Source: Bacteroidota bacterium
Lineage (GTDB): Bacteria; Bacteroidota; Ignavibacteria; Kapaibacteriales; UBA2268
DNA: 64,000 nt
Assembly (NCBI GenBank): GCA_004322215.1
Contig: SCSM01000011.1
Span: 248,001-312,000, forward strand
Direction of reading: 5' to 3'
Numbering within the stretch: position 1 is the first letter of the stretch; every line of letters starts with the position of its first letter. The notes below the pieces were generated by a model, which worked only from the letters and a program-made list of their open reading frames with translations, made no database searches and had not been told where the DNA came from. Below are positions 1 through 64,000 of the stretch, in pieces. Made by a program: the position numbers and the translations under genes.

Positions 1-501
1 CCTGTGGTAAGCTGCGTTCAAGTCAGGTTTCGATAAATCTTCACGCTTTCTTTCCTCGGCATGGCACTTTTTGCATTTAAGTACCGGACCTGTCGTATTA
101 TAATGATGACAGCCGTTGCACCCGCCAGACATCTCAGACATTTCCGAGTGTATCCTGTGAGAAAATATAACGGGGCCATACTTCCCATAAATATCATTCA
201 TTTTAACGATTATCGGACCTTCTTCTGGTCTGTGAAAAACGGAAATCATCTTGCTACGCGGACAATTCACCAATGCCGGGTCTGATTTCGTCGGATATTC
301 GTAGGTATGACAGGTTTTACAATTCGTATAAAGTTTCTTCATCATTTTTTGCTGATTACTTTTTTCTTTCCCGGTTTTTGTTGTCTTTGCTTTGCTTACA
401 CTTTTTTTCTGTGGCTTAGCATCCTTATTATCCTGCCACTTCGAGGATAATCCTACTGTTGCAATAGCAAGAATTATAACTATCAAATAGAACTTTTTCA
501 T
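1..501 (-). CDS. multihaem c-type cytochrome (3' end outside window)
   Basis: The gene starts with ATG at 501 and is still open at base 1, so the C-terminus is missing. The 167 visible residues begin with a hydrophobic export segment (KKFYLIVIILAIATVG), then a lysine-rich linker, then three haem-binding CxxCH motifs (CKTCH, CNGCH, CKKCH) with extra histidines (HRIH, CHHY) that could be distal ligands. The pattern resembles small cytochrome c3/c7-like proteins, and the visible end (AAYHR) suggests at least one more haem motif follows. It lies 116 bases behind the NrfD-like gene on the same strand and probably serves as the periplasmic electron carrier for that module. Which redox partner it serves cannot be read from the sequence. 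Confidence 0.8.
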   Translation of the reverse strand, partial: MKKFYLIVIILAIATVGLSSKWQDNKDAKPQKKSVSKAKTTKTGKEKSNQQKMMKKLYTNCKTCHTYEYPTKSDPALVNCPRSKMISVFHRPEEGPIIVKMNDIYGKYGPVIFSHRIHSEMSEMSGGCNGCHHYNTTGPVLKCKKCHAEERKREDLSKPDLNAAYHR

Positions 502-617
502 TTTAAACCTTATAATATCAATGTTCAATTCTCATTTATTAATCAAAAAACAAATTTGCTCCTTTATTCTAAAATTTACTTTTATATTACTTAATTAAAT
601 TTCAAAATTTGATTATC

Positions 618-1835
618 CTATTCATCTATAACAACTTTCATTGGATGCTGATGTAAATTAATAACAGGCAGATATCTTACTGCTAACCTGTATAGCAAAA
701 CCAACATTGCTATGCATCCTATTGTAACTGAAAATTCGCCGAATGAAGGAATATATGCTTCCTTACTATATGGTGGATGATATGCAATAATGAAATTATT
801 GATTCTGTTTAATAGGACACCGAATATTACTAAACATGAGCCGATAAATAATTTCAATGGTGATTTCAATACCCTATCCATCAAAAACATTATCAACGGA
901 ACTATGACTCCGAATACCATTTCAAATATGAACATTACACTTTCAATATTGAAATGAGCCAAATATCTGAATGTTTCTCTGATGAACATATCTCCCAATT
1001 TAAATGCAAGATAAATTCCGAGTATCGGTCCTACGAACCTTCCAAGCTTAGAAAGAACTTCCATCTCCGGCTTTATTCCAAGTGACCTCGATGCTAACAT
1101 TGATTCGAAAATCACCATCGGGAATCCGACAGAGATTGCTGAAATCAAAAACATCAACGGTAAAACAGGTGTCTGCCACAAAGGATGCATCTTGTTCCCT
1201 GCGATAACCATAAGAGTCCCTAACGAGGATTGATGCAATGTTGACAATACGACGCCGGCTATAATGAAAACAAACATTGCTTTCGATAATATTTTATCCA
1301 GGAAATTCACAAGTTTATTCAGTGGCTCATTTAAATAATGTAACAATCCATTAAATTTTATTTTTCCATTTAACTTTTCCGTTAAAATTGGCATAAATTC
1401 AATATAAAGCACAGTAAGATAAATCATAACACAGATACCAACCTCAAACAATGCAGAATTTGGATTCCACATAACCAATGGATGCCAGATATAATAATAT
1501 CTCCCTATATCCACAGCCACAGCCATAGCCACAAATGTGTAACCGAGCATCGCAGTCAGAAGTGCAGGTCTCACTATCGCATGGAACTGCTCCTTATGCA
1601 TCACATGACCGAGTGCGGCTGATGTGAATCCTCCGGCAGCGAGTGCAACTCCTGCAGCCACATCAACTCCAATCCAAAGACCCCATGGATAAAGATTATT
1701 AAGGTTTGTTACAGAGCCGATTCCGAATATTATTCTTGCAGCAATGAATGCCAAACCGTTTATTGCAATAAGACATAATATAATTACACCGGGAGTAAAA
1801 TATTTAAACTTTATTGGTTGTGGTTCTTCAAACAT
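618..1835 (-). CDS. NrfD/HybB-family quinone-interacting membrane subunit
   Basis: A 405-residue integral membrane protein with about ten hydrophobic segments, matching the polysulfide reductase NrfD / HybB / DsrP family. These subunits bind menaquinone or menaquinol in the membrane and exchange electrons with a periplasmic iron-sulfur subunit. Its start (ATG, preceded by AGGAGA) overlaps the end of the upstream iron-sulfur gene by 8 bases, so the two are translationally coupled. A multihaem cytochrome gene follows. Together the three resemble the membrane core shared by Nrf, Dsr, Qrc and Hme complexes. No catalytic molybdopterin subunit is present inside the window, so the direction of electron flow is unknown. 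Confidence 0.85.
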   Translation of the reverse strand: MFEEPQPIKFKYFTPGVIILCLIAINGLAFIAARIIFGIGSVTNLNNLYPWGLWIGVDVAAGVALAAGGFTSAALGHVMHKEQFHAIVRPALLTAMLGYTFVAMAVAVDIGRYYYIWHPLVMWNPNSALFEVGICVMIYLTVLYIEFMPILTEKLNGKIKFNGLLHYLNEPLNKLVNFLDKILSKAMFVFIIAGVVLSTLHQSSLGTLMVIAGNKMHPLWQTPVLPLMFLISAISVGFPMVIFESMLASRSLGIKPEMEVLSKLGRFVGPILGIYLAFKLGDMFIRETFRYLAHFNIESVMFIFEMVFGVIVPLIMFLMDRVLKSPLKLFIGSCLVIFGVLLNRINNFIIAYHPPYSKEAYIPSFGEFSVTIGCIAMLVLLYRLAVRYLPVINLHQHPMKVVIDE

Positions 1836-2745
1836 AATCTATCTCCTTTTCCTGCTTGACTTCTTCTTTCCTTTTCGTAATCCACATCATGGCACCAAGC
1901 CAGGAATATAGTGCAACCGGCGGTACGAAATAGGCAAATATTCCATGTTGAATTGATTCCGATACTCCGGGTGCCGGCTTGTTGTTCAATTTTGGTAATC
2001 CGATACTTTGAAAATCCCTCGATGCGAGATAAAGCCATGAAGTGCCGCCTACCTCTTTCTCTCCGTAAATATAATTTATATATTTCTCAGGATTTCTCTT
2101 AATCTTTTGCCTTGCTAACTTTATCAATTCATTTCTCGGACCATAAGTAAGTGCTTCGAGCGGGCATATCTCCACACAAGCAGGCAGCTTTCCCTTCTTA
2201 AATCTTTCGTAACAAAAATCACATTTACGAATTTCCGGTTGAATTGCTTTTTCAAATTCAAAAACAGGTATCTGGAATTGACATGCGACCATACAATAAC
2301 GGCAGCCGATACATTTATCGGTGTCCCAAACTACTGAGCCATCTTCATGTTTGTTTATGGCTCCAACAATGCATGCCGAGACACAAGCAGGTTTATCGCA
2401 GTGCATACATTGTACTTTTACGTCAATCGGCAGTAAGGGATTTTTTTCATTGCTGAATTCATTAACCACAGTATAAGAATCAATTCCCGGTCTTCTCATA
2501 TTGTTAAATACTGACCGGTCTTTATAGGATTCAATATCACCCGCATCAATTCCATGCGCATTTTTGCAAGCCCATTCACAGCTTCTGCATCCTACACAAT
2601 TTGACGTGTCAACCAATACCCCCCTTCTGTCTTCGGATAAAATATTTGTTGGTTGAGATAATGCCTGATTAGCAGATATTGCAAGTGAACCGGTTGCTGC
2701 AGCGCCAATTGAAGTTAAAAAGCTACGTCTTGATATTTCCTTCAT
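1828..2745 (-). CDS. Tat-exported 4Fe-4S ferredoxin-type subunit (HybA/NrfC/DsrO-like)
   Basis: I place the start at the ATG at 2745; an in-frame GTG 30 bases upstream is less likely because it would push the Tat signal inward. The N-terminus carries a twin-arginine motif (SRRSFLTS) followed by a small hydrophobic stretch. Four cysteine clusters follow (CVGCRSCEWAC, CMHCDKPACVSAC, CIGCRYCMVAC and CDFC...CVEIC), typical of a four-cluster 4Fe-4S electron-transfer subunit. A C-terminal hydrophobic segment (FVPPVALYSWLGAMMW) could anchor it, as in HybA. It would pass electrons between the NrfD-like membrane subunit and the cytochrome encoded downstream. The gene overlaps the NrfD-like gene by 8 bases. 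Confidence 0.88.
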   Translation of the reverse strand: MKEISRRSFLTSIGAAATGSLAISANQALSQPTNILSEDRRGVLVDTSNCVGCRSCEWACKNAHGIDAGDIESYKDRSVFNNMRRPGIDSYTVVNEFSNEKNPLLPIDVKVQCMHCDKPACVSACIVGAINKHEDGSVVWDTDKCIGCRYCMVACQFQIPVFEFEKAIQPEIRKCDFCYERFKKGKLPACVEICPLEALTYGPRNELIKLARQKIKRNPEKYINYIYGEKEVGGTSWLYLASRDFQSIGLPKLNNKPAPGVSESIQHGIFAYFVPPVALYSWLGAMMWITKRKEEVKQEKEIDYV

Positions 2746-2784
2746 ATATATTTTCCATATCGTTATTTTTTTCACAACTCATTA

Positions 2785-2814
2785 CAAATATAGCAACAAT
2801 TTGATTATAATCAT
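2785..2814 (-). promoter_or_regulatory. candidate promoter and FNR/CRP-like palindrome upstream of the respiratory operon
   Basis: Within the 326-base gap between the iron-sulfur gene and dedA, the minus strand carries TATATTTG (2785-2792), which fits the Bacteroidota -7 element TAnnTTTG. Just upstream is TTGATTATAATCAT (2801-2814), close to the FNR-type box TTGATnnnnATCAA with one mismatch. No TTTG -33 element is seen at the right distance, and the box lies where that element would be. That fits a regulator-dependent or repressed promoter, but the match is short. The rest of the gap is AT-rich, and I see nothing else in it. Confidence 0.4.
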
Positions 2815-3071
2815 ATTAAATAATCCTTTTATCCTTTTATATTGAATAATTTACAATTTAGTGTAAACAAAATGTTGCTAACTTTATAACTCTGTGAAAA
2901 TTATAACAGCAACAATTTCGATACAAATTATAATATTATTTTGCTTTCTATGTCAAATCCTGATTAAATAAATTGTTTTTATAAATTATTAATCAATTGA
3001 GTTATTCAAAATAAAAAGTAAATATCTTCTTAAATTGCAATTCTTTTTTTGTGTAATTAATTTTAAAACTA

Positions 3072-3752
3072 ATGATTGATATTGCTCATTCTGTAATCTG
3101 CTTTATGCAGAATACAAACTTTGATTGGAACGGTGACATAATAGACTTAATTCTTCACGTTGATAAATATCTCGGTGGCATCATTCACGAATACGGATTC
3201 TGGACTTACCTGATTTTGTTCGTCGTAATTTTTTGCGAAACAGGATTGGTGGTTACTCCATTTCTTCCCGGGGATTCACTATTGTTTGCAGCCGGTTCTT
3301 TTGCTGCACTTGGTGCATTAAATCCGTTAGTTCTTTTCATCATTATATCAATTGCTGCGATATTAGGTGATACAGCTAATTACTGGGCAGGTCATTATGT
3401 CGGACCGCGAGTATTTAAAGAAAAAGTGAGATTTCTGAAAAAGGAGTATCTCGAACGGACTCACCGGTTCTATGAAAAGCACGGAGGCAAGACAATTATT
3501 CTTGCACGTTTCATCCCTATCATAAGGACATTCGCTCCTTTTGTTGCCGGTATCGGTTCGATGACTTACGGCAAATTTATTTCATACAACATTATTGGCG
3601 GTGTGGTATGGGTTGCACTTTTCGTCTATTCGGGATATTTCTTCGGTACTTTACCTGTTGTACAAAACAATTTTAGTTTAGTAATAATTGTTATTATAAT
3701 AATTTCAGTTATTCCAATTATAATCGAATTACTAAAAAGAAGAAAAAAGTGA
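3072..3752 (+). CDS. DedA-family membrane protein
   Basis: A 226-residue polytopic membrane protein with the signature of the DedA/Tvp38 (SNARE-associated) superfamily: [19 protein letters not shown] early on and [18 protein letters not shown] further in. The Glu, Asp and two Arg residues in these motifs correspond to residues essential in E. coli YqjA/YghB. Family members move or flip undecaprenyl phosphate or phospholipids across the cytoplasmic membrane and are linked to proton-motive-force homeostasis. The gene stands alone on the plus strand between minus-strand operons. The N-terminus (to about residue 35) is loosely conserved, so a start a few codons later is possible. Confidence 0.9.
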
Positions 3753-3753
3753 A

Positions 3754-4683
3754 TTAATTACCTGATAAATCCATCTGCCAGATAAAATTCAAAGCAAATG
3801 AATATTTGCCTCCTAATTGACGATTGTTATAATAACGGTAAACAGGTAAATCATATAATGCAGAAACTGATAAGTCCCCGAATGAATAATTTATCTGAGG
3901 AGAAAAGAAAAACAAATTACTTCCTGAAGTAGAAATTTCTCCGGTAAAATTATCTCTGTCTTTTTCTTTAATTTCATTTCTGATTTGCAAAATTCCAATC
4001 AAATTATCAACAATTTTCTTAGTAATAAAAAATGATGTGTTATAACAGTTACCATACCTATAATCTAAATCATCTTCGTTAGAACCATTAATTTCAATAC
4101 GATTAACCAGGAAAAGATTAGCAGATATATCTGAAAAACCTTTTCGTAAATATAATTGTGAAACAAATCCAAATGCACCTGGAGATGGTTGAACATCCCT
4201 TGGAAGGTCAACACCATTTTTTTGGATTCGTTTTGATGTAAAAGGAATCTTAATACCCATACCTGCCGTAATTTCGAATTCTGATTCAATATCATTTAAC
4301 AAATTATATTTCCCCATCAGTACAGCTGATGATAATCCTGAAGCTTCAAATTGACCTTTCTCTCCCCAATCCTGTACTTTATTAATGTAGTATCCACACT
4401 CTCCTGTAATCGTTAATCTATTTAATAATCCATAATCGATGAACAAGCCAACATAATTTGAGAATGCCTGTTTCACATTAATTTTAGTATCGTTAACTAA
4501 TTCACTGGCTATATAATACCGGTTGCCATATCCATAGCGATAGAATAGAGTATAACGAAAATTATTTTGTGGAAGTGTGCCTATGCTCGTTGTACCTCCG
4601 ACAGGTGAGCCGACTGAACAGCACTGGGCTGATGCTTCAGAGAACAGTGAAAATGAAAATAAAAGAAATAAAAGGTATTTCAT
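3754..4683 (-). CDS. secreted outer-membrane beta-barrel-like protein
   Basis: I use the ATG at 4683, which is followed by a good signal peptide (MKYLLFLLFSFSLFSEASAQ) and mature residues starting CC; the longer frame upstream adds a charged non-signal stretch. The start overlaps the stop of the upstream lipoprotein gene as ATGA, so the pair is translationally coupled. The roughly 290-residue mature protein is rich in alternating aromatic/hydrophobic strands (for example FRYTLFYRYGYGNRYYIASE) and ends with strand-like FALNFIWQMDLSG, which suggests an outer-membrane barrel. I do not recognise a named family. With the lipoprotein it may form a small envelope pair. Confidence 0.65.
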   Translation of the reverse strand: MKYLLFLLFSFSLFSEASAQCCSVGSPVGGTTSIGTLPQNNFRYTLFYRYGYGNRYYIASELVNDTKINVKQAFSNYVGLFIDYGLLNRLTITGECGYYINKVQDWGEKGQFEASGLSSAVLMGKYNLLNDIESEFEITAGMGIKIPFTSKRIQKNGVDLPRDVQPSPGAFGFVSQLYLRKGFSDISANLFLVNRIEINGSNEDDLDYRYGNCYNTSFFITKKIVDNLIGILQIRNEIKEKDRDNFTGEISTSGSNLFFFSPQINYSFGDLSVSALYDLPVYRYYNNRQLGGKYSFALNFIWQMDLSGN

Positions 4684-5021
4684 TTTTGTCCGATTTTGAT
4701 ATTTATATCCTTTGATTCTGAATTTCCCGATGCATCCGACACTATGCAAGTAATTCTGACGGTTGTTGCATGACAGATACTGAATTGTACTTTAGGACCA
4801 TTATCGAAAATTGCACCTTCTGTACAAGACCATCTGTAAGTAAGGTTTTCGCCGGTTGCAGTAGCTGTAATATCGGTAAATTCATTAATATCAATTTCAG
4901 TTTTGCTTGCTGTAAGTGAAACAAAAGTGAATGTTTTCGGATTTGTTGGACTTTCCTCTTTTTTACATCCGATTAAAGTTATAACTAAAAGTGAAATGAG
5001 TATATAAAAATATTTTCTCAT
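4680..5021 (-). CDS. lipoprotein with one Ig/PKD-like domain
   Basis: A 113-residue protein with a lipoprotein signal peptide ending in the lipobox LIGC, so it is probably lipidated at Cys19 and held in the envelope. The mature part has the strand pattern of a single Ig-like/PKD fold (FTDITATATGENLTYRWSC, then VRITCIVSDASGNSE). Its stop codon overlaps the start of the downstream barrel-like gene by 4 bases, which points to coordinated synthesis. No catalytic residues are apparent. A binding or structural role in the envelope is an inference. Confidence 0.7.
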   Translation of the reverse strand: MRKYFYILISLLVITLIGCKKEESPTNPKTFTFVSLTASKTEIDINEFTDITATATGENLTYRWSCTEGAIFDNGPKVQFSICHATTVRITCIVSDASGNSESKDINIKIGQK

Positions 5022-5189
5022 ATAATTTCCTAAATAAATTGTTAACTGTTATTAATAAAAATATGAATAACTAATGAATAATGCAAGAAAAAAATAATAA
5101 TTTATATCAATTTCAAATTCGTAAGATGTAAATTAATAAAGTTACAAAGAGATTCCGGATTTATATATTAGTATAATATATGTGACTCA

Positions 5190-5885
5190 TTATTTGCTAC
5201 AATCAAACAGCTTTTTCTCAACAAATACACCTAAAACAAGTGACTTTGATTGAACAGTTCCGATATAAATACCATCTTTATCATATAAATTGACTTTGAG
5301 TTCGGCTTTTATTTTAATCATATAATAATCATATTGAAACTTAACAAATTTAGAAAGAATCCTGAAATAAGAATTTTCCTGGCTGCCTTTTTCTGATGAA
5401 TATTCCCTTGATTTATTTATTCCGGAATTACCATTGCTTTCATCAACTATTGTCAAATAAATCCTGAATAAACTATCTTTGTTGAAATTATTACCTTCAA
5501 TTATTTTTTCACCGTTGAACAATAGTTCTTTCAATTTATTGAAATCACCCTGTTTGAATTTTGGTGTATATATCCTAAGAATATAATCATCATTAAATAT
5601 AGGATATGTATTATACCCCATCTCATAGCTCATTAATTTTTTATTGCCATCATAATAGCCGCCCCAGCCATGAATAGACTGTCTTCGGTCAAATCGTTCG
5701 ACCCAGGTAAAATGATTATTTAATATTACCCCATCGAAATTTTCGAGTGTAATCTCAAGTGTTGAATCATTATTAATAAAAAGGTCACTATCATCGAAAA
5801 TGATAGGATTGGAAGCAGGATTATCTTTACACGAAAATAAAATTACCGGCAGTAAGAACATGAGAAAGAACTTAATAATTCTCAT
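5190..5885 (-). CDS. lipoprotein of unknown function
   Basis: A 231-residue protein beginning with a hydrophobic signal and lipobox (LLPVILFSCKDNPAS), preceded by a clear GAGGG ribosome binding site. The mature chain is polar, with many Asn, Asp and Lys and alternating strand-like segments (FRILSKFVKFQYDYYMIKIKAELKVNLYD). I recognise no family or catalytic motif. It lies between a two-gene envelope pair and an OmpP1/FadL-type gene, all on the same strand, so an outer-membrane-associated role is plausible but unproven. Confidence 0.65.
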   Translation of the reverse strand: MRIIKFFLMFLLPVILFSCKDNPASNPIIFDDSDLFINNDSTLEITLENFDGVILNNHFTWVERFDRRQSIHGWGGYYDGNKKLMSYEMGYNTYPIFNDDYILRIYTPKFKQGDFNKLKELLFNGEKIIEGNNFNKDSLFRIYLTIVDESNGNSGINKSREYSSEKGSQENSYFRILSKFVKFQYDYYMIKIKAELKVNLYDKDGIYIGTVQSKSLVLGVFVEKKLFDCSK

Positions 5886-5913
5886 TGAAATCCCTCTGAT
5901 ATATTTAAGAAAA

Positions 5914-7326
5914 TTAATATCTATAGGTTAACTGCAAGCCGAAATCAACTGGCTTGGTTGTGAAATTATATGCTAAAGTTCCATAATTTATTCTTTTGTC
6001 TGTAAAGTCACGCATACGAACGAGTGCATCCAGCCGGACCTTCTCGCCGACGAACAATCCGGCTCCAAACGAAATGATTGACAAGTTTGAATTCGGATTA
6101 TTATCAATATATGGCGAAGTCGTCATCGCATAGCTTGCCCTGATAAATGCCGGAAATACAGGCAGTTTATATTCAGCACCGAAGCCATAAGTGACTTGTC
6201 CTGTCAACTGCTGTAATATATCTTTATTGAGTTGTTCCACTTGTGTAGTTGCCTGGCTGAATTCAATTTGTGATGCATCGGAATATTCCACACCTCCTGC
6301 AAGTGTCAATCCCTCAAAATTGAATGATATACCTGCACAATAAACGAATGGAGTTGTTACGTTGTATGTTGTTCTCCCTGACAAATTAAATTGCAAGGTG
6401 TCACCCTTATCGAAATGTGAAATTGCAAATTGAGAAGAATTTTCACTAATTTCATACCAGGTTGGAAGTTTGATGGTAACTCCAAAGCGTAAGGATTCCA
6501 TAAGCCGTGCCTGGAATCCTACTGAACCACTAATCCCAGAAATGTCTGCTATAAAAGATTCAGTTAAAAGAAGCTGGTTGAAATCTACATTTGTAAAATT
6601 AGTAGAATCCCAATAACTATATTTATTATAAATATCTGTTTCAGTGTAATCTTTTGTGTATTTATATGTTCCCCACTTGCCGACAATCGAAAAGCCAACT
6701 GAGATGACATCTGATATATCATAAGCCAAACCGCCTGTGAGATTGTGGAGTCCGCCTTTTTCCTGTATAAATGATGATTGCATCAGACTGTCTGTTATGG
6801 GTGTTTTGAAATTCTTGTCTGCGAGAAACAAATTTGCAGCAAAATTATCATCAAATGTTCCACCTTGTGAAGCTTTCCATGCAATCATTGTGGAGCTTGG
6901 ATTGAAGGCATTGAATTCCATATTATTTTCGAAATTGCTCTCGAGAAAATAGCCGATTCCAACAGATGCTTTTTTATTTTTCTCGTCTAATGGAACTATT
7001 ATGCCAAGATGAGTAATTATCTCATCATTTGTGTTCAAAGGACTTTTCATATTAAGATAATCGGTTTCAGTGCTATTATGTGTAAAACCAAAACCGACAG
7101 ATATTTCAGAGCCGGAGGCAAGAGTCAATCCGGCAGGATTGTACATCAAAGCACCAATATCATCGGAAAGACCGTGATAAGATACATTGAAACCTGCTAC
7201 TCGGGGAGTGATTATCCCATTTGGAATAGAATACCTGAGGGCATCCTCGATAAATTGGGCTTCGGCTGTTGCCGAAGCCAATAACAAGACAAAACCAAAA
7301 ACCAACAAGCTGAAAAATTTATTCAT
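5914..7326 (-). CDS. OmpP1/FadL/TodX-family outer-membrane transport protein
   Basis: A 470-residue protein with a signal peptide (FFSLLVFGFVLLLASATAEAQ) and the N-terminal hallmark of the FadL/OmpP1 family: after the signal come ALRYS and then GALMYNPAGLTLASGSEISVG. The rest shows repeated amphipathic strands ending in an aromatic residue (LQLTYRY), as expected for a barrel inserted in the outer membrane. Family members import long-chain fatty acids or other hydrophobic molecules. In this phylum many are of unknown substrate, and some act in T9SS (PorV is related). The gene follows the Tyr/Trp-rich lipoprotein gene with a 2-base gap, so the two are almost certainly co-transcribed. Confidence 0.82.
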   Translation of the reverse strand: MNKFFSLLVFGFVLLLASATAEAQFIEDALRYSIPNGIITPRVAGFNVSYHGLSDDIGALMYNPAGLTLASGSEISVGFGFTHNSTETDYLNMKSPLNTNDEIITHLGIIVPLDEKNKKASVGIGYFLESNFENNMEFNAFNPSSTMIAWKASQGGTFDDNFAANLFLADKNFKTPITDSLMQSSFIQEKGGLHNLTGGLAYDISDVISVGFSIVGKWGTYKYTKDYTETDIYNKYSYWDSTNFTNVDFNQLLLTESFIADISGISGSVGFQARLMESLRFGVTIKLPTWYEISENSSQFAISHFDKGDTLQFNLSGRTTYNVTTPFVYCAGISFNFEGLTLAGGVEYSDASQIEFSQATTQVEQLNKDILQQLTGQVTYGFGAEYKLPVFPAFIRASYAMTTSPYIDNNPNSNLSIISFGAGLFVGEKVRLDALVRMRDFTDKRINYGTLAYNFTTKPVDFGLQLTYRY

Positions 7327-7328
7327 TA

Positions 7329-8522
7329 TTATCTTCCCCTGCGACCGGAACTACTGTTAGAACCGGAGCCTGAGGAACCGGACGAACGCGATGAGCCGGA
7401 GCTTGAACCGGAACTCGAACGGCTTGGAGCCGAATAGCCCGGAGATGAAGAACGGCTCGGTGCTGAATAGCTTGGCGAAGATGAACGGCTCGGCGCCGTA
7501 TAGCTCGGTGAAGAGTTATTCGACCTACGCGAACTTCCTTCAGAGGACCTGTTATAAGTAGGTGTACTCGAACCGGAATTTTCGTTCGACCTTCTATTAT
7601 AAGAACCGGAATTTGAATTACCTTCCGAAGAAGAATTCCTGCTATTTAATATCCCCTTTACAGTTTCGATTGTTCTGTTTACGGTTCCACTACTTCTGTT
7701 CGGTGAGGAGTAAACATTTTCTGTACCTCTTCCATACACATCAGAACCGGTAGAGCGCGAATCTCTCCTGTTATAACTGGTGCTACCTGATGAGGAATTA
7801 TTGCCTCTTGAATAACCTTCTCCTGAATTTGTACTAACTGCACTTCTCCTGTTATAACCATAGCCGGAGGTGGAATTAATAGTTCTCACGCCCGATGAAT
7901 ACTCGTTCGATGCAGTCTGAAATCCTCGCCTGTTGGCACCCCAACTTGTATTCCCGTTACCGTTGTTATCGAATTCACTTCCTCTCCTCGGACCGAAATC
8001 ACGGTTTCTTCGGGGAGCAGGACTCGGGTCATACGCATAGTATGGCTGATTGAACCAACCGTAATGCCCCCAACCATAATTATACGATGGCCAATAGTAC
8101 CCATAATAAGGATGGTAGGTGTACCAAGGTGAATACCAATCCCAGCACCAATCATAAAAGGGGTCATAACCGAACCCGATGTAAAAATGTGAACCCCAAT
8201 ATCTTGGGTATGGATAAGACATCCATCCATAATAACCATACCACCAGGGAACAACAACGGGTACATACATAGGACTGTAATCATAATAAACATGTCTTAC
8301 TTCAACAGTCTGATTTTCATTTGCGAGTGGATTTTGCCAATCGTTAGTGCTATCCACATTCTTCTCTTCATCATCAAATAAAGATTCTGCTTCTCTACTA
8401 TTGTCTGTTTTGTGTTTGGGAGAGTAGCTGTAATACTCTTCACCGGTATAAACGGTGGTGCAACCCGAAAAAACGAGTGCTAATGCCGCAACCGAAGCAA
8501 GTAATGTCAAAGTCTTTTTCAT
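7329..8522 (-). CDS. Tyr/Trp-rich lipoprotein with serine-rich repeat tail
   Basis: I choose the ATG at 8522 because it follows a strong AGGAGGG site and begins a lipoprotein signal (MKKTLTLLASVAALALVFSG, Cys at the lipobox). Residues about 75-150 are extraordinarily rich in Tyr, Trp, Pro and Gly (for example YYGYYWPSYNYGWGHYGW). The C-terminal half is low-complexity Ser/Asn/Arg/Gly with many Tyr-Asn-Arg-Arg motifs, ending in 11-residue repeats of the type SYSAPSRSSSP. Such composition fits an adhesive, matrix or cell-surface coat component, but no family is assigned. The gene sits 2 bases upstream of the FadL-like gene. Confidence 0.75.
   Translation of the reverse strand: MKKTLTLLASVAALALVFSGCTTVYTGEEYYSYSPKHKTDNSREAESLFDDEEKNVDSTNDWQNPLANENQTVEVRHVYYDYSPMYVPVVVPWWYGYYGWMSYPYPRYWGSHFYIGFGYDPFYDWCWDWYSPWYTYHPYYGYYWPSYNYGWGHYGWFNQPYYAYDPSPAPRRNRDFGPRRGSEFDNNGNGNTSWGANRRGFQTASNEYSSGVRTINSTSGYGYNRRSAVSTNSGEGYSRGNNSSSGSTSYNRRDSRSTGSDVYGRGTENVYSSPNRSSGTVNRTIETVKGILNSRNSSSEGNSNSGSYNRRSNENSGSSTPTYNRSSEGSSRRSNNSSPSYTAPSRSSSPSYSAPSRSSSPGYSAPSRSSSGSSSGSSRSSGSSGSGSNSSSGRRGR
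7416..7514 (-). repeat. 33-bp tandem repeat (three units) inside the Tyr/Trp-rich lipoprotein gene
   Basis: Three adjacent 33-base units encode the near-identical 11-residue units SPSYTAPSRSS, SPSYSAPSRSS and SPGYSAPSRSS. The units differ mostly at third codon positions. Such an array can change length by slippage or recombination. Confidence 0.8.
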
Positions 8523-8791
8523 TTTCCGACCCTCCTGAATCTTATTTATTGAGAAATACTTTTTTTTCAAATAACATCGTTTCACAAACACTTTCATTAC
8601 ATTCTCTACTGTGTTCGACGTAAAATTACATTAAAAGTTTAATTAATAATATTACTTTATCTATTACTATAATTATGTATTTACTTAATTTCTAATTAGT
8701 TCGGTCTTTTACTCGCAAAATTCATACATTGATAAAATTGACATTTTTTTACTAATTTAAATGAAATAGAATTTCTAATACTGAACATAAT

Positions 8792-9811
8792 ATGAAAAAA
8801 TCAAGCAAATATTTTTTACTTATAGTTCTCTTAGTTGTTTTAACTCAGAATATATATTTCGATATATACCGTGGTTCTGCATTCAATATTATGCCCCACG
8901 ACGATTATTCGCATTATTTGCTATATCTTGTCGGTGAAAATGAAGGTTGGCTCGCAGAACCGCCTTACACATACAGAATATTATCTGTTTCAGCAGCAAT
9001 CCCATTTTATTATGTATTACCTGTTTACAGATTTACTAATCTCGAAGGAAAAAGCGATAATCAACTTCGGGCTTTGGAAGCATTGGCATTAGTTTTTTAT
9101 CTGTCTATTATAATATGTTCGATTTTTATATATTTAATAACAAAGAAAAGATTAGGAGGAAGCGAACCGGCATCAATAATAGCAATGCTTGTTTCTTATT
9201 TGTTACTTCGTCAGACAGGGATTTACAGTATTGACCCGATTGCAATAATGATAATTTGTTTGGCTGTTTATTATATGAGAAATGTAATAGTATTTCCATT
9301 ATTGATGATTCTTTCAATAGGATTCAATGAAAAAATTCTTATAATTTTTACATTATTAATGGTATCAAGATTAATTATTAAAAAAGAGAAATTCAATTTC
9401 ATTAGTTTATCGCCATTAATAAGTTTGGTAATTTATTTTATTATAAGAATTTTATTCCATGTACCGGGTAATGAAGGTCAAGTGCAGCCGGCAACTTATG
9501 TTTCCGGTTTAATGTCTAATATCGGATACACTTTTTCATTGAAAGGATTATTTCTAAATATTTTACCATCATTATTAACTGCATCATTATATTACATGGC
9601 TATTAAAGGAATAAGAGGAAATAATGAAACTAATAATCATTATTTTATGAAAGTCGATATAGTTCCGCTAATAGGAATATTTATTATCTCTCATCTGATA
9701 AACGTTGATTATAATATAGGGAGAGTGTCATTGCATTGTTTTCCTTTGTATTTACCACTTGCAACAATATGGCTTGTGAAATTGCTGACAAATGAGAAGT
9801 TTGAATTTTAA
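8792..9811 (+). CDS. polytopic membrane protein, possibly GT-C-like
   Basis: A 339-residue protein with about eight to nine hydrophobic segments across its whole length and short loops. The first extracytoplasmic loop contains an acidic motif (PHDDYSHY) followed by PPYTYRILS. Acidic residues in the first loop are a feature of GT-C-fold glycosyltransferases, which use lipid-linked sugars, but the resemblance is only topological. I do not recognise a named family. The gene is alone on the plus strand, followed after about 50 bases by a tRNA-Leu that has its own promoter. Confidence 0.65.
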   Translation: MKKSSKYFLLIVLLVVLTQNIYFDIYRGSAFNIMPHDDYSHYLLYLVGENEGWLAEPPYTYRILSVSAAIPFYYVLPVYRFTNLEGKSDNQLRALEALALVFYLSIIICSIFIYLITKKRLGGSEPASIIAMLVSYLLLRQTGIYSIDPIAIMIICLAVYYMRNVIVFPLLMILSIGFNEKILIIFTLLMVSRLIIKKEKFNFISLSPLISLVIYFIIRILFHVPGNEGQVQPATYVSGLMSNIGYTFSLKGLFLNILPSLLTASLYYMAIKGIRGNNETNNHYFMKVDIVPLIGIFIISHLINVDYNIGRVSLHCFPLYLPLATIWLVKLLTNEKFEF

Positions 9812-9822
9812 TAGTCAAACAA

Positions 9823-9854
9823 TTTTTTCACAATAAAAAATAATCGTAATTTTG
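9823..9854 (+). promoter_or_regulatory. Bacteroidota-type promoter for tRNA-Leu
   Basis: TTTT (9823-9826), a 20-base spacer and TAATTTTG (9847-9854) fit the phylum's -33/-7 pattern TTTG-N19-21-TAnnTTTG, with one change in the -33 box. The tRNA begins 7 bases after the -7 element, at the expected start site. Confidence 0.6.
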
Positions 9855-9860
9855 TGGATT

Positions 9861-9946
9861 GCTCGGATGGCGGAATTGGTAGACGCACAGGACTTAAAAT
9901 CCTGTGAGCTTCAAGGCTCGTGTGGGTTCAAGTCCCACTCCGAGTA
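9861..9946 (+). tRNA. tRNA-Leu (anticodon TAA)
   Basis: The 86-base sequence folds as a class II tRNA. The acceptor stem pairs GCTCGGA with TCCGAGT, starting with a G-T pair and followed by discriminator A. The anticodon stem-loop is CAGGACTTAAAATCCTG, and a long variable arm and a TTCAAGT T-loop follow. The anticodon TAA reads UUA. CCA is not encoded. Confidence 0.95.
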
Positions 9947-10032
9947 CAAATATATTTTGTTCAGCACTAATAATCTTTTCATTGAATAAAAAAGATATTT
10001 TTCTTCAAAATCGTCTAATGATTTTAAAAAAA

Positions 10033-10734
10033 TCATTTCACAATAAAAGTAAATTCCCCACCGGATATTCCTACATTTATATATCCTTCGGCCGGATTGA
10101 ATGACCAGGTACCTGCACCTTCACTGAATGACCAGCTTCCTCCACCTTTGTTTCCTTTGACCTGAACATAAAACTGAACCTGAACATGGTACTTACCTGG
10201 CTTTAATAAGCAAACATCCGGAAATGGATATTCTATACCTGCAGGATAAGAATGAGTCGAAACTTTAAAGAAATCCGGACCGTTTTCTTTATCGTATAAA
10301 TACGCAAGAAGCTGGTCTTTATCCGATTCAAGGTTATCTATCTTTCCTCCGGCATAAGAAAGTTGTTCACCGACTTTATCGCCTTTTATTTCATCTATCC
10401 ATAATTCCCAACCTTGACTGTAAATATAAGGTGCTGTTAAATATCCTTTACTAACGACTTCAGACATTAAATTTTTACAGACTTGACCGAAAAGACATGG
10501 GAAATAAGCCCTTGCTTCCAGATGTTCAAATTCACCCCATGTAAAAACATTTGATATCCCTTTAAATTCACTTTCCTTCTGATAGGGAAGACTTGTACCG
10601 AATATGATATTACCGAATTTCTTGTCTTTGGCTCTATACTTGCTTTGATTAATAATTGTACATTGTGCATCGAGCTCGATTGCAAAAGCAATTATAATTA
10701 CAGTGGTCAAAATCAAATTGATTTTAGCTTTCAT
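10033..10734 (-). CDS. secreted protein of unknown function
   Basis: I set the start at the ATG at 10734, which lies 8 bases behind a GGAGG site; the longer frame begins with TTG without such a site. The product has a signal peptide (KINLILTTVIIIAFAIELDA) and about 210 mature residues with several Cys and a strand-rich C-terminus (YHVQVQFYVQVKGNKGGGSW) containing a short internal repeat (GSWSFSEG / GTWSFNPA). No known family is recognised. It lies 136 bases downstream of the usher-like gene on the same strand and could be an accessory of that locus, but nothing in the sequence proves it. Confidence 0.6.
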   Translation of the reverse strand: MKAKINLILTTVIIIAFAIELDAQCTIINQSKYRAKDKKFGNIIFGTSLPYQKESEFKGISNVFTWGEFEHLEARAYFPCLFGQVCKNLMSEVVSKGYLTAPYIYSQGWELWIDEIKGDKVGEQLSYAGGKIDNLESDKDQLLAYLYDKENGPDFFKVSTHSYPAGIEYPFPDVCLLKPGKYHVQVQFYVQVKGNKGGGSWSFSEGAGTWSFNPAEGYINVGISGGEFTFIVK

Positions 10735-10870
10735 GAGAACCTCCAAATTTATATGAAAGAACAAATTTCAATAATTAAGAGAAGGTTTTACATAACTTAA
10801 ATTAATACAATAAAGAACCACTTCCAAATTAATAAAATTTTAACTGAATTATTTAAATCAATAACTACAC

Positions 10871-13800
10871 TTATTTATTATCAATAATTTTTATTACAAT
10901 GCTCCTGTTTTTTTCTCTGCCTTCCGGAGTTAAATTGTCGCCTAAAGGATTTGCCGTACCTAAGGGCTTGCATATAATCCTGGTCTTTTCTATACCTGAT
11001 GTTATCAGGAATTCTTCTGCAACTTTGCATCGTTTGTTTGATAAATCAAAAGTAACTTCCGCCGTGCTGAAATTATCAGTACGCCCTGTTATTTCCACTA
11101 TGTTTTTTTGATTTTCTTTCAGGTATTGACTTACCAGCTCCAAATATTTAAGTAAACCACTGCTTAATTCAAAATCCCTTGTATTCTTATACAAAAAAGT
11201 TTTTTCTTTCAAAATTTCTTGAACCATTTTTGCGGGTTCTGCTTTTTCTTCATTGGGTACATTATAATTGCTTTTTACAATTTTTTCTTGTTTATTCTTA
11301 ACATCAATTGCTATTTTTGAAGTATCTCTGAAATCTGCTTTAGCAGTTGAAATTGTTGAGAGCTTTTCTTTCGAAATTGTACGTGGATAGAGTGCAAAAC
11401 CTAAGCCCGAAACATAATCTCCATCGGCAAGACTGCGAACTTCAAAATCAATTAGCTGCGGATTTGACTCGCAATCAAGTAATTTCAATTGTAATGAATC
11501 GACATAAATAATATAATTACCCGGCATCATCCCGCTTTTGTAAAAACTCCCATCAGAAAAGACAGGTACAGTAACCTCATCTTTAGTCTCCTTATTTACG
11601 ATATGTACTTTTACACCACCCTGTCCGCTTGTATCAGTTCCGCTGACTTTCAATATTATTCCTTCAACAATACCTGTCATATAACAAGGAATGTCAATAC
11701 TCTTGTATGCATTCGGTTCAGCAACAAAAGAGAATTCAGTCATTTTAGGAACAATAAATGGATTTTTAAAAGATTCCTTTTTAACAAATACATTATATTT
11801 ACCACCCGGCATCAAATTATATATCCTTTTTCCTCCGCTAACATCAGAACTTTGTTCTATTGTTCCATTAGGAACATAAAAGTCAACTCCTTTCACTTCT
11901 TCCTCATCATCCTGGTAATCACCGTCGTTGTTTCTGTCAACGAAAAATCTTACAGTTGCCGCACCACTTCCCATAAATGTTTTGCCCGATGGATTGCTGA
12001 AATATAGATTGTATTTCTGTGAATCGAAACCCAAAATTCCACTCAAATCTTCATTAAAACTATTATTACCTTTCAAATCTGATGAACAACCGGCATTTGC
12101 TATTACACTTGTTAAATTCAGCATCAAGGATAGATTGACCGATGTCATTTTTGATATTAAATCCCTTCTGAGATTTCCCTGCAAGTTTGCTCCTTTGGCT
12201 ATTTCCTGCTGTACTGAGAAATCAAGATTCATAAACCTACCTACATTCATATCATATATACTTCCTATTGTAAATCGAGTGTTACCTAAAAATTTCAGAA
12301 ATTTGGGTTTATTGTACCAGCTAATATCCAATTGAGGATTAAGATTGTGATTGATATCCATCGAATTTTTTATTTTATCTTTAGTCAAATAAGCATAGTA
12401 TCTTCCGGTGAGCATGATTGAGTATAAATTAAAATTAAGATAAGCATTCAGATTTGTAGTATTAACATCCTTATAGTCACTATTGATAGCCCTGAGAGTA
12501 AGATTAACAGGTAATCCGAGGATTCTCGGTATTCCACCGTTTATTTCAATCGTATTGAACTCCTGCCCTTTTGCACTATCCACAGATTTGTTGACACTAT
12601 AAATTATGTCATAAGAACCGAAATTCTCTGAGTTAAGCCGCAAACCCCCTTTGTAGAATCTGTCTGGCGAGAAAACTCCGCTAAGTAGCAGATTTCCTGT
12701 TATTCTTAGGGAAGCAGAACCAATTAAATCATAAGCTTTCTGCTTATAAGTTTTCGAATAATCAACAGAACCCGTCAGCCAGCTTGTTACTCCTGCCGAG
12801 AGTTTTCCATTAAAGATATAATCACCGCTGATTGTTTCCTTTCCACCGCTTAATGTATAGAAAAATTTTCCGGGTGCAATGTATTCCGATGGAATTGATA
12901 TGTAATCCGTTTTCATGTAATATTCACCATTGGGACCATAGAATTTCAGCTCGACATTGGTGTTACCATACTTAACAGGAAGCTCAAATCTATAATAGCC
13001 GATATTATCCGAACGAGTCTGGCTATACAATTGATTGTTGACATATAGCTCAACCTGCCAATCCGGCTCTATTCTGTCAGAGATTATGAAATTAGAAAAT
13101 GAAGTAGGCATTCTTGTCGTTTCATTTGAGAACTGAATCCCCTGCAATATTTTACTTTGGGATAAAGTATTCAGCACTGATACCTGACGTATCGAAGTGT
13201 TTGTTATATAATCGACGGAAACCTGGTTTAAATAATCATTCTGACCGAAAAAATAACGCCAGCGGAGGTTATAATCATTTAATCCCGACTTCGAAAATTC
13301 CTCATAACTGCCGAAAGCATTGTATTGCATTTCGCCCCCTAACAACTGCAATCCGACATTTGCCATATATGTGTAATTCCTGTTCTGACGGCTTTGCGAA
13401 GCTCCAAGCCGGTACTCGAGCATTCCACCGTCGAGCACCTTAAAGCTGCTGCCTGAAATCTCGGGCAGTGAAGCAGTTTCATAATCTTCCTTTGGTGTCA
13501 TTAATGTATATTTTTTTTGCCTCTTCATTTCCCTGAGCAATGGCATTTCGATTGTGCTTTTTATATATACTAACAGCTTGTTTTGATAGACCGCAGTGCT
13601 GAAAAGAAATGTCTTTTCCAAAATATTAGGTAAGATAAAGTAATCGAGTTCGCTCCTGAAATAAGTGCTGTCTAAAATAGTTTTCTTCTTGCCGTTAATG
13701 TCAATTATATAGTTTTCCTTGAAATTAATTTCGTAGGTAGTATCAGGATTAGCCACATATCCGGTAATTATACCATCGCCTTCGGTTTTATTGAAAATTC

Positions 13801-13999
13801 CGAGAAATGACAATACATCGAGCAAAGGAATATACACCGAATCCTTATAGATATAAGCAGAATATTCAAATGAAAAACCGGCATAATTCATAGAGTAGAT
13901 GCCTTCGATTGCATCCCGGGGAATATTCGATTGACCCTGGGATTCAAGAGTTTGTAAACAGAAAAGTACGGATATTAAGATTACTATGAAAATTTTCAA
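10871..13999 (-). CDS. usher-like outer-membrane protein with C-terminal OmpA domain
   Basis: A 1042-residue exported protein; the start is TTG, the only start compatible with the signal peptide (KIFIVILISVLFCLQ). After an N-terminal domain (about 25-150) comes a long strand-rich region interrupted near residues 305-375 by QVELYVNNQLYSQTR...YRFELPVKYGNTNVELKFYG, ending YIAPGKFFYTLSGG. This is the pattern of the plug and following strand of fimbrial ushers. Residues about 680-830 hold Ig/SdrD-like beta-sandwich modules with a Ca-loop-like stretch (FFVDRNNDGDYQDDEEE). The last 100 residues are an OmpA peptidoglycan-binding domain (EITGRTDN, LSNKRCKVAEEFL, GREKNRS). Classical ushers lack this domain. 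The chaperone gene lies upstream, 81 bases away. I infer pilus secretion anchored to the cell wall. Confidence 0.72.
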   Translation of the reverse strand: MKIFIVILISVLFCLQTLESQGQSNIPRDAIEGIYSMNYAGFSFEYSAYIYKDSVYIPLLDVLSFLGIFNKTEGDGIITGYVANPDTTYEINFKENYIIDINGKKKTILDSTYFRSELDYFILPNILEKTFLFSTAVYQNKLLVYIKSTIEMPLLREMKRQKKYTLMTPKEDYETASLPEISGSSFKVLDGGMLEYRLGASQSRQNRNYTYMANVGLQLLGGEMQYNAFGSYEEFSKSGLNDYNLRWRYFFGQNDYLNQVSVDYITNTSIRQVSVLNTLSQSKILQGIQFSNETTRMPTSFSNFIISDRIEPDWQVELYVNNQLYSQTRSDNIGYYRFELPVKYGNTNVELKFYGPNGEYYMKTDYISIPSEYIAPGKFFYTLSGGKETISGDYIFNGKLSAGVTSWLTGSVDYSKTYKQKAYDLIGSASLRITGNLLLSGVFSPDRFYKGGLRLNSENFGSYDIIYSVNKSVDSAKGQEFNTIEINGGIPRILGLPVNLTLRAINSDYKDVNTTNLNAYLNFNLYSIMLTGRYYAYLTKDKIKNSMDINHNLNPQLDISWYNKPKFLKFLGNTRFTIGSIYDMNVGRFMNLDFSVQQEIAKGANLQGNLRRDLISKMTSVNLSLMLNLTSVIANAGCSSDLKGNNSFNEDLSGILGFDSQKYNLYFSNPSGKTFMGSGAATVRFFVDRNNDGDYQDDEEEVKGVDFYVPNGTIEQSSDVSGGKRIYNLMPGGKYNVFVKKESFKNPFIVPKMTEFSFVAEPNAYKSIDIPCYMTGIVEGIILKVSGTDTSGQGGVKVHIVNKETKDEVTVPVFSDGSFYKSGMMPGNYIIYVDSLQLKLLDCESNPQLIDFEVRSLADGDYVSGLGFALYPRTISKEKLSTISTAKADFRDTSKIAIDVKNKQEKIVKSNYNVPNEEKAEPAKMVQEILKEKTFLYKNTRDFELSSGLLKYLELVSQYLKENQKNIVEITGRTDNFSTAEVTFDLSNKRCKVAEEFLITSGIEKTRIICKPLGTANPLGDNLTPEGREKNRSIVIKIIDNK

Positions 14000-14021
14000 T
14001 TTTTTTCCCCCGGGTATGTAA

Positions 14022-14040
14022 CTCTGAACCTGTCGAAGGG
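14022..14040. repeat. short intergenic repeat-like element
   Basis: The sequence CTCTGAACCTGTCGAAGGG between the usher and chaperone genes resembles the widespread intergenic repeat type containing CTGAACTTGTCGAAGGG. A related-looking sequence occurs near 63463. Function is unknown. Confidence 0.4.
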
Positions 14041-14080
14041 TTTCAATTCCCTATTCCCTAACCCCCAACCACTGCTAACA

Positions 14081-14911
14081 TTACTCTACGACAAAATCGA
14101 AGGTCTTCGTTACCTGCTCGAAGGGAACTCTCATCTCATCGGGAATGTCCGGCTGATCGCTTGTCAATGTCAACTCTGCTTTGTATTTCCCCGGTTTCAG
14201 TTTATCCTTCGATACGGGGAAAGCCCTCGTTGCCGAGAAATACAACGGGATTTTGTCTTCCCTGTTTTCGACTTCATCCCCCTCGCTGTTCGTAATTTTC
14301 AGCTTTGCAGTGCCGAGGAAAGGAGCATTCCCATCTCTTACGAAACTGAAATTCAGCCGTATATGAGTGCTGTCTGTGCCGGTGGTGAGCGAAGTGATAT
14401 CAACTTTTGTGTTCAATGAGCCCTTCTCGAAAAACAGAACGGTCATAAACACAAATTTGAATGAAAGACCGATTTTCACTTTATCGCCGAGATTTGTTGT
14501 GTCAATCTGTTTTTGAACATCCTTCGATGTAGTGGCTATTCTCGTGTAATACATTCCATCAGGAATTTTCCCGATGTTTTTAATCAGGAAGCGGATAACC
14601 TGGTCTTTCTTCGGCTGCAGAACAAATTTCTTTGGGAAAATCGTCAGGTAAGGAATCACCGAATTAGAGCTTTCGGCAACGCTGTCTTTGTATTGAGTGA
14701 AAACATTGCCGTTTGAATCGTAAGCCATATAGCCGAACTTCGGCTCGATATCTATTTCCTTCGGGTCATCGCCCTGGTTCAGCACGGTCATACTGCCGGA
14801 ACGGGTTTTGGCATCTATGAATACGGCAGGAGGATAGATTGCGACCTGTGCATAAATAACTCCGGCACTTAAAAGTAATAAAATAACCGCTACAAATATT
14901 CTACTTTTCAT
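14081..14911 (-). CDS. fimbrial periplasmic chaperone (PapD-like)
   Basis: A 276-residue secreted protein with signal peptide (VAVILLLLSAGVIYA). The N-terminal domain has the order of a pilus chaperone: VAIYPPAVFIDAKTRSGSMTVLNQGDDP, then YLTIFPKKFVLQPKKDQVIRFLIKN, then PDGMYYTRIA. The strand VIRFLI corresponds to the G1 donor strand, and a basic residue precedes it as in PapD. The C-terminal Ig-like domain ends in LKPGKYKAELTL. The protein should bind pilin-like subunits in the periplasm and deliver them to the usher-like protein encoded next downstream. The GC content here is visibly higher than in the neighbouring AT-rich genes, which may reflect transfer. The start is 9 bases behind the stop of the preceding gene. 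Confidence 0.8.
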   Translation of the reverse strand: MKSRIFVAVILLLLSAGVIYAQVAIYPPAVFIDAKTRSGSMTVLNQGDDPKEIDIEPKFGYMAYDSNGNVFTQYKDSVAESSNSVIPYLTIFPKKFVLQPKKDQVIRFLIKNIGKIPDGMYYTRIATTSKDVQKQIDTTNLGDKVKIGLSFKFVFMTVLFFEKGSLNTKVDITSLTTGTDSTHIRLNFSFVRDGNAPFLGTAKLKITNSEGDEVENREDKIPLYFSATRAFPVSKDKLKPGKYKAELTLTSDQPDIPDEMRVPFEQVTKTFDFVVE

Positions 14912-14920
14912 CGGACTTCA

Positions 14921-15433
14921 TCACATTTGCGAATAAGAATAATTTATATTAACTTCAAACTTAACAAAATCTTTGTTCATATTGTACATATTTTCTGATT
15001 CGAGGTAATCGAACAAAATCGAATTTAATTCTTCGGTGTAACCATCCGCATCAGATTCGGCTTCCCTGCCTGCCCTGTTTGATATGAGCCGGAACGCAGC
15101 CGATGAATTCATCGTCCTTATTCCGTACACAAAATTGGGCGGATTATTCTCTTTATTTTCCTGCACTGACTGCTTCTGCGGAATTACGAGCAATTCATAA
15201 CCGCTCGTTGGCACCGATTCGCTGTCTTTCCTGATTGATGTGCTGTCATCTACATTGATTACAATTTTAACTCCACCATATTCATCGTCGTCATCGCAGA
15301 GCACTTCGCAGGTGAATGAGCCGCTACCTATGCGTGAAGCAGTGCTTGTGTTGTCATGCACGCTATTCTGTGCTATGCACACGAGCGAAGCGAGCATTAT
15401 TACGAATATCATATTTATTAATCGAATTTTCAT
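14921..15433 (-). CDS. small secreted protein of the fimbrial locus, possibly a subunit
   Basis: A 170-residue protein with a signal peptide (IRLINMIFVIMLASLVCIA) and a mature chain starting with SGSFTCEVLCDDDDEYGG. It ends in an alternating hydrophobic strand (KFEVNINYSYSQM), like the ends of the pilin-like proteins encoded upstream. It lies directly before the chaperone gene (9-base gap), as a fimbrial subunit or adaptor often does. No family is recognised, so the role as adaptor, tip or minor pilin is inferred from position and composition. GC content is elevated, as in the chaperone gene. Confidence 0.55.
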   Translation of the reverse strand: MKIRLINMIFVIMLASLVCIAQNSVHDNTSTASRIGSGSFTCEVLCDDDDEYGGVKIVINVDDSTSIRKDSESVPTSGYELLVIPQKQSVQENKENNPPNFVYGIRTMNSSAAFRLISNRAGREAESDADGYTEELNSILFDYLESENMYNMNKDFVKFEVNINYSYSQM

Positions 15434-15440
15434 TTTCTTT

Positions 15441-15464
15441 TTAGCTCTTTAGCTAAATTGCTTT
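15441..15464. repeat. TTTTTAGCT / GCTAAATTGCT repeat fragment
   Basis: A short element just downstream of the DUF559 gene (TTTTTAGCTCTTTAGC then TAAATTGCTTTT) belongs to the same repeat family as the arrays at 16484-16581 and 21313-21370. Confidence 0.55.
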
Positions 15465-15823
15465 TATTTATTATTCCCAACCTGGCAATTAATTTGTCCC
15501 ATCACGTTACGGATTTTTCTTCTTACATCCCTATTTTGAATCCGTAAGATTTTATAACCTAATTTTTTAAAATATTTATCCCTTGCCATGTCTTTTTCAT
15601 TCTTTTCATCATTATTATTCTGTCCACCGTCGAGAACTATAATCAGTTTTGCTTTTGGGCAAAAAAAATCAACTCTGTAATTTCCAATTCTTTTTTGTCT
15701 GAAAAATTGAGCATCTCCTTTTTGTTCTGTTCTCAATTTTGACCATAAAATGATTTCCGCTCCCGTCATGCTTGTTCTCGGGAGCTTTGTTATTTTCTTT
15801 AACTTGATTTTATAATTAAACAT
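15464..15823 (-). CDS. DUF559 (Vsr-like) endonuclease-domain protein with altered active-site motif
   Basis: A 119-residue protein matching the DUF559 family in order: MTGAEIILWSKLR, FFRQKRIGNYRVDFFCP, KAKLIIVLDGGQ, and GYKILRIQNRDV near the end. The family has a PD-(D/E)xK nuclease fold. The motif after the core is usually IELDGGQH, but here it reads IVLDGGQN, so an expected Glu is Val and the His is Asn. The nuclease may therefore be inactive. The gene interrupts the fimbrial locus, has no evident link to it, and is flanked on both sides by short repeats of the kinds found elsewhere in this region, which fits an insertion. Confidence 0.8.
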   Translation of the reverse strand: MFNYKIKLKKITKLPRTSMTGAEIILWSKLRTEQKGDAQFFRQKRIGNYRVDFFCPKAKLIIVLDGGQNNNDEKNEKDMARDKYFKKLGYKILRIQNRDVRRKIRNVMGQINCQVGNNK

Positions 15824-15877
15824 AAAATAATCATCATCAATTAAATTCCATTATTTTAAGCCGGAGACCTTAAGTTA

Positions 15878-15973
15878 AATTTTCAATTTTCAATTTTCAA
15901 TTTTCAATAATTTTCAATTTTCAATTTTCAATAAATTTTCAATTTTCAATTATACATTATACATTCTGCATTT
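15878..15973. repeat. heptamer array TTTTCAA
   Basis: About nine copies of the heptamer TTTTCAA, some separated by short AT spacers, followed by TATACATTATACATT. Nothing else is visible in this gap between the DUF559 gene and the next pilin-like gene. There are no CRISPR-like unique spacers. Confidence 0.8.
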
Positions 15974-16011
15974 TTACGCTTAAGAATCAAAACTTTAAAC
16001 TCAACACAAAA

Positions 16012-16464
16012 TTAAAACGCCATGTCCACCTCCAGCACCTGCTCGAAGCTTCGGGGTCCTGAGGAGGCATACCTCGCCACATGAATCTGATTTATGGTTA
16101 CAGTAACCGTTATTACATTGCTCAAACGGTAATGGCGGCAATGGGACAGCAAGCTGATGCTGTTGCCGTTGTTCACCGACCACTCGGTTTCGATTTTCAC
16201 ATCGTTTTCGTCGCCGGTTTCGGAGCCGCGGTTGTCTAATATTATATCAATCGGCTTCTTCCTGTTCAATGTAATTGTGAATGTAATGGAATTATCAGGT
16301 GGAAATACGGGAGATGACCAGCCCTGAACAAATACACCGAGATTGACGTTGCCGCTCACCGATATTGAATATGGTGGCACCCTGTCGTCGTCGTGGCAGA
16401 GAAGCTGCTCACGCGACAAAAGCAACACAATCACTATTACAATATATCTGAAAATAATTTTCAA
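16012..16464 (-). CDS. pilin-like secreted protein D
   Basis: A 150-residue exported protein (signal IFRYIVIVIVLLLSREQLLC). The only start compatible with the signal is TTG at 16464, and no Shine-Dalgarno site precedes it. The start codon lies inside a TTTTCAA-type repeat, so the repeat supplies the beginning of the gene. The mature chain starts with YSISVSGNVNLGVFVQGW, comparable to the LGEFV/LGTFV element of the neighbouring pilin-like proteins, and ends with SGPRSFEQVLEVDMAF, the same SxxxFxQxVxVxY-type final strand. I class it as a divergent DUF4402/pilin-like subunit. GC content is higher than in its neighbours. Confidence 0.6.
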   Translation of the reverse strand: MKIIFRYIVIVIVLLLSREQLLCHDDDRVPPYSISVSGNVNLGVFVQGWSSPVFPPDNSITFTITLNRKKPIDIILDNRGSETGDENDVKIETEWSVNNGNSISLLSHCRHYRLSNVITVTVTINQIHVARYASSGPRSFEQVLEVDMAF

Positions 16465-16581
16465 TTTTTAATTTTCAATTTTAAGCTTTTTAGCTGTTAG
16501 ATTTTTAGCTGTTAGATTTTTGGCTAATCGACTAAATTGCTAAACCGCTAAATTGCTAAACCGCTAAACTGCTAAACCGCC
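16461..16581. repeat. composite repeat: TTTTCAA heptamers, TTTTTAGCTGTTAGA units, GCTAAAYY octamers
   Basis: From the pilin D start outward there are heptamer-like units (16461-16483), about three copies of a 15-base unit containing TTTTTAGCTGTTAGA (16484-16530), and about six octamers GCTAAACC, GCTAAATT or GCTAAACT (16531-16581). The array occupies much of the gap between pilin-like genes D and C. Confidence 0.8.
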
Positions 16582-16697
16582 AATTCCTATTTTCCAAATT
16601 CAATTTGGGAGCCGCCCGATATGGGTGGACAAGCTCCCAAAATTTCAAAATACAATACTAAAAAAAGATATTATTTAAAAAGGGATTAAATAATTCC

Positions 16698-17192
16698 TTA
16701 CAAACCGCCTTGATAATTTGCAATCACATGCTGTGTAAATGACTTGGGCCCAGGCGTAGAACCCGTTGTAAACGTTCCCGGGTCTGCTTTAATAGTAAAC
16801 TTTCCTCCCGATTCATGCAAAGTTGCCGTTTGGTCGTAACCTACTGTAAGCGTTCCACCATCATGTTTCCAGGTAAGTGTTATTGACGCACCTGTATTTG
16901 CATCGTCAGTCAAGCTCTGCATTATTTTATAATGAAAAGTATAGTTCGGCTGTCCTGCTATGATAAACTGGAAATCCGGAATACTTGTAAGACTATAAGC
17001 TGTCGAGCAAACTACAAATGTGCCAAGAAACGAATCACCATCTGATGGAACATAAGTGAATGATATCGGAATTATTACAGTTGCATCAAAATGCCCTTCT
17101 CCTGTTACCGGGTCAGGACAATAATCACAAGCAAAAGAATTTACTGCAAAAGCTAAAAATAATATTATCAAAATCAAAGAATATTTCTTCAT
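16698..17192 (-). CDS. pilin-like secreted protein C
   Basis: I use the ATG at 17192, which starts a signal peptide (MKKYSLILIILFLAFAVNSF) and follows a GGAG site; an in-frame upstream start adds eight residues. The mature protein of about 140 residues contains GHFDATVIIPISFTYVPSDG then FLGTFVVC, and ends GPKSFTQHVIANYQGGL. This order of elements matches the DUF4402-like proteins A and B encoded upstream and suggests a pilin fold completed by an incoming donor strand. It is probably a structural or minor subunit handled by the PapD-like chaperone. Confidence 0.65.
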   Translation of the reverse strand: MKKYSLILIILFLAFAVNSFACDYCPDPVTGEGHFDATVIIPISFTYVPSDGDSFLGTFVVCSTAYSLTSIPDFQFIIAGQPNYTFHYKIMQSLTDDANTGASITLTWKHDGGTLTVGYDQTATLHESGGKFTIKADPGTFTTGSTPGPKSFTQHVIANYQGGL

Positions 17193-17301
17193 ATATTTCT
17201 CCGTTAAAATTTTCAATAAGAATCAATACATTAATATTATTGATTATCATCGCTACCTGAAAATTTTTTCAAATCTTCGAATGCTCAACCTTCATTCTTT
17301 T

Positions 17302-17376
17302 CCCTTCCATGAGGAAGGGCAAGAGAAGGTGTAAAATCTTTTTTTTAATATTTGGCAGGCAATCATACCTGCCAAA
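17302..17376. other. two intergenic hairpins between pilin-like genes B and C
   Basis: CCCTTCC-ATGA-GGAAGGG (17302-17319) and TTTGGCAGG-CAATCATA-CCTGCCAAA (17351-17376) are perfect stems of 7 and 9 bp. Neither is followed by a good U-tract in the minus-strand transcript, so they look more like repeat elements or mRNA-processing hairpins than terminators. Confidence 0.55.
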
Positions 17377-17457
17377 AAATATTAAATAGTTTTCTTTTTT
17401 TAGCTCTTGACAGGCGGCGGTCCTTTTTCACGCCAGTCAAACCGACTAATCTTTGCT

Positions 17458-18060
17458 CTATAATATACCATCATTATAAGATACTGTTACTGTTTGATAA
17501 AACTTATGCCACCCTGATGTAGCATCCGTATCAATAATTACATCAGTATAATAAGCTCTGATTTCAAATTCACCTAAACCAATATAAGGGCCCGATTCCA
17601 TTGGATCTCCTAATATATGACTAATAGATGGGTCATAAAGTAGAAAAGGTCCAGTACCTCCTATTCTATATCTCCAAGTCATTCTGAGTACAACACCATC
17701 ACCAACATCATCTGGCTGTTCAGATATACTACTAGTCATTGAAATGCTAATCGTGCCATTAAATGAATGATTAGCTTCTCCAATAATTTGAAACGTTGTT
17801 AACATTTCAGATTCAGGATAACCTAAATCAAGCAAATTAAATTCAACTTGTGATGTAGCATTTTTAGAAAATACCAGACTTGGGTCAGAGACACCAGAAG
17901 CAGGTACTACATTTATACTCAAAGGGTCTATTAACGAGGTTTTAAAGGTACCTGAACCAGTTTTATCAGCGTCACCGTTGACAAATACATCTGCAATAGA
18001 AGACACATAAAAAGTAAACAGAACAGTAAACATTACTATCAAAAATTTTACTTTTTTCAT
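17458..18060 (-). CDS. pilin-like secreted protein B (DUF4402-like)
   Basis: A 200-residue protein starting at an ATG behind GAGG, with a signal peptide (KFLIVMFTVLFTFYVSSIA). The mature part opens with VNGDADKTGSGTFKTSLIDPLSINVVPASG, closely like protein A (DANKTGTGNFKCTIIDPLGITTTPTSG), and ends HKFYQTVTVSYNDGIL. It is about 45 residues longer than A because of an insertion in the middle. The DADKTG/DANKTG and IDPL elements link it to DUF4402-type surface subunits. It is most likely a paralogue of A and part of the fibre. Confidence 0.7.
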   Translation of the reverse strand: MKKVKFLIVMFTVLFTFYVSSIADVFVNGDADKTGSGTFKTSLIDPLSINVVPASGVSDPSLVFSKNATSQVEFNLLDLGYPESEMLTTFQIIGEANHSFNGTISISMTSSISEQPDDVGDGVVLRMTWRYRIGGTGPFLLYDPSISHILGDPMESGPYIGLGEFEIRAYYTDVIIDTDATSGWHKFYQTVTVSYNDGIL

Positions 18061-18116
18061 TTTAACCTCGATATTATTTATTAGTTAGTTTAAATATTAT
18101 CCTAATAAATAATATC

Positions 18117-18584
18117 TTACAGGCTTCCATTATAATCAACAACCACTGTCTGTGTAAAACTTATTGATCCATCTCCAGTACCAGTTGTTAGTGTATTTGC
18201 TGTAGCAGTTATTGTATAGGTACCAGTTCCAGACAATGTTGCTGCAGTCGTAGCACCAACAGTTGCATCCCAAGAAATTGATAATGTGGCTCCACCACTT
18301 GTTTCAACTTCAGTTATTTTATAATAAAAACCATGACTAGCTTCACCTGTAATATTAAAAGCAATAGTATTTGGTGCTGAAAGTGTGTAAGCCGCTGTCT
18401 GTTTAACAAATTCTCCTAAATCAACTTCGCCACTTGTTGGTGTTGTGGTAATTCCTAGTGGATCAATAATGGTGCATTTAAAATTTCCTGTACCAGTTTT
18501 ATTTGCATCACCCCATACATCGGCATTAGCATTAATAGCAAAAGCTACAAAAAGGACTGCGAGAATTACTGCGAATTTTTTCAT
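18117..18584 (-). CDS. pilin-like secreted protein A (DUF4402-like, probable major subunit)
   Basis: A 155-residue protein with a clean signal peptide (KKFAVILAVLFVAFAINANA) behind a GGAG site. The mature protein is small, Thr/Ser/Gly-rich and strand-like: FKCTIIDPLGITTTPTSGEVDLGEFV in the first half, then ITGEASHGFYYKITEVE, and a final strand SISFTQTVVVDYNGSL. This fits DUF4402/spore-coat-U-like pilins that are folded by PapD-type chaperones. It is the first gene of the cluster and has the longest upstream region, which suggests it is the most expressed subunit. The identity as pilin is inferred from fold pattern plus the linked chaperone and usher-like genes. Confidence 0.7.
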   Translation of the reverse strand: MKKFAVILAVLFVAFAINANADVWGDANKTGTGNFKCTIIDPLGITTTPTSGEVDLGEFVKQTAAYTLSAPNTIAFNITGEASHGFYYKITEVETSGGATLSISWDATVGATTAATLSGTGTYTITATANTLTTGTGDGSISFTQTVVVDYNGSL

Positions 18585-18850
18585 AATAAACTCCTAAAAA
18601 ATTGTTAATAAAAATAATTATAAAAAGATTTTTTTTTCTGGTTTACCCCTTTCCCCTTTTTTGGTTCACGGCGGGACCGCTCGCTAATATAAAAAAGACG
18701 CTACCTCAGGATTTAGGGTTCCCGAAATCAAAGAACACTCAGCCCGGTGTAAAGAAAATTACACAGGACGCCGATAAATCCGCTAAGCGTATGCTATAAA
18801 AATCTTGAAATTTCGATGAAAATTGGGAATTCTTTTAAGGAACCATAGAA
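18585..18850. other. structured intergenic region, possible 5' leader of pilin A
   Basis: No convincing gene is present. The part from about 18660 to 18800 is near 46% GC, far above the surrounding AT-rich spacers. On the minus strand it forms hairpins GTGTAA/TTACAC (18747-18764) and GATTT/AAATC with GG/CC inside (18710-18729). It also contains CGCTACCTCA (18699-18708), repeated in the small RNA at 18936-18945. It may be a long regulatory leader of the pilin A mRNA. Confidence 0.4.
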
Positions 18851-18855
18851 AAGTA

Positions 18856-18887
18856 TTTGCAAAATGATGTAAAAAACATTATATTTG
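18856..18887 (+). promoter_or_regulatory. full-consensus Bacteroidota promoter of the small RNA
   Basis: TTTG (18856-18859), a 20-base spacer and TATATTTG (18880-18887) match the phylum consensus TTTG-N19-21-TAnnTTTG exactly. Transcription should start near 18893. Confidence 0.75.
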
Positions 18888-18892
18888 CGAAC

Positions 18893-18962
18893 TGTGAGTT
18901 TTGCTACGGCGAACTCCTTATGTGCGGCTATGAGTCGCTACCTCATAGCCGTACTTTTTTTT
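18893..18962 (+). ncRNA. predicted small RNA of about 70 nt
   Basis: The stretch between an exact Bacteroidota-type promoter and a strong intrinsic terminator holds no reading frame. It folds as two hairpins: GAGTT (18896-18900) with AACTC (18912-18916), and the terminator stem with a 7-base loop TCGCTAC. Between them is CTCCTTATG, which is complementary to Shine-Dalgarno sequences (AAGGAG). The loop motif TCGCTACC is shared with intergenic DNA upstream of pilin-like gene C and, in part, of gene A, so pairing with those mRNAs is possible. No known RNA family is recognised. Confidence 0.65.
18922..18962 (+). terminator. intrinsic terminator of the small RNA
   Basis: A 13-bp stem (GTGCGGCTATGAG with CTCATAGCCGTAC, one G-T pair) with a 7-base loop is followed directly by eight T residues (18955-18962). 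Confidence 0.85.
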
Positions 18963-19445
18963 CATTTAATTTCTTCTGATTTTATTTTCTCCGTTCTCTT
19001 TTTTTTAAAAAAAACAATACTTTTTTTATTCACATTTTATCAACAATGTTATCAACATTTTCTACACATAAAAAAACAAAAAAAGGGGATGGATTTTTGT
19101 AACCGATTTGTTAAAAAAAGTTAAAAAAAACCTAACCCCGCAATCTGATTAATTGCACTTTAATCTTTATTTTTTTGTTCATATTTTCGCTACCCTATGA
19201 ATAGGGGGAGCAAATATAAGTTATTGAAAAACAAAAAGCAAGCATTTTTTTTAAAATTTAAATAATTCCGAATTTGTTATCGCAAACTAACTTTTAATTT
19301 AATATTTAGTAACACTTATAAACAAAATCAATTCAAACGATTAGAAAATCGGACTCAATCATCTTTTGTGGAAAAAATAATTTTTATTTTGAGAGCGATT
19401 TTGAAGAAAAAAATGAAATTAAATTACTGTGCGGTAATCAGCAAG
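18963..19445. other. AT-rich non-coding stretch with DnaA-box-like sites
   Basis: No gene is seen. It holds two copies of TTATCAACA (19037-19045, 19049-19057), a TGTGGAAAA (19367-19375, reverse complement TTTTCCACA) and a small hairpin CCCTA-TGAA-TAGGG (19193-19206) preceded by TCGCTACC. The first two motifs differ from the DnaA box TTATCCACA by one base each. Confidence 0.45.
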
Positions 19446-19745
19446 TCAATTTTTTTCTTCTGAAATTTCCACAAGTTCAATTTCATCAGCCGGTTTTTTG
19501 GGTGGTCTCCCGGGCTTCGGTTCGTCGAAAAGCCCCATCAGTCCTTTGTTTTCCCAGCCACGGAGCCAGTTGCTGACAGTGTCGCGATGCACGTTGAATA
19601 TGCTGGCGATGTCGGCAATGGAATAATTGTTCGAGCTGAGCAGTATGGCATTAGCCCTGAGCCGCACTTTGTTGGAAGGACAATTCTTCATAAGCAATTT
19701 CAGCTTATCTTCTTCGCCGTCTTTTAATTCATCAACAAATCTCAT
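19446..19745 (-). CDS. orphan IS630-type helix-turn-helix protein (transposase N-terminal domain only)
   Basis: A 99-residue protein that matches the N-terminal DNA-binding part of IS630-family transposases: RLRANAILLSSNNYSIADIASIF, then VHRDTVSNWLRGWENKG, then LMGLFDEPKPGRPPK. A full transposase would continue with a DDE catalytic domain of about 200 residues, but here the frame ends after an acidic tail (EIELVEISEEKN), and no DDE remnant is visible downstream. It is either a decayed insertion sequence or a domesticated DNA-binding protein. The gene is GC-richer than the flanks. No terminal inverted repeats were found. No ribosome binding site is obvious. Confidence 0.7.
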   Translation of the reverse strand: MRFVDELKDGEEDKLKLLMKNCPSNKVRLRANAILLSSNNYSIADIASIFNVHRDTVSNWLRGWENKGLMGLFDEPKPGRPPKKPADEIELVEISEEKN

Positions 19746-20136
19746 AATACATATTTATAGGTTTTTTAATAATAATTTAATTTCAGATTTTTTTATTCTT
19801 TTCATAATACATTTATCCACAAAACCGAAATTTGGTTTCAGCATATTTTTTACTTCATAAACCAGCTACTTTTTACCCGGGAAATTTTAATTTTGGGCGG
19901 TAATAAACAAAAAGCAAATTCCGTTTGGTTCAAAATATTCAGTTCCTCCCTTTAACATAAAATAATAACAACAAAAAAATTGAACTCACGATATTTATTT
20001 AAAAAAATACTAATTTGTCTTTTATGATAATTTTATTATTTTTGTCCTTTAAATTCAAACATAATAATTTTATTATAGACATCTATAAGTTTTGAATAGT
20101 TCCTTAAGTTCTTTTTCAGGCACTATCGAGGTCGTA
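19746..20136. other. intergenic region with a perfect DnaA box
   Basis: The 390-base gap contains one perfect TTATCCACA (19813-19821), a direct repeat CATAATACAT (19743-19752 and 19803-19812) and the promoter listed separately. No reading frame of note is seen. Confidence 0.45.
20014..20044 (+). promoter_or_regulatory. Bacteroidota-type promoter
   Basis: TTTG (20014-20017), a 19-base spacer and TATTTTTG (20037-20044) match the phylum consensus. The predicted start near 20051 gives an 86-base leader before the membrane protein gene at 20137. Confidence 0.6.
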
Positions 20137-21315
20137 ATGAAGCCCGTCATTAAATTTGAATACGGAGAAATCAGGATACGTAAAGCCGAAGCTGATTTGA
20201 TCCGCGAACGAATACTTTCAATTGCAAAGGAGAAAGATATTGGCATTGTGCCAATCCAATACGAGCGCCTCCTTAAAGATATAGAACAAAAATTGTCGGA
20301 TATGAGCGAACTATATGATTTTATTCTCGATGGCAAACCGGTTGACTTCTCCAAAGAAAATTTCGCAATGTTCAAATCCAAAGTTCTCAAAACATTTTTT
20401 CATTCCAAGCGTGAAGATGAAATAATAACGCTTCAAAAAAAGAACCTCGATATACTTTGTTTTTATGCTTTCGATATATGCTGGAATGATTTTAAGAACA
20501 TGCAGAATCAGAACTATAATGACGGTAACGGAATCAACGAGCATACCGAAAAAAGGATTAATGCAGTAATAAAAATCATTAACAGAAATACAATCAGCTA
20601 TCTTTTAATTTCACTTTTGTTTATCATCAGCATCGCATTATCGGTTAATTACTTTGAATTGAAGGGAAAATACGTGGAAAGGGAAATCAAGTACAACAGT
20701 GCGCTGAAAGCACTGACCGAGCAGTTTCAGCATTTCACAAAATTCGATTATCATTATTACGATTCACTTCCGTTACCGAACGATGACATACTTCTTAAAA
20801 TAGATTTTGACGATATGAACCAGGATTATAAAAATTTTCCATATCATTATGAAGTCATCGTGAATAAATCGGGCTCATCCATAAAATCGGAACCCGGAAT
20901 CAAAACATGCCTTCAGTTAGGTAAGGAAAAGGCATTCGGTTTCGGATTGAGGAACTGCATATCGGGATGTTATGTTTTCACGAGTGCCATACCTTATTAC
21001 AAGCAGCCGAACAGTACGATACTGAGGATAAAGCTGGGAAAGAAATATCACCTGACATACCTGACATTCAAGTGGGTGGAGGTCGGTCACAACTGGGGTT
21101 CAATCGGCTATGTTTACATCAACGGGAACAGGGTCGGAGACTTGATTTATAATTCAATCGGGAATTATCCGCCGAGCAGTATGATGCAGGATGAACGGCT
21201 TACCGAATACAGGGCAAAATTGGACGAAACGGCAAGCTCTTTAGATTTTCATGTTTTCGACATATCGAACGAGAGCGAAATTTTCATAAATAACATTGTA
21301 ATTTACGGAAAGTAG
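20137..21315 (+). CDS. single-pass membrane protein of unknown function
   Basis: I take the ATG at 20137 (GAGG eight bases upstream); a longer frame from a TTG at 20092 is possible. The 392-residue protein has a charged N-terminal cytoplasmic part of about 155 residues, one membrane segment (ISYLLISLLFIISIALSVNYF), a short coiled stretch, and an extracytoplasmic C-terminal half. The last part (KKYHLTYLTFKWVEVGHNWG through HVFDISNESEIFINNIVIYG) has the rhythm of a galactose-binding/jelly-roll beta-sandwich, which is only an impression. No family is recognised. It converges with the patatin gene, and the two stops are separated only by a repeat array. Confidence 0.6.
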   Translation: MKPVIKFEYGEIRIRKAEADLIRERILSIAKEKDIGIVPIQYERLLKDIEQKLSDMSELYDFILDGKPVDFSKENFAMFKSKVLKTFFHSKREDEIITLQKKNLDILCFYAFDICWNDFKNMQNQNYNDGNGINEHTEKRINAVIKIINRNTISYLLISLLFIISIALSVNYFELKGKYVEREIKYNSALKALTEQFQHFTKFDYHYYDSLPLPNDDILLKIDFDDMNQDYKNFPYHYEVIVNKSGSSIKSEPGIKTCLQLGKEKAFGFGLRNCISGCYVFTSAIPYYKQPNSTILRIKLGKKYHLTYLTFKWVEVGHNWGSIGYVYINGNRVGDLIYNSIGNYPPSSMMQDERLTEYRAKLDETASSLDFHVFDISNESEIFINNIVIYGK

Positions 21316-21370
21316 CTTTTTAGCTGTTAGCTAAACTGCTACATGCTAAACTGCTAACTGCTAAACAACT
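21313..21370. repeat. TTTTTAGCTGTTAGC / GCTAAACTGCTA repeat array
   Basis: The array fills the space between two convergent genes and abuts both stop codons. Its units (TTTTTAGCTGTTAGC, GCTAAACTGCTA) are the same family as the array at 16484-16581. Confidence 0.75.
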
Positions 21371-22376
21371 AATCGCTTTTAATTAGCAATTGCACGAACT
21401 CATCCAACTTTTTATCAAACTGCTCTGCTATTTTAGTTCCTTCTTCTTTCAAAGCAAGAAGATTTTTTTCAGAAGCATTGTCCATCTGGCTATTAGAGAT
21501 AGTCAACGGTGAATTAATACGCAGATACTGATTCGGTTTACCGACAGCATCGAACATCTGCCTGAGCTGGTAATCAACAGTTTCTGAAACACCGGACATC
21601 ATAATGTCAATGAGCGGTTTTGCCCACTCGAGCAATCCCCAATCTTTCGCATCCTTGTACATGTAAGGAGTTTTTACGAATCCCGTTCCCAGGGATAGTA
21701 TAGCCATATCAGCGGCTTTGGGACCCAATTTATTACGCACTTCGGCATAAGCACACAATGAAGGATTGTTAGCAAACACTCCCCCGTCAACGAGGAAATA
21801 CTGAACACCGGTCATAGATTGTATTCTCGCACATTCGAAATAGGTCGGTGCAGCAGAAGTTGCTCTGGCAACATCCCTGACATAGAAATCGTACATCTCA
21901 TTTTTCGCATCCATTTTGTTGAAGAATTTTGCTTCGCGGGCAAAAATCTCATAAGCGGGAATCAGGCATGGTTTTAATAACTGATTCAGCTTCAAATCAC
22001 CGAAGTACTCTTTCAGAGAGTTTTGCAGGTCTGAAACATTGTATTTTTCATCCAGCAGACCACCTGCTGATTTGAGTTTTTGCCAAATCGAAATGTCGAA
22101 TATTTCACCACCGCGATTGAGGTAAAGCTGAACGGCATCCCCGGCAGAAAATTTCGGTTTATTGTCATCACCGGGAGTGAGATAAATGCAGGTTAGGATA
22201 CCTCCGGTGCTTGTGCCGGCAAGCAAGTCGAAATAATCTGCAATTCGTGCATCTGCTCTTTTTGTCCTGGTTTGAATTTTCTTTTCCAGTGAAACGATGA
22301 TTTGCCCGGGGATAATGCCGCGTATTCCACCGCCATCAATAGAAAGTATCCGAAAAAGTTTTGTTCTTTTCTTCAT
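21369..22376 (-). CDS. patatin-like phospholipase
   Basis: A 335-residue cytoplasmic-looking protein with the complete patatin signature: the oxyanion motif GGGIRG (residues 15-20), the nucleophile elbow GTSTGG with Ser56, and the catalytic DGG with Asp197 followed by VFANNP. Patatins hydrolyse acyl chains from phospholipids or glycolipids with a Ser-Asp dyad. This compact type, starting directly at the GGGIRG region, is like the CapV-type effectors, but no cyclic-oligonucleotide synthase is encoded nearby. It follows a papain-like peptidase gene (154 bases) and a small membrane protein gene on the same strand, and the three may work together. Confidence 0.88.
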   Translation of the reverse strand: MKKRTKLFRILSIDGGGIRGIIPGQIIVSLEKKIQTRTKRADARIADYFDLLAGTSTGGILTCIYLTPGDDNKPKFSAGDAVQLYLNRGGEIFDISIWQKLKSAGGLLDEKYNVSDLQNSLKEYFGDLKLNQLLKPCLIPAYEIFAREAKFFNKMDAKNEMYDFYVRDVARATSAAPTYFECARIQSMTGVQYFLVDGGVFANNPSLCAYAEVRNKLGPKAADMAILSLGTGFVKTPYMYKDAKDWGLLEWAKPLIDIMMSGVSETVDYQLRQMFDAVGKPNQYLRINSPLTISNSQMDNASEKNLLALKEEGTKIAEQFDKKLDEFVQLLIKSD

Positions 22377-22401
22377 AATATTTTTCTCAATAAAGTTATA
22401 A

Positions 22402-22426
22402 ACAAACCTGAAATTAACAGGTTTGT
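22402..22426 (-). other. hairpin between peptidase and patatin genes
   Basis: ACAAACCTG and CAGGTTTGT pair perfectly around a 7-base loop. In the minus-strand transcript it is not followed by a U-run, so it may be a processing or attenuating hairpin rather than a true terminator. Confidence 0.45.
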
Positions 22427-22530
22427 CTATAACAAAAAATTAAAATGTACAGAAGCAATATTCTGAGTATCTAAATATTTGTAAAATTTTACCGGAGTAA
22501 CTACATATAATCAAACCCACAAATGTGAGA

Positions 22531-23409
22531 TTAAAATCCGAAATTCTTAGTTTCGACCCATTCGTTTTTGATTAAAGTCCACCAGTCAACGGCAAGCCCT
22601 TTGAGAACATAATCATAAGGCAGCCAGCCGTATCCCGATGCACCCCAGCCGCTTCCCCATGAATTTCGAATCATTAAAGCACCTGTACTCGTTGTTCCTG
22701 CAGCGTTAGGATTTTTGACTTTTTTATTATCGTCATATCCGACGGCTACTATAGCATGACCTCCCAGCACTTTCTCTACCGGAGTCGGGTAAGGGATGTC
22801 ACCGGGATTAACCGGTTTATCTATAGAGCTGTACACGGTGAATCCGAACATTGAAGGCAAGCCGGCAGCAAGATTTGTCTTGATTTTGTTCAATAATTTA
22901 TCCTTAGTTGTTCCCGAAGTATCTAAGCGGTAATAAATCAGGGCTTGATAATTCTGCGATAAACCGTAGCAGAAAGGAGTCGGCTCCTTGTCAAAATCGG
23001 CTGTATTATAGGGCCAATATTTTTCTGGTAAAACTCCGAAGAGAGCCATGGCTCCCATAGTTGACCTAAGGAATGCACCAGTGTCACCTGTCCAGCCGAG
23101 CAGATTGCGGGTAACTTTGTATAAGAAAAGCCGGGATGCATTAATGAACGAACCAAAAGCCCTGTTTTCGAAATACTCAAGCATCCCTACCCCCGCATTG
23201 GCAGTGCAGGAGCCGATGTCGCCCTGGTCTTCCACCGGCGAGCACCATTGTGTTAAATCTACTTTTTTATCGAGCTTTTGACCCGGTGAATCGCTGATTT
23301 TCATCTTTTTGAACAATTTAGAGATTTCGTCCCTATTATGTCCATAATCCCTGAAATCCGGATAGTCAGGCAACCATCCCATTTTCATTTTGCGAACTGA
23401 ATCCTTCAT
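22531..23409 (-). CDS. C1-family (papain-like) cysteine peptidase
   Basis: A 292-residue protein with the papain catalytic set: Gln62 (EDQG), Cys68 (GSCTAN), His218 (GGHAIVAVGYDD) and Asn249 (IRNSWG). The N-terminus (WLPDYPDFRDYGH, then VDLTQWCSPVEDQGD) is typical of the bacterial C1A branch that has only a short propeptide-like lead. No signal peptide is visible, so it may act inside the cell or be exported by another route. A strong GGAG site precedes the ATG. The gene lies 30 bases after a small membrane protein gene and upstream of the patatin gene. Confidence 0.88.
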   Translation of the reverse strand: MKDSVRKMKMGWLPDYPDFRDYGHNRDEISKLFKKMKISDSPGQKLDKKVDLTQWCSPVEDQGDIGSCTANAGVGMLEYFENRAFGSFINASRLFLYKVTRNLLGWTGDTGAFLRSTMGAMALFGVLPEKYWPYNTADFDKEPTPFCYGLSQNYQALIYYRLDTSGTTKDKLLNKIKTNLAAGLPSMFGFTVYSSIDKPVNPGDIPYPTPVEKVLGGHAIVAVGYDDNKKVKNPNAAGTTSTGALMIRNSWGSGWGASGYGWLPYDYVLKGLAVDWWTLIKNEWVETKNFGF

Positions 23410-23439
23410 AATAAACTCCCAATAGATTAATAAAAATAG

Positions 23440-23796
23440 TTAATTTGGTTTAACCACAAGTGGTATTAGTAATGTCCACAGAATTAAAATAATAGAAGCA
23501 ACAGGAGCATTGTACAAATCCCAATAGTTGAAGAGTCCCCCGTTGATTGAATAAGTCCAGACGAGGAAAGAGAGTGTTGCAACAACTAACTGGGTTATGT
23601 TTTTTACTCCCGTGAACCGTTTGAGATAGAACGGTGTGAGAATCAACAAAACTAAGGTAATAATCAGATACCAAAGTTTTGAGTATGAAGCTGGTATCAT
23701 TCCAATAAGAACCATATAGCCACCTACAATTTCGGTAGGAATCAACTTGACCAGTTTGTTCTGGTAAGGCTGCACATGATTTATCTCACGAGTCAT
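23440..23796 (-). CDS. small polytopic membrane protein
   Basis: The ATG at 23796 follows GGAG, so I prefer it to a start 21 bases upstream. The 118-residue product has a polar N-terminus (TREINHVQPYQNKLVKLIPTE) and then three or four hydrophobic segments (YMVLIGMIPAS, LWYLIITLVLLILTPFYL, LVVATLSFLVWTYS, VASIILILWTLLIPLVV). No family is recognised. It is the first gene of a probable operon with the papain-like peptidase and the patatin. A membrane anchor or channel function for these enzymes is only a guess. Confidence 0.65.
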   Translation of the reverse strand: MTREINHVQPYQNKLVKLIPTEIVGGYMVLIGMIPASYSKLWYLIITLVLLILTPFYLKRFTGVKNITQLVVATLSFLVWTYSINGGLFNYWDLYNAPVASIILILWTLLIPLVVKPN

Positions 23797-24165
23797 ACAT
23801 TTCTCCTTAAAAATCAAAAAAATTAATTTTCAAAAAGTCGTTTATTTGCTCTTCAATAAATCATTAACATTCATTCATCCCGGGCAGAAACGATAAAGAT
23901 GAATTATTATTTATATGAGTTGTAAAGTTTTTTTATAGGTAAATTAGGAGTTTAAAAATTACAAGGTTTTTTTATTACAAATAACATATTTAACTCATTA
24001 TTTAATATATAAATACTAATTTTTAACCTTTATCAGAAATAAATCTACCGGGAAAAAAAATTAGAGTATTTGTAACCTCAGAAGATAATAACCGTAATAC
24101 AACTATCACAAGATTGCTTAGAGAAAAAAATATAATATTGTTCAACAATTTTTTCGGAGATATAA
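23797..24165. other. divergent promoter region
   Basis: This 369-base AT-rich gap separates the minus-strand peptidase operon from the plus-strand HMA-like gene. No gene is visible. A perfect ATTGTT-C-AACAAT palindrome (24137-24149) lies 16 bases upstream of the HMA-like start codon and could be an operator. No consensus promoter was found. Confidence 0.4.
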
Positions 24166-24501
24166 ATGAAAACAGGATTTATTGGAAATGCATTTGCCAT
24201 AATGCTTTCTCTGGCAATCTTTTTCAGCGTAGCAGCAGCACAAGACGGCGGCACACTGAAAGAAGTGAAAATCAAGACGACAGTTACCAAACAGGACAGC
24301 AAAGATAAAATCGAAACAGTCGTGGATTTGCTGAAAGGAGTGAAAGAATCGGCTCTGAAACTTGAAGATAAAATGCTTACTGTAAAATTCGACCCGAAAG
24401 AAATCTCTTCATCGATGATTGTTTATACAATCAATATTTTAGGTTATGATGCGGAGATAATGGAGGAAAAAGATTGTATTGATACAAGCTCGACAAAATG
24501 A
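24166..24501 (+). CDS. secreted HMA-like domain protein lacking the metal-binding CxxC
   Basis: A 111-residue protein with signal peptide (FIGNAFAIMLSLAIFFSVAAA) behind GGAG. The mature part follows the ferredoxin-like HMA pattern, VKIKTTVT, then DLLKGVKESALKLEDKMLTVKFDPKEISS, then GYDAEI, as in copper chaperones. The GMxCxxC loop between the first strand and helix is replaced by TKQDSKDKIET, so the usual metal ligands are missing. The only Cys is close to the C-terminus. It lies upstream of a TonB-dependent receptor on the same strand and may be a partner of it, but metal binding cannot be assumed. Confidence 0.65.
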   Translation: MKTGFIGNAFAIMLSLAIFFSVAAAQDGGTLKEVKIKTTVTKQDSKDKIETVVDLLKGVKESALKLEDKMLTVKFDPKEISSSMIVYTINILGYDAEIMEEKDCIDTSSTK

Positions 24502-24512
24502 ATTATATGAAA

Positions 24513-24600
24513 TGGCTGTCCAAATATTCGGATATTGATTTATTCAAGGCAAAATCATTATCCCTGATACCTTAAAAGGTTATATAATATAGGACAGCCA
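24513..24600. repeat. long-span inverted repeat between HMA-like and TonB receptor genes
   Basis: TGGCTGTCC (24513-24521) and GGACAGCCA (24592-24600) are perfect 9-base inverted copies with a 70-base interior. There is no poly-T after the second arm. A 22-codon frame starting at 24508 lies across the first arm but has no other support. Confidence 0.45.
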
Positions 24601-24689
24601 ATTTAATATTAAACCTAAACAGTAATTTAATCGTCTAAGCACAAATTCTTTTTATAAAGTTGACTTATTAAGAGTTTCGGGATTTTTAA

Positions 24690-27140
24690 ATGGTTAAGAT
24701 GAGATTACTGTTATTTATTGGTATAATACTTTTTTCGTATATAAATTCATACTCACAAAATAAACCTGAAGAAGTTCTTTCGCAGGGAAAAATCACAGGT
24801 CATGTAATTGACAAGGATTCGTTATTCCCTCTTCCCGGAGCGACAATTAGCTTATATAAATACAGCGATTCAACAATTCTGAAGGGAGCGATAGCCGACA
24901 GAAAAGGAAAATTTGAAATCAACGATATTCCATTCGGAAAGTATGCTCTTAAAGCATCATATATAGGATATTCTCAGAAATTTGTCAGGAACCTGGAAAT
25001 AAATTCATCAAAACCATCATTGAATCTCGGACAAATCGGACTAAATTTATCTATATCGTCAACTGACGAGGTAAAAGTAACAGCAGATAAGCCACAGGTG
25101 GAATTTTCTGCCGGAAAAAAAGTTTTTAATATTGACAAAGACATTGCCTCATCGGGTGGCAATGCCATAGATGTATTGAAAAACCTGCCATCAGTCGAAG
25201 TTGATATCGATAATAATGTTTCTTTGAGAGGAAGTACAAGTGTTCAGTTTTTGATTAATGGAAAACCGTCAACTATGCTGTCGTCAGGTACATCGGCACT
25301 TGAACAAATACCTGCGAACATGATAGAGAACATAGAAGTTATTACAAATCCTACAGCAAAGTTTGACGCCGAAGGTACTGCAGGAATAATTAATATTAAT
25401 CTCAAAAAAGAAAGTAATAACGGAATAAACGGAATTGCATCGCTTAACGCGGGAACTTATGACAGGTATAATGCTTCACTTAATTTGAATTATAAAATAG
25501 ATGGGCTTAATATAACAGCAGGATATGATTTCAGCAAGCATTTATGGGGCATGGACGGTTCATCATTTAGACAAACTACATTAAAAGATTCAACATCGAC
25601 AGATTCCACATCAGAAATGAATCAATCGTTTTTCATGAGAAATGTTCATTTGTCTCACGGTATGCGAGCAAGTATTGAATATAACTTAAGCAATTCAGAC
25701 CAATTTATATTAAACAGTTCGTACAGAAGTTGGAATTCGGACAGAACCGGTGAATCTAACAATTCGGCTAATAATTTATCGGGAGAAATCATAGAAAAGA
25801 GCAACTCCAATAGCGGAGAAATCAGCCATTCTCCAAATCTCGATTTATCGTTTAATTACAGACATTCATTCGAAAAATTTCATGAGCTGACTTTTGACGC
25901 ATTTTATTCGACAGACAATGATGATGAGAATACTGTTAACAATCAATATTTTAAATATCCCGACCCATATTATTATGGACTTAATTCAATCGGTTTAGAT
26001 AAAAATAAATCAATTATATTACAATCTGATTACGTATTACCATTAAGGGATAGTACAAAACTCGAAGCAGGAATTAAAGCAACAATGAAAATTATGGATT
26101 CTGATTACAGGAATTTAACGAAATCAGACACAAGCACAGATTGGATTTTGGATGCGGCAAAATCAAATCATTATAAATATGATGAAAATGTATATTCTGC
26201 TTATGCAATTTTTTCGAATAAAGTCGGAGATTTTTCTTATTCAGCCGGCATAAGAGTTGAACAAACAGTAACAAAAGGTGAGCAAAAAACGAGCGGTGGA
26301 GTAACAAATAGAAATTATCTTGATTTCTTCCCGAATATTAGTTTCGGGTATAAATTCAACCTGTTTCATGAATTACAATTAAGCTACAGTCGCAGGATTG
26401 AAAGACCGCGTTCATGGTTCCTTAATCCATTTGTCGAATATATGGATTATTATAATGTAAGATATGGAAATCCGAATTTAAAACCGCAATATACAAATTC
26501 ATTTGAATTAGGATTATTGAACAATTTTACAAAATTTTCAGTTACACCATCAGTATTTTATAATCGAACAACAGATGTTTTTGACAGGTTCTCTCTTTTG
26601 CAACCGGATGGGAAAATGGCAGTAACATGGGAAAATATGTCATCGAAATATTCTTATGGTTTGGAATTAAACTGTTCCGGCGACCCGTTCACTTGGCTAC
26701 GGTTAAGTATTGACGGCTCATATTATAAATATGTAGTCGAGGGCGTTCAAAGCTATGCAGGAACGAAACGGGAAGATTATAGCTGGAATACAAGATTAAA
26801 TTCAACAATTAATCCATTTAAAGAACTTAGTTTCCAAATCATCGGGAATTATATGGCTCCGAGCGAGAACATACAAGGTAAAAGATTTGCTTCCTGGGGA
26901 GTTGACCTGGGAGCGAGATATGAATTATTTGAAAACCTTACATTTTCATTCAGGGCATCTGATATTTTCCACACACAGGCATGGCATACAATCTCTGAAG
27001 GTAAGGGATTTTATTATGAAAACAATATGCTTCGGCTTTCACAATACGTATCACTTGGAATTCAGTATAAGATTAACCAGGGAATAAAACAAAGACAAAG
27101 AAACGGGGACAACGGCTTCGAAGATGAAGGAATGTTTTGA
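24690..27140 (+). CDS. TonB-dependent receptor, outer-membrane beta-barrel family
   Basis: An 816-residue outer-membrane protein. After a signal peptide (LLLFIGIILFSYINSYSQ) there is a carboxypeptidase-regulatory-like domain (about 34-120: GKITGHVIDKDSLFPLPGAT), then a plug-like domain (about 135-235: NAIDVLKNLPSVEVDIDNNVSLRG, then IENIEVITNPTAKFDAEGTAG) and a long barrel. The plug wording is that of the receptor subgroup typical of Bacteroidota. Substrate is unknown. The BlaI-M56/TonB gene pair follows about 170 bases downstream, and the M56 protein itself ends in TonB-like domains, which raises the possibility that it energises or senses this receptor. Confidence 0.88.
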   Translation: MVKMRLLLFIGIILFSYINSYSQNKPEEVLSQGKITGHVIDKDSLFPLPGATISLYKYSDSTILKGAIADRKGKFEINDIPFGKYALKASYIGYSQKFVRNLEINSSKPSLNLGQIGLNLSISSTDEVKVTADKPQVEFSAGKKVFNIDKDIASSGGNAIDVLKNLPSVEVDIDNNVSLRGSTSVQFLINGKPSTMLSSGTSALEQIPANMIENIEVITNPTAKFDAEGTAGIININLKKESNNGINGIASLNAGTYDRYNASLNLNYKIDGLNITAGYDFSKHLWGMDGSSFRQTTLKDSTSTDSTSEMNQSFFMRNVHLSHGMRASIEYNLSNSDQFILNSSYRSWNSDRTGESNNSANNLSGEIIEKSNSNSGEISHSPNLDLSFNYRHSFEKFHELTFDAFYSTDNDDENTVNNQYFKYPDPYYYGLNSIGLDKNKSIILQSDYVLPLRDSTKLEAGIKATMKIMDSDYRNLTKSDTSTDWILDAAKSNHYKYDENVYSAYAIFSNKVGDFSYSAGIRVEQTVTKGEQKTSGGVTNRNYLDFFPNISFGYKFNLFHELQLSYSRRIERPRSWFLNPFVEYMDYYNVRYGNPNLKPQYTNSFELGLLNNFTKFSVTPSVFYNRTTDVFDRFSLLQPDGKMAVTWENMSSKYSYGLELNCSGDPFTWLRLSIDGSYYKYVVEGVQSYAGTKREDYSWNTRLNSTINPFKELSFQIIGNYMAPSENIQGKRFASWGVDLGARYELFENLTFSFRASDIFHTQAWHTISEGKGFYYENNMLRLSQYVSLGIQYKINQGIKQRQRNGDNGFEDEGMF

Positions 27141-27200
27141 TTCTAAATAATATACATATCTTATTATTTCACAAATAGATACTTTAAAGAATTACTATAT

Positions 27201-27265
27201 TTTTAGTCATATAACTAAAATTTTAGTTGTTTTATTAATATTTTAGTTATATTTTTGTAACTAAA
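27201..27265 (+). promoter_or_regulatory. BlaI operator array overlapping the blaI-type promoter
   Basis: TTTTAGT half-sites start at 27201, 27221 and 27241, exactly 20 bases apart, with inverse ACTAAA half-sites at 27214 and 27260. They form TTTTAGT-N6-ACTAAAA, a perfect 16-base palindrome AACTAAAATTTTAGTT (27213-27228), and TTTAGTTA-N8-TAACTAAA (27242-27265). A promoter, GTTG (27226-27229), 20 bases, TATTTTTG (27250-27257), lies inside the array, so a bound repressor would block it. Confidence 0.7.
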
Positions 27266-27307
27266 TTTATAGTTGATGTGTCTTAATGTATAAATGGTGA
27301 GTTTAAA

Positions 27308-27688
27308 ATGAGAGAATTGACAAAAGCGGAAGAACAGGTGATGCATATTTTATGGAAGCTTCGAAAAGCTTATGTAAAGGATGTAATCGCAGAATTGCCT
27401 GAACCTAAGCCTGCATATAATACAGTTTCTACTATTATCAGAATACTTGAGAAAAAAGGATTTGTTGAACACGAAATTTTCGGAAATACACATAGGTATT
27501 TCCCTGCAGTTTCTAAAAAGGATTATACAAAAGGTTTTTTAAAGGGATTTGTAAAAAATTACTTTGAAAATTCATACCAGCAAATGGTATCATTCTTTGC
27601 TAAAGAAAATAACCTCAATCTGAATGACCTCGAAGACATCAAACAACTTATAGATAACCAAATCAAAATAAAAAAGGAGAAAAAGTAA
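27308..27688 (+). CDS. BlaI/MecI/CopY-family transcriptional repressor
   Basis: A 126-residue winged-helix protein with the family pattern RELTKAEEQVMHILWKLRKAYVKDVIAELP, then AYNTVSTIIRILEKKGFVEHE, then GNTHRYFPAVSKKDYTKGF. The C-terminal half is a helical dimerisation part. These repressors bind palindromic operators as dimers and are inactivated by cleavage or by a signal from an M56 peptidase. The stop codon overlaps the start of the M56 gene (TAATG), the classic BlaI-BlaR1 arrangement. The operator array upstream implies autoregulation. Confidence 0.9.
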   Translation: MRELTKAEEQVMHILWKLRKAYVKDVIAELPEPKPAYNTVSTIIRILEKKGFVEHEIFGNTHRYFPAVSKKDYTKGFLKGFVKNYFENSYQQMVSFFAKENNLNLNDLEDIKQLIDNQIKIKKEKK

Positions 27689-29301
27689 TGAACAGCTTTT
27701 TTATCTACACAATCGAATCCGGAATATGTCTCGCAGCTTTTCAAATAGCATTTCTAATTTTATTAAGAAAAGATACATTCTTTGCAATTAGCAGGGTATA
27801 TCTTTTATTGACATTTATTGTTTCTGCAATTTTACCTGCATTGAATTTTTCAAATGCAGTAAGCAATCCTGATGTTATACCTACTGCTTTATTCAGCACA
27901 ATAACAATTGAAGCAAGTAAAGCTGAGCAAGCGGTTAGTAGTGGTATAAATTTCGGAGAAATAATGTTAGTTATATACTTTACAGGTGTCTTGATATTCC
28001 TTAGCAGGTTTATTATGAGATTGTTGCAACTATTAAATTTAACCAGAAAGTTTGGAATCAGAAAGATTGACGGATATAAATTTGTTTTTACAGAAAGTCA
28101 ATACTCTCCATTTTCATTTTTCAATATTATTTTTCTTGGAAGTTCTTTCACTTATAATTCAGAGACTAAGAATATTTTGGCACATGAAAAAGTACATATT
28201 GACAAACACCACACTTTTGATATATTAGTTGCCGAAATTATGACAATTCTTCAATGGTTTAATCCATTTATCTGGCTAATAAAAATGTCATTGCAAGAGG
28301 TGCATGAATACCAGGCAGACGAGGGTGTCGTGAAACTTGGTGTTGATAAATCCGATTACCAAAAATTGATACTTAGTAAAATTGCCGGGAGTGAGATTTT
28401 TCAAACGGCAAATAATTTCAGTTATCAGCTAATCAAAAGGAGAATAAAAATGATTACCAAAGCAAAGACAAAGAAAATAGCTCTCGTGAAGCTAATGTTA
28501 ATTGTCCCGATTTCATTATTACTTTTCTTGTCTTTTTCATGTTCACAGAAAGAAAATTTGAGCCCTTATGAAGATGTAATAAGCATACCGAAGGATAAAA
28601 TTGATTCACATGCTGTTTATCCTACCGGTTGGAATGATATGTGGAATTTTATTAGCAGCAGGATAAAAACTCCAAAGGAACTAATTGAGAAAAACACATG
28701 CGGCAAACTTGCAATCAGGTTCGAAGTGGATATTGATGGAACGATAGAAAATGTCAGGGTGGCTCAATCAAAAGAAATCGGTGGCGAGTGGAAAAAGGGT
28801 AAACTTGGCTATGGATGCGATGAAGAAGCAACCAGAGTCATTAAAGAAATGCCGAAATGGAAGCCGGCGATTTCAGAAGGAAAACCGGTTAAGCTGACAC
28901 AATCTCTTATATTATTTTTTGGCTCGAAAGAGATGGAATCAAAGTGGAATTTACTCGAAAAACATCAACCGACATCAGTAATTTTAAATGATAAAGAACA
29001 ACCACCTAATGAAACCATTAGAGTCGATGAAGAGCCAATGGTTGATTTGTCATTATTGGCAAAAGCAGTTAAATATCCTGAAACAGCCAGATTAGCAAAT
29101 AAAGAAGGAAGAGTCGTGCTGAATGTTTTAGTAACTAAATCAGGAGATGTTTCAGAGGTAAAAATTCTAGAAAGTGCCGACGCAATATTTAATGAATCTG
29201 CGATGAATGCAGTTAAGAGTGTTAAATTTAAACCGGCTGTAAATGAAGGAAAGAATGTATATTGTTGGGTGTGCGTGCCGATTAATTTTAGATTGAAATA
29301 A
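27688..29301 (+). CDS. BlaR1-like M56 peptidase fused to TonB C-terminal domains
   Basis: A 537-residue membrane protein. The first 120 residues hold three membrane segments, followed by a zinc peptidase site (HEKVH at 166-170, third ligand in VHEYQADE) and another membrane segment near residue 270. The periplasmic part has two TonB C-terminal-like modules, one with GKLAIRFEVDIDGTIENVRV and the last with YPETARLANKEGRVVLNVLV and ESAMNAVKSVKFKPAVNEGK. In place of the penicillin-sensor domain of BlaR1 it carries TonB modules, which is common in Bacteroidota. It may touch a TonB-dependent receptor and relay its state to the BlaI-type repressor encoded just upstream. Confidence 0.88.
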   Translation: MNSFFIYTIESGICLAAFQIAFLILLRKDTFFAISRVYLLLTFIVSAILPALNFSNAVSNPDVIPTALFSTITIEASKAEQAVSSGINFGEIMLVIYFTGVLIFLSRFIMRLLQLLNLTRKFGIRKIDGYKFVFTESQYSPFSFFNIIFLGSSFTYNSETKNILAHEKVHIDKHHTFDILVAEIMTILQWFNPFIWLIKMSLQEVHEYQADEGVVKLGVDKSDYQKLILSKIAGSEIFQTANNFSYQLIKRRIKMITKAKTKKIALVKLMLIVPISLLLFLSFSCSQKENLSPYEDVISIPKDKIDSHAVYPTGWNDMWNFISSRIKTPKELIEKNTCGKLAIRFEVDIDGTIENVRVAQSKEIGGEWKKGKLGYGCDEEATRVIKEMPKWKPAISEGKPVKLTQSLILFFGSKEMESKWNLLEKHQPTSVILNDKEQPPNETIRVDEEPMVDLSLLAKAVKYPETARLANKEGRVVLNVLVTKSGDVSEVKILESADAIFNESAMNAVKSVKFKPAVNEGKNVYCWVCVPINFRLK

Positions 29302-29309
29302 TTTTTATA

Positions 29310-29334
29310 AAAAGCCAACTTCACGTTGGCTTTT
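29310..29334 (+). terminator. terminator hairpin between convergent genes
   Basis: AAAAGCCAAC pairs with GTTGGCTTTT around loop TTCAC. The A-run before and the T-run after make it usable in both directions, for the M56/TonB gene and the following minus-strand gene. Confidence 0.8.
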
Positions 29335-29357
29335 AATATTATATAATTTCAATCATT

Positions 29358-29927
29358 CTAAAAATAATAAACAAAACCAATACCAAGATAATTATACGTT
29401 TTCTTAGAATATATATCCAAACCTACTCTCACCTGAATACCGAAATTTTTATAGAGATTTAATTTTAATCCTAAATATGAACTAAGACCTATTCCACCTG
29501 AATAATAATCTTTTCCAACTCCAAAAAGTGAGGGTCCAGCTCCAAAATCAACTTTAATCCAATTTCTGTCAATTTCAATACATGGTATGAATGAAATATA
29601 CATTGAGGTTGCACCGTTGATATTACCAACCTCCAAACCAAAAATATATCCCAGATTAATAGATTTTGAAAATTTGAAAAAACTTCCTCTTTCAATACCA
29701 AAAAAGTTGTTCCCATCATAAAAATACGGCTCTCTATTTATTAATAAATTAGGAGGGCTATGTTTGGAGTATATGAAGGAATAATATTTGTATCCTCCTT
29801 CATTAAAGGAATGAAGGCATGAATCTTTTGATTTAGTCGAATCGTTAACTAAAGGAACAGCACATATTGTTATTTGAGATAAAATACAAATCAGAAATAC
29901 ATAATATAACAATCTCTGGATTTTCAT
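29358..29927 (-). CDS. secreted barrel-like protein of unknown function
   Basis: A 189-residue protein with signal peptide (RLLYYVFLICILSQITICA). The mature chain has a series of strands with aromatic ends (KYYSFIYSK, INLGYIFGLEVGN, GGIGLSSYLGLKLNLY, FGIQVRVGLDIY, YLGIGFVYYF) and ends in Phe. This is the pattern of a small outer-membrane beta-barrel. No named family is recognised. It converges with the M56/TonB gene across a shared terminator. Confidence 0.6.
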   Translation of the reverse strand: MKIQRLLYYVFLICILSQITICAVPLVNDSTKSKDSCLHSFNEGGYKYYSFIYSKHSPPNLLINREPYFYDGNNFFGIERGSFFKFSKSINLGYIFGLEVGNINGATSMYISFIPCIEIDRNWIKVDFGAGPSLFGVGKDYYSGGIGLSSYLGLKLNLYKNFGIQVRVGLDIYSKKTYNYLGIGFVYYF

Positions 29928-30059
29928 AAAAATCCCTTTGTATAGTTAAAGAAAATAATATTTATTTCAAATTTGTATTAATTGTCAATAAATAATCCAA
30001 TTGTTGTTGCTATTTTTGACGCTTATTAAATATGATTATTTTCTAATTATTTATTCAAG

Positions 30060-30890
30060 ATGAAAAATAATTTTAAAAAGATTTTCAAGATAGAAGGTAA
30101 TATAAACATTGTAGATGAACTTCCTTTGTGGTCGGCTCCATTCGGATTGAAACTTTTGGATATAATAAAAATGAAACCAGGAATGAATGTGCTGGATATT
30201 GGTTCAGGGCTTGGATTCCCTGCTATTGAAATTGCAATGAGACTTGGCGAATCATGCAAGATTTGGGGAGTCGAACCCTGGAAGGAAGCAAGAGACAGAG
30301 CAAAAGAAAAAATCAGAGTGCTTGGACTAAAAAATATCGAAATAAAAAATGCAGTTGCCGAAGTGTTGCCATTTGATAATGATTTATTCGATTTAGTAGT
30401 TTCGAATAATGGTATAAATAATGTGCAGGATATTCAAAAATCATTCAGTGAAATTCACAGGACTTCAAAGATTGGGAGTCAATTTGTTTTTACAATGAAT
30501 CTCGATGGTTCAATGCATGAGTTCTATTCAGTTTTTCATGATGTTTTGTTAAAACATAATATGACAAAAGAAATTCAGAAAATGAAAGAGCATATTTATG
30601 AAAAAAGAAAACCGGTAATTGAAATTGAAAAATGGCTGACTGATGCTGGATTTTATATAAACAGTATAATAACAAACAGCTTTAAGCTTAGATACCTTAA
30701 TGGAACTGCAATGCTTAACCATTTCTTAACTCAGGTCGGATTCATTGAGAGCTGGTTCAAAATTTTACCTGATGAGAGGGCAATTGAAATATTTGCTGTA
30801 ATTGAAGAAAAATTGAATAAAATAGCAGAAGAAGAAGGAGAAATTGTATTGACAATACCCTACTCTACTTTTGAGTGTTTCAAGATTTAA
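30060..30890 (+). CDS. class I SAM-dependent methyltransferase
   Basis: A 276-residue protein with the class I methyltransferase motifs: NVLDIGSGLGFPAIEIA (SAM-binding motif I, near residue 50), WGVEPW (acidic end of strand 2), NAVAEVLPFDNDLFDLVVSNN (motifs II/III) and the post-motif region FSEIHRTSKIG. It is closest in wording to UbiE/Methyltransf_11-type enzymes. The substrate is unknown. The following YdeI-like gene starts 9 bases after its stop, so they are probably co-transcribed. Confidence 0.85.
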   Translation: MKNNFKKIFKIEGNINIVDELPLWSAPFGLKLLDIIKMKPGMNVLDIGSGLGFPAIEIAMRLGESCKIWGVEPWKEARDRAKEKIRVLGLKNIEIKNAVAEVLPFDNDLFDLVVSNNGINNVQDIQKSFSEIHRTSKIGSQFVFTMNLDGSMHEFYSVFHDVLLKHNMTKEIQKMKEHIYEKRKPVIEIEKWLTDAGFYINSIITNSFKLRYLNGTAMLNHFLTQVGFIESWFKILPDERAIEIFAVIEEKLNKIAEEEGEIVLTIPYSTFECFKI

Positions 30891-30899
30891 CATGAAAAC

Positions 30900-31481
30900 A
30901 TGGAAATAACTAAAACATATTATCCGAAAACCAGAAACGAATGGAGAAAGTGGCTCGAAAAGAATCACAAAAAAGAAAAAGAGATTTGGTTAGTATTTTA
31001 TAAAAAACACACTGGTAAACCACGGGTATCGTATGATGATGCAGTAGAAGAGGCATTGTGTTTCGGATGGATTGACAGTACAGTTAAAAGAATTGATGAT
31101 GAAAAATACTGCCAGAAATTTACTCCAAGAAATCAAAAAAGTGGCTGGTCGGAATTGAATATAATGAGAGTAAATAAACTCAATAAAGAAGGGAAAATGA
31201 CTGATGCCGGAATGGAAAAATTCAAACCTGAAAATAAGAATTCACAAAGAATTGATAATAGTGATGATAAAAATATTCCTTCTTTTATTCTTTCCGTATT
31301 AAAGAAGAATCCCACTGCTTATAATAGTTTCAAACAACTGGCACCTTCGCATAAAAAGAATTACCTGAGATGGATTATGGAAGCAAAAAAGGTAGAAACA
31401 AAACAAAGAAGATTAGAAAAAGCAATGAAAATGCTTAGTAAAGGAGAAGTAATTGGAGTTAATACAAGAATTAATGATTAA
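30900..31481 (+). CDS. YdeI/OmpD-associated family protein
   Basis: A 193-residue protein with the YdeI-family core: NEWRKWLEKNHKKEKEIWLVFYKK, then VSYDDAVEEALCFGWIDSTVK, then KFTPRNQKSGWSELNIMRV. The C-terminal part is helical and basic. Members have been called bacteriocin-protection proteins on the basis of limited data; the molecular function is unknown. The gene directly follows the methyltransferase gene and converges with the T9SS-cargo gene, with 8 bases between the stops. Confidence 0.85.
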   Translation: MEITKTYYPKTRNEWRKWLEKNHKKEKEIWLVFYKKHTGKPRVSYDDAVEEALCFGWIDSTVKRIDDEKYCQKFTPRNQKSGWSELNIMRVNKLNKEGKMTDAGMEKFKPENKNSQRIDNSDDKNIPSFILSVLKKNPTAYNSFKQLAPSHKKNYLRWIMEAKKVETKQRRLEKAMKMLSKGEVIGVNTRIND

Positions 31482-31489
31482 ATATTATT

Positions 31490-32911
31490 TCAATATTTCA
31501 GAATTTTCCTAATAAAATAATTCTTATAACTTTTACAACAGATAATATATGGTCCTGGTGTTAACTGTGAAATATTAAATTTAAAATTACCTGAATATTT
31601 CGTTGTTGATTCTTCAATAATGTTCCCCAAAACATCAAATACCTTAACAGAAAATATTTCTTTCCCATTAGTTTTGATAGAAATAAAATTATTATCCGAA
31701 ATAACTGTAATTTCAGGTTCAGATTCAACTTTAACACCAGTATTTAATAAATCAGTTATGTTAAGTTTCCAAATAGTGCCATTGACTCCCCTCTCAGCAA
31801 GAACAATAGATTTTTCTTTTTCCCAATAAGCAATTGATAGAAAATTCCTTCCTGAAGCAGGTAGAATCTCATTCCAATTTAACAAGTCAGAAGTATAATA
31901 AATCGAACCATCAGAGAAGTAAGTAACTAAAAATCTGTCTTCAACATTAGCAAACACATTGAAAGAATAATTTAGTGCTCCGGGCATAGTCAAAGTGCTT
32001 GAATTATTATTTTCATCAATTGTGTAATAAGTTCTTGCAAAATTAGCAGCAACAATAAGCCTATTTTTAAATACGGACATTCGGAATAGTGCAGCAGGAT
32101 TTAAGCCATCAAGAATCTGCCATTTTTTGCCATCATCACCGCTTTTTTTAAGTTTATTAGAATTAGACATTTCTCCATCCGTTATATAAATCGCATCATT
32201 ATAATTTATTACATCATAAATTCTGTAATTACTCAACACATTAAATCTATCACCTGCATTCAAAGACCAGGAACTTCCTTTATCGTCAGACTGCCAAACT
32301 TGCCCAAAACATGCAAGAGTGCTGTCATTAGGATTACCGCAATTACCACCGTTTTTTGAATATTGTTGAGCGTCATATGAACCGGTCGATACATAAAATT
32401 TACTATTTGAGGAATCAAAACACAAACCCCAAGAATGAAGAACATTAGGAAGAACAGGTTTTTTCTTTGAATCATATCTTACCTTTTCAAATTCACCCGA
32501 ATATGGAAAATATCTATAGAAATTTCCACCATCCCATCCATCACCAATCGAAGGATCGCTTCCAATGCCGTAAAGTGTATCTCCAATCCATTTAATGCAA
32601 TGGACACCCTGTTCACTGAACTGACCTAAAGTTATTAACCATTCTCCGCTAAATTTTGCAAGTATGGCACCATCAAATTCTGCAGGGCGTGCAGTAGCAA
32701 AACCAAAATAAAGTTCATCACCTCTCGGAGCAATAGTCCAACAACCGAACCATTGTGCATTCGGAGTAAACCCGGTTTCCTTTTTATACCATTCTGCATA
32801 ATTAAAATCCGGATTGATTTCATCAAGTTTAAATTCAGCTTTGGCTAAAAATAATTCAGATGAAATTAAACTTATGATACTAAAAAGATTTATAAGATAT
32901 TTTGTTCTCAT
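31490..32911 (-). CDS. T9SS-secreted protein with propeller-like repeats
   Basis: A 473-residue exported protein (signal INLFSIISLISSELFLAKA). The central part has recurring strand motifs of the sialidase/BNR or propeller kind (WQSDDKGSSWSLNAGD, GDDGKKWQILDG, YYTSDLLNWNEILPASG). The last 75 residues are a type IX sorting domain (FSVKVFDVLGNIIEEST, then YSGNFKFNISQLTPGPYIICC, and a basic end). The domain directs secretion through T9SS, which is found only in Bacteroidota and relatives. The ligand or substrate is unknown. Confidence 0.8.
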   Translation of the reverse strand: MRTKYLINLFSIISLISSELFLAKAEFKLDEINPDFNYAEWYKKETGFTPNAQWFGCWTIAPRGDELYFGFATARPAEFDGAILAKFSGEWLITLGQFSEQGVHCIKWIGDTLYGIGSDPSIGDGWDGGNFYRYFPYSGEFEKVRYDSKKKPVLPNVLHSWGLCFDSSNSKFYVSTGSYDAQQYSKNGGNCGNPNDSTLACFGQVWQSDDKGSSWSLNAGDRFNVLSNYRIYDVINYNDAIYITDGEMSNSNKLKKSGDDGKKWQILDGLNPAALFRMSVFKNRLIVAANFARTYYTIDENNNSSTLTMPGALNYSFNVFANVEDRFLVTYFSDGSIYYTSDLLNWNEILPASGRNFLSIAYWEKEKSIVLAERGVNGTIWKLNITDLLNTGVKVESEPEITVISDNNFISIKTNGKEIFSVKVFDVLGNIIEESTTKYSGNFKFNISQLTPGPYIICCKSYKNYFIRKILKY

Positions 32912-33210
32912 AATTCAGCAATTACTAAATAATTTTTTACTAATGTAATTATAATACTTCATTTATTTTTTAGTCAACATTAAGATAAATTTGAATATCG
33001 GCTAACACAACTCATTGAATATCAATCATTTATAGATAGAAAAATTTTAATAAGAGATAAATAATTCTTAATTTTGTACTATTAATTTTGAAAATTAATT
33101 TAATTTCATCATTAAATGAATTTTTTAGTAATTAATTATTCAAAATTAAATATAAAAATTTTCTTTTTTGATAAAATTATTGATGTTTATATTTAAGGTT
33201 AAAGTGTTTG
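32912..33210. other. AT-rich intergenic region, no gene seen
   Basis: This gap separates the minus-strand T9SS cargo from the cytochrome operon. Two TAATTTTG -7-like elements (33069-33076, 33083-33090) lie 120-140 bases upstream of the first cytochrome gene, but without a matching TTTG box. I see nothing else. Confidence 0.4.
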
Positions 33211-34671
33211 ATGAATAAATTTTATAGAATAATTTTTTTAATTTCAAGTTTTTTATCGTTACTAATTAATATTAATGTTTCCTCAGCCCAAAAAAGTGAA
33301 GTTTGTCTCGAATGTCATTCAGACCCGGATATTTCGACTGAAAGAAATGGAAAAACGATATCATTAACAGTAAAGAAGTTTTCTCTTGCTAAATCAGTTC
33401 ACGGAAAACTTGAATGTGTAAACTGCCATGTTGGCTTTGACCCGGAAGTCGTTCCGCATAAAACACCGATGACACAACCGAATTGCATGAATTGCCATAA
33501 GGATGCTCCTTCCAAGCATTTCTTCCATCAGAATATGGGGAAGCCGAATCCCGGAACAAATCCTGCTTATTCTAATTGCAAAGGATGCCATGGCAATCAT
33601 GAAGTATCATCGTTCAAGTCGGCATTTACCAAGACACATTTTACAAATTCAACGAATTTTTGCGGCGGCTGCCATAAAAGCGAAAAGGCAGCTCATTTAA
33701 AATCGCAGCACTTCGTTGCTTTGAATAAAAATAATCCAAATGCACCAACTTGCATTTACTGTCACAGCAAACCGGTAACTAAAGCAAATGAACCCGACCT
33801 CCTGACCATGAAAAGGAACCAGGAGAAACTTTGTTTGGGATGTCATTTGAATAATCCTGATATTCAGAGCAAGTACGCAAAAACCCTTGTAAGTTACAGT
33901 ACAAGTGTCCATGGTGCAGCAATTTCGAGGGGCAATCCTAATGCTGCAGTTTGTGTTGATTGCCATGGTACACACGACTTACAGAATACAGAGTCACCGA
34001 CATCACATATAAATCAATTCAACATCCCGGATGTATGCGGGAAATGTCACGTATCGATTGCCCAGGAATACGGGAGCAGTATTCATGGATTTGCTCTAAA
34101 AAAAGGAATTAAGGATTCACCGGGATGTACTTATTGTCACGGTGAACATAATATCAGACCTCTTCCGAATGTTCCCCCCAGGGTATTCGAGGAAACTCAT
34201 ATCAAGCATACGACTATTGTCAGAAATAAGATGGTTTATTGTGTGGCTTGCCATTCCGATGAAAAACTGATGAAGAAATATAATATAAGCACAGTTGCCA
34301 AGGCGCATGACTGGCTGCCAAATAAAGAAACACACTGGGAAACTGTTCGATGCGTTGATTGTCATTCTTCATATATCCCGCCTAATCTTTCGCATAATAT
34401 TTTGCCGCCGGAAAAAACTTTAAAGAAATGCGAGGAATGTCATGCACAGAATTCGTTGCTAATGTCAAAATTATATAAGCATGAAAAGATTACATCGAGA
34501 GAGAAATTCGGATTTATCAACGGAACAATATTGAGCGATGCTTATGTTATAGGCACAACAAGAAATATTTTATTGGATTCACTTAGTTTAATCATTTTCG
34601 GATTGATTTGCATAGGAATTTTATTACACGCTTTATTAAGATGGTATTTTAATACGGGAAAAGAAAAATAA
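33211..34671 (+). CDS. 13-haem c-type cytochrome with C-terminal membrane anchor
   Basis: The ATG at 33211 starts a signal segment (KFYRIIFLISSFLSLLININV). The 486-residue protein has 13 CxxCH motifs spread over residues about 25-430, many in the pairings CxxCH...H and CHGxH typical of extended multihaem cytochromes, and a C-terminal membrane segment (LSLIIFGLICIGILLHALL). It would face the periplasm and exchange electrons with the membrane cytochrome encoded next, whose start overlaps this stop (TAATG). With the two genes that follow it forms an apparent respiratory or extracellular electron-transfer locus. Confidence 0.85.
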   Translation: MNKFYRIIFLISSFLSLLININVSSAQKSEVCLECHSDPDISTERNGKTISLTVKKFSLAKSVHGKLECVNCHVGFDPEVVPHKTPMTQPNCMNCHKDAPSKHFFHQNMGKPNPGTNPAYSNCKGCHGNHEVSSFKSAFTKTHFTNSTNFCGGCHKSEKAAHLKSQHFVALNKNNPNAPTCIYCHSKPVTKANEPDLLTMKRNQEKLCLGCHLNNPDIQSKYAKTLVSYSTSVHGAAISRGNPNAAVCVDCHGTHDLQNTESPTSHINQFNIPDVCGKCHVSIAQEYGSSIHGFALKKGIKDSPGCTYCHGEHNIRPLPNVPPRVFEETHIKHTTIVRNKMVYCVACHSDEKLMKKYNISTVAKAHDWLPNKETHWETVRCVDCHSSYIPPNLSHNILPPEKTLKKCEECHAQNSLLMSKLYKHEKITSREKFGFINGTILSDAYVIGTTRNILLDSLSLIIFGLICIGILLHALLRWYFNTGKEK

Positions 34672-36866
34672 TGAAAAAATTTTATATATATCCTCTTTGG
34701 CTTAGGATTTGGCATTGGTTTAACGTTCTTTTATTTTTAATTTTGATTTTATCCGGAATATCCCTTCATTATTCCGATTCGGGTTCATTATTTGTTCCAT
34801 TCAAAATTGCAATGTCGGCTCATAATATTGCCGGTGCATTGCTGTCACTAATTTATGTTTATTATATAATTTTCAATATTGCAACAGGTAATATTAAATA
34901 TTATATACCGGTTATTAAGGGAATATTAAAGAAAATCGTCAAGCAACTAAAGTTTTATCTAATGGGGATTTTCAACCAGGATAAACACCCATTTCATCAG
35001 GATGACAAGCAAAAATTCAATCCAATGCAACAGATATCATATATCGGAGTAATGTTTATCCTGATGCCGCTGATAATCATCTCCGGATGGTTGTTGATGT
35101 TTCCCGAATTTGCTCCAACTGAATTTTTCGGTATGGGTGGGATTTGGCCAATGGCAATACTGCATATAACTGTGGGATTCTTCCTTAGTTTGTTCATGTT
35201 TGTTCATATTTATCTCGGGACAACCGGCAAAACATTGGGGGAATTGTACAAATCCATGATTAACGGATGGCATTTATCTGAAGAAATTGAAGAGCCAGTA
35301 TTACAACCCGAACCTGCAAAAACAGATGGTACAACCGGAAAGAAACACTTATTCCCTATTGTATTTTACAATCCGATTACGATGGCGGGTGTATTGGTTG
35401 CAATCGTAAGTCTTCTCATAATTGTATTTTTAATTATCATAGAGTTTCTTTCGACTGATTTACAGAATCCTTATGTCGGAATTGTGACATTTATAATCCT
35501 TCCATCATTTCTTATATTCGGTTTGATTCTGATAGCACTCGGGGCTATACGTGAAAACAGAAGAATTTTAAGAATGAAACAAGGAAGAAAAGCACTCCCA
35601 ATAATTGATTTGAATAATCCCAAATATCAGATAACGACACTTGTATTTACAGTGGGAACATTCCTATTGATTTTATTGTCTGCATTCGGTTCGTTTCAGG
35701 CATACGAATACACCGATTCGGATGAATTTTGCGGAACTGTCTGCCATAAAGTGATGGCACCCGAATATACTGCGTACAAAGAATCACCACATTCAAGAGT
35801 TGGTTGTGTCAAATGTCATATCGGTTCGGGTGCAAGCTGGTATGTGCGTTCGAAACTTTCCGGTATGTATCAGATATATGCCGTTCTCTTTGAAAAATAC
35901 CATAAACCGATACCTTCACCGGTGGAGAACTTAAGACCTGCACAGGAAACATGTGAACAATGCCATTGGCCCAAGCATTTTTACAGTGATAAGAAAGTTG
36001 AATATAATCTGTACAACAGCAATGAAGATAATTCTGAAACAAAAATAACAATGCTGATTTTTGTTGGTGGAGGAAACAAGGAATTGGGTAATACATCAGG
36101 CATTCACTATAACATGAATTTAGCAAATGAAGTTACCTATATCGCATCAGACAGAACAAGGCAGACTATTCCATGGGTTAAAGTAAAATCACTTGTAACC
36201 GGAAAAGAAACTCTTTATAAATCGTTAGATGATAAATTACCTGACGAAATGGTGAATCCGGAAAACATGAGGCGGCTCGATTGCATAGATTGCCATAACA
36301 GACCTTCTCACGTATATGACCAGCCGAACAAGAGGATAAATTCTTATTTGTCAGTAAATAAGATTGATAAGACGCTGCCGTATATTAAGAGTCTCGCAAT
36401 TCAGTCTGTGGAAACTTATGCCACGAGAAGAAATACTGCATACAGGGATATCAATAATTATGTCTGGAACTTTTACAAACAAAATTTTGCAAATATAGCC
36501 GAGACAAGGCAAAGCGATATAAACAGAAGCATTGCAGCAATAAATCAATTATATCAAAAGAGCTATTTTCCGGATATGAAAGTAAACTGGAAAAACTTTC
36601 CAAACAATATTGGTCATTTGTATAGCAAAGGATGTTTCAGATGCCATGATGACAGGCATGTCAGTCCGGATGGCAAAGTAATCTCGAAGGATTGCAACCT
36701 TTGCCATAAGATTATTGCACAAAAAGCTCCCGGTAAAGAATTAGAAGAAAATAGTAATGGATTGAAATTTGCCCATCCGGGTGGAATTGACAGAATGGTA
36801 AATAAAAATTATTGCCCGGACTGTCATGCATCGGAAGGTATAACAAAAATGAAATTTAATAAATGA
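34671..36866 (+). CDS. membrane cytochrome b-like / NapC-NirT-like multihaem fusion
   Basis: A 731-residue protein. Residues 1-205 form a membrane cytochrome b-like domain with LRIWHWFNVLLFLILI at the start and further histidines in membrane segments (MSAHNIAGAL, ILHITVGFF). After two more membrane segments (about 235-320) comes a NapC/NirT-like part: FCGTVCHKVMAPEY, GCVKCHIGSGA and CEQCHWPKHF, then four more CxxCH motifs toward the C-terminus. The first motif is CxxxCH, with three residues between the cysteines. It should take electrons from the quinone pool and give them to the attached haems. Its start overlaps the 13-haem gene. Confidence 0.82.
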   Translation: MKKFYIYPLWLRIWHWFNVLLFLILILSGISLHYSDSGSLFVPFKIAMSAHNIAGALLSLIYVYYIIFNIATGNIKYYIPVIKGILKKIVKQLKFYLMGIFNQDKHPFHQDDKQKFNPMQQISYIGVMFILMPLIIISGWLLMFPEFAPTEFFGMGGIWPMAILHITVGFFLSLFMFVHIYLGTTGKTLGELYKSMINGWHLSEEIEEPVLQPEPAKTDGTTGKKHLFPIVFYNPITMAGVLVAIVSLLIIVFLIIIEFLSTDLQNPYVGIVTFIILPSFLIFGLILIALGAIRENRRILRMKQGRKALPIIDLNNPKYQITTLVFTVGTFLLILLSAFGSFQAYEYTDSDEFCGTVCHKVMAPEYTAYKESPHSRVGCVKCHIGSGASWYVRSKLSGMYQIYAVLFEKYHKPIPSPVENLRPAQETCEQCHWPKHFYSDKKVEYNLYNSNEDNSETKITMLIFVGGGNKELGNTSGIHYNMNLANEVTYIASDRTRQTIPWVKVKSLVTGKETLYKSLDDKLPDEMVNPENMRRLDCIDCHNRPSHVYDQPNKRINSYLSVNKIDKTLPYIKSLAIQSVETYATRRNTAYRDINNYVWNFYKQNFANIAETRQSDINRSIAAINQLYQKSYFPDMKVNWKNFPNNIGHLYSKGCFRCHDDRHVSPDGKVISKDCNLCHKIIAQKAPGKELEENSNGLKFAHPGGIDRMVNKNYCPDCHASEGITKMKFNK

Positions 36867-36938
36867 GCAATTTAGTTTGTAGAATCATTCAAATTCATAT
36901 CAGAGTTTGAATGATTCATATTAATGGGAGGAAATAAA

Positions 36939-39767
36939 TTGAGACTGTTTTTTAATAAAAAAATTATACCCGGAAAATATTCATTAATAATTACAGCTTC
37001 ATTAATATTGATTTTAATCCTGTACTTAAATTTTCCGCTAACGAGCCAGCAACAAAATCCAGCGAATGATGATTGCCTGATGTGCCATAATGATAAAAAT
37101 TTGAAAATCAGCAGGGGTGGAAAACAGATATCAGGATATATTGATGAAAAGACTTATTCAAAATCAATACATGCTAAGATTCAATGTGTCGGATGTCATG
37201 CCGATTTAGCAAATAAGGATTTACCTCATGATAAGCCGAAAAAAGCACAGTGCGGTTCTTGTCATAAGGAGGAACAGGGTTTATACAATGAATGTCTTCA
37301 TGGAAAATCATATAATAAAGGTGATAAGTTAGCACCAACTTGCCAAACATGTCATGGGAAACATGAAATTGTATCTATAAAAGACAGGAAATCACCGGTA
37401 TATCCGTTGAATGTACCGCAGCTATGCGGAAGGTGCCACAGAGAAGGTTCCCCCGTGCAATTACAGAGGCATATTCCCGAAAGTCACATACTTGAGAATT
37501 ATACGGAATCAATACATGGCGAGGGTTTAATTAAAAAAGGATTGGTAGTTTCGGCTACATGTGCATCATGCCATTCTCCCCACAGAATATTACCCCACAC
37601 CGACCCAAGGTCAACAATAAACAGAAAAAACATTGCAGCAACCTGCACAAAGTGTCATGCTGCAATCGAGAATGTTCATAAAAAAGTAATTAACGGACGG
37701 CTATGGGAGCAGGAAGCAAGAGTATTACCTGCATGTATTGATTGCCATCAGCCGCATAAAGTAAGAAAAGTATTTTACCCGCAGAATATGGCTGATGCCG
37801 GTTGCAAAAAATGTCATGATGATTACAATCTTAAATCTTCGAAAGGAGAAACGATGTTTGTAAATTCACATGATTTGACAGAATCCAAGCATCAAAAAAT
37901 AGCTTGTGCTCAATGCCATGTCGAGGTGAATCCGAATCATTCAAGACCTTGCGATGCGATTACTCAGAATGTGGACTGCTCTTCCTGCCACACACAAGTT
38001 GGTGATGATTATGCAAAGAGCTATCATGGGCAGTTAAAAGAAAGAAAAAATACCGATGCACCGTATTGCGTCGATTGCCACGGTTCACACAAAATTCTGG
38101 GCAAGCTCGATGAATATTCACCGATTTTTGCACTGAATATACCAAAGCTTTGTTCAAGGTGCCACCAGGAAGGAAAAGTTGCTACAAGATTTTACAAAGG
38201 AACGGAACACCAGGTTATCGAAAATTATAAAGAGAGTATTCATGGCCAGGGATTGATAATGAGCGGTCTTGTTGTTACTGCTACCTGCACAGATTGCCAC
38301 ACTGCCCATAAAGGATTACCATATAAAAATCCCGCATCATCAATTCATCCCAACAACATAGCTAAAACATGCGGAAATTGTCATTATGGCGTGCAGGAAA
38401 CATTCAATAAAAGTATTCACTCTCCATTCGTTTCTAAAATTGACAAAAGGAAATTGCCTGTATGCAATGATTGTCACACAGCTCATACGATAAAAAGAAC
38501 TGACAAAAATCAATTCAGATTTGAAATTTTGAACACATGTGGTAAATGCCATAAGGATATTTCAGAAACATATTTCGATACATATCACGGCAAGGTATCT
38601 CGGTTAGGTTCTTCGAAAGCTGCGAAGTGCAGTGATTGTCACGGCTCACACAACATTCTACCTGTAGCGAATTATTATTCTACACTACATAGAGATAATA
38701 TAGTTCATACCTGCCAGAAATGCCATAAAAATGCAAACAAGGGATTTGTCAAGTATTTTACACATGCTACACACCACGACCCGACGAGATATCCATGGCT
38801 GTTCTGGACATTTTGGGGAATGACATTATTATTACTTGCTACATTCTCACTTTCATTCCTGCATACTCTATTGTGGCTGCCAAGGTCAGTGCAAATGAGA
38901 AGAGAAATGAAGAAGTATATTTCTGCTCATCCGCATGATGAGACATCGAAGAGATATTCGAGATTCACAGCTCTTGAACGCGGTTTGCATATAACTATGA
39001 TTGTGTGTTTCTTATCACTCGCAGTTACCGGCTTAACAGTTAAATTCTCATATACCGGTTTGGCGAAGTTCATTGCATTTTCCTTCGGTGGTGTTGAAAA
39101 TGCAGGTACGGTTCACAGAACTGCTGCCACTTTTTTATTTGGAATTTTCATTATTCATATTTATGATTTGTTCAGAAAGAAAAAATCAGAGTTCAAATCC
39201 TGGAAAGATATGTTATTCGGACCATATACAATGTTGCCGACAAAGAAAGATTTCAAAGATATTATTGCCTCGATGAAATGGTATTTCGGGAAAGGTCCCA
39301 GGCCAAATTACGGCAGATGGACTTATTGGGAAAAATTCGATTATTTTGCGGTGTTTTGGGGAATATTTGTCATCGGTTCAACTGGCTTGTCACTTTGGTT
39401 CCCTGAAATATTCTCATATATATTCCCGGGATGGCTTTTGAACGTTGCAACAATTGTACACAGTGATGAAGCATTGTTAGCGGCAGGATTCATATTCACT
39501 GTACATTTCTTTAATACGCATTTCAGACCGGAAAAATTCCCAATGGATACAGTCATTTTCTCCGGACAAGTTACTATTGACGAATTGAAGATGGAAAGAC
39601 CGGATGAATACCAAAGAATGGTTAAGAGTGGTGAATTAGAAAACAGACTATCAAATCCATTTTCATTTAATATTCTTAAAGTCCTGAAAACTTTCGGATG
39701 GGTTGCACTTACAATCGGACTTTGCGTAGTCTTGTGGATTATTTACTCGATGATATTTGCTTATTAA
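36939..39767 (+). CDS. 19-haem cytochrome c fused to a membrane cytochrome b domain
   Basis: I choose the TTG at 36939 because a strong GGGAGG lies 7 bases upstream; an ATG five codons earlier lies partly inside that site. After a membrane or signal segment the protein has 19 CxxCH motifs (to about residue 600), including two related blocks of about eight haems, each with CHGxH, a CxRCHxEG and an ESIHGxGLI motif. The C-terminal 340 residues hold a cytochrome b-like domain with His in LERGLHITM, TVHRTAA, IIHIYDLF and VHSDEALL. CbcL of Geobacter has a similar c-plus-b plan. I infer an inner-membrane quinone-linked electron conduit. Confidence 0.82.
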   Translation: MRLFFNKKIIPGKYSLIITASLILILILYLNFPLTSQQQNPANDDCLMCHNDKNLKISRGGKQISGYIDEKTYSKSIHAKIQCVGCHADLANKDLPHDKPKKAQCGSCHKEEQGLYNECLHGKSYNKGDKLAPTCQTCHGKHEIVSIKDRKSPVYPLNVPQLCGRCHREGSPVQLQRHIPESHILENYTESIHGEGLIKKGLVVSATCASCHSPHRILPHTDPRSTINRKNIAATCTKCHAAIENVHKKVINGRLWEQEARVLPACIDCHQPHKVRKVFYPQNMADAGCKKCHDDYNLKSSKGETMFVNSHDLTESKHQKIACAQCHVEVNPNHSRPCDAITQNVDCSSCHTQVGDDYAKSYHGQLKERKNTDAPYCVDCHGSHKILGKLDEYSPIFALNIPKLCSRCHQEGKVATRFYKGTEHQVIENYKESIHGQGLIMSGLVVTATCTDCHTAHKGLPYKNPASSIHPNNIAKTCGNCHYGVQETFNKSIHSPFVSKIDKRKLPVCNDCHTAHTIKRTDKNQFRFEILNTCGKCHKDISETYFDTYHGKVSRLGSSKAAKCSDCHGSHNILPVANYYSTLHRDNIVHTCQKCHKNANKGFVKYFTHATHHDPTRYPWLFWTFWGMTLLLLATFSLSFLHTLLWLPRSVQMRREMKKYISAHPHDETSKRYSRFTALERGLHITMIVCFLSLAVTGLTVKFSYTGLAKFIAFSFGGVENAGTVHRTAATFLFGIFIIHIYDLFRKKKSEFKSWKDMLFGPYTMLPTKKDFKDIIASMKWYFGKGPRPNYGRWTYWEKFDYFAVFWGIFVIGSTGLSLWFPEIFSYIFPGWLLNVATIVHSDEALLAAGFIFTVHFFNTHFRPEKFPMDTVIFSGQVTIDELKMERPDEYQRMVKSGELENRLSNPFSFNILKVLKTFGWVALTIGLCVVLWIIYSMIFAY

Positions 39768-39788
39768 TAATAATAAATGAAATTGGAC

Positions 39789-39821
39789 AAAAACCGACAG
39801 TAAATAACCGTCGGTTTTTTT
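39789..39821 (+). terminator. intrinsic terminator of the cytochrome operon
   Basis: AAAAACCGAC (39789-39798) pairs with GTCGGTTTTT (39810-39819) around an 11-base loop, followed by two more T residues. It lies between the 19-haem gene and the convergent dihaem gene and may serve both. Confidence 0.82.
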
Positions 39822-39837
39822 ATATGAAAAAAGACTA

Positions 39838-40740
39838 TCATCCTTTAATGGTTTCTTTTGGGGGTAAAGATTTCAGGTATTTGTATATTGCAGATAATTC
39901 AACTTCATTCATTTTGCAAAAATCAATCCATGGCATAAAAACCGGATTAAGTATTTTCCCTTCAGGTGTTTTGCCTGTACGAATAGTGTTAATAAAATCG
40001 CTTTCACTCCATTTTGCCAAATTACCACCTGATGTAAGATTAGACCCCGGAGGTGAATCAGGATTCGGGTTTTTACCTCCGTTAAGCCCTTTACCATGAC
40101 AATGCCTGCATCCGGAAATGCCAACAATATACTTACCGAACTTAATATCAGAGGCGACCTGAACATCTTCAATATTAGTATTATTTTTATGGTTAATCGT
40201 TTCTGCGTTTATAACGTTTCCAAAAGCGCCGAGTGATACCAACAGTTTACCAAAAATAGTCAATTTGCATTTTTCAGGTTTATTATTAACAGGAGAAATC
40301 GTTTTTAAATAGGCAACAATCGAATATAAATCTTCTTGACTGAAATTTTGAAAGTCTTCAGATGGCATTATGAGTACCGGCTTACCGTTTTTCTTAACAC
40401 CATGAGTTATCACTCTCACCCAATCTTCATTTGAATAAATCCTGCCTATGCCTCCCACTCCAGATGTTAGATTTGGTGCAATAACCGCCCCGATAGCATC
40501 AGAACTGAAAACGACTTTACCGGATAAATCATCTCCATGACAGCCCTGGCATAATAAAGACCTGTGCTTTCCTTTTTCAATAGAAACCAAATCGGTCGGT
40601 AATACAATTTTTTTTATATTTATTTTATATGTTTGTTCTAACCTGCTGTTAACACTTGAATATAGAAATAATACGACAATAGTGAGCAATAGAACTATTG
40701 TACCAAGAATTATTCCAAACCACTTGAGAAATTTATTCAT
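39838..40740 (-). CDS. dihaem c-type cytochrome, membrane-anchored
   Basis: A 300-residue protein with an N-terminal membrane segment (GIILGTIVLLLTIVVLFLY) and two cytochrome c domains. The first has CQGCHGDDLSG and a Met ligand candidate in VLIMPSEDF. The second has CRHCHGKGLNGG and candidate Met in NPVFMPW. Each ends with the helix expected of class I cytochromes (LYSIVAYLK, LSAIYKYLK). It is probably a periplasmic electron carrier. It is encoded convergently to the multihaem operon, so co-function is likely but not coupled transcription. Confidence 0.85.
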   Translation of the reverse strand: MNKFLKWFGIILGTIVLLLTIVVLFLYSSVNSRLEQTYKINIKKIVLPTDLVSIEKGKHRSLLCQGCHGDDLSGKVVFSSDAIGAVIAPNLTSGVGGIGRIYSNEDWVRVITHGVKKNGKPVLIMPSEDFQNFSQEDLYSIVAYLKTISPVNNKPEKCKLTIFGKLLVSLGAFGNVINAETINHKNNTNIEDVQVASDIKFGKYIVGISGCRHCHGKGLNGGKNPNPDSPPGSNLTSGGNLAKWSESDFINTIRTGKTPEGKILNPVFMPWIDFCKMNEVELSAIYKYLKSLPPKETIKG

Positions 40741-40915
40741 TTTAACCCCTTATAATGAAAGAATTCACAAAATTAAGAAATTTAGTCAAAACAAAAATAT
40801 TATTTTGTTGTGACTAAAATAATTTGGTTTGAAATTATAAATTAGTCTATTTTGATAAAGAAATTTATATTAACTTTAAAGTTCAAAATGAACTATCTTA
40901 ATATATTATTAATCG

Positions 40916-43900
40916 TTATTTTGAAATATTAGAGTATTTATTAACGATATTCAGCAAATCGGCTTTATTAAAGGGTTTTGACAGGTAATCGTTACATCCA
41001 CCTGAAATAAATTCTTCCCTATCACCCTGCATTGCAAAAGCTGTAACAGCAATAATAGGAACATCTTTATATTTATTCATTTTCCTTATATCTTTAGTTG
41101 CATCGAGGCCATTTTTACCTTTCCCGAGATTAATATCCATTAGTATCATTGAATATAAATCTTCTTTAACCTTTGACATTGCTTCTTCATAAGATTTGGC
41201 GTATTCCATATCAAAACCGTTCGACAATATTTTATCAACAAGTAAAATCGAAACTTCATCGTCCTCGACATATAAAATCATCGGTTTTACAGATTTTTTA
41301 TCTACGTCGTTTATATTATCAACTGTAACAAATTCATCAATATCCGATTCCGTTTCGGTTAACAATTTATCATACACCGGTAATGAAACCGTAAAAGTCG
41401 AACCTTCACCTAATTTGCTTCTGACTTTAATAGTACCACCGAGCAATTCGACATATTTCTTAGTCAATGTAAGTCCTAATCCAGTTCCTTCGAAGCCCCT
41501 GTTCAATCCTTCGCTTGCCTGTCGGAACTCATCGAAAATCGTATCGTAATCTTTTTCATGAACTCCAATACCTGTATCGCGAACTTCTAATAAAACGAAT
41601 TCTTTATTATCAGTTATTAGCTTTTTTATTGCCAGAACAACTTCTCCGTCAGGTGTGAATTTTATAGCATTATTGACAAGATTATTAAGAATATCAATAA
41701 CTAATTTTTGGTCGGTACTGATATAATAATTATCAATATCTGTATCAAGTTTCAATTCGATACCATTTCTTTGTGCATCAGATTGATACAGGTTAATAGT
41801 CTCTTTGGCAAGGTCAATTACATCAGCATAATTATAAACCGGATACATATCTCCGGACTCTATTCTCGAAAGGTCAAGTATTGAATTGAGTGTTTCCATA
41901 AGCCGTTTGCTGCTTTTATAAACTAATCCGGTTATTTCATGAACATTATTGATGTCTTCTTCATACTGAAGAATTTGAGAAAATCCCATGATACCATTCA
42001 TAGGTGTCCTCAGTTCGTGGCTCATGTTTGCAAGGAAACTGGATTTTAACCGGTTCATGTCTTCTGCTTTTTCTTTTGCAAATAAAATTTCCTGCTCAAT
42101 CCTCTTTCTGTCGGAAATATCTTTTTGTATGGCAAGGAAACCTGTAATATTTCCTTTATCATCCAAAATCGGATTGGCTGAACTTTCGATAAATATAAAA
42201 CTGCCTTCCTTTGTTTTATTTTGAACTTCCCATTTGAAGACCTCTTTATTTAAAAGTGTATTCCATAAATTTATATAGAATTCAGGTTCTGTTATTCCAC
42301 TTTTCATAATCCTTGGTGTAACCTTTCCTAAAACTTCATCAGGTTGCCACCCATATAAATTAGTAAATTCAGGATTGATAAAAGTAATTATGCCGTCAGT
42401 ATTGGTCATAAATATAACTTCGCCCGATGTTTCAACGGCTTTCCTCAGCTTGCTCAATTCTTCTTCAGCTTTCTTTCTTTCTGTGATATTATATACGATT
42501 CCTGACAGAATATTTCCTTCTAATCTTGAATTTATCAGAACAGTAATTGTGTTTCCTTTAAAGGTTGATAATTCAACTTCAAAATCCTTGACTTCGCCAT
42601 TTGCTTTGATTTCCGATAATAATCTTTCTCTTTGATTTGGATTTTTATAAAACTGTAATATATTGATTGATATATAATCATCACCATCATACTCCATCAT
42701 ATTAATCATAAATTCATTGCCGTATATAATATTTCCATCTAAGGTAATTTGGTAAATACCGGCTAAAGAGTTATCAACAATATATCTGTATTTTTGCTCA
42801 GATTCTCTAAGCGATTCTTCGGCAAGCTTTCTTTTGGTTTCATCAATAACGAATCCAATAATATCAACCTCTCTTTTACTGCTTTGCTGTATGGTATTAA
42901 TAATTAAATCATGCTTCTCACCATTTTTATCTTTGATTTTAATATTGTAATTACTGGGTATTTCCAATCCTTCTTTCCTTGATTTATATCTCATTTCGAG
43001 GAATTCTGCAGATTCTTCGGTTGCAAGTATACTGAAATCAAATTCGGGATTTGTCAATTCATCATAACTAAAGCCGGTAATTTCACAATACCTGGGATTT
43101 ACATAAACATATTTCCTTCCCTTTAGAACATATATTCCTTCTAATGAGTTTTCGACCAAAGACCTGAATTTTTCTTCGCTTTCTTTCAACGCGACTTCTG
43201 CTGACTTTCTCTTGGTTATATCATGAACCAGAACCTGGACTGAGGGTTTTCCCAGGTAATTAAATGGTATAGCTGTTACCTCGGCATCAAATACAGTTCC
43301 ATCCAGCTTAACTAATTTTTCTTCTATAACAGGTACGTCTTTTTTATTGTTCACAATTGTTTTTATTCTGTCTTTTACTGTCGGCAAATAATCAGGATGA
43401 ACGAAGTCAAGAACCTGTGAACCGATTATCTTGTTCTTATCGCCACCGAAAATATCAATAGTTGCCTGATTAGCAAAAACAATTTTACCGTCAGAATGAA
43501 TCATTATCCCATCGGGTAAATGTTCTATTAAAAGCCGGTACTTTTCTTCACTCTCACGAAACGCTTCTTCGGTCATCTTACGTTCGGTTATATCAACATA
43601 TATACCGAGAATGCCATTAATCTCGCCTAACGAATTACGCAGAGGAAGTTTACTTGTAAGTAAAGTGATAACTTTTCCATCAGGAGTAGATTGTGGCTCT
43701 TCAATGAATAGTTTAGGAATACCACTTTCAATAACCTGCCGGTCATCAGCCCTATATAAATCCGCCTGTTCGCTCCATCCGAGCTGGTAATCATCTTTTC
43801 CGATTAAATCTCTTGGGTCCCGGTATCCGGCATCCTCAGCGAAAATTTTATTACATCCAAGATATTTCAGACTCTTATCTTTCCAAAATACCCTTATAGG

Positions 43901-45208
43901 AATTGCATTCATAATTCCTTCGAGTATTTGCTGCGATTCCCGCAAAGCATCTTCCGCCATTTTGCGTTCAGTAATGTCTCTTGCAATAATATGGAATCCA
44001 ATGATTTCTCCTGATTCAATTAATAATGTTGCATTTTGTCCTAACCATATTATTTTTCCTTGTCTGTTTCTAATTGGATACTCTGTATAAGTGGAATGAA
44101 TTCCAGACATATATTGTTTAATATAATGGAATCTTACTCTGTTTCTGAATTCCGGTATAATTAGTTCCAGGTAATTCATTTTAGTGAATTCTTCTATTGG
44201 ATATCCGGTAATATTCAGGCATGCTTTATTGAAATTAATAATATTTCCATTTAAGTCAGTTGTATATATAAATTCTATTGCACCTTCGACGACTTCACGG
44301 TATCTTTTTTCTGATTCAATTAATGCTTCTTCTGCTCTCTTTCGTTCAGAGATATCTCTAAATATCATGGTTGTTTTAATTTCGCCATTCTTATCGGTAA
44401 AAATAGATGTTGATACTTCACCAGGGAAAATTGTGCCGTCTTTTCTTATAAAATTCAATTCACCAATTGCTTTACCTGTTGTCAGTCTTTCTTCAAGCAA
44501 TATTTTTAAGCGGGAATCATTTATATCAACAATACCCCTTCTCCCGCCAATATAAATTTCTTCTTCAGTCATTTGTAATATTTTGCAAGCTGCAGGATTG
44601 GCTGACAAAATAGTTCCGTCAGGTTTAGTTAGAAATATACCATCCTGACTATTTTTGTATATAAGCCGGAATTGTTCTTCGCTTTCAATCAGAGCTGCCT
44701 CAGTTTTCTTGCGTTCAGTAATATCATGTGCATTACTGAACATATAACTTTGCCCGGCAATTTCCACTACATTCATATTCAAAGCGATGATGCGTTCTTC
44801 ACCTGATTTTGTTTTTAATGTTAATTCCCGGTTTATGATTGTAACCTGTTCCTTCAACAAATTTATTAGTTCTTTGCTTTGTTCAACGTCAGGATTTAAG
44901 CCGAGCTCCAATGATGTTTTGCCAATAACTTCCTGCTTGGAGTATCCGAGTAAATTCTCAAAAGATTCGTTGACATCTTCAATTACACCATCTTCCAATC
45001 TTGCAATCGTTAAAGCACAAGGAGCTTGTTCAAACAATAATGAATATTTAAGTTCACTCTCCCGAAAGGTGTCTTCAGGTTTTGGTTTGGTTATGACAGT
45101 TTTTTTCCGGATTGTCGAACCGATTTTTGCTTTAAGGGAAGCATTTTCCCTGCGTAATTCTGATAATTCTTTGATGAGCTGTTCTTTGGTTTTATTATTG
45201 GTACTCAT
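40916..45208 (-). CDS. hybrid sensor histidine kinase with eight PAS domains
   Basis: A 1430-residue cytoplasmic-looking protein. A short coiled lead is followed by eight PAS domains, each beginning with an ESExxYR-like helix (EQFRLIYKNSQDG, KRYREVVEGAIEF, EKYRLLIEHLPDG and so on) and each ending with an ITERK-type linker. Then come HisKA with His1064 (MSHELRTPMNG), HATPase (NNLVNNAIKFTPDG, GTGLGLTLTKK) and a C-terminal receiver with Asp1358 (MILMDINLGKG). It should sense small ligands or redox state and phosphorylate its receiver. The start follows GGAGG and overlaps a small membrane protein gene by 14 bases. Many near-identical linkers suggest repeated internal duplication. Confidence 0.9.
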   Translation of the reverse strand: MSTNNKTKEQLIKELSELRRENASLKAKIGSTIRKKTVITKPKPEDTFRESELKYSLLFEQAPCALTIARLEDGVIEDVNESFENLLGYSKQEVIGKTSLELGLNPDVEQSKELINLLKEQVTIINRELTLKTKSGEERIIALNMNVVEIAGQSYMFSNAHDITERKKTEAALIESEEQFRLIYKNSQDGIFLTKPDGTILSANPAACKILQMTEEEIYIGGRRGIVDINDSRLKILLEERLTTGKAIGELNFIRKDGTIFPGEVSTSIFTDKNGEIKTTMIFRDISERKRAEEALIESEKRYREVVEGAIEFIYTTDLNGNIINFNKACLNITGYPIEEFTKMNYLELIIPEFRNRVRFHYIKQYMSGIHSTYTEYPIRNRQGKIIWLGQNATLLIESGEIIGFHIIARDITERKMAEDALRESQQILEGIMNAIPIRVFWKDKSLKYLGCNKIFAEDAGYRDPRDLIGKDDYQLGWSEQADLYRADDRQVIESGIPKLFIEEPQSTPDGKVITLLTSKLPLRNSLGEINGILGIYVDITERKMTEEAFRESEEKYRLLIEHLPDGIMIHSDGKIVFANQATIDIFGGDKNKIIGSQVLDFVHPDYLPTVKDRIKTIVNNKKDVPVIEEKLVKLDGTVFDAEVTAIPFNYLGKPSVQVLVHDITKRKSAEVALKESEEKFRSLVENSLEGIYVLKGRKYVYVNPRYCEITGFSYDELTNPEFDFSILATEESAEFLEMRYKSRKEGLEIPSNYNIKIKDKNGEKHDLIINTIQQSSKREVDIIGFVIDETKRKLAEESLRESEQKYRYIVDNSLAGIYQITLDGNIIYGNEFMINMMEYDGDDYISINILQFYKNPNQRERLLSEIKANGEVKDFEVELSTFKGNTITVLINSRLEGNILSGIVYNITERKKAEEELSKLRKAVETSGEVIFMTNTDGIITFINPEFTNLYGWQPDEVLGKVTPRIMKSGITEPEFYINLWNTLLNKEVFKWEVQNKTKEGSFIFIESSANPILDDKGNITGFLAIQKDISDRKRIEQEILFAKEKAEDMNRLKSSFLANMSHELRTPMNGIMGFSQILQYEEDINNVHEITGLVYKSSKRLMETLNSILDLSRIESGDMYPVYNYADVIDLAKETINLYQSDAQRNGIELKLDTDIDNYYISTDQKLVIDILNNLVNNAIKFTPDGEVVLAIKKLITDNKEFVLLEVRDTGIGVHEKDYDTIFDEFRQASEGLNRGFEGTGLGLTLTKKYVELLGGTIKVRSKLGEGSTFTVSLPVYDKLLTETESDIDEFVTVDNINDVDKKSVKPMILYVEDDEVSILLVDKILSNGFDMEYAKSYEEAMSKVKEDLYSMILMDINLGKGKNGLDATKDIRKMNKYKDVPIIAVTAFAMQGDREEFISGGCNDYLSKPFNKADLLNIVNKYSNISK

Positions 45209-45461
45209 TTTTCACCTCCAGAGTATTATCTGAGAATTTGTTTATGGTGACAACACTCAGCATTATCATTCTCCATTCAGTTGTCCCTTTGAGTTTTTGA
45301 TTTGAAATAAACTCCAATAAGTATTCCTGCTTTTTTTGCATAACATTCCACTCAGATTGACAGTATGAATAAACTGATGTAAGAATCCCGGCTAATAAGA
45401 ATAAAAAAATAATAATTAAACTTATTGGTAATCCTTTCTTCTTAAGGACTGGTTTTACCAT
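45195..45461 (-). CDS. small membrane protein coupled to the hybrid kinase
   Basis: The ATG at 45461 (GAGG upstream) gives an 88-residue protein with one strong membrane segment (PISLIIIFLFLLAGILTSVY) and a charged remainder. Its 3' end overlaps the start of the 8-PAS kinase gene by 14 bases, so the two are translationally coupled. The kinase has no membrane segment of its own, so this protein could anchor or sense for it. No family is recognised. Confidence 0.6.
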   Translation of the reverse strand: MVKPVLKKKGLPISLIIIFLFLLAGILTSVYSYCQSEWNVMQKKQEYLLEFISNQKLKGTTEWRMIMLSVVTINKFSDNTLEVKNEYQ

Positions 45462-45658
45462 AATAATAATCCTCAATTAATTTCGCAAACAAGAATTGTT
45501 CGATTGTAAATATAAAGTCTAAGTTGATAATTTACAACATAAATAAAAAAAGTCTTTCAAAATTTTGTTAATTTTAATAAATTAAATTGTTTATTTGTAT
45601 GAAAAAGAATAAATATTCATTCCTTTTGGTCACGATTATTTTTTAAATACATATATTT

Positions 45659-47290
45659 ATGGAAAATTTTAAAAATAAAATATTAGTAGTTGATGATAAT
45701 GAAATAATTATTAAATTAAGTGTAAAGATTCTTCAAAGTCCCGACAGGATTATTTTAGAAGCAAAATCCGGACAAGAAGCATTGACAGTTATTAATAATA
45801 ATACTGATATATCTCTTATCCTGATGGATATCCAGATGCCCGGCATAGACGGTTTTGAAACAGTCAAGCTTATTAAAGAAAATAATGAAACTAAGAACAT
45901 TCCGGTAATTTTTATCACCGGAGTATATAAGACTGATGAATTTGTAAATAAAGGTTTTGAACTTGGTGCCTTCGATTACATACAAAAACCATTCGATTCG
46001 GAATTGTTACAAAACAAAGTAAAAGTTTTCTTAATGCTTCATAATCAGCAAAAATTGATAAAGCTGCAAAAAGAAGAACTCGATATACTACTCAAAAGCA
46101 TAGCCGATGGAGTAATTACTTTGTCATTTGACGGACACATAAACTTCATTAATGATTCTGCCTGTAAAATTCTTGGTTATTCACTTGATGAAGCAATTAA
46201 TAAACATGTAAGTGATATTATTAAACCGGTTGACAGCAATAGCAATATGCCGGAATTCGATTTCGGGGATTGGTTGAAACAAAAAGGCAGTTCAGGAAAA
46301 CAACAATTACCAATTCAATCAAAGGATTTGGAAAAGAAAATGATTTCCCTGGAAATTTCAGAAATCAAGGATGTTGGAGCTGAAAGTAAAGGGACAGTAT
46401 TGGTTTTTAGTGATGTTTCCGGTGCGGTAAGAGCGCAAAATCAGAAAGCACTATCACAAAAAATGGAATCAGTCGGACAGCTCGCCTCAGGTATTGCACA
46501 TGAAATCAATACCCCAATGCAATTCATCGGAGATAATACTTTCTTCATCAAGGATGCTTTTGATTCATTAATCAAATTTGTCAAATCAGTCGAAGGTTTA
46601 ATTAATCTGGATGTTCAGTCCGACAAAGAACAATTAATTCAGAGTTACAATAATCTTAAAAATGAAAATGATATTGACTACCTGACTGAGGAAATTCCTA
46701 CTGCAATCGAGAGAACACAAACCGGAATTCAAAGAGTATCGAAAATCGTACTCGCAATGAAAAACTTTGCCCATCCTTCGTCTAAGCAAAAAGCACTTTC
46801 GAACATAAACCAGGGGGTTGATGTAACTGTTACAATTTCGAGAAATGAATGGAAATATGTGGCAGAACTCGAAACCAGATTAGAACCGAACCTTCCGCTT
46901 ATTCATTGCTCAATTGATGAAATTAACCAGGTAATCCTAAATATGATAGTAAATTCATCTCATGCAATCGAAGAGCAAATTGGAATGGAATCCGGAAAAA
47001 TGGGAAAAATTACAATAGAATCGAAATCAGATAGTGATTGGGTATATATTTCAATTACAGATACCGGAAAAGGAATACCCGAAGAAATTCAATCGAGAAT
47101 ATTTGACCCGTTTTTTACAACCAAAGAGGTTGGCAAAGGGACAGGTCAGGGTTTAGCTATTGCACATGATATAATTGTCAACAAACATAAAGGAGAAATT
47201 GAGGTCAATTCGGAACCTGGAAAAGGAACAACTTTTATAATTAAATTACCTATTAATTTAAAACAAGAATCAATGGTCGGAGGAAAATGA
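45659..47290 (+). CDS. response regulator-PAS-histidine kinase
   Basis: A 543-residue soluble protein: receiver domain with Asp57 (LILMDIQMPGIDG) and Lys110 in IQKPF, PAS domain at about 135-255 (LKSIADGVITLSFDGHINFIN), then a histidine kinase with His281 (ASGIAHEINTPMQ) and ATPase motifs (NQVILNMIVNSSHAIEE, DTGKGIPEEIQSRIFDPFF, GKGTGQGLAIAHDII). The receiver at the front suggests control by an upstream phosphate donor, perhaps the divergent 8-PAS kinase. Its end overlaps the next gene by 4 bases. It heads a run of four receiver-containing genes. Confidence 0.9.
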   Translation: MENFKNKILVVDDNEIIIKLSVKILQSPDRIILEAKSGQEALTVINNNTDISLILMDIQMPGIDGFETVKLIKENNETKNIPVIFITGVYKTDEFVNKGFELGAFDYIQKPFDSELLQNKVKVFLMLHNQQKLIKLQKEELDILLKSIADGVITLSFDGHINFINDSACKILGYSLDEAINKHVSDIIKPVDSNSNMPEFDFGDWLKQKGSSGKQQLPIQSKDLEKKMISLEISEIKDVGAESKGTVLVFSDVSGAVRAQNQKALSQKMESVGQLASGIAHEINTPMQFIGDNTFFIKDAFDSLIKFVKSVEGLINLDVQSDKEQLIQSYNNLKNENDIDYLTEEIPTAIERTQTGIQRVSKIVLAMKNFAHPSSKQKALSNINQGVDVTVTISRNEWKYVAELETRLEPNLPLIHCSIDEINQVILNMIVNSSHAIEEQIGMESGKMGKITIESKSDSDWVYISITDTGKGIPEEIQSRIFDPFFTTKEVGKGTGQGLAIAHDIIVNKHKGEIEVNSEPGKGTTFIIKLPINLKQESMVGGK

Positions 47291-48492
47291 AAATCAGTAT
47301 ATTATTCGTAGATGATGATAAAGATGTAATTGATGGCTATAAGAGAATGCTATTCTCAATGAAAAAGTATTGGGACTTGTATTTTGCCATCAGTAGTGAA
47401 GAAGCATTGAATCTTATGTCTGAAAATAAGATAGATGTAATTATTTCCGATATGAAAATGCCCGGAATGGACGGAACAACTCTACTCGGGAAAGTGAGAG
47501 AATTGTATCCCCAGATTTTGAGGATAATACTGTCAGGACATCAGGATGAAATTAAAATAATAAGGTCAACAACACTTGCCCATCAGTTTTTGCTGAAACC
47601 ATGTGACGCAAATCAAATAAAAAAGGTCGTAGAAAATTTGTATGCACTCAGGAAAAATCTCGAAAACGAAAAATTGTTGGCTATAATCAACGGAATAGGT
47701 CAGTTACCCACTGTACCTGCTCTTTATCTTGAATTGGAACAAATAATGAATCATCCGGATGTTTCACTGGAAAGAGTATCAAAATTAATAACCAGGGATC
47801 CTTCTATCACTGCAAAAATTTTGCAAACCGTTAATTCAGCATTTTTCGGATTACCAAGGAGAGTTACAAATCTTCTCGAAGCACTCAGTTTTTTAGGTAC
47901 TAATACAATTAAATCTATTATACTTTATTTAGAAACATTTTCGAGTATGGATTTACCACCAAATGCAATCGAATATTATGAAAGTATAGGAAACCATAGT
48001 CTTTTGGTCGCTATGATTGCAAAAGAAATCGGTAAAATCGAAAAATGCGACAAGCAAATGCTCGATGATATATATATTGCAGGAATCTTACACGATATAG
48101 GGAAATTGATATTACTACAAGTTCCTCATTACTTTGACAGGATGATAGCTTTGACAAGTAAATATGGAAGAAAGCCGATAGAATTAGAGTATGAGCTGCT
48201 TGGGGTCACACATGAATGGGCAGGGGCATACATGTTGGGAATATGGGGATTGCCTTCCTCGATAGTAGAAGTGATTGGCTTCCATCATCAACCATCTAAA
48301 ATAATTGCAAATGATTTCACTGCTTTAACAGCAGTACATGTTGCCAATGCTTTATCTTATTACAAAGAAGAAACATTTGATGAAAAAAAATTGGATTTAG
48401 ATTTTGATTATCTCATAAATCTTAATTTAATTAGTAAGTTGGAATTATGGTGGGATTCAACAAAAAAATTTCAAGAATCAGCAAATGAATAA
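47287..48492 (+). CDS. response regulator with HDOD output domain
   Basis: A 401-residue protein with a receiver (Asp55 in VIISDMKMPGMDG, Lys in LLKPC) and an HDOD domain from about 140 to 340 (LPTVPALYLELEQIMNHPD, ITRDPSITAKILQTVNSAFFG, AGILHDIGKLIL, FHHQPSKI). HDOD domains are relatives of HD phosphohydrolases that usually signal rather than catalyse. The HDxGK motif is intact here. A GGAGG ribosome site lies in the end of the previous gene, and the ATGA overlap couples the two. Confidence 0.9.
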   Translation: MKISILFVDDDKDVIDGYKRMLFSMKKYWDLYFAISSEEALNLMSENKIDVIISDMKMPGMDGTTLLGKVRELYPQILRIILSGHQDEIKIIRSTTLAHQFLLKPCDANQIKKVVENLYALRKNLENEKLLAIINGIGQLPTVPALYLELEQIMNHPDVSLERVSKLITRDPSITAKILQTVNSAFFGLPRRVTNLLEALSFLGTNTIKSIILYLETFSSMDLPPNAIEYYESIGNHSLLVAMIAKEIGKIEKCDKQMLDDIYIAGILHDIGKLILLQVPHYFDRMIALTSKYGRKPIELEYELLGVTHEWAGAYMLGIWGLPSSIVEVIGFHHQPSKIIANDFTALTAVHVANALSYYKEETFDEKKLDLDFDYLINLNLISKLELWWDSTKKFQESANE

Positions 48493-48895
48493 AAGAATTT
48501 TATTGATTGATGACGAGCCTGATGTTCTTTCGGGATATAAACGAAATTTAAATAATATATTCGAGGTTACAACTGCACCCGACAGTACTGAAGCAGTGAA
48601 TATTATTAATACTTCAAGAGAATTTGCAGTTATAATTACTGATTATAAAATGCCCGGGATGAACGGTATTGCACTATTATCGATAATAAAAAAATTAACT
48701 CCGGATTCGATTAGGGTTCTCATTACAGGTCACCCGGATACTGATGTTGCAATCGATGCCGTTAATGAAGGAAATATCTTCAGGTTTTTAACCAAACCTT
48801 ATCCTCCTTCGAGATTAATAAGAGTAATAAATGAGTGTATTGAGGAATATAATATAAAAAAAACTGAAAATGCAAGTAGAAATATAAATAAATAA
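48485..48895 (+). CDS. single-domain response regulator
   Basis: A 136-residue receiver-only protein with Asp53 (VIITDYKMPGMNG), acidic pocket DDEPD, and the conserved Thr and Lys (VLITGHPD, FLTKPY). The start overlaps the HDOD gene by 8 bases. It is closely similar in wording to the receiver of the next gene (SAYKRNL/SGYKRNL, EAVNQGNVFRFLTKP/DAVNEGNIFRFLTKP), so the two are recent duplicates. Single receivers often act as phosphate shuttles or act by protein binding. Confidence 0.92.
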   Translation: MNKRILLIDDEPDVLSGYKRNLNNIFEVTTAPDSTEAVNIINTSREFAVIITDYKMPGMNGIALLSIIKKLTPDSIRVLITGHPDTDVAIDAVNEGNIFRFLTKPYPPSRLIRVINECIEEYNIKKTENASRNINK

Positions 48896-48903
48896 GGAAC
48901 AAT

Positions 48904-50040
48904 ATGAACAATCGAATACTATTGGTAGATGATGATTACGATATTTTATCTGCTTACAAAAGAAATTTAAGAAGGGATTTTGAAATAAGTACGGCCAGCA
49001 GCGGAATTGAAGGTATTGAAAGAATCAGGGAATCTGAACCTTATGCCGTTATTGTATCAGATTACAACATGCCTAAAATGAACGGGATTGAATTTCTTTC
49101 TTTGGTTCGAAAAACTTCACCGGACTCTGTAAGAGTAATGCTTACCGGATACGCAGACCTTGAAACTGCCATTGAAGCAGTTAACCAGGGAAATGTTTTT
49201 AGATTTTTAACAAAGCCGGTAAATACAGAATCCTTCATAAATTCACTTAGTGACTGCTGCACACAATATCAATTGATAACAGCAGAACATGAATTGCTTG
49301 ATAAAACACTTAAAGGGAGTATAAAAGTTTTTATTGATATTCTTACCTTTACAAATCCATTAATATTTAATTTGTCCAGCCGATACAGAACTATGGCAAA
49401 AAAAATCGGTGAGGCGATTGGTATAAGAAAATTATGGGAAGTGGAAATCGCGGCTCTGCTATCTCAAATAGGTATAATAACAATTCCAACTGAAATCATT
49501 GAGAAAAAATCCAGGGGTGAATCTTTATCTCCGGATGAAGAAAAAATTTACTTATCGCAATCGGAAAACAGCAGGAATCTTTTAAAAAACATACCGCGTC
49601 TGGAGGAAATAGCAAATGCCATTCAATTTCAGGACAGAAATTATAATGAATTTTTTACTGAAAGCAAGACTCTGAGTGAAGAAGAATTCCCTATTATCAG
49701 CAGGATTCTCAAAGCGGCAATTGATTATGAAAATTCCATTCAAAGAGGTTTAAATCAGGTAGAAGCATTAAAATTCCTCAAACAAATGTCACATAAATAT
49801 GACCCGGATGTTCTCGATGCTCTTGAAAAGGTAATAACAGGAGTCAGAATTGAAAGGATGATGAAACAGATTCGCCTGAAAGACATCAGGATTTCTATGG
49901 TCATTGCAGAAGATATAAAAGATGATAAAGGGAATATACTTTTGCGCAAGGGTTATGAAATCACGGATGTTCTTTTACTTCGACTAATGAATGCTTCAAA
50001 GGTACGCAGTATAATTGAACCAATTTTTATTTTTGAGTAA
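48904..50040 (+). CDS. response regulator with degenerate HD-GYP-like output domain
   Basis: A 378-residue protein. The receiver (Asp53 in VIVSDYNMPKMNG) resembles RpfG-like regulators. The C-terminal domain keeps the HD-GYP frame (LWEVEIAALLSQIGIITIPTEII, where active forms have HDIGKIGIP), but the HD pair is SQ and the GYP region reads FQDRNYNEFF. The metal ligands are therefore gone, and c-di-GMP hydrolysis is unlikely. A role as a binding or scaffold output is inferred. The start follows the single receiver gene by 8 bases. Confidence 0.85.
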   Translation: MNNRILLVDDDYDILSAYKRNLRRDFEISTASSGIEGIERIRESEPYAVIVSDYNMPKMNGIEFLSLVRKTSPDSVRVMLTGYADLETAIEAVNQGNVFRFLTKPVNTESFINSLSDCCTQYQLITAEHELLDKTLKGSIKVFIDILTFTNPLIFNLSSRYRTMAKKIGEAIGIRKLWEVEIAALLSQIGIITIPTEIIEKKSRGESLSPDEEKIYLSQSENSRNLLKNIPRLEEIANAIQFQDRNYNEFFTESKTLSEEEFPIISRILKAAIDYENSIQRGLNQVEALKFLKQMSHKYDPDVLDALEKVITGVRIERMMKQIRLKDIRISMVIAEDIKDDKGNILLRKGYEITDVLLLRLMNASKVRSIIEPIFIFE

Positions 50041-50099
50041 TTAAAAAACTAATATTATTGTAATCGAAAAATATTTGCTGGTTTACCGAAAATAATCAG

Positions 50100-50173
50100 T
50101 ACACCAGTAGGGATTCGAACCCCAAACCTTCTGATCCGTAGTCAGATGCTCTATCCAGTTGAGCTACTGGTGC
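50100..50173 (-). tRNA. tRNA-Arg (anticodon ACG)
   Basis: The 74-base minus-strand sequence folds as a cloverleaf: acceptor GCACCAG with CTGGTGT (first pair G-T), D-arm with AACTGGATA, anticodon loop CTACGGA (anticodon ACG, read as ICG), and T-loop TTCGAAT. It begins 5 bases after the rpsT stop codon and must be processed from the rpsT transcript unless an internal promoter exists. Confidence 0.95.
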
Positions 50174-50178
50174 AAAAA

Positions 50179-50445
50179 TTAATTCTTTTGTTCTTTCAAC
50201 GAATTGACGAACTTAAATAAAGATGATTTCTTATTGGCAACTGTGTTCTTTTTCAAAATTCCCCGTGACGCAATTCTATCGAGAACTTTCGATGCGTTAT
50301 TTAATTTTGTAACTGCTTCATCGTAACTGGATGAAGTTTGCACTGCTTTGACAGCTTCTTTGAGTACTCGTTTATTTGTACGGTTATATACTCTCTTTGT
50401 CTTTGTCTGTCTTATTCTTTTCAAAGCCGACTTATGATGAGCCAT
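50179..50445 (-). CDS. rpsT: 30S ribosomal protein S20
   Basis: An 88-residue basic helical protein with the S20 signature: MAHHKSALKRIRQTKTKRVYNR, then EAVTKLNNASKVLDRIASRGILKKNTVANKKSSL. It binds 16S rRNA in the lower body of the small subunit. Length and order are those of the family. It has a Bacteroidota-type promoter upstream, and tRNA-Arg follows at once on the same strand. Confidence 0.96.
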   Translation of the reverse strand: MAHHKSALKRIRQTKTKRVYNRTNKRVLKEAVKAVQTSSSYDEAVTKLNNASKVLDRIASRGILKKNTVANKKSSLFKFVNSLKEQKN

Positions 50446-50484
50446 TTCTCACTATAATATTAATTTAACAAAATTTACGAATTA

Positions 50485-50516
50485 CAAAATTAGGTATTTT
50501 ATTTTATTTGAGCAAG
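50485..50516 (-). promoter_or_regulatory. Bacteroidota-type promoter of rpsT
   Basis: On the minus strand CTTG (50513-50516), a 20-base spacer and TAATTTTG (50485-50492) fit TTTG-N19-21-TAnnTTTG with one mismatch. It lies about 40 bases upstream of the rpsT start codon. Confidence 0.55.
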
Positions 50517-50552
50517 TTAATTATAAATATGGGTAAAGCAATTTTATTGTAA

Positions 50553-51083
50553 TTATTTGATATTCTTAATTAATTCATTAAATAAATTTTCGATTTCTTC
50601 TTTTTTCTCGCGTTTGAAAAATGCTCTGTAAGGGCGTTTCATTCCAATTATAAAAATTTTTACACCCCATTCTGTTTGACCAGTATCCCTGTCCCAAAAT
50701 ACTCCCTTAACTTCGTGCCAGTATGTTTTTGGAATGCCTGCCCCTGCAAATCCGTCAATACAAAAAATGATTCTTGAATACATCATCATCGAATAATTTA
50801 AGGATATTACAAAAACAAATTGACCAAACAAGCGATACATCAATTCGTCTTCTTTCGCTATAATTAAAATCAGAGTCAACGAAATAAATAAAATGATTAA
50901 AAAAGCAAACAATGCATATCGTGCAAATTTTATATTTCGGGAATACATTGTTACAATTTTTTTTAACCCGCCTAATCTTTTCTTAAGAAGTATTTCTCTC
51001 ACATAAAAAAATATAAATATAAATATCCCTGTCCCAACAAAGACAATTACTGAAGTGATAGTCTTAAATATATAGTGTTCCAT
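50553..51083 (-). CDS. membrane protein of unknown function
   Basis: A 176-residue protein with three membrane segments (ITSVIVFVGTGIFIFIFFYV, YALFAFLIILFISLTLILII, LFGQFVFVISLNYSMMMYS) and a soluble C-terminal part of about 65 residues (YWHEVKGVFWDRDTGQTEWG, then KRPYRAFFKREKKEEIENLF). The tail could be a small PH-like fold, but I recognise no family. It follows the large T9SS cargo gene by 21 bases on the same strand, so the two may be co-transcribed. Confidence 0.65.
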   Translation of the reverse strand: MEHYIFKTITSVIVFVGTGIFIFIFFYVREILLKKRLGGLKKIVTMYSRNIKFARYALFAFLIILFISLTLILIIAKEDELMYRLFGQFVFVISLNYSMMMYSRIIFCIDGFAGAGIPKTYWHEVKGVFWDRDTGQTEWGVKIFIIGMKRPYRAFFKREKKEEIENLFNELIKNIK

Positions 51084-51104
51084 CTATTTTCAAAAAATAA
51101 CATA

Positions 51105-54100
51105 TTAATTTTTAAATATTTTGTAATAATTAACATTATTCCCAAATCCAATACTTAATATATAAATTCCGCTTTTTAAGAAATGTGTATTGAAAGAAAT
51201 CAGATAATTAAAATCGTTTATGTAAAATTTATTTTGTTCTAATGTTTCTCCCAGTAAATTTAAAATTTTAATTTCAGCATTACTTTCATTAATATTTTTG
51301 AAAATAATATTAATAAAATCATCTGCCGGATTTGGATAAACAACAATATTATATTCATTTGGAAATTTTTCAATTCCGAGCACATCAACCTGCATAATAT
51401 TCGATAATTCGGATATACAACCATTAAAATCTATAACCCTGACCTGATAAAATCCCAATTCTTTGAGGTTTAGGAATTGTTTAGTCTCACCCTGCATTTT
51501 CAATCCGTTCATAAACCATTGATTGCCGGTCGGTGAGCTTGAAGCCAGTGTATTTCCAATTCTTTCAATTGTAGGTTTCATTGGATGAGGATTCACAGTT
51601 AAATTCTGCTTTGCAATGTTAAAACAACCGTTATTATGAAGATATGTATAAGTTATTTCATGTTCCCCAATTCCTGCAACCGATGGAATAAATATTCCGT
51701 TAATAACACCTTCTCCGGAATACACACCTCCATCAGGCGAGCCACCAGTCAATATATATGAAGAGTCATTTATGCAGGCATCGGGAAATTGTTGGAGGGT
51801 TACATCCGGCATTGCTTTAACATTTATTATTTTAATTATCGAATCAATACATCCATGTAATGATGTTTGTACTAATTTCAATATTCCTTGCCCGCTTGTT
51901 TCCCATTTGATAATCAAAGAATCGTTATTCTGACTGATTACATCTCCACCGACTGCATTCCAAACGCTTAATGTTCCAACATCATTCTCTGTCGTGTAGG
52001 TTTCAGTAACAAATTGACATGGATTTAATTCTCCATAAATTAACGGGACAGGATTTCTGTAAACATTCACCTCAATATTAATTTCTTTACTACAACCATT
52101 ATCAGAAAATACAATTAATTTAACAGTTCTCTTCCCGGCAGTCAGCCAATAAATAATAACATCATTGTCAATAGTTGTACCACCAGAATTTTTATAATAA
52201 TCAATCCCTTCGGTTCCAGGGATAGTCCAGGAATAAGAAGTGAACGTTGTAGTTGTACTCAAATTCCAGAATTCACCCTGACATATACTTGCCCGGGGAT
52301 TATCAAATACAGGAATTGGACTTTGCTTTACAAATACATCTGCTTGAATTTCATTGCTACAACCATTATCATTAGTTACACCAACTTTAACAAATTTATT
52401 ACCTTGAGTGAGCCAAGTCATTGTTGTACTGTTATCCGATGAGCCGGCACCGGCTTCAATTATATAATCGGTTCCCTGTACCCCTGAAAAATTCCAGATA
52501 TAGGTAGAAAAAGTTGATGATGTTGTATATACAATGCCATTTTCACCGGAACAAGCTGTATCAATTTTTTCTGAAAATGAAGGAATTGGAACCGGATTAA
52601 TTTGTAAATTAATTACTTTGGCATTTTTGCAGCCAATTTCCGAAGTTACTTCCAATTGAGCAGTCTGAAGTCCCGGACTGAGCCAGGTTACAGTCGTACT
52701 GCTCATTGTACTGCTTGCTCCACCGTTAATAATAAAATCAACATCCTGTACACCAGAAAATGACCATGAATAATTCGGGTAAGTGCTTAATGTTCCGAAT
52801 TCGATTGATTGACCTACGCACGTTATTGTTGATGAGGAAGTGAAATCGAATTGTGGCTTATCTTTAACCAATACCGAGCTTGTAACGATACCCTTACATC
52901 CATTAGCGCCAGTAACTTCAACTTGTACAAACCTTGTACCAGTCGTTAGCCATGTCACAGTGGTACTATTACTTAAAGATGTTCCTCCTGATGTAACGAT
53001 ATAATCATAACCAGGTATTCCTGTATATGACCATTGGTAAGAATTATATACTCCCACTGTGTAAACATTACCCGGTACATCTTCGCAAACGTTCGTTGCT
53101 TCTTCTACAAAGACTGGGTTCGGACCTTGTGTTATAATTATGTTTGTACCATTATCAGTACCTTCAACGTATGGTTCATTTCCAATGATTCTAATCCTGT
53201 ATCCCGAACCTGCATTAATATTAGAAGGTATTGCACATTGAACAGTTCCGGAACCGGTACCGATAAGTTGTCCAATCACAATCGGATTAGTAAAATCACC
53301 TGAAGAATTGGATAATTGAGCAATGAAAGTATTGCTCGTATTAAACTGGTCATTTGTAATAAAAGCGACATTCAATCCGGCTCCCTTACAAAAAGTGCCA
53401 TTAAAATTTGTTGTAGTTATCGTTAAATTCTTCCATTCAAATTTCTGAACACGAAAATTATTATAATCTGCTACATAAACAAAACCGTTAGTGTCAACCG
53501 CTACGCCGGTTGGACCATCGAATTTCCCATCAGCAGAACCAAGTTGACCCCATTGAGTTTTGTAATTTCCTGCAGAATCAAATTTTTGTATTCTGTTATT
53601 TCCGAAATCTGAAATAAAAACATCATTATTTTTATCTATTGCTATTCCTAATGGTAAATTTAGTTGTCCTGAACCCGAGCCGGCAACACCCCACTTTTTT
53701 ATAAATAATCCATTGCTGTTGAATTTTTGGATTCTGTTATTATTTTGGTCAACAACATATACATTACCAGCATTATCAACAGCAATTCCATGAGGATTCT
53801 GAAACTGCCCGTTTCCAAGTCCCAGATTACCCCAATGTGTAATTTCATTACCTGCCGGGTCATATTTTGTTACTTTGCATAATGCATAATCCGTAACATA
53901 ATAATTACCGGAATTGTCCACTGCAATATCAGCAGCATTCTGCGATGAAAATTTCATTAAATAAACACCAAGAGCAGTAAATCTTTGGATTCTGTTATTT
54001 TCCAAATCTGCAATTTCAATTCTTCCTTCAAAATCGGTTGATATACCATGTGGTGAATTAAATTCACCATTATCAGTACCTAAAGTACCCCATTGAAGCA

Positions 54101-54326
54101 AATATTGTCCTGATGCAGTAAATTTTTGCACTCTGTGGTTGTATCTGTCCGTAACATAAACATGCCCGGAAGTATCGCAGCCGACATCATAAGCACTATT
54201 AAATTGACCGTCATTTGTTCCGTAAGCACCCCATTGCAATACATAAGAATATTGTGAGAACAGATTAATTTGATGAACAAGCGAAAAAATAATAAGAAAA
54301 AAAATAAATTTGATGAAATTTTTCAT
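51105..54326 (-). CDS. large T9SS-secreted NHL-repeat and PKD-repeat protein
   Basis: A 1073-residue exported protein (signal FIKFIFFLIIFSLVHQINLF). Residues about 28-300 are six NHL repeats, each with a GxAVDxxGNVYVxDxxNNRxQKF unit, which form a beta-propeller. Residues about 405-770 hold several PKD-like modules, each around 90 residues, with a recurrent ending such as STTVTWLTTGTRFVQVEVT and NGC. The last 90 residues are a T9SS sorting domain (NIVVYPNPADDF, then GIYILSIGFGN). Surface attachment or adhesion is likely; the ligand is unknown. No catalytic motif is seen. Confidence 0.85.
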   Translation of the reverse strand: MKNFIKFIFFLIIFSLVHQINLFSQYSYVLQWGAYGTNDGQFNSAYDVGCDTSGHVYVTDRYNHRVQKFTASGQYLLQWGTLGTDNGEFNSPHGISTDFEGRIEIADLENNRIQRFTALGVYLMKFSSQNAADIAVDNSGNYYVTDYALCKVTKYDPAGNEITHWGNLGLGNGQFQNPHGIAVDNAGNVYVVDQNNNRIQKFNSNGLFIKKWGVAGSGSGQLNLPLGIAIDKNNDVFISDFGNNRIQKFDSAGNYKTQWGQLGSADGKFDGPTGVAVDTNGFVYVADYNNFRVQKFEWKNLTITTTNFNGTFCKGAGLNVAFITNDQFNTSNTFIAQLSNSSGDFTNPIVIGQLIGTGSGTVQCAIPSNINAGSGYRIRIIGNEPYVEGTDNGTNIIITQGPNPVFVEEATNVCEDVPGNVYTVGVYNSYQWSYTGIPGYDYIVTSGGTSLSNSTTVTWLTTGTRFVQVEVTGANGCKGIVTSSVLVKDKPQFDFTSSSTITCVGQSIEFGTLSTYPNYSWSFSGVQDVDFIINGGASSTMSSTTVTWLSPGLQTAQLEVTSEIGCKNAKVINLQINPVPIPSFSEKIDTACSGENGIVYTTSSTFSTYIWNFSGVQGTDYIIEAGAGSSDNSTTMTWLTQGNKFVKVGVTNDNGCSNEIQADVFVKQSPIPVFDNPRASICQGEFWNLSTTTTFTSYSWTIPGTEGIDYYKNSGGTTIDNDVIIYWLTAGKRTVKLIVFSDNGCSKEINIEVNVYRNPVPLIYGELNPCQFVTETYTTENDVGTLSVWNAVGGDVISQNNDSLIIKWETSGQGILKLVQTSLHGCIDSIIKIINVKAMPDVTLQQFPDACINDSSYILTGGSPDGGVYSGEGVINGIFIPSVAGIGEHEITYTYLHNNGCFNIAKQNLTVNPHPMKPTIERIGNTLASSSPTGNQWFMNGLKMQGETKQFLNLKELGFYQVRVIDFNGCISELSNIMQVDVLGIEKFPNEYNIVVYPNPADDFINIIFKNINESNAEIKILNLLGETLEQNKFYINDFNYLISFNTHFLKSGIYILSIGFGNNVNYYKIFKN

Positions 54327-54420
54327 AATATTAAAATTATCCGTTTTTTATAATAATGATTCCACTTACTTTTTTCAAATTTCAGTATATCAATTTATAA
54401 TAGTCTAATTGTATTGTATA

Positions 54421-54507
54421 CTAATCTAAATAAATATTTCTTTTTTAAAAATATAATTTTTTTAGATTAGCATAATCAAAAAAAAATTATTTGGAAATCT
54501 TAGATTA
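54421..54507. repeat. spaced inverted/direct TTAGATTAG motifs in a divergent promoter region
   Basis: CTAATCTAAA (54421-54430) and TTTAGATTAG (54461-54470) are perfect inverted copies exactly 40 bases apart, and a third TTAGATTA lies at 54500-54507, directly before the rluD-type start. They may be operator sites or an extended hairpin. Confidence 0.45.
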
Positions 54508-54509
54508 AT

Positions 54510-55559
54510 ATGGAAAATTATCCTGAAAAAATAGAAACTATCTTTGAATTTAAAGTTGCTAAAGGGCAAATGCCCGAACGTCTTGATATATTTCTGTCGA
54601 ACAGCATAAAAAATGCAACAAGAAACAAAGTTCAGAGAGCTATTGAAGAAGGTTGCGTTATAGTAAATGGTAAACCGGCAAAGTCAAGCAGAAAAATACA
54701 AGCACTGGATGAAATAGTTTGCAGGATACTTAAAGCCCCGCCAATTGACCTCGTTCCCGAGAATATACCACTCGATATCGTTTTTGAAGATGAATATCTA
54801 ATTGTAATTAATAAACCACCGGGGATTGTTGCCCATCCCGGTTTCGGAAATCCTTATGGTACGATTGTCAATGCTGTACTCTATCATCTTGGAATGAGAG
54901 AACCTATTAAAATAGAAATTGATGATGATGATGAAAATCAGGATGAAGGATTGCTCTTTTCGAGTGAAGCAATTCGACCGGGGCTTGTTCATCGACTCGA
55001 TAAGGATACTTCCGGCTTAATGTTGATTTCTAAAAATCCTGAAGTTCATGCAAAACTTGCACAACAATTCCAGGATAGAACAGTCGAGAAAGTTTATTAT
55101 GCTTTAGTTTGGGGTACTTTTAAAGAAGACAAGGGAAGAATCGAGGGAGACATAGGTCGTTCGCAAAGTAACAGAAAATTGTTTGCAGTTTTGAAGAAGG
55201 GTGGTAAACCGGCTATAACAGAATATGAAGTTATAGAAAATTTTGAATATATTTCTTTACTAAGAGTAAAACTATTGACAGGTAGAACACACCAGATAAG
55301 AGTACATTTCTCTCATAACCATCATCCTGTCTTCGGTGATGTTTCGTATAAGGGAGATTCTGTTGTTTTTGGCGGTAATAACCATTCATTCAAGAAAATT
55401 GCCGATTCAGGACTGGAATCAATCAATAGACAAATGCTTCACGCAAAAGAACTAAGTTTCACTCATCCGGAGTTTGGCAAACGATTGAATTTCTCGATAA
55501 AATTGCCGGATGATTTCGAAAAAGTTTTGAAATTATTTAAAAAATATATGGAGAATTAA
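54510..55559 (+). CDS. rluD: RluD-type ribosomal large subunit pseudouridine synthase
   Basis: A 349-residue protein with an S4 RNA-binding domain (about 22-75: ERLDIFLSN, then VIVNGKPAKSSRKIQ) and an RsuA/RluA catalytic domain with the motif HRLDKDTSGL, in which Asp164 is the catalytic residue, plus TGRTHQIRVHF. RluD makes pseudouridines in helix 69 of 23S rRNA. An acidic insert (residues 137-146) just before the catalytic motif is unusual in length. The next gene starts one base after its stop. The assignment to RluD over other RluA-family members is by domain order only. Confidence 0.85.
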   Translation: MENYPEKIETIFEFKVAKGQMPERLDIFLSNSIKNATRNKVQRAIEEGCVIVNGKPAKSSRKIQALDEIVCRILKAPPIDLVPENIPLDIVFEDEYLIVINKPPGIVAHPGFGNPYGTIVNAVLYHLGMREPIKIEIDDDDENQDEGLLFSSEAIRPGLVHRLDKDTSGLMLISKNPEVHAKLAQQFQDRTVEKVYYALVWGTFKEDKGRIEGDIGRSQSNRKLFAVLKKGGKPAITEYEVIENFEYISLLRVKLLTGRTHQIRVHFSHNHHPVFGDVSYKGDSVVFGGNNHSFKKIADSGLESINRQMLHAKELSFTHPEFGKRLNFSIKLPDDFEKVLKLFKKYMEN

Positions 55560-55560
55560 A

Positions 55561-56163
55561 ATGAAAAAATTAGCAATAACATCGCTACCGATTAATCAGG
55601 TAATTGCTGAAAGATGGTCTTGCAGAGCATTTGACATTAATATACCGGTATCGAGGGAACATATAATTTCTATATGCGAAGCAGGCAGATGGGCTCCGAG
55701 CTGCAACGGAGATGAACCATGGCGTTTCATTGTTTGGGATAAAAATAATAATAAAGATTTATTCGATAAGGCATACAATTGTGTAGGCGAATGGAATCAA
55801 AGATGGGTAAAGAATGTGCCTGTATTATTAGTCGCATGTGCAGACAGAACATTCAGAAGAGATGGCAAACCAAATCTGTGGGGGCAGTTCGATACCGGTG
55901 CCGCTTCAATGAATATTTATCTTCAGGCAGTATCTCTCGGATTGATGGCTCATCCTTTTGCAGGTTTTGATAAAGATAAATTGAGAAATGAATTTAACAT
56001 CCCTGAACAATTTGATATTATGGCGATGATCGGAATCGGATACCAGGCAAAAGCTGAAGTTCTGGAAGATGAGAAGCAAAGAAAAACAGAATTAGGTGAG
56101 AGGTCAAGAAGACCTATCGGTACAGAGTTTTTTGATGGCGAATGGGAGAAACCGATTTTGTAA
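55561..56163 (+). CDS. nitroreductase-family protein
   Basis: A 200-residue protein with the FMN-dependent nitroreductase fold: ERWSCRAFDINIPVSREHIISICEAGRWAPSCNGDEPWRFIV, then a middle region with WGQFDTGAASMNIYLQAVSLGL, then MAMIGIGYQ. The SCRAF/RWAPSCNG region is the FMN phosphate and ribityl contact. Such enzymes reduce nitro compounds, quinones or flavins with NAD(P)H. It starts one base after the rluD-type stop behind GGAG, so it is co-translated with it. Substrate cannot be deduced. Confidence 0.87.
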   Translation: MKKLAITSLPINQVIAERWSCRAFDINIPVSREHIISICEAGRWAPSCNGDEPWRFIVWDKNNNKDLFDKAYNCVGEWNQRWVKNVPVLLVACADRTFRRDGKPNLWGQFDTGAASMNIYLQAVSLGLMAHPFAGFDKDKLRNEFNIPEQFDIMAMIGIGYQAKAEVLEDEKQRKTELGERSRRPIGTEFFDGEWEKPIL

Positions 56164-56229
56164 ACAGATAATGTTTCAGAAGTGGCTATGGATGATGGAC
56201 TATGTTAAACATTACAAAATAATTACTTT

Positions 56230-58776
56230 CTACGAAATAAATTTCTCAATCAGAGATGGAAATTGATTCAATAAATCAGGTAACTTCGAAAAATCTTTAC
56301 CCCCTGCAGTTGCCAGATGCGGCTTCCCGCCGCCTCCGCCACCGAGTTGCTTGGCGGCTTCACCGACTATTTTTCCTGCGGGATATTTTTTCATTAAATC
56401 ATCTGTTACTACACAAACCAATTGAACCTTATCATTTATTATTGATGCAACCAAACCTATACCCTGTTTACCAAGTTCATTTCTAAGATTTTCTCCAATT
56501 TGTCTTAGTTGTTCTATATCATCGGATTCAATTTGCTGTGTAATAATCCTGATATTATTAACTACTTTTGCATTGTTAAGCCACTCTTGCATTTGTGATT
56601 TAATATCACCCATTTTATTCTTCGATATCTCTTTCTCGAGTTGTTTAATTTGAGTTTGCAATTGTTCTATCTCAGATTGTTTTTCTGAAATCATATCATG
56701 TGTATTATGTATATATAATTCTAATGATTTCCCGGTAATGGCTTCTATACGTCTTACTCCTGCTGCAATCGAGGATTCGGATATGATTTTAAAGAAACCT
56801 ATTTCGCTAGTATTTTTTACATGTGTTCCACCGCAGAATTCCTGAGAAAAACTTTCATCCATTTTCACAACTCGTACAATGTCTCCGTATTTATCACCGA
56901 AAAACATTTTGGTTCGTGGATTTTTTTTCGCTTCCTCAATAGGAAGTATGTCTGTTTTTACCTCAATATTCGAAAATATTTTTTCATTTACAATTGATTC
57001 TATTTTTTTCAAATCATCATTGCTGACTTTTTCAAAATGGTTGAAATCGAATCTCATGTAATCAGGTGCAACAAGAGAACCTGCCTGTTTTACATGTTCG
57101 CCGAGAACCTGTCGCAGTGCTTCATGAAGGAGGTGAGTTGCAGAATGATTCCTCATAATGTGCCTCCTCCTGTGAATATTTACTTCAGCAAGGGCTATTT
57201 CACCTACTAATGGCTCTACATCAGTATTTATAAAATGAACGATTGCATCTCCATATTTACGTACATCAGTAACATTGTATTTCTCACCACCAAGAATTAT
57301 AGTTCCGGTATCAGATACTTGTCCACCGCTTTCTGAATAAAATGGAGTTTTGTCAAGAACAATTTGATTACCTTTAACATATAAAACTTTTGCTTCAGTT
57401 GTAAATTCCTCGTAACCTGTAAAAACTGATTTCTCCTTAATATCAGGAATTTCAATTTCCTGTATTACAGATTTCCTGGCATTTCTGGAACGTTCTCTCT
57501 GTTCTTCCATATTTACATCAAATCCCGGCTTATCAACAGTCAGATTATTTTCCCTGGCAAGTAATTCCGTAAGGTCAATCGGGAAGCCATAAGTATCATA
57601 GAGCTGGAATGCATCCTCCCCTGAAATAATTCTTTTCTTATTTTTCAGAAGTTTTTTATTAATTTCATCAAATATTTCTAATCCTCTTTCGAGGGTTTGA
57701 AGGAAGCTTTCTTCTTCGGCTTTTATTACTCTTTCGATAATACTCTGATGACTAATTAATTCAGGAAAAACATCTTTCATAGTACCAATTAATACAGGTA
57801 CAAGTTTAAATAATACGGGTTCTTTAAAACCTAAATTTTTAGCAAACCTTGAAGCCCTTCTTAAAATTCGCCTCAGTACATATCCCCTTCCTTCATTACT
57901 TGGCAAAGCTCCATCAGCAATTGCAAAGGCAAGAGTCCTGATGTGGTCTGCAATAACTCTCATAGCAACGCCATCGGGATTTTTCAATTCAGTTGAATAT
58001 TGCCTGCCGGATAAATTTTCAATTTCTTTAATTATCGGCATGAAAACATCAGTATCATAATTTGATGATTTTTGTTGAATAACGGCACAGATTCTTTCAA
58101 ATCCCATACCGGTATCCACATGCTTAGCACTCAAATCCTCAAGTACACCCCCTTGTTTACGATTGTATTGAATAAATACAAGATTCCATATTTCAATTAC
58201 ATCCGGTGTTCCTGCATTAACAAGTTTAATCCCTGATAAATCAGGAGTTCTGTCATAATGTATCTCACTGCATGGACCACAAGGACCTGTCTCACCCATT
58301 TCCCAGAAATTATCTTTTTCATCGAATCTCAGAACCTTTGAATCAGGAAGGTATCTTTTCCATAGTTCAAATGCTTCATCATCAGTCCTGAAAACAGTTG
58401 CATATAATCTGTTTTTATCGAGTTTCCATACATCGGTAAGTAATTCCCAAGCCCATTCGATAGCTTCGGCTTTATAGTAATCTCCAAAACTCCAGTTGCC
58501 CAGCATTTCGAAAAATGTATGGTGATATGTGTCAAATCCCACTTCCTCGAGGTCGTTGTGTTTACCGCTTACACGAATACACTTTTGAGTGTCAGCCGCT
58601 CTCGAATAATCACGTTTGCCCGAACCAAGAAATACATCCTTGAATTGATTCATCCCTGCATTCGTAAATAGCAGAGTCGGGTCACCGTGTGGAATTACTG
58701 AAGCACTATCAACAATTCTATGTCCTTTCGATTTAAAAAAATCTAAAAATGATTGCCTTATTTCACTCGATGTCAT
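56230..58776 (-). CDS. alaS: alanine-tRNA ligase
   Basis: An 848-residue protein with the full AlaRS order: class II catalytic core (FFKSKGHRIVDSASVIPHGDPTLLFTNAGMNQF), tRNA recognition region, editing domain with HSATHLLHEAL and the zinc-ligand motif FCGGTHV, a coiled linker (QSEIEQLQTQIKQLEKEI) and a C-terminal glycine-rich C-Ala part (GGGGGGKPHLATAGG). It charges tRNA-Ala and deacylates mischarged Ser and Gly. It converges with the nitroreductase gene. A minus-strand TAGCTTTG (58810-58817) may be its -7 element, but no TTTG is at the right distance. Confidence 0.96.
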   Translation of the reverse strand: MTSSEIRQSFLDFFKSKGHRIVDSASVIPHGDPTLLFTNAGMNQFKDVFLGSGKRDYSRAADTQKCIRVSGKHNDLEEVGFDTYHHTFFEMLGNWSFGDYYKAEAIEWAWELLTDVWKLDKNRLYATVFRTDDEAFELWKRYLPDSKVLRFDEKDNFWEMGETGPCGPCSEIHYDRTPDLSGIKLVNAGTPDVIEIWNLVFIQYNRKQGGVLEDLSAKHVDTGMGFERICAVIQQKSSNYDTDVFMPIIKEIENLSGRQYSTELKNPDGVAMRVIADHIRTLAFAIADGALPSNEGRGYVLRRILRRASRFAKNLGFKEPVLFKLVPVLIGTMKDVFPELISHQSIIERVIKAEEESFLQTLERGLEIFDEINKKLLKNKKRIISGEDAFQLYDTYGFPIDLTELLARENNLTVDKPGFDVNMEEQRERSRNARKSVIQEIEIPDIKEKSVFTGYEEFTTEAKVLYVKGNQIVLDKTPFYSESGGQVSDTGTIILGGEKYNVTDVRKYGDAIVHFINTDVEPLVGEIALAEVNIHRRRHIMRNHSATHLLHEALRQVLGEHVKQAGSLVAPDYMRFDFNHFEKVSNDDLKKIESIVNEKIFSNIEVKTDILPIEEAKKNPRTKMFFGDKYGDIVRVVKMDESFSQEFCGGTHVKNTSEIGFFKIISESSIAAGVRRIEAITGKSLELYIHNTHDMISEKQSEIEQLQTQIKQLEKEISKNKMGDIKSQMQEWLNNAKVVNNIRIITQQIESDDIEQLRQIGENLRNELGKQGIGLVASIINDKVQLVCVVTDDLMKKYPAGKIVGEAAKQLGGGGGGKPHLATAGGKDFSKLPDLLNQFPSLIEKFIS

Positions 58777-58873
58777 AAAATATTTAATATTTTGTTTATT
58801 AATTTATTGCAAAGCTAAGAAGAAAGATATACACTCACTTATCAATGTTAAAAAAGAAGATATATTTTAATTA

Positions 58874-60244
58874 TCAAACGTAATCGAATTTAGCAGTGAA
58901 ATGTCTCAGGAAGGACGGTTCCCAGACTATTTTCATCCCCTTTAATTTTTTCCTGTTATTATAAACTTCAGTAATTGCCTCAACAGTGTAATCAATATGG
59001 CTATTTGTATAAACACGCCGTGGAACAGCACACCGGACAAGTTCCATTGGAGGTGCAATATGCTTTCCTTTTTCGTCTTTTTTACCGAACATGACCGAAC
59101 CGATTTCAACTGCACGAATTCCGCCGACTTTAAAAATTTCGCAGGTAATGCTTTGTCCAGGGTAAAATTCTGGTTTTATATGAGAGGCAAACCTTTTAGC
59201 ATCCAGATAGACAGCATGACCACCTGTCGGAACAAGAATCGGAACACCTTGCTCGATTAATCTATCACCAAAATATTTCACCTGTTCGATTCTGTATCTC
59301 AGATAATTTTCATCAAAAACTTCTTCGAAACCCACAGCAAGTGCCTCTAAGTCACGTCTTGCCAAGCCGCCATACGTAATGAAACCTTCGGTTATTATTA
59401 AGAGTGTTTTTGCTTTACCTGCAAATCCATCGTCATTAGTGCCGATAAAACCACCGGTATTAGATAAACCGTCTTTTTTTGCACTCATTGTGCATCCATC
59501 TGCATAAGAGAACATTTCTCTTGCGATTTCTTTGATGGTCTTATTCCTGTAACCCTTTTCCCGCATTTTAATGAAATAGCAATTCTCTGCAAAACGGCAA
59601 CAGTCAATGTAAAGTGGTATTCCATATTTCTTCAATAAGTTCTTAGTATCGCGAATATTTTTCATTGAAACCGGCTGCCCGCCGCCACTGTTGTTAGTTA
59701 CGGTAATCATACAAAGGGGTATATTCTTCTTTCCCACTTTTTTTATCATTTGTTCCAATGATTTAATATCCATGTTTCCTTTGAAATCGCCTAACTTTGC
59801 TGGGTCGGTGCCACCTTCTGCAGGGAAATCAACTGCCAAAGCTTCACTGTATTCTATATTTCCTCTTGTCGTATCAAAATGAGTATTGCTCGGAATTACT
59901 TTCCCTTTGCCGCCAAGAATTGAAAACAAAATTCTTTCAGCCGCCCTTCCCTGATGTGTAGGAATAATATGCTTGAAATTTGTAAAATCCTTCACTGCAT
60001 TTTCAAATTTATAATAGCTTTTAGACCCTGCATAAGATTCATCGCCTTCCATAAGTTTACCCCACTGCCGGGCGCTCATTGCAGTAGTACCGCTGTCAGT
60101 AAGTAAATCAATTGTAATATCTTCGGATTTAAGATAAAATGTATTATAAAAAGCGTCTTTTATTAATTTTTTCCTTTGTTCGTATGTGGTCAAAGCAATC
60201 GGTTCTATAGATTTTATCTTAAATGGTTCAATTACTGTCTTCAT
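58874..60244 (-). CDS. tnaA: tryptophanase
   Basis: A 456-residue PLP enzyme of the tryptophanase/tyrosine phenol-lyase family: IDLLTDSGTTAMSARQW, PTHQGRAAE, NNSGGGQPVS and the PLP lysine in MSAKKDG (Lys257). Two positions favour tryptophanase over tyrosine phenol-lyase: Asp124 in FDTTRG, where the lyase has Thr, and VEIGS, where the lyase has an Arg that binds phenol. The reaction splits tryptophan into indole, pyruvate and ammonia. No tnaB permease or tnaC leader is visible nearby, unlike in E. coli. Activity on other amino acids is possible. Confidence 0.85.
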   Translation of the reverse strand: MKTVIEPFKIKSIEPIALTTYEQRKKLIKDAFYNTFYLKSEDITIDLLTDSGTTAMSARQWGKLMEGDESYAGSKSYYKFENAVKDFTNFKHIIPTHQGRAAERILFSILGGKGKVIPSNTHFDTTRGNIEYSEALAVDFPAEGGTDPAKLGDFKGNMDIKSLEQMIKKVGKKNIPLCMITVTNNSGGGQPVSMKNIRDTKNLLKKYGIPLYIDCCRFAENCYFIKMREKGYRNKTIKEIAREMFSYADGCTMSAKKDGLSNTGGFIGTNDDGFAGKAKTLLIITEGFITYGGLARRDLEALAVGFEEVFDENYLRYRIEQVKYFGDRLIEQGVPILVPTGGHAVYLDAKRFASHIKPEFYPGQSITCEIFKVGGIRAVEIGSVMFGKKDEKGKHIAPPMELVRCAVPRRVYTNSHIDYTVEAITEVYNNRKKLKGMKIVWEPSFLRHFTAKFDYV

Positions 60245-60390
60245 TAAAAAACCTGTTTATTTACAAAATTGAGTAAATTCAAGAAAGCAAATTAAGAAAT
60301 TTTGTTAAAATTTGAGGTATTTACTTAACAAAATTGAGTTATATGATTATATTGTAATGAGTTCTGTAAAATAATGGGGATAAAATTCGA

Positions 60391-60422
60391 TTTGATAATT
60401 CCCTATATTATCACTAATTTTG
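60391..60422 (+). promoter_or_regulatory. full-consensus promoter of tRNA-Cys
   Basis: TTTG (60391-60394), a 20-base spacer and TAATTTTG (60415-60422) match the Bacteroidota consensus exactly. The tRNA starts 15 bases after the -7 element. The efp gene follows the tRNA and may share the transcript. Confidence 0.75.
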
Positions 60423-60436
60423 TAATCCTTTAAAAA

Positions 60437-60507
60437 GGTGCCTTGGCCGAGTGGTTAGGCAGAGGTCTGCAAAACCTCCTACGTTGGTTCGATTCCGACA
60501 GGCACCT
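60437..60507 (+). tRNA. tRNA-Cys (anticodon GCA)
   Basis: The 71-base sequence folds as a cloverleaf with acceptor GGTGCCT/AGGCACC and discriminator T73, which is typical of Cys. The anticodon stem-loop is AGGTCTGCAAAACCT with anticodon GCA, and the T-loop is TTCGATT. Confidence 0.96.
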
Positions 60508-60545
60508 CTTTTTATTGTTTTTTATGTCAGATTATAATTTAATAT

Positions 60546-61109
60546 ATGGGAACTACAGCAGATTTGAGACCGGGTGCGGTCATAATATATAACGGAGATT
60601 TACATACGGTTTTGGAATCGGAGCATCGCACTCCGGGCAATCTAAGAGCATTTTACCAGGTGAAAATGAGAAATATGAAAACCGGTAAGCTCTCGGAAAA
60701 CCGGTTCCGTTCAGGTGAATCAATTGAATTTGCACGTGTCGAAAGAAAAAATTATCAATATCTTTATAATGATGGGACTACTTTGTTTTTCATGGATAAT
60801 GATAATTATGAACAAATACCTGTCGAACCGGAAAAAGTCGGAAGCGGGATTAATTTCCTGAAAGAGAATCAGGAAGCACAGCTTGCTTTTTTCAATAATT
60901 CAGTAATTGCGGTTGATTTGCCCCCTCATGTGAATTTAAAGATTACTCATACGGAACCAGGAGTCAAAGGAGATACTGCAACTAACGTATTAAAGCCGGC
61001 AACCCTCGAAACAGGTGCTACGGTTAATGTCCCGCTTTTTATCAACGAAGGAGATATGATAAGAGTTGATTCTAAAACAGGGGCTTATGTAGAACGGGTT
61101 AAAGAATAA
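60546..61109 (+). CDS. efp: translation elongation factor P
   Basis: A 187-residue protein with the three-domain EF-P order (TADLRPGAVIIYNGDLHTV at the start, VPLFINEGDMIRVDSKTGAYVERV at the end). It rescues ribosomes stalled at polyproline stretches. The tip of the domain I loop, which in E. coli carries the modified lysine in PGKGQ, reads RTPGNLRAF, with Asn32 at the lysine position and Arg34 two residues on. This variant must act without lysylation of that residue or with a different modification. It heads a probable efp-accB-accC cluster. Confidence 0.96.
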   Translation: MGTTADLRPGAVIIYNGDLHTVLESEHRTPGNLRAFYQVKMRNMKTGKLSENRFRSGESIEFARVERKNYQYLYNDGTTLFFMDNDNYEQIPVEPEKVGSGINFLKENQEAQLAFFNNSVIAVDLPPHVNLKITHTEPGVKGDTATNVLKPATLETGATVNVPLFINEGDMIRVDSKTGAYVERVKE

Positions 61110-61163
61110 ATAATAATTTTGTAAAAGCTTTTTGCTCTTCATTCACTAAAATAATGAGGAATT

Positions 61164-61679
61164 ATGGATTTAAACTACCTCAAAAAAGTCATCAAAATTT
61201 TTGATGACAGTAATATGGCAGAGATGACAATTGAAGAAGAAGGTATTAAAATCAAGCTGGCAAAAAACAGAGAAAACAAAAGCCAGCAGATAATTGTTCC
61301 TGCTCAAAATTATGTACAACCTAATAATATTGATACTGTCCAGCCGGGTAAGGTCAATTCCTCAAATAATGAAAAGGGAACCGAATTAGTTTCTGCAATA
61401 AATGAATCTGATGCCAATCAACCGGAAACAAAGTCATCATTACATACAATTTATTCACCTATAGTCGGAACTTTTTATAAAGCTCCTTCGCCTGATTCTG
61501 ACCCCTATGTCGAGATTGGCTCTCATGTTACAGCCGGCTCAACATTATGCATAATCGAGGCAATGAAACTGATGAATGAAATTGAAAGCGATATTTCAGG
61601 AACAATTGTTAAAATCCTGATTGATAATGCTCAAGCCGTTGAATTCAATCAGCCATTATTTATAATCAAACCGGATTAA
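61164..61679 (+). CDS. accB: biotin carboxyl carrier protein of acetyl-CoA carboxylase
   Basis: A 171-residue protein with an N-terminal region ([19 protein letters not shown]), a flexible Asn/Gln/Ser-rich linker, and the biotinyl domain at about 95-170 ([32 protein letters not shown]), in which Lys135 is the biotinylated residue. It carries the carboxybiotin between AccC and the transferase in fatty-acid synthesis. A GAGG site precedes the ATG. accC follows by 27 bases. Confidence 0.96.
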
Positions 61680-61706
61680 TTTTTATATTGAAATCGAGCA
61701 AACCGA

Positions 61707-63050
61707 ATGATAAAAAAAATCCTGATTGCCAACAGAGGTGAGATTGCCTTAAGAATCATAAGAGCGTGCAAGGAACTTAAAATTCCAACTGTTGCCGTTT
61801 ATTCAACAGCCGATAAGACATCTTTGCATGTAAGATTTGCTGATGAAGTTGTATGCGTTGGACCTCATTCCGGGAAAGAAAGTTATCTCAATATACCATC
61901 TATTATCGCTGCTGCTCAAATTACCAATGCAGATGCAATACATCCCGGATACGGATTTCTTGCTGAAAACGATTCGTTTGTAGAGATTTGTAATGCATGT
62001 GGTATTACATTCATAGGGCCATCTGCCGAATCAATTAAAAAGATGGGTAACAAATCCGTTGCAAAAGAAACGATGCGCAATGCCGGAGTTCCTGTTGTAC
62101 CCGGAAGCGATGGCGTTGTGGATACTGAAAAAGATGCAAAAAAAATTGCAAACGAAATCGGTTACCCGATTTTATTGAAAGCTGTTGCAGGCGGCGGTGG
62201 AAAAGGCATGCGTCTCGTTAATGATGACACCGAACTTGAAAAAGCTTTCTCGATGACAAAATATGAGGCGGAATCAGCTTTTAATAATCCGGATTTATAT
62301 ATTGAAAAACTTGTTGCCGGCTCAAGGCATATTGAAATTCAGTTACTCGGAGACAAGCATGGTAATATCATTCATCTCAATGAAAGAGAATGTTCGATTC
62401 AGAGAAGGCACCAGAAATTAATCGAGGAGGCACCATCTACAATTGTCACTAATGATTTGAGAAGTTCCATGGGCAATGCTGCAGTTCTTGGAGCAATGGC
62501 TGTCAATTATTTTGGCCCGGGAACAATAGAATTTCTCGTTGATAACAATCGCAACTTTTACTTTATGGAAATGAACACAAGAATACAGGTCGAGCATCCT
62601 GTAACAGAAGAATCCCTCGATATTGACTTAATTAAAGAACAAATAAAAATAGCGTCAGGAGAGAAACTTTCAATCCAGCCAAGTGAACCGAAGATGCATG
62701 CAATAGAGTGCAGAATTAATGCAGAAGACCCCTATAATGATTTCAGGCCTAATCCAGGAACAATCGAAAGTCTGCATTTTCCCGGAGGACATGGAGTAAG
62801 AGTGGATTCACATATTTATACAGGATATACGATACCTCCATATTATGATTCACTCGTTGCAAAATTGATTACTTTTGCACCTACGAGAGAAGGAGCAATT
62901 GCAAAAATGCAGCTTGCTCTCGATGAATTTGTGATTGAAGGAATAAAAACAACAATTCCTTTCCATCAGAAAATGATGCAGAATCCTGATTTTATAGCTG
63001 GTAATATTGACACAAAATATCTTGAAAGAATTGATTGGAAAACATTATAA
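61707..63050 (+). CDS. accC: biotin carboxylase subunit of acetyl-CoA carboxylase
   Basis: A 447-residue ATP-grasp enzyme with the standard order: [35 protein letters not shown], the glycine loop [29 protein letters not shown], and the active-site region [19 protein letters not shown]. It carboxylates biotin on AccB with bicarbonate and ATP. It pairs with accB in a conserved operon. The carboxyltransferase genes are not in the window. Confidence 0.97.
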
Positions 63051-63069
63051 ATTTATTTAGGAGTTTTTT

Positions 63070-63450
63070 ATGAATTTCCCGGAAAATTTAAAGTACACAA
63101 CAGACCATGAATGGTTAAAAGTAGAAGGCAGCAAAGCAATAGTCGGGATTACCGACCATGCACAAGGCGAGCTTGGCGATGTCGTCTATATTGACATTGC
63201 CGAAGATATAACATTTGTTAAAGCAGGAGAATCGTTCGGCACGATTGAAGCTGTTAAAACGGTTGCCGATATGTTAGCACCGGTATCAGGAAAAGTTCTC
63301 GATGTAAACAGGAGCTTAAACGACCATCCCGAAGTAGTTAATAAGGACCCTTATGGTGAGGGATGGATGATTGAAATAGAAATGGCTAATCCGTCTGAAG
63401 TTAATGAACTGCTGGATGTTAAGCAATATAAAGACCTTATTGGTCATTAA
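63070..63450 (+). CDS. gcvH: glycine cleavage system H protein
   Basis: A 126-residue lipoyl-carrier protein: TDHEWLKVEGSKAIVGITDHAQ, then the lipoylation site GTIEAVKTVADMLAP (Lys63), and PYGEGWMIEIEM. It shuttles the aminomethyl group among the P, T and L proteins of glycine cleavage. A GGAG site lies upstream of the ATG, and the gene is 19 bases behind accC, so it is probably in the same operon. Confidence 0.97.
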   Translation: MNFPENLKYTTDHEWLKVEGSKAIVGITDHAQGELGDVVYIDIAEDITFVKAGESFGTIEAVKTVADMLAPVSGKVLDVNRSLNDHPEVVNKDPYGEGWMIEIEMANPSEVNELLDVKQYKDLIGH

Positions 63451-63462
63451 TATCATTACAAG

Positions 63463-63480
63463 TCATTCTGAATGTAGTGA
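63463..63480. repeat. short repeat-like intergenic element
   Basis: TCATTCTGAATGTAGTGA resembles the common intergenic repeat type TCATTCTGAACGAAGTGA, and degenerate continuation (AGATTCTTT, then TTATCCTGAAC) lies further downstream. Function unknown. Confidence 0.4.
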
Positions 63481-63536
63481 TACTTAATAAATAAATCAAC
63501 CTAATATATACTAAAAGATTCTTTAAGGAGTTTATC

Positions 63537-63573
63537 CTGAACTTTATTCGGGTTCAGAGTGTCTTTTTTTTTT
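63537..63573 (+). terminator. terminator downstream of gcvH
   Basis: CTGAAC (63537-63542) pairs with GTTCAG (63552-63557), followed after a short gap by a run of T residues at 63563-63573. The stem is short but the T-run is long. Confidence 0.6.
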
Positions 63574-63706
63574 CTAAATTTATCTATCCCAAATTTTCCT
63601 TTTAATCCTAAGTTTTTTTAATTTGCAGACAATAATTGATGTGTGTTTACACTCTATTATTTTAGTTTATTGAAAAGTATTTTATTGAATATATTTTGGT
63701 GAGAAA

Positions 63707-64000
63707 ATGAAAACAAAAGATTACTATTTTATTAAATCGCTGTTAATTTCGATTGTAATTATATTTGTTATTTTACCTCAGAATAAGTTGTTTTCGCAGG
63801 AATGGAATATTTACTATGACAGTCCTCCAAATGTTGCAACTTGCACACCCGGTGTATTGAAACAATCAGAAAAAGATGCTGTATTGGCTAAAGTTAATAA
63901 AATAAGAAGCATCCATGGCTTAAAACCTGTAACTTATGACCCTGCCGGTGATGCAGAGTCACAAGCAGCAACATTAATTATGGTGGCTAACAGCGCCTTA
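63707..64000 (+). CDS. CAP (SCP/PR1)-domain secreted protein (3' end outside window)
   Basis: The ATG at 63707 (GGTGAG just upstream) begins a signal segment (SLLISIVIIFVILPQNKLFS). The 98 visible residues continue with the beginning of a CAP domain: VLAKVNKIRSIHGLKPVTYDP and ESQAATLIMVANSAL, the first helix with the alanine-rich second helix, where the HxxxE zinc-site residues would follow beyond the window. Bacterial CAP proteins are secreted, and their functions are mostly unknown. The gene is truncated by the window edge. Confidence 0.7.
   Translation, partial: MKTKDYYFIKSLLISIVIIFVILPQNKLFSQEWNIYYDSPPNVATCTPGVLKQSEKDAVLAKVNKIRSIHGLKPVTYDPAGDAESQAATLIMVANSAL

What the first reader, a model, noticed from the sequence alone, without database searches (positions are those of the whole stretch)
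18856..18962. A complete small RNA gene with consensus promoter, two hairpins and CUCCUU motif
An exact TTTG-N20-TATATTTG promoter is followed within 80 bases by a 13-bp terminator stem with T8, and the interval has no reading frame. The transcript would carry CTCCTT, complementary to ribosome binding sites, between two hairpins. This looks like an uncharacterised regulatory RNA.
Basis: partly seen in the sequence, partly recalled or inferred. Interest (0 to 1): 0.66.

Follow-up and report, generated by a model that had tools for sequence, protein, structure and literature searches.

The report
Small RNA beside a pilus-like operon
This is very probably a real small RNA of about 70 letters, kept nearly unchanged in three related bacteria, and one of its loops matches control regions of the neighbouring surface-fibre genes, which it probably regulates.

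Summary
The promoter, two hairpins and T8 terminator exist as described. A promoter plus strong terminator at this spacing arose in 1 of 200 shuffles. The gene is single-copy and sits beside the same operon in 2 of the 3 other species of its genus; the third has a contig break there. It is 91% identical to each, above most flanking stretches. The terminator stem shows one double compensatory change and two G-C/G-U exchanges that pair only as + strand RNA. No Rfam family matches; nothing convincing was found elsewhere in the order.

The invariant terminator loop (GUCGCUACC) is complementary to GGUAGCG in the leader of the divergent first pilin-like gene (three species) and upstream of another pilin-like gene of the operon (two species). 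Of 55 full loop complements in the genome, 53 lie over long reading frames; the other two are the RNA's own antisense and the second pilin site.

I read it as a base-pairing RNA controlling the adjacent chaperone-usher-like operon, analogous to Bacteroides DonS. Transcription and regulation are unproven.

The parts
18856..18887 (+). Bacteroidota-type promoter TTTG-N20-TATATTTG of the sRNA
   Evidence: Exact match; same spacing in G002 (TTTG-N20-TAAATTTG) and G001 (CTTG-N20-TAATTTTG)
18893..18962 (+). Predicted sRNA, about 70 nt (start and end inferred)
   Evidence: Promoter and terminator positions; 68 of 75 bases identical in G001 and in G002 over 18889-18963. Covariance-model hits of 101-104 bits in these three genomes, from which the model was built; no others above 26 bits
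18896..18916 (+). Hairpin 1 GAGUUUUGC-loop-GCGAACUC
   Evidence: stem invariant, loop UACG in two species and GUCA in the third. For G002 the minimum-energy fold pairs GUGAG with CUUAC instead
18914..18919 (+). CUCCUU; first three bases paired in hairpin 1
18922..18954 (+). Hairpin 2 / intrinsic terminator, 13 pairs, followed by T8
   Evidence: one compensatory double change, two G-C/G-U exchanges, no broken pairs in three species
18935..18945 (+). Terminator loop and adjoining stem bases UCGCUACCUCA: predicted seed
   Evidence: First ten bases invariant; best accessibility-corrected contact with the leader in all three species
18699..18708 (-). Target site 1, UGAGGUAGCG, in the leader of the first pilin-like gene (3' end 115 nt before its start)
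   Evidence: 10 nt complementary in G000, 9 in G002, 8 in G001
17249..17257 (-). Target site 2, GGUAGCGAU, 3' end 57 nt before the ATG of pilin-like gene 3
   Evidence: Strongest contact among 56 upstream regions; kept in G002 at -56
18588..18595 (-). Shine-Dalgarno region AGGAGUUU of the first pilin-like gene, complementary to GAACUCCU
   Evidence: weaker evidence, common motif
19188..19194 (-). Possible further site GGUAGCG near the 5' end of the predicted long leader
   Evidence: GGUUGCG in G002, so not conserved
19211..19242 (-). Opposing promoter CTTG-N20-TATATTTG pointing at the pilin-like genes
   Evidence: Conserved in G002 as TTTG-N20-TATATTTG; G001 contig ends before it
18117..18584 (-). 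Pilin-like gene 1 (155 aa)
   Evidence: Relatives of 47-51% identity next to the sRNA in G001 and G002; no Pfam family at E 0.01
16698..17216 (-). Pilin-like gene 3, paralogue of gene 1 (likely ATG at 17192)
14081..14911 (-). Chaperone-like gene (weak PapD_N similarity, below cut-off)
10871..13999 (-). Usher-like large protein with C-terminal OmpA domain
   Evidence: OmpA by Pfam; usher role inferred from position and size

Best explanation
The interval encodes a small regulatory RNA of about 70 nt: its own housekeeping-type promoter, a 5' hairpin, and a terminator hairpin whose 7-nt loop is the pairing seed. It lies divergent from, and probably antisense within the long 5' leader of, a chaperone-usher-like surface-fibre operon. 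Its loop (GUCGCUACC) pairs with GGUAGCG sites in that operon's mRNA: one in the leader of the first pilin-like gene, one just upstream of the third. If the mRNA starts at the opposing promoter at 19211-19242, the whole sRNA is also perfectly complementary to part of the leader. Most likely it represses, or makes discoordinate, expression of these subunits by binding nascent or mature mRNA. Shown: the sequence elements, conservation, position, strand-specific pairing and the specific complementarity. Inferred: transcription, duplex formation and the sign of regulation.
For: Promoter and terminator combination in 1 of 200 shuffles. 91% identity in each of two congeners, against 0.62 in the adjacent HTH gene and 0.39-0.66 in most flanking stretches of G002. 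All 63 pair cells stay paired, with one double compensatory change. The + strand fold is more stable than the - strand fold in 3 of 3 species. Beside the same operon in 3 of 3 species where the place can be read. Best leader contact is the terminator loop in 3 of 3 species; shuffled leaders as good in 8, 3 and 7 of 500. Of 56 upstream regions (the pilin-like genes' own among them) the four best are exactly pilin-like genes 1 and 3 in two species. In six non-coding stretches of the operon (1287 nt) the only sRNA 8-mers with a sense-strand complement overlap the loop, and no 8-mer has one on the opposite strand. GAGGTAGCG: 7 in the genome, 2 here, the other 5 over reading frames; G002: 6, 2 here, 4 over frames. 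GGTAGCGRY: 55 in the genome, 53 over long frames, the other 2 here.
Against: No expression data. Only three homologues, all from one genus, so covariation is thin: 186 of 500 shuffles reach it. In G001 the first gene's leader and two leader blocks are also well kept (0.79, 0.83 and 0.91), so the RNA does not stand out there as it does in G002. The minimum-energy fold of the G002 RNA does not form hairpin 1 as drawn. Net contact energy is modest (-5.8 to -7.0 kcal/mol). The loop motif was partly chosen after looking at the sequence. At 7 bases the picture is less clean: AACTCCT also finds a sense complement and three other 7-mers find one each on the opposite strand. The sites are 57-115 nt before start codons, so direct ribosome blocking is not obvious. 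No Hfq was found in 4 of 4 genomes. Site 2 is absent from the G001 contig, whose third pilin-like gene is different, and the 19188 site is not conserved. In G001 the site-1 match is 8 nt only.
Confidence: 0.6

Rival explanations
1. It is a simple cis-antisense RNA: its only function is full-length pairing with the overlapping leader transcribed from the opposing promoter at 19211-19242; the loop sites are incidental.
For: Opposing promoter conserved in G002; nearer to the first pilin-like gene the scan gave only weaker candidates (8 of 10 matching positions), none at a matching place in another species. DonS-type precedent in Bacteroides (passages of PMC7366714).
Against: Does not explain the conserved GGUAGCG at 18699 and 17249, or why the 9-base loop complements outside reading frames are confined to this operon.
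Confidence: 0.2
2. GGUAGCG on the - strand is a recognition motif for an RNA- or DNA-binding protein acting on the operon; the + strand hairpin is secondary.
For: Five of six GGTAGCG in the window lie between 15322 and 19194, all on the - strand; the antisense of hairpin 2 would also present GGUAGCG in a loop.
Against: A complete + strand transcription unit is conserved, and the wobble pairs fit only + strand RNA. The shared motif coincides with the sRNA loop.
Confidence: 0.12
3. A Shine-Dalgarno-mimic RNA: CUCCUU sequesters many mRNAs' ribosome sites, or mimics the 16S rRNA tail, as a global regulator.
For: CUCCUU invariant; SD-like motifs before 14 of 42 ORFs against 1 of 42 in a control stretch; 8-pair match to the pilin-1 SD.
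Against: CUC is paired in hairpin 1; this contact is not among the six best printed for any of the three species in the accessibility-corrected search; the genus-restricted distribution is odd for a global regulator.
Confidence: 0.08
4. A small protein gene, or an isolated terminator with no regulatory role.
For: An open frame exists through the RNA in all three species.
Against: 6 of 9 changed codons are non-synonymous; the ORF list shows no convincing + strand gene ending just upstream that would need a terminator; the RNA is kept at 91%.
Confidence: 0.04

Closest known systems
DonS and DonS-like PUL-associated antisense RNAs (Bacteroides)
   Same: Short RNA (78-128 nt for the DonS family; about 70 here) divergently encoded to a surface-protein gene; no obvious Hfq in Bacteroides or here (passages of PMC7366714)
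   Different: Neighbour is a pilus-like operon, not susC; here discrete loop complements also occur at separate sites in the operon; sequence relationship to DonS not tested
PilR antisense RNA of Synechocystis
   Same: Antisense RNA that lowers one pilin of an operon (abstract of PMC5924778)
   Different: [quoted passage not shown] different phylum and pilus type
PapR of uropathogenic E. coli
   Same: sRNA controlling a fimbrial system (abstract of PMC4546395)
   Different: Found among Hfq-bound RNAs, trans-acting, represses the phase regulator gene papI
Plasmid copy-number antisense RNAs such as ctRNA/RNAI (mechanism recalled)
   Same: Compact hairpins whose loop starts pairing with a leader RNA
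   Different: No plasmid context was examined; only a sub-threshold ctRNA_pGA1 score (19.4 bits against 45)

Membership tests
Any Rfam 15 family | Score above the family's gathering threshold | tested here: not met
   no match over threshold at 18580-19450
DonS-like divergent antisense RNA | Encoded divergent/antisense to the head of a surface operon | tested here: met
   Divergent. Antisense overlap with the mRNA depends on the unmapped mRNA start
DonS-like divergent antisense RNA | Target is a susC homologue of a polysaccharide utilisation locus | tested here: not met
   Neighbouring proteins give no such Pfam match; they look pilin-, chaperone- and usher-like
DonS-like divergent antisense RNA | Represses the neighbouring gene | not testable with these tools
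   Needs expression data
Base-pairing intergenic sRNA with intrinsic terminator | Own promoter, terminator, non-coding, conserved structure | tested here: met
Base-pairing intergenic sRNA with intrinsic terminator | Detected transcript | not testable with these tools
Hfq-dependent sRNA | Host encodes Hfq | tested here: not met
   0 of 4 genus genomes (all drafts); control genomes ring in 5 of 14

The most novel reading that the evidence does not exclude
A Hfq-independent small RNA that uses its own terminator loop as the seed and contacts several sites along one polycistronic mRNA, setting the ratio of individual pilin subunits within a chaperone-usher-like operon; a new RNA family of Ignavibacteria-type Bacteroidota.
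Probability: 0.33. Interest if true: 0.7.

Novelty: new variant of a known kind. Interest (0 to 1): 0.55.

Why it matters
Two searches of the held library (Ignavibacteria + small RNA + promoter; Ignavibacteriae + noncoding RNA) found no paper, so regulatory RNAs of this group look little studied. This locus gives a small RNA, a target operon and exact pairing sites, so compensatory mutation tests can be designed directly. If true it would extend the DonS principle (a short divergent RNA controlling a surface operon without Hfq) to pili, and would show a terminator loop serving as a seed.

Tried and rejected
Coding gene: rejected on codon changes. Known RNA family: none in Rfam over threshold; SNORD42, PyrR and ctRNA_pGA1 scored below theirs. 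Wider family: R1 hits outside the genus scored 16-26 bits against 101-104 for the three it was built from. I looked at the letters of the 7 in the family: by eye none has hairpin 1, CUCCUU and a T-tailed terminator together. The one more in the order lies just after a gene and looks like its terminator. These wide searches used stricter filters that can lose weak matches. Viral contigs: none with the hairpin-1 pattern. Absence in G003: not accepted as loss, because the contig with its chaperone gene ends 1.9 kb upstream of that gene, although G003 also has no pilin-1 match at E 1e-4 anywhere. A first duplex calculation with gapped duplexes and approximate shuffles gave 32, 6 and 8 of 300 shuffles as good; it was replaced by the accessibility-corrected one. 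Leader as a riboswitch: stretches at 18661-18706 and 18766-18800 are conserved, but the - strand leader does not fold better than shuffles (18600-18800, z -0.41) and nothing matches in Rfam. Site-2 context elsewhere: of four genus genomes only G000 and G002 have exact matches; G001 has one with 2 mismatches that I did not follow. Identification of the chaperone: no PDB match by sequence; by profile one chain at E 0.55, called ubiquitin-like.

Full report
What is there. The + strand holds TTTG-N20-TATATTTG at 18856-18887, then GAGUUUUGC-UACG-GCGAACUC (18896-18916), a CUUAU linker, and a 13-pair hairpin (18922-18954) followed by eight T. The bacteroidal consensus (TTTG near -33, TAnnTTTG at -7) is as stated in the introduction passage of PMC7366714. 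The promoter alone is not significant here (4 found, 4.27 expected), but a promoter of this kind followed by a strong terminator within 20-200 nt is: one place in the window, 1 of 200 shuffles. The fold of 71 nt has z -5.47.

Whose genome. The window lies in an unnamed 4.2 Mb draft genome. A scan of one genome for each of 84,980 species for the hairpin-1 pattern gave 2 stretches, titled 'Bacteroidetes bacterium isolate WY4.bin46' and 'Ignavibacteriae bacterium isolate NC_groundwater_1893...' (the window's own record may be left out there). Their contig lengths equal those of G001 and G002. No Hfq was found in the 4 genus genomes.

Distribution. The element is single-copy in its genome (the other 39 listed matches are pieces of 14-40 bases at E 0.04 or worse). 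Of 54 family genomes 3 have it at 101-104 bits, the three the model was built from; 7 more have hits of 16-23 bits whose letters I read and which by eye do not share the layout. Of 123 order genomes one further hit passed E 0.001, at 25.8 bits, and it lies just after a gene and looks like its terminator. The genus has four species held. The fourth, G003, has the chaperone gene of the neighbouring operon, but that contig ends 1.9 kb upstream of it; G003 also has no pilin-1 match. It cannot be scored.

Conservation. G000 against G002 and against G001 is 68 of 75 identical (0.91) over the RNA. Against G002 the other non-coding stretches run from 0.39 to 0.66, except the second leader block (0.83), the sRNA promoter (0.76) and the opposing promoter (0.86); the HTH gene is 0.62. 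The 0.39 for leader block A there is an alignment artefact of an insertion; read by eye that block is conserved. Against G001, which can be compared on one side only, two stretches are 0.54 and 0.64 and the promoter 0.55, but the gene-near leader is 0.79 and the two blocks 0.83 and 0.91, so the RNA is not the only conserved piece. All 21 pairs are kept in all three sequences. One pair changes on both sides (U-A to A-U) and two change between G-C and G-U, which are pairs on the + strand but C-A mismatches on the other. With three sequences this is weak as covariation (186 of 500 shuffles reach it) but it indicates the strand. The + fold is more stable in 3 of 3. Hairpin 1 keeps its stem while its loop changes from UACG to GUCA; the minimum-energy fold of the G002 RNA, however, pairs GUGAG with CUUAC instead.

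Not a protein gene. A GTG frame is open in all three, but codon changes are mostly non-synonymous (4 of 5, 2 of 4) and the tail after the stem is a base longer in the relatives, which shifts the frame beyond the terminator.

Neighbourhood. The - strand carries small proteins with signal-peptide-like starts, judged by eye (18117-18584, 17458-18060, 16698-17216, 16012-16464), a chaperone-like protein (14081-14911; PapD_N at E 0.081, below cut-off; 5 of 14 homologues show it at E up to 1, best 0.013) and a 1042-aa protein with a C-terminal OmpA domain in the usher position. The small proteins match no Pfam family at E 0.01. 'Pilin-like' and 'chaperone-usher-like' are therefore inferences. The sRNA sits at the head of this operon in all three species; the gene on its other side is shared with G002, while the G001 contig ends there. 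An opposing promoter (19211-19242) conserved in G002 points at these genes; if used, the mRNA would have a leader of about 620 nt that includes the antisense of the sRNA.

Target evidence. With opening energies included, the best contact of the sRNA with the 264 nt before the first gene plus its first 21 nt is the terminator loop CGCUACC with GGUAGCG in all three species: -5.8, -7.0 and -6.8 kcal/mol for G000, G002 and G001. Shuffled leaders do as well in 8, 3 and 7 of 500. I then ran the same score over 56 upstream regions from the window and the G002 contig, which include the pilin-like genes themselves. The four best are pilin-like genes 1 and 3 of both species; the next is -3.5 for the G000 and G002 RNAs and -5.3 for the G001 RNA. 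The second site, GGUAGCGAU, had not been noticed before this test. In six non-coding stretches of the operon (1287 nt) the only sRNA 8-mers with a sense-strand complement overlap the loop, and no 8-mer has one on the opposite strand; with 7-mers AACTCCT also finds one in sense, and three others find one each on the opposite strand. GGTAGCG occurs 6 times in the window, all on the - strand, 5 of them between 15322 and 19194 (one inside a reading frame, one the sRNA's own antisense), against 1.43 expected; 1 of 100 shuffles has as many.

Genome-wide specificity. GAGGTAGCG occurs 7 times in 4.2 Mb: the sRNA itself, leader site 1, four in sense frames and one opposite a frame (stop-to-stop frames of at least 80 aa). 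In G002 it occurs 6 times: two here, four in frames (the G001 and G003 matches were listed but not classified). The full loop complement with G-U allowed (GGTAGCGRY, which does not include leader site 1) occurs 55 times: 34 in long sense frames, 19 opposite long frames (at least 120 aa), 2 outside, namely the sRNA's own antisense and pilin site 2. So, outside long frames, these 9-base loop complements occur only in this operon. The shorter GGTAGCG was not classified genome-wide. The motif was chosen after looking, so I give no formal probability.

The CUCCUU idea. GAACUCCU can pair with AGGAGUUU at the first pilin-like gene's ribosome site, which is identical in three species. But the first half of CUCCUU is in a stem, and the mRNA motif recurs (30 places with at most 1 mismatch in the genome, reversed-pattern control 8). 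It may be a second contact; it is not the best-supported one.

Comparison. The nearest precedent is DonS, described in PMC7366714 (passages) as one of a family of 78-128 nt cis-antisense RNAs divergent to susC homologues that lower their expression. PilR (abstract) and PapR (abstract) are sRNAs acting on pili or fimbriae elsewhere. I found no report of this RNA; only the paper searches stand behind that, and I read listings, two abstracts and passages of one paper.

Verdict. RNA gene real: about 0.85. Acts on the adjacent operon by base pairing: about 0.65. Repression rather than activation: little better than a guess, by analogy with DonS.

Noticed in passing
19188-19242, - strand: Opposing promoter with a short hairpin right after the predicted start (CCCUAUUCAUAGGG; CCCUGAUUACAGGG in G002, a stem that seems to covary). 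Could be the pilus mRNA start or a second small RNA.
   Followed up: partly
18661-18706 and 18766-18800: Two further conserved blocks in the pilin-1 leader, with a variable hairpin between them; G002 has a sizeable insertion between the blocks. No Rfam match over threshold.
   Followed up: partly
15464-15823, - strand: A DUF559 gene sits inside the pilin-like gene cluster; a similar protein is at the like place in G002 (L069 14338-14736, seen in the ORF list).
   Followed up: no
10871-13999, - strand: The usher-like protein ends in an OmpA domain (E 1.1e-11), unusual for ushers as far as I recall.
   Followed up: no
L070 about 1640-1760 and 2350-2520: GTGTTGAGT-type minisatellite arrays between pilin-like genes in G001.
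   Followed up: no
window-wide: 14 of 42 ORFs carry an SD-like 4-mer against 1 of 42 in a control stretch, unlike the SD-lacking Bacteroidetes described in the start of the abstract of PMC6847099 (search listing).
   Followed up: partly
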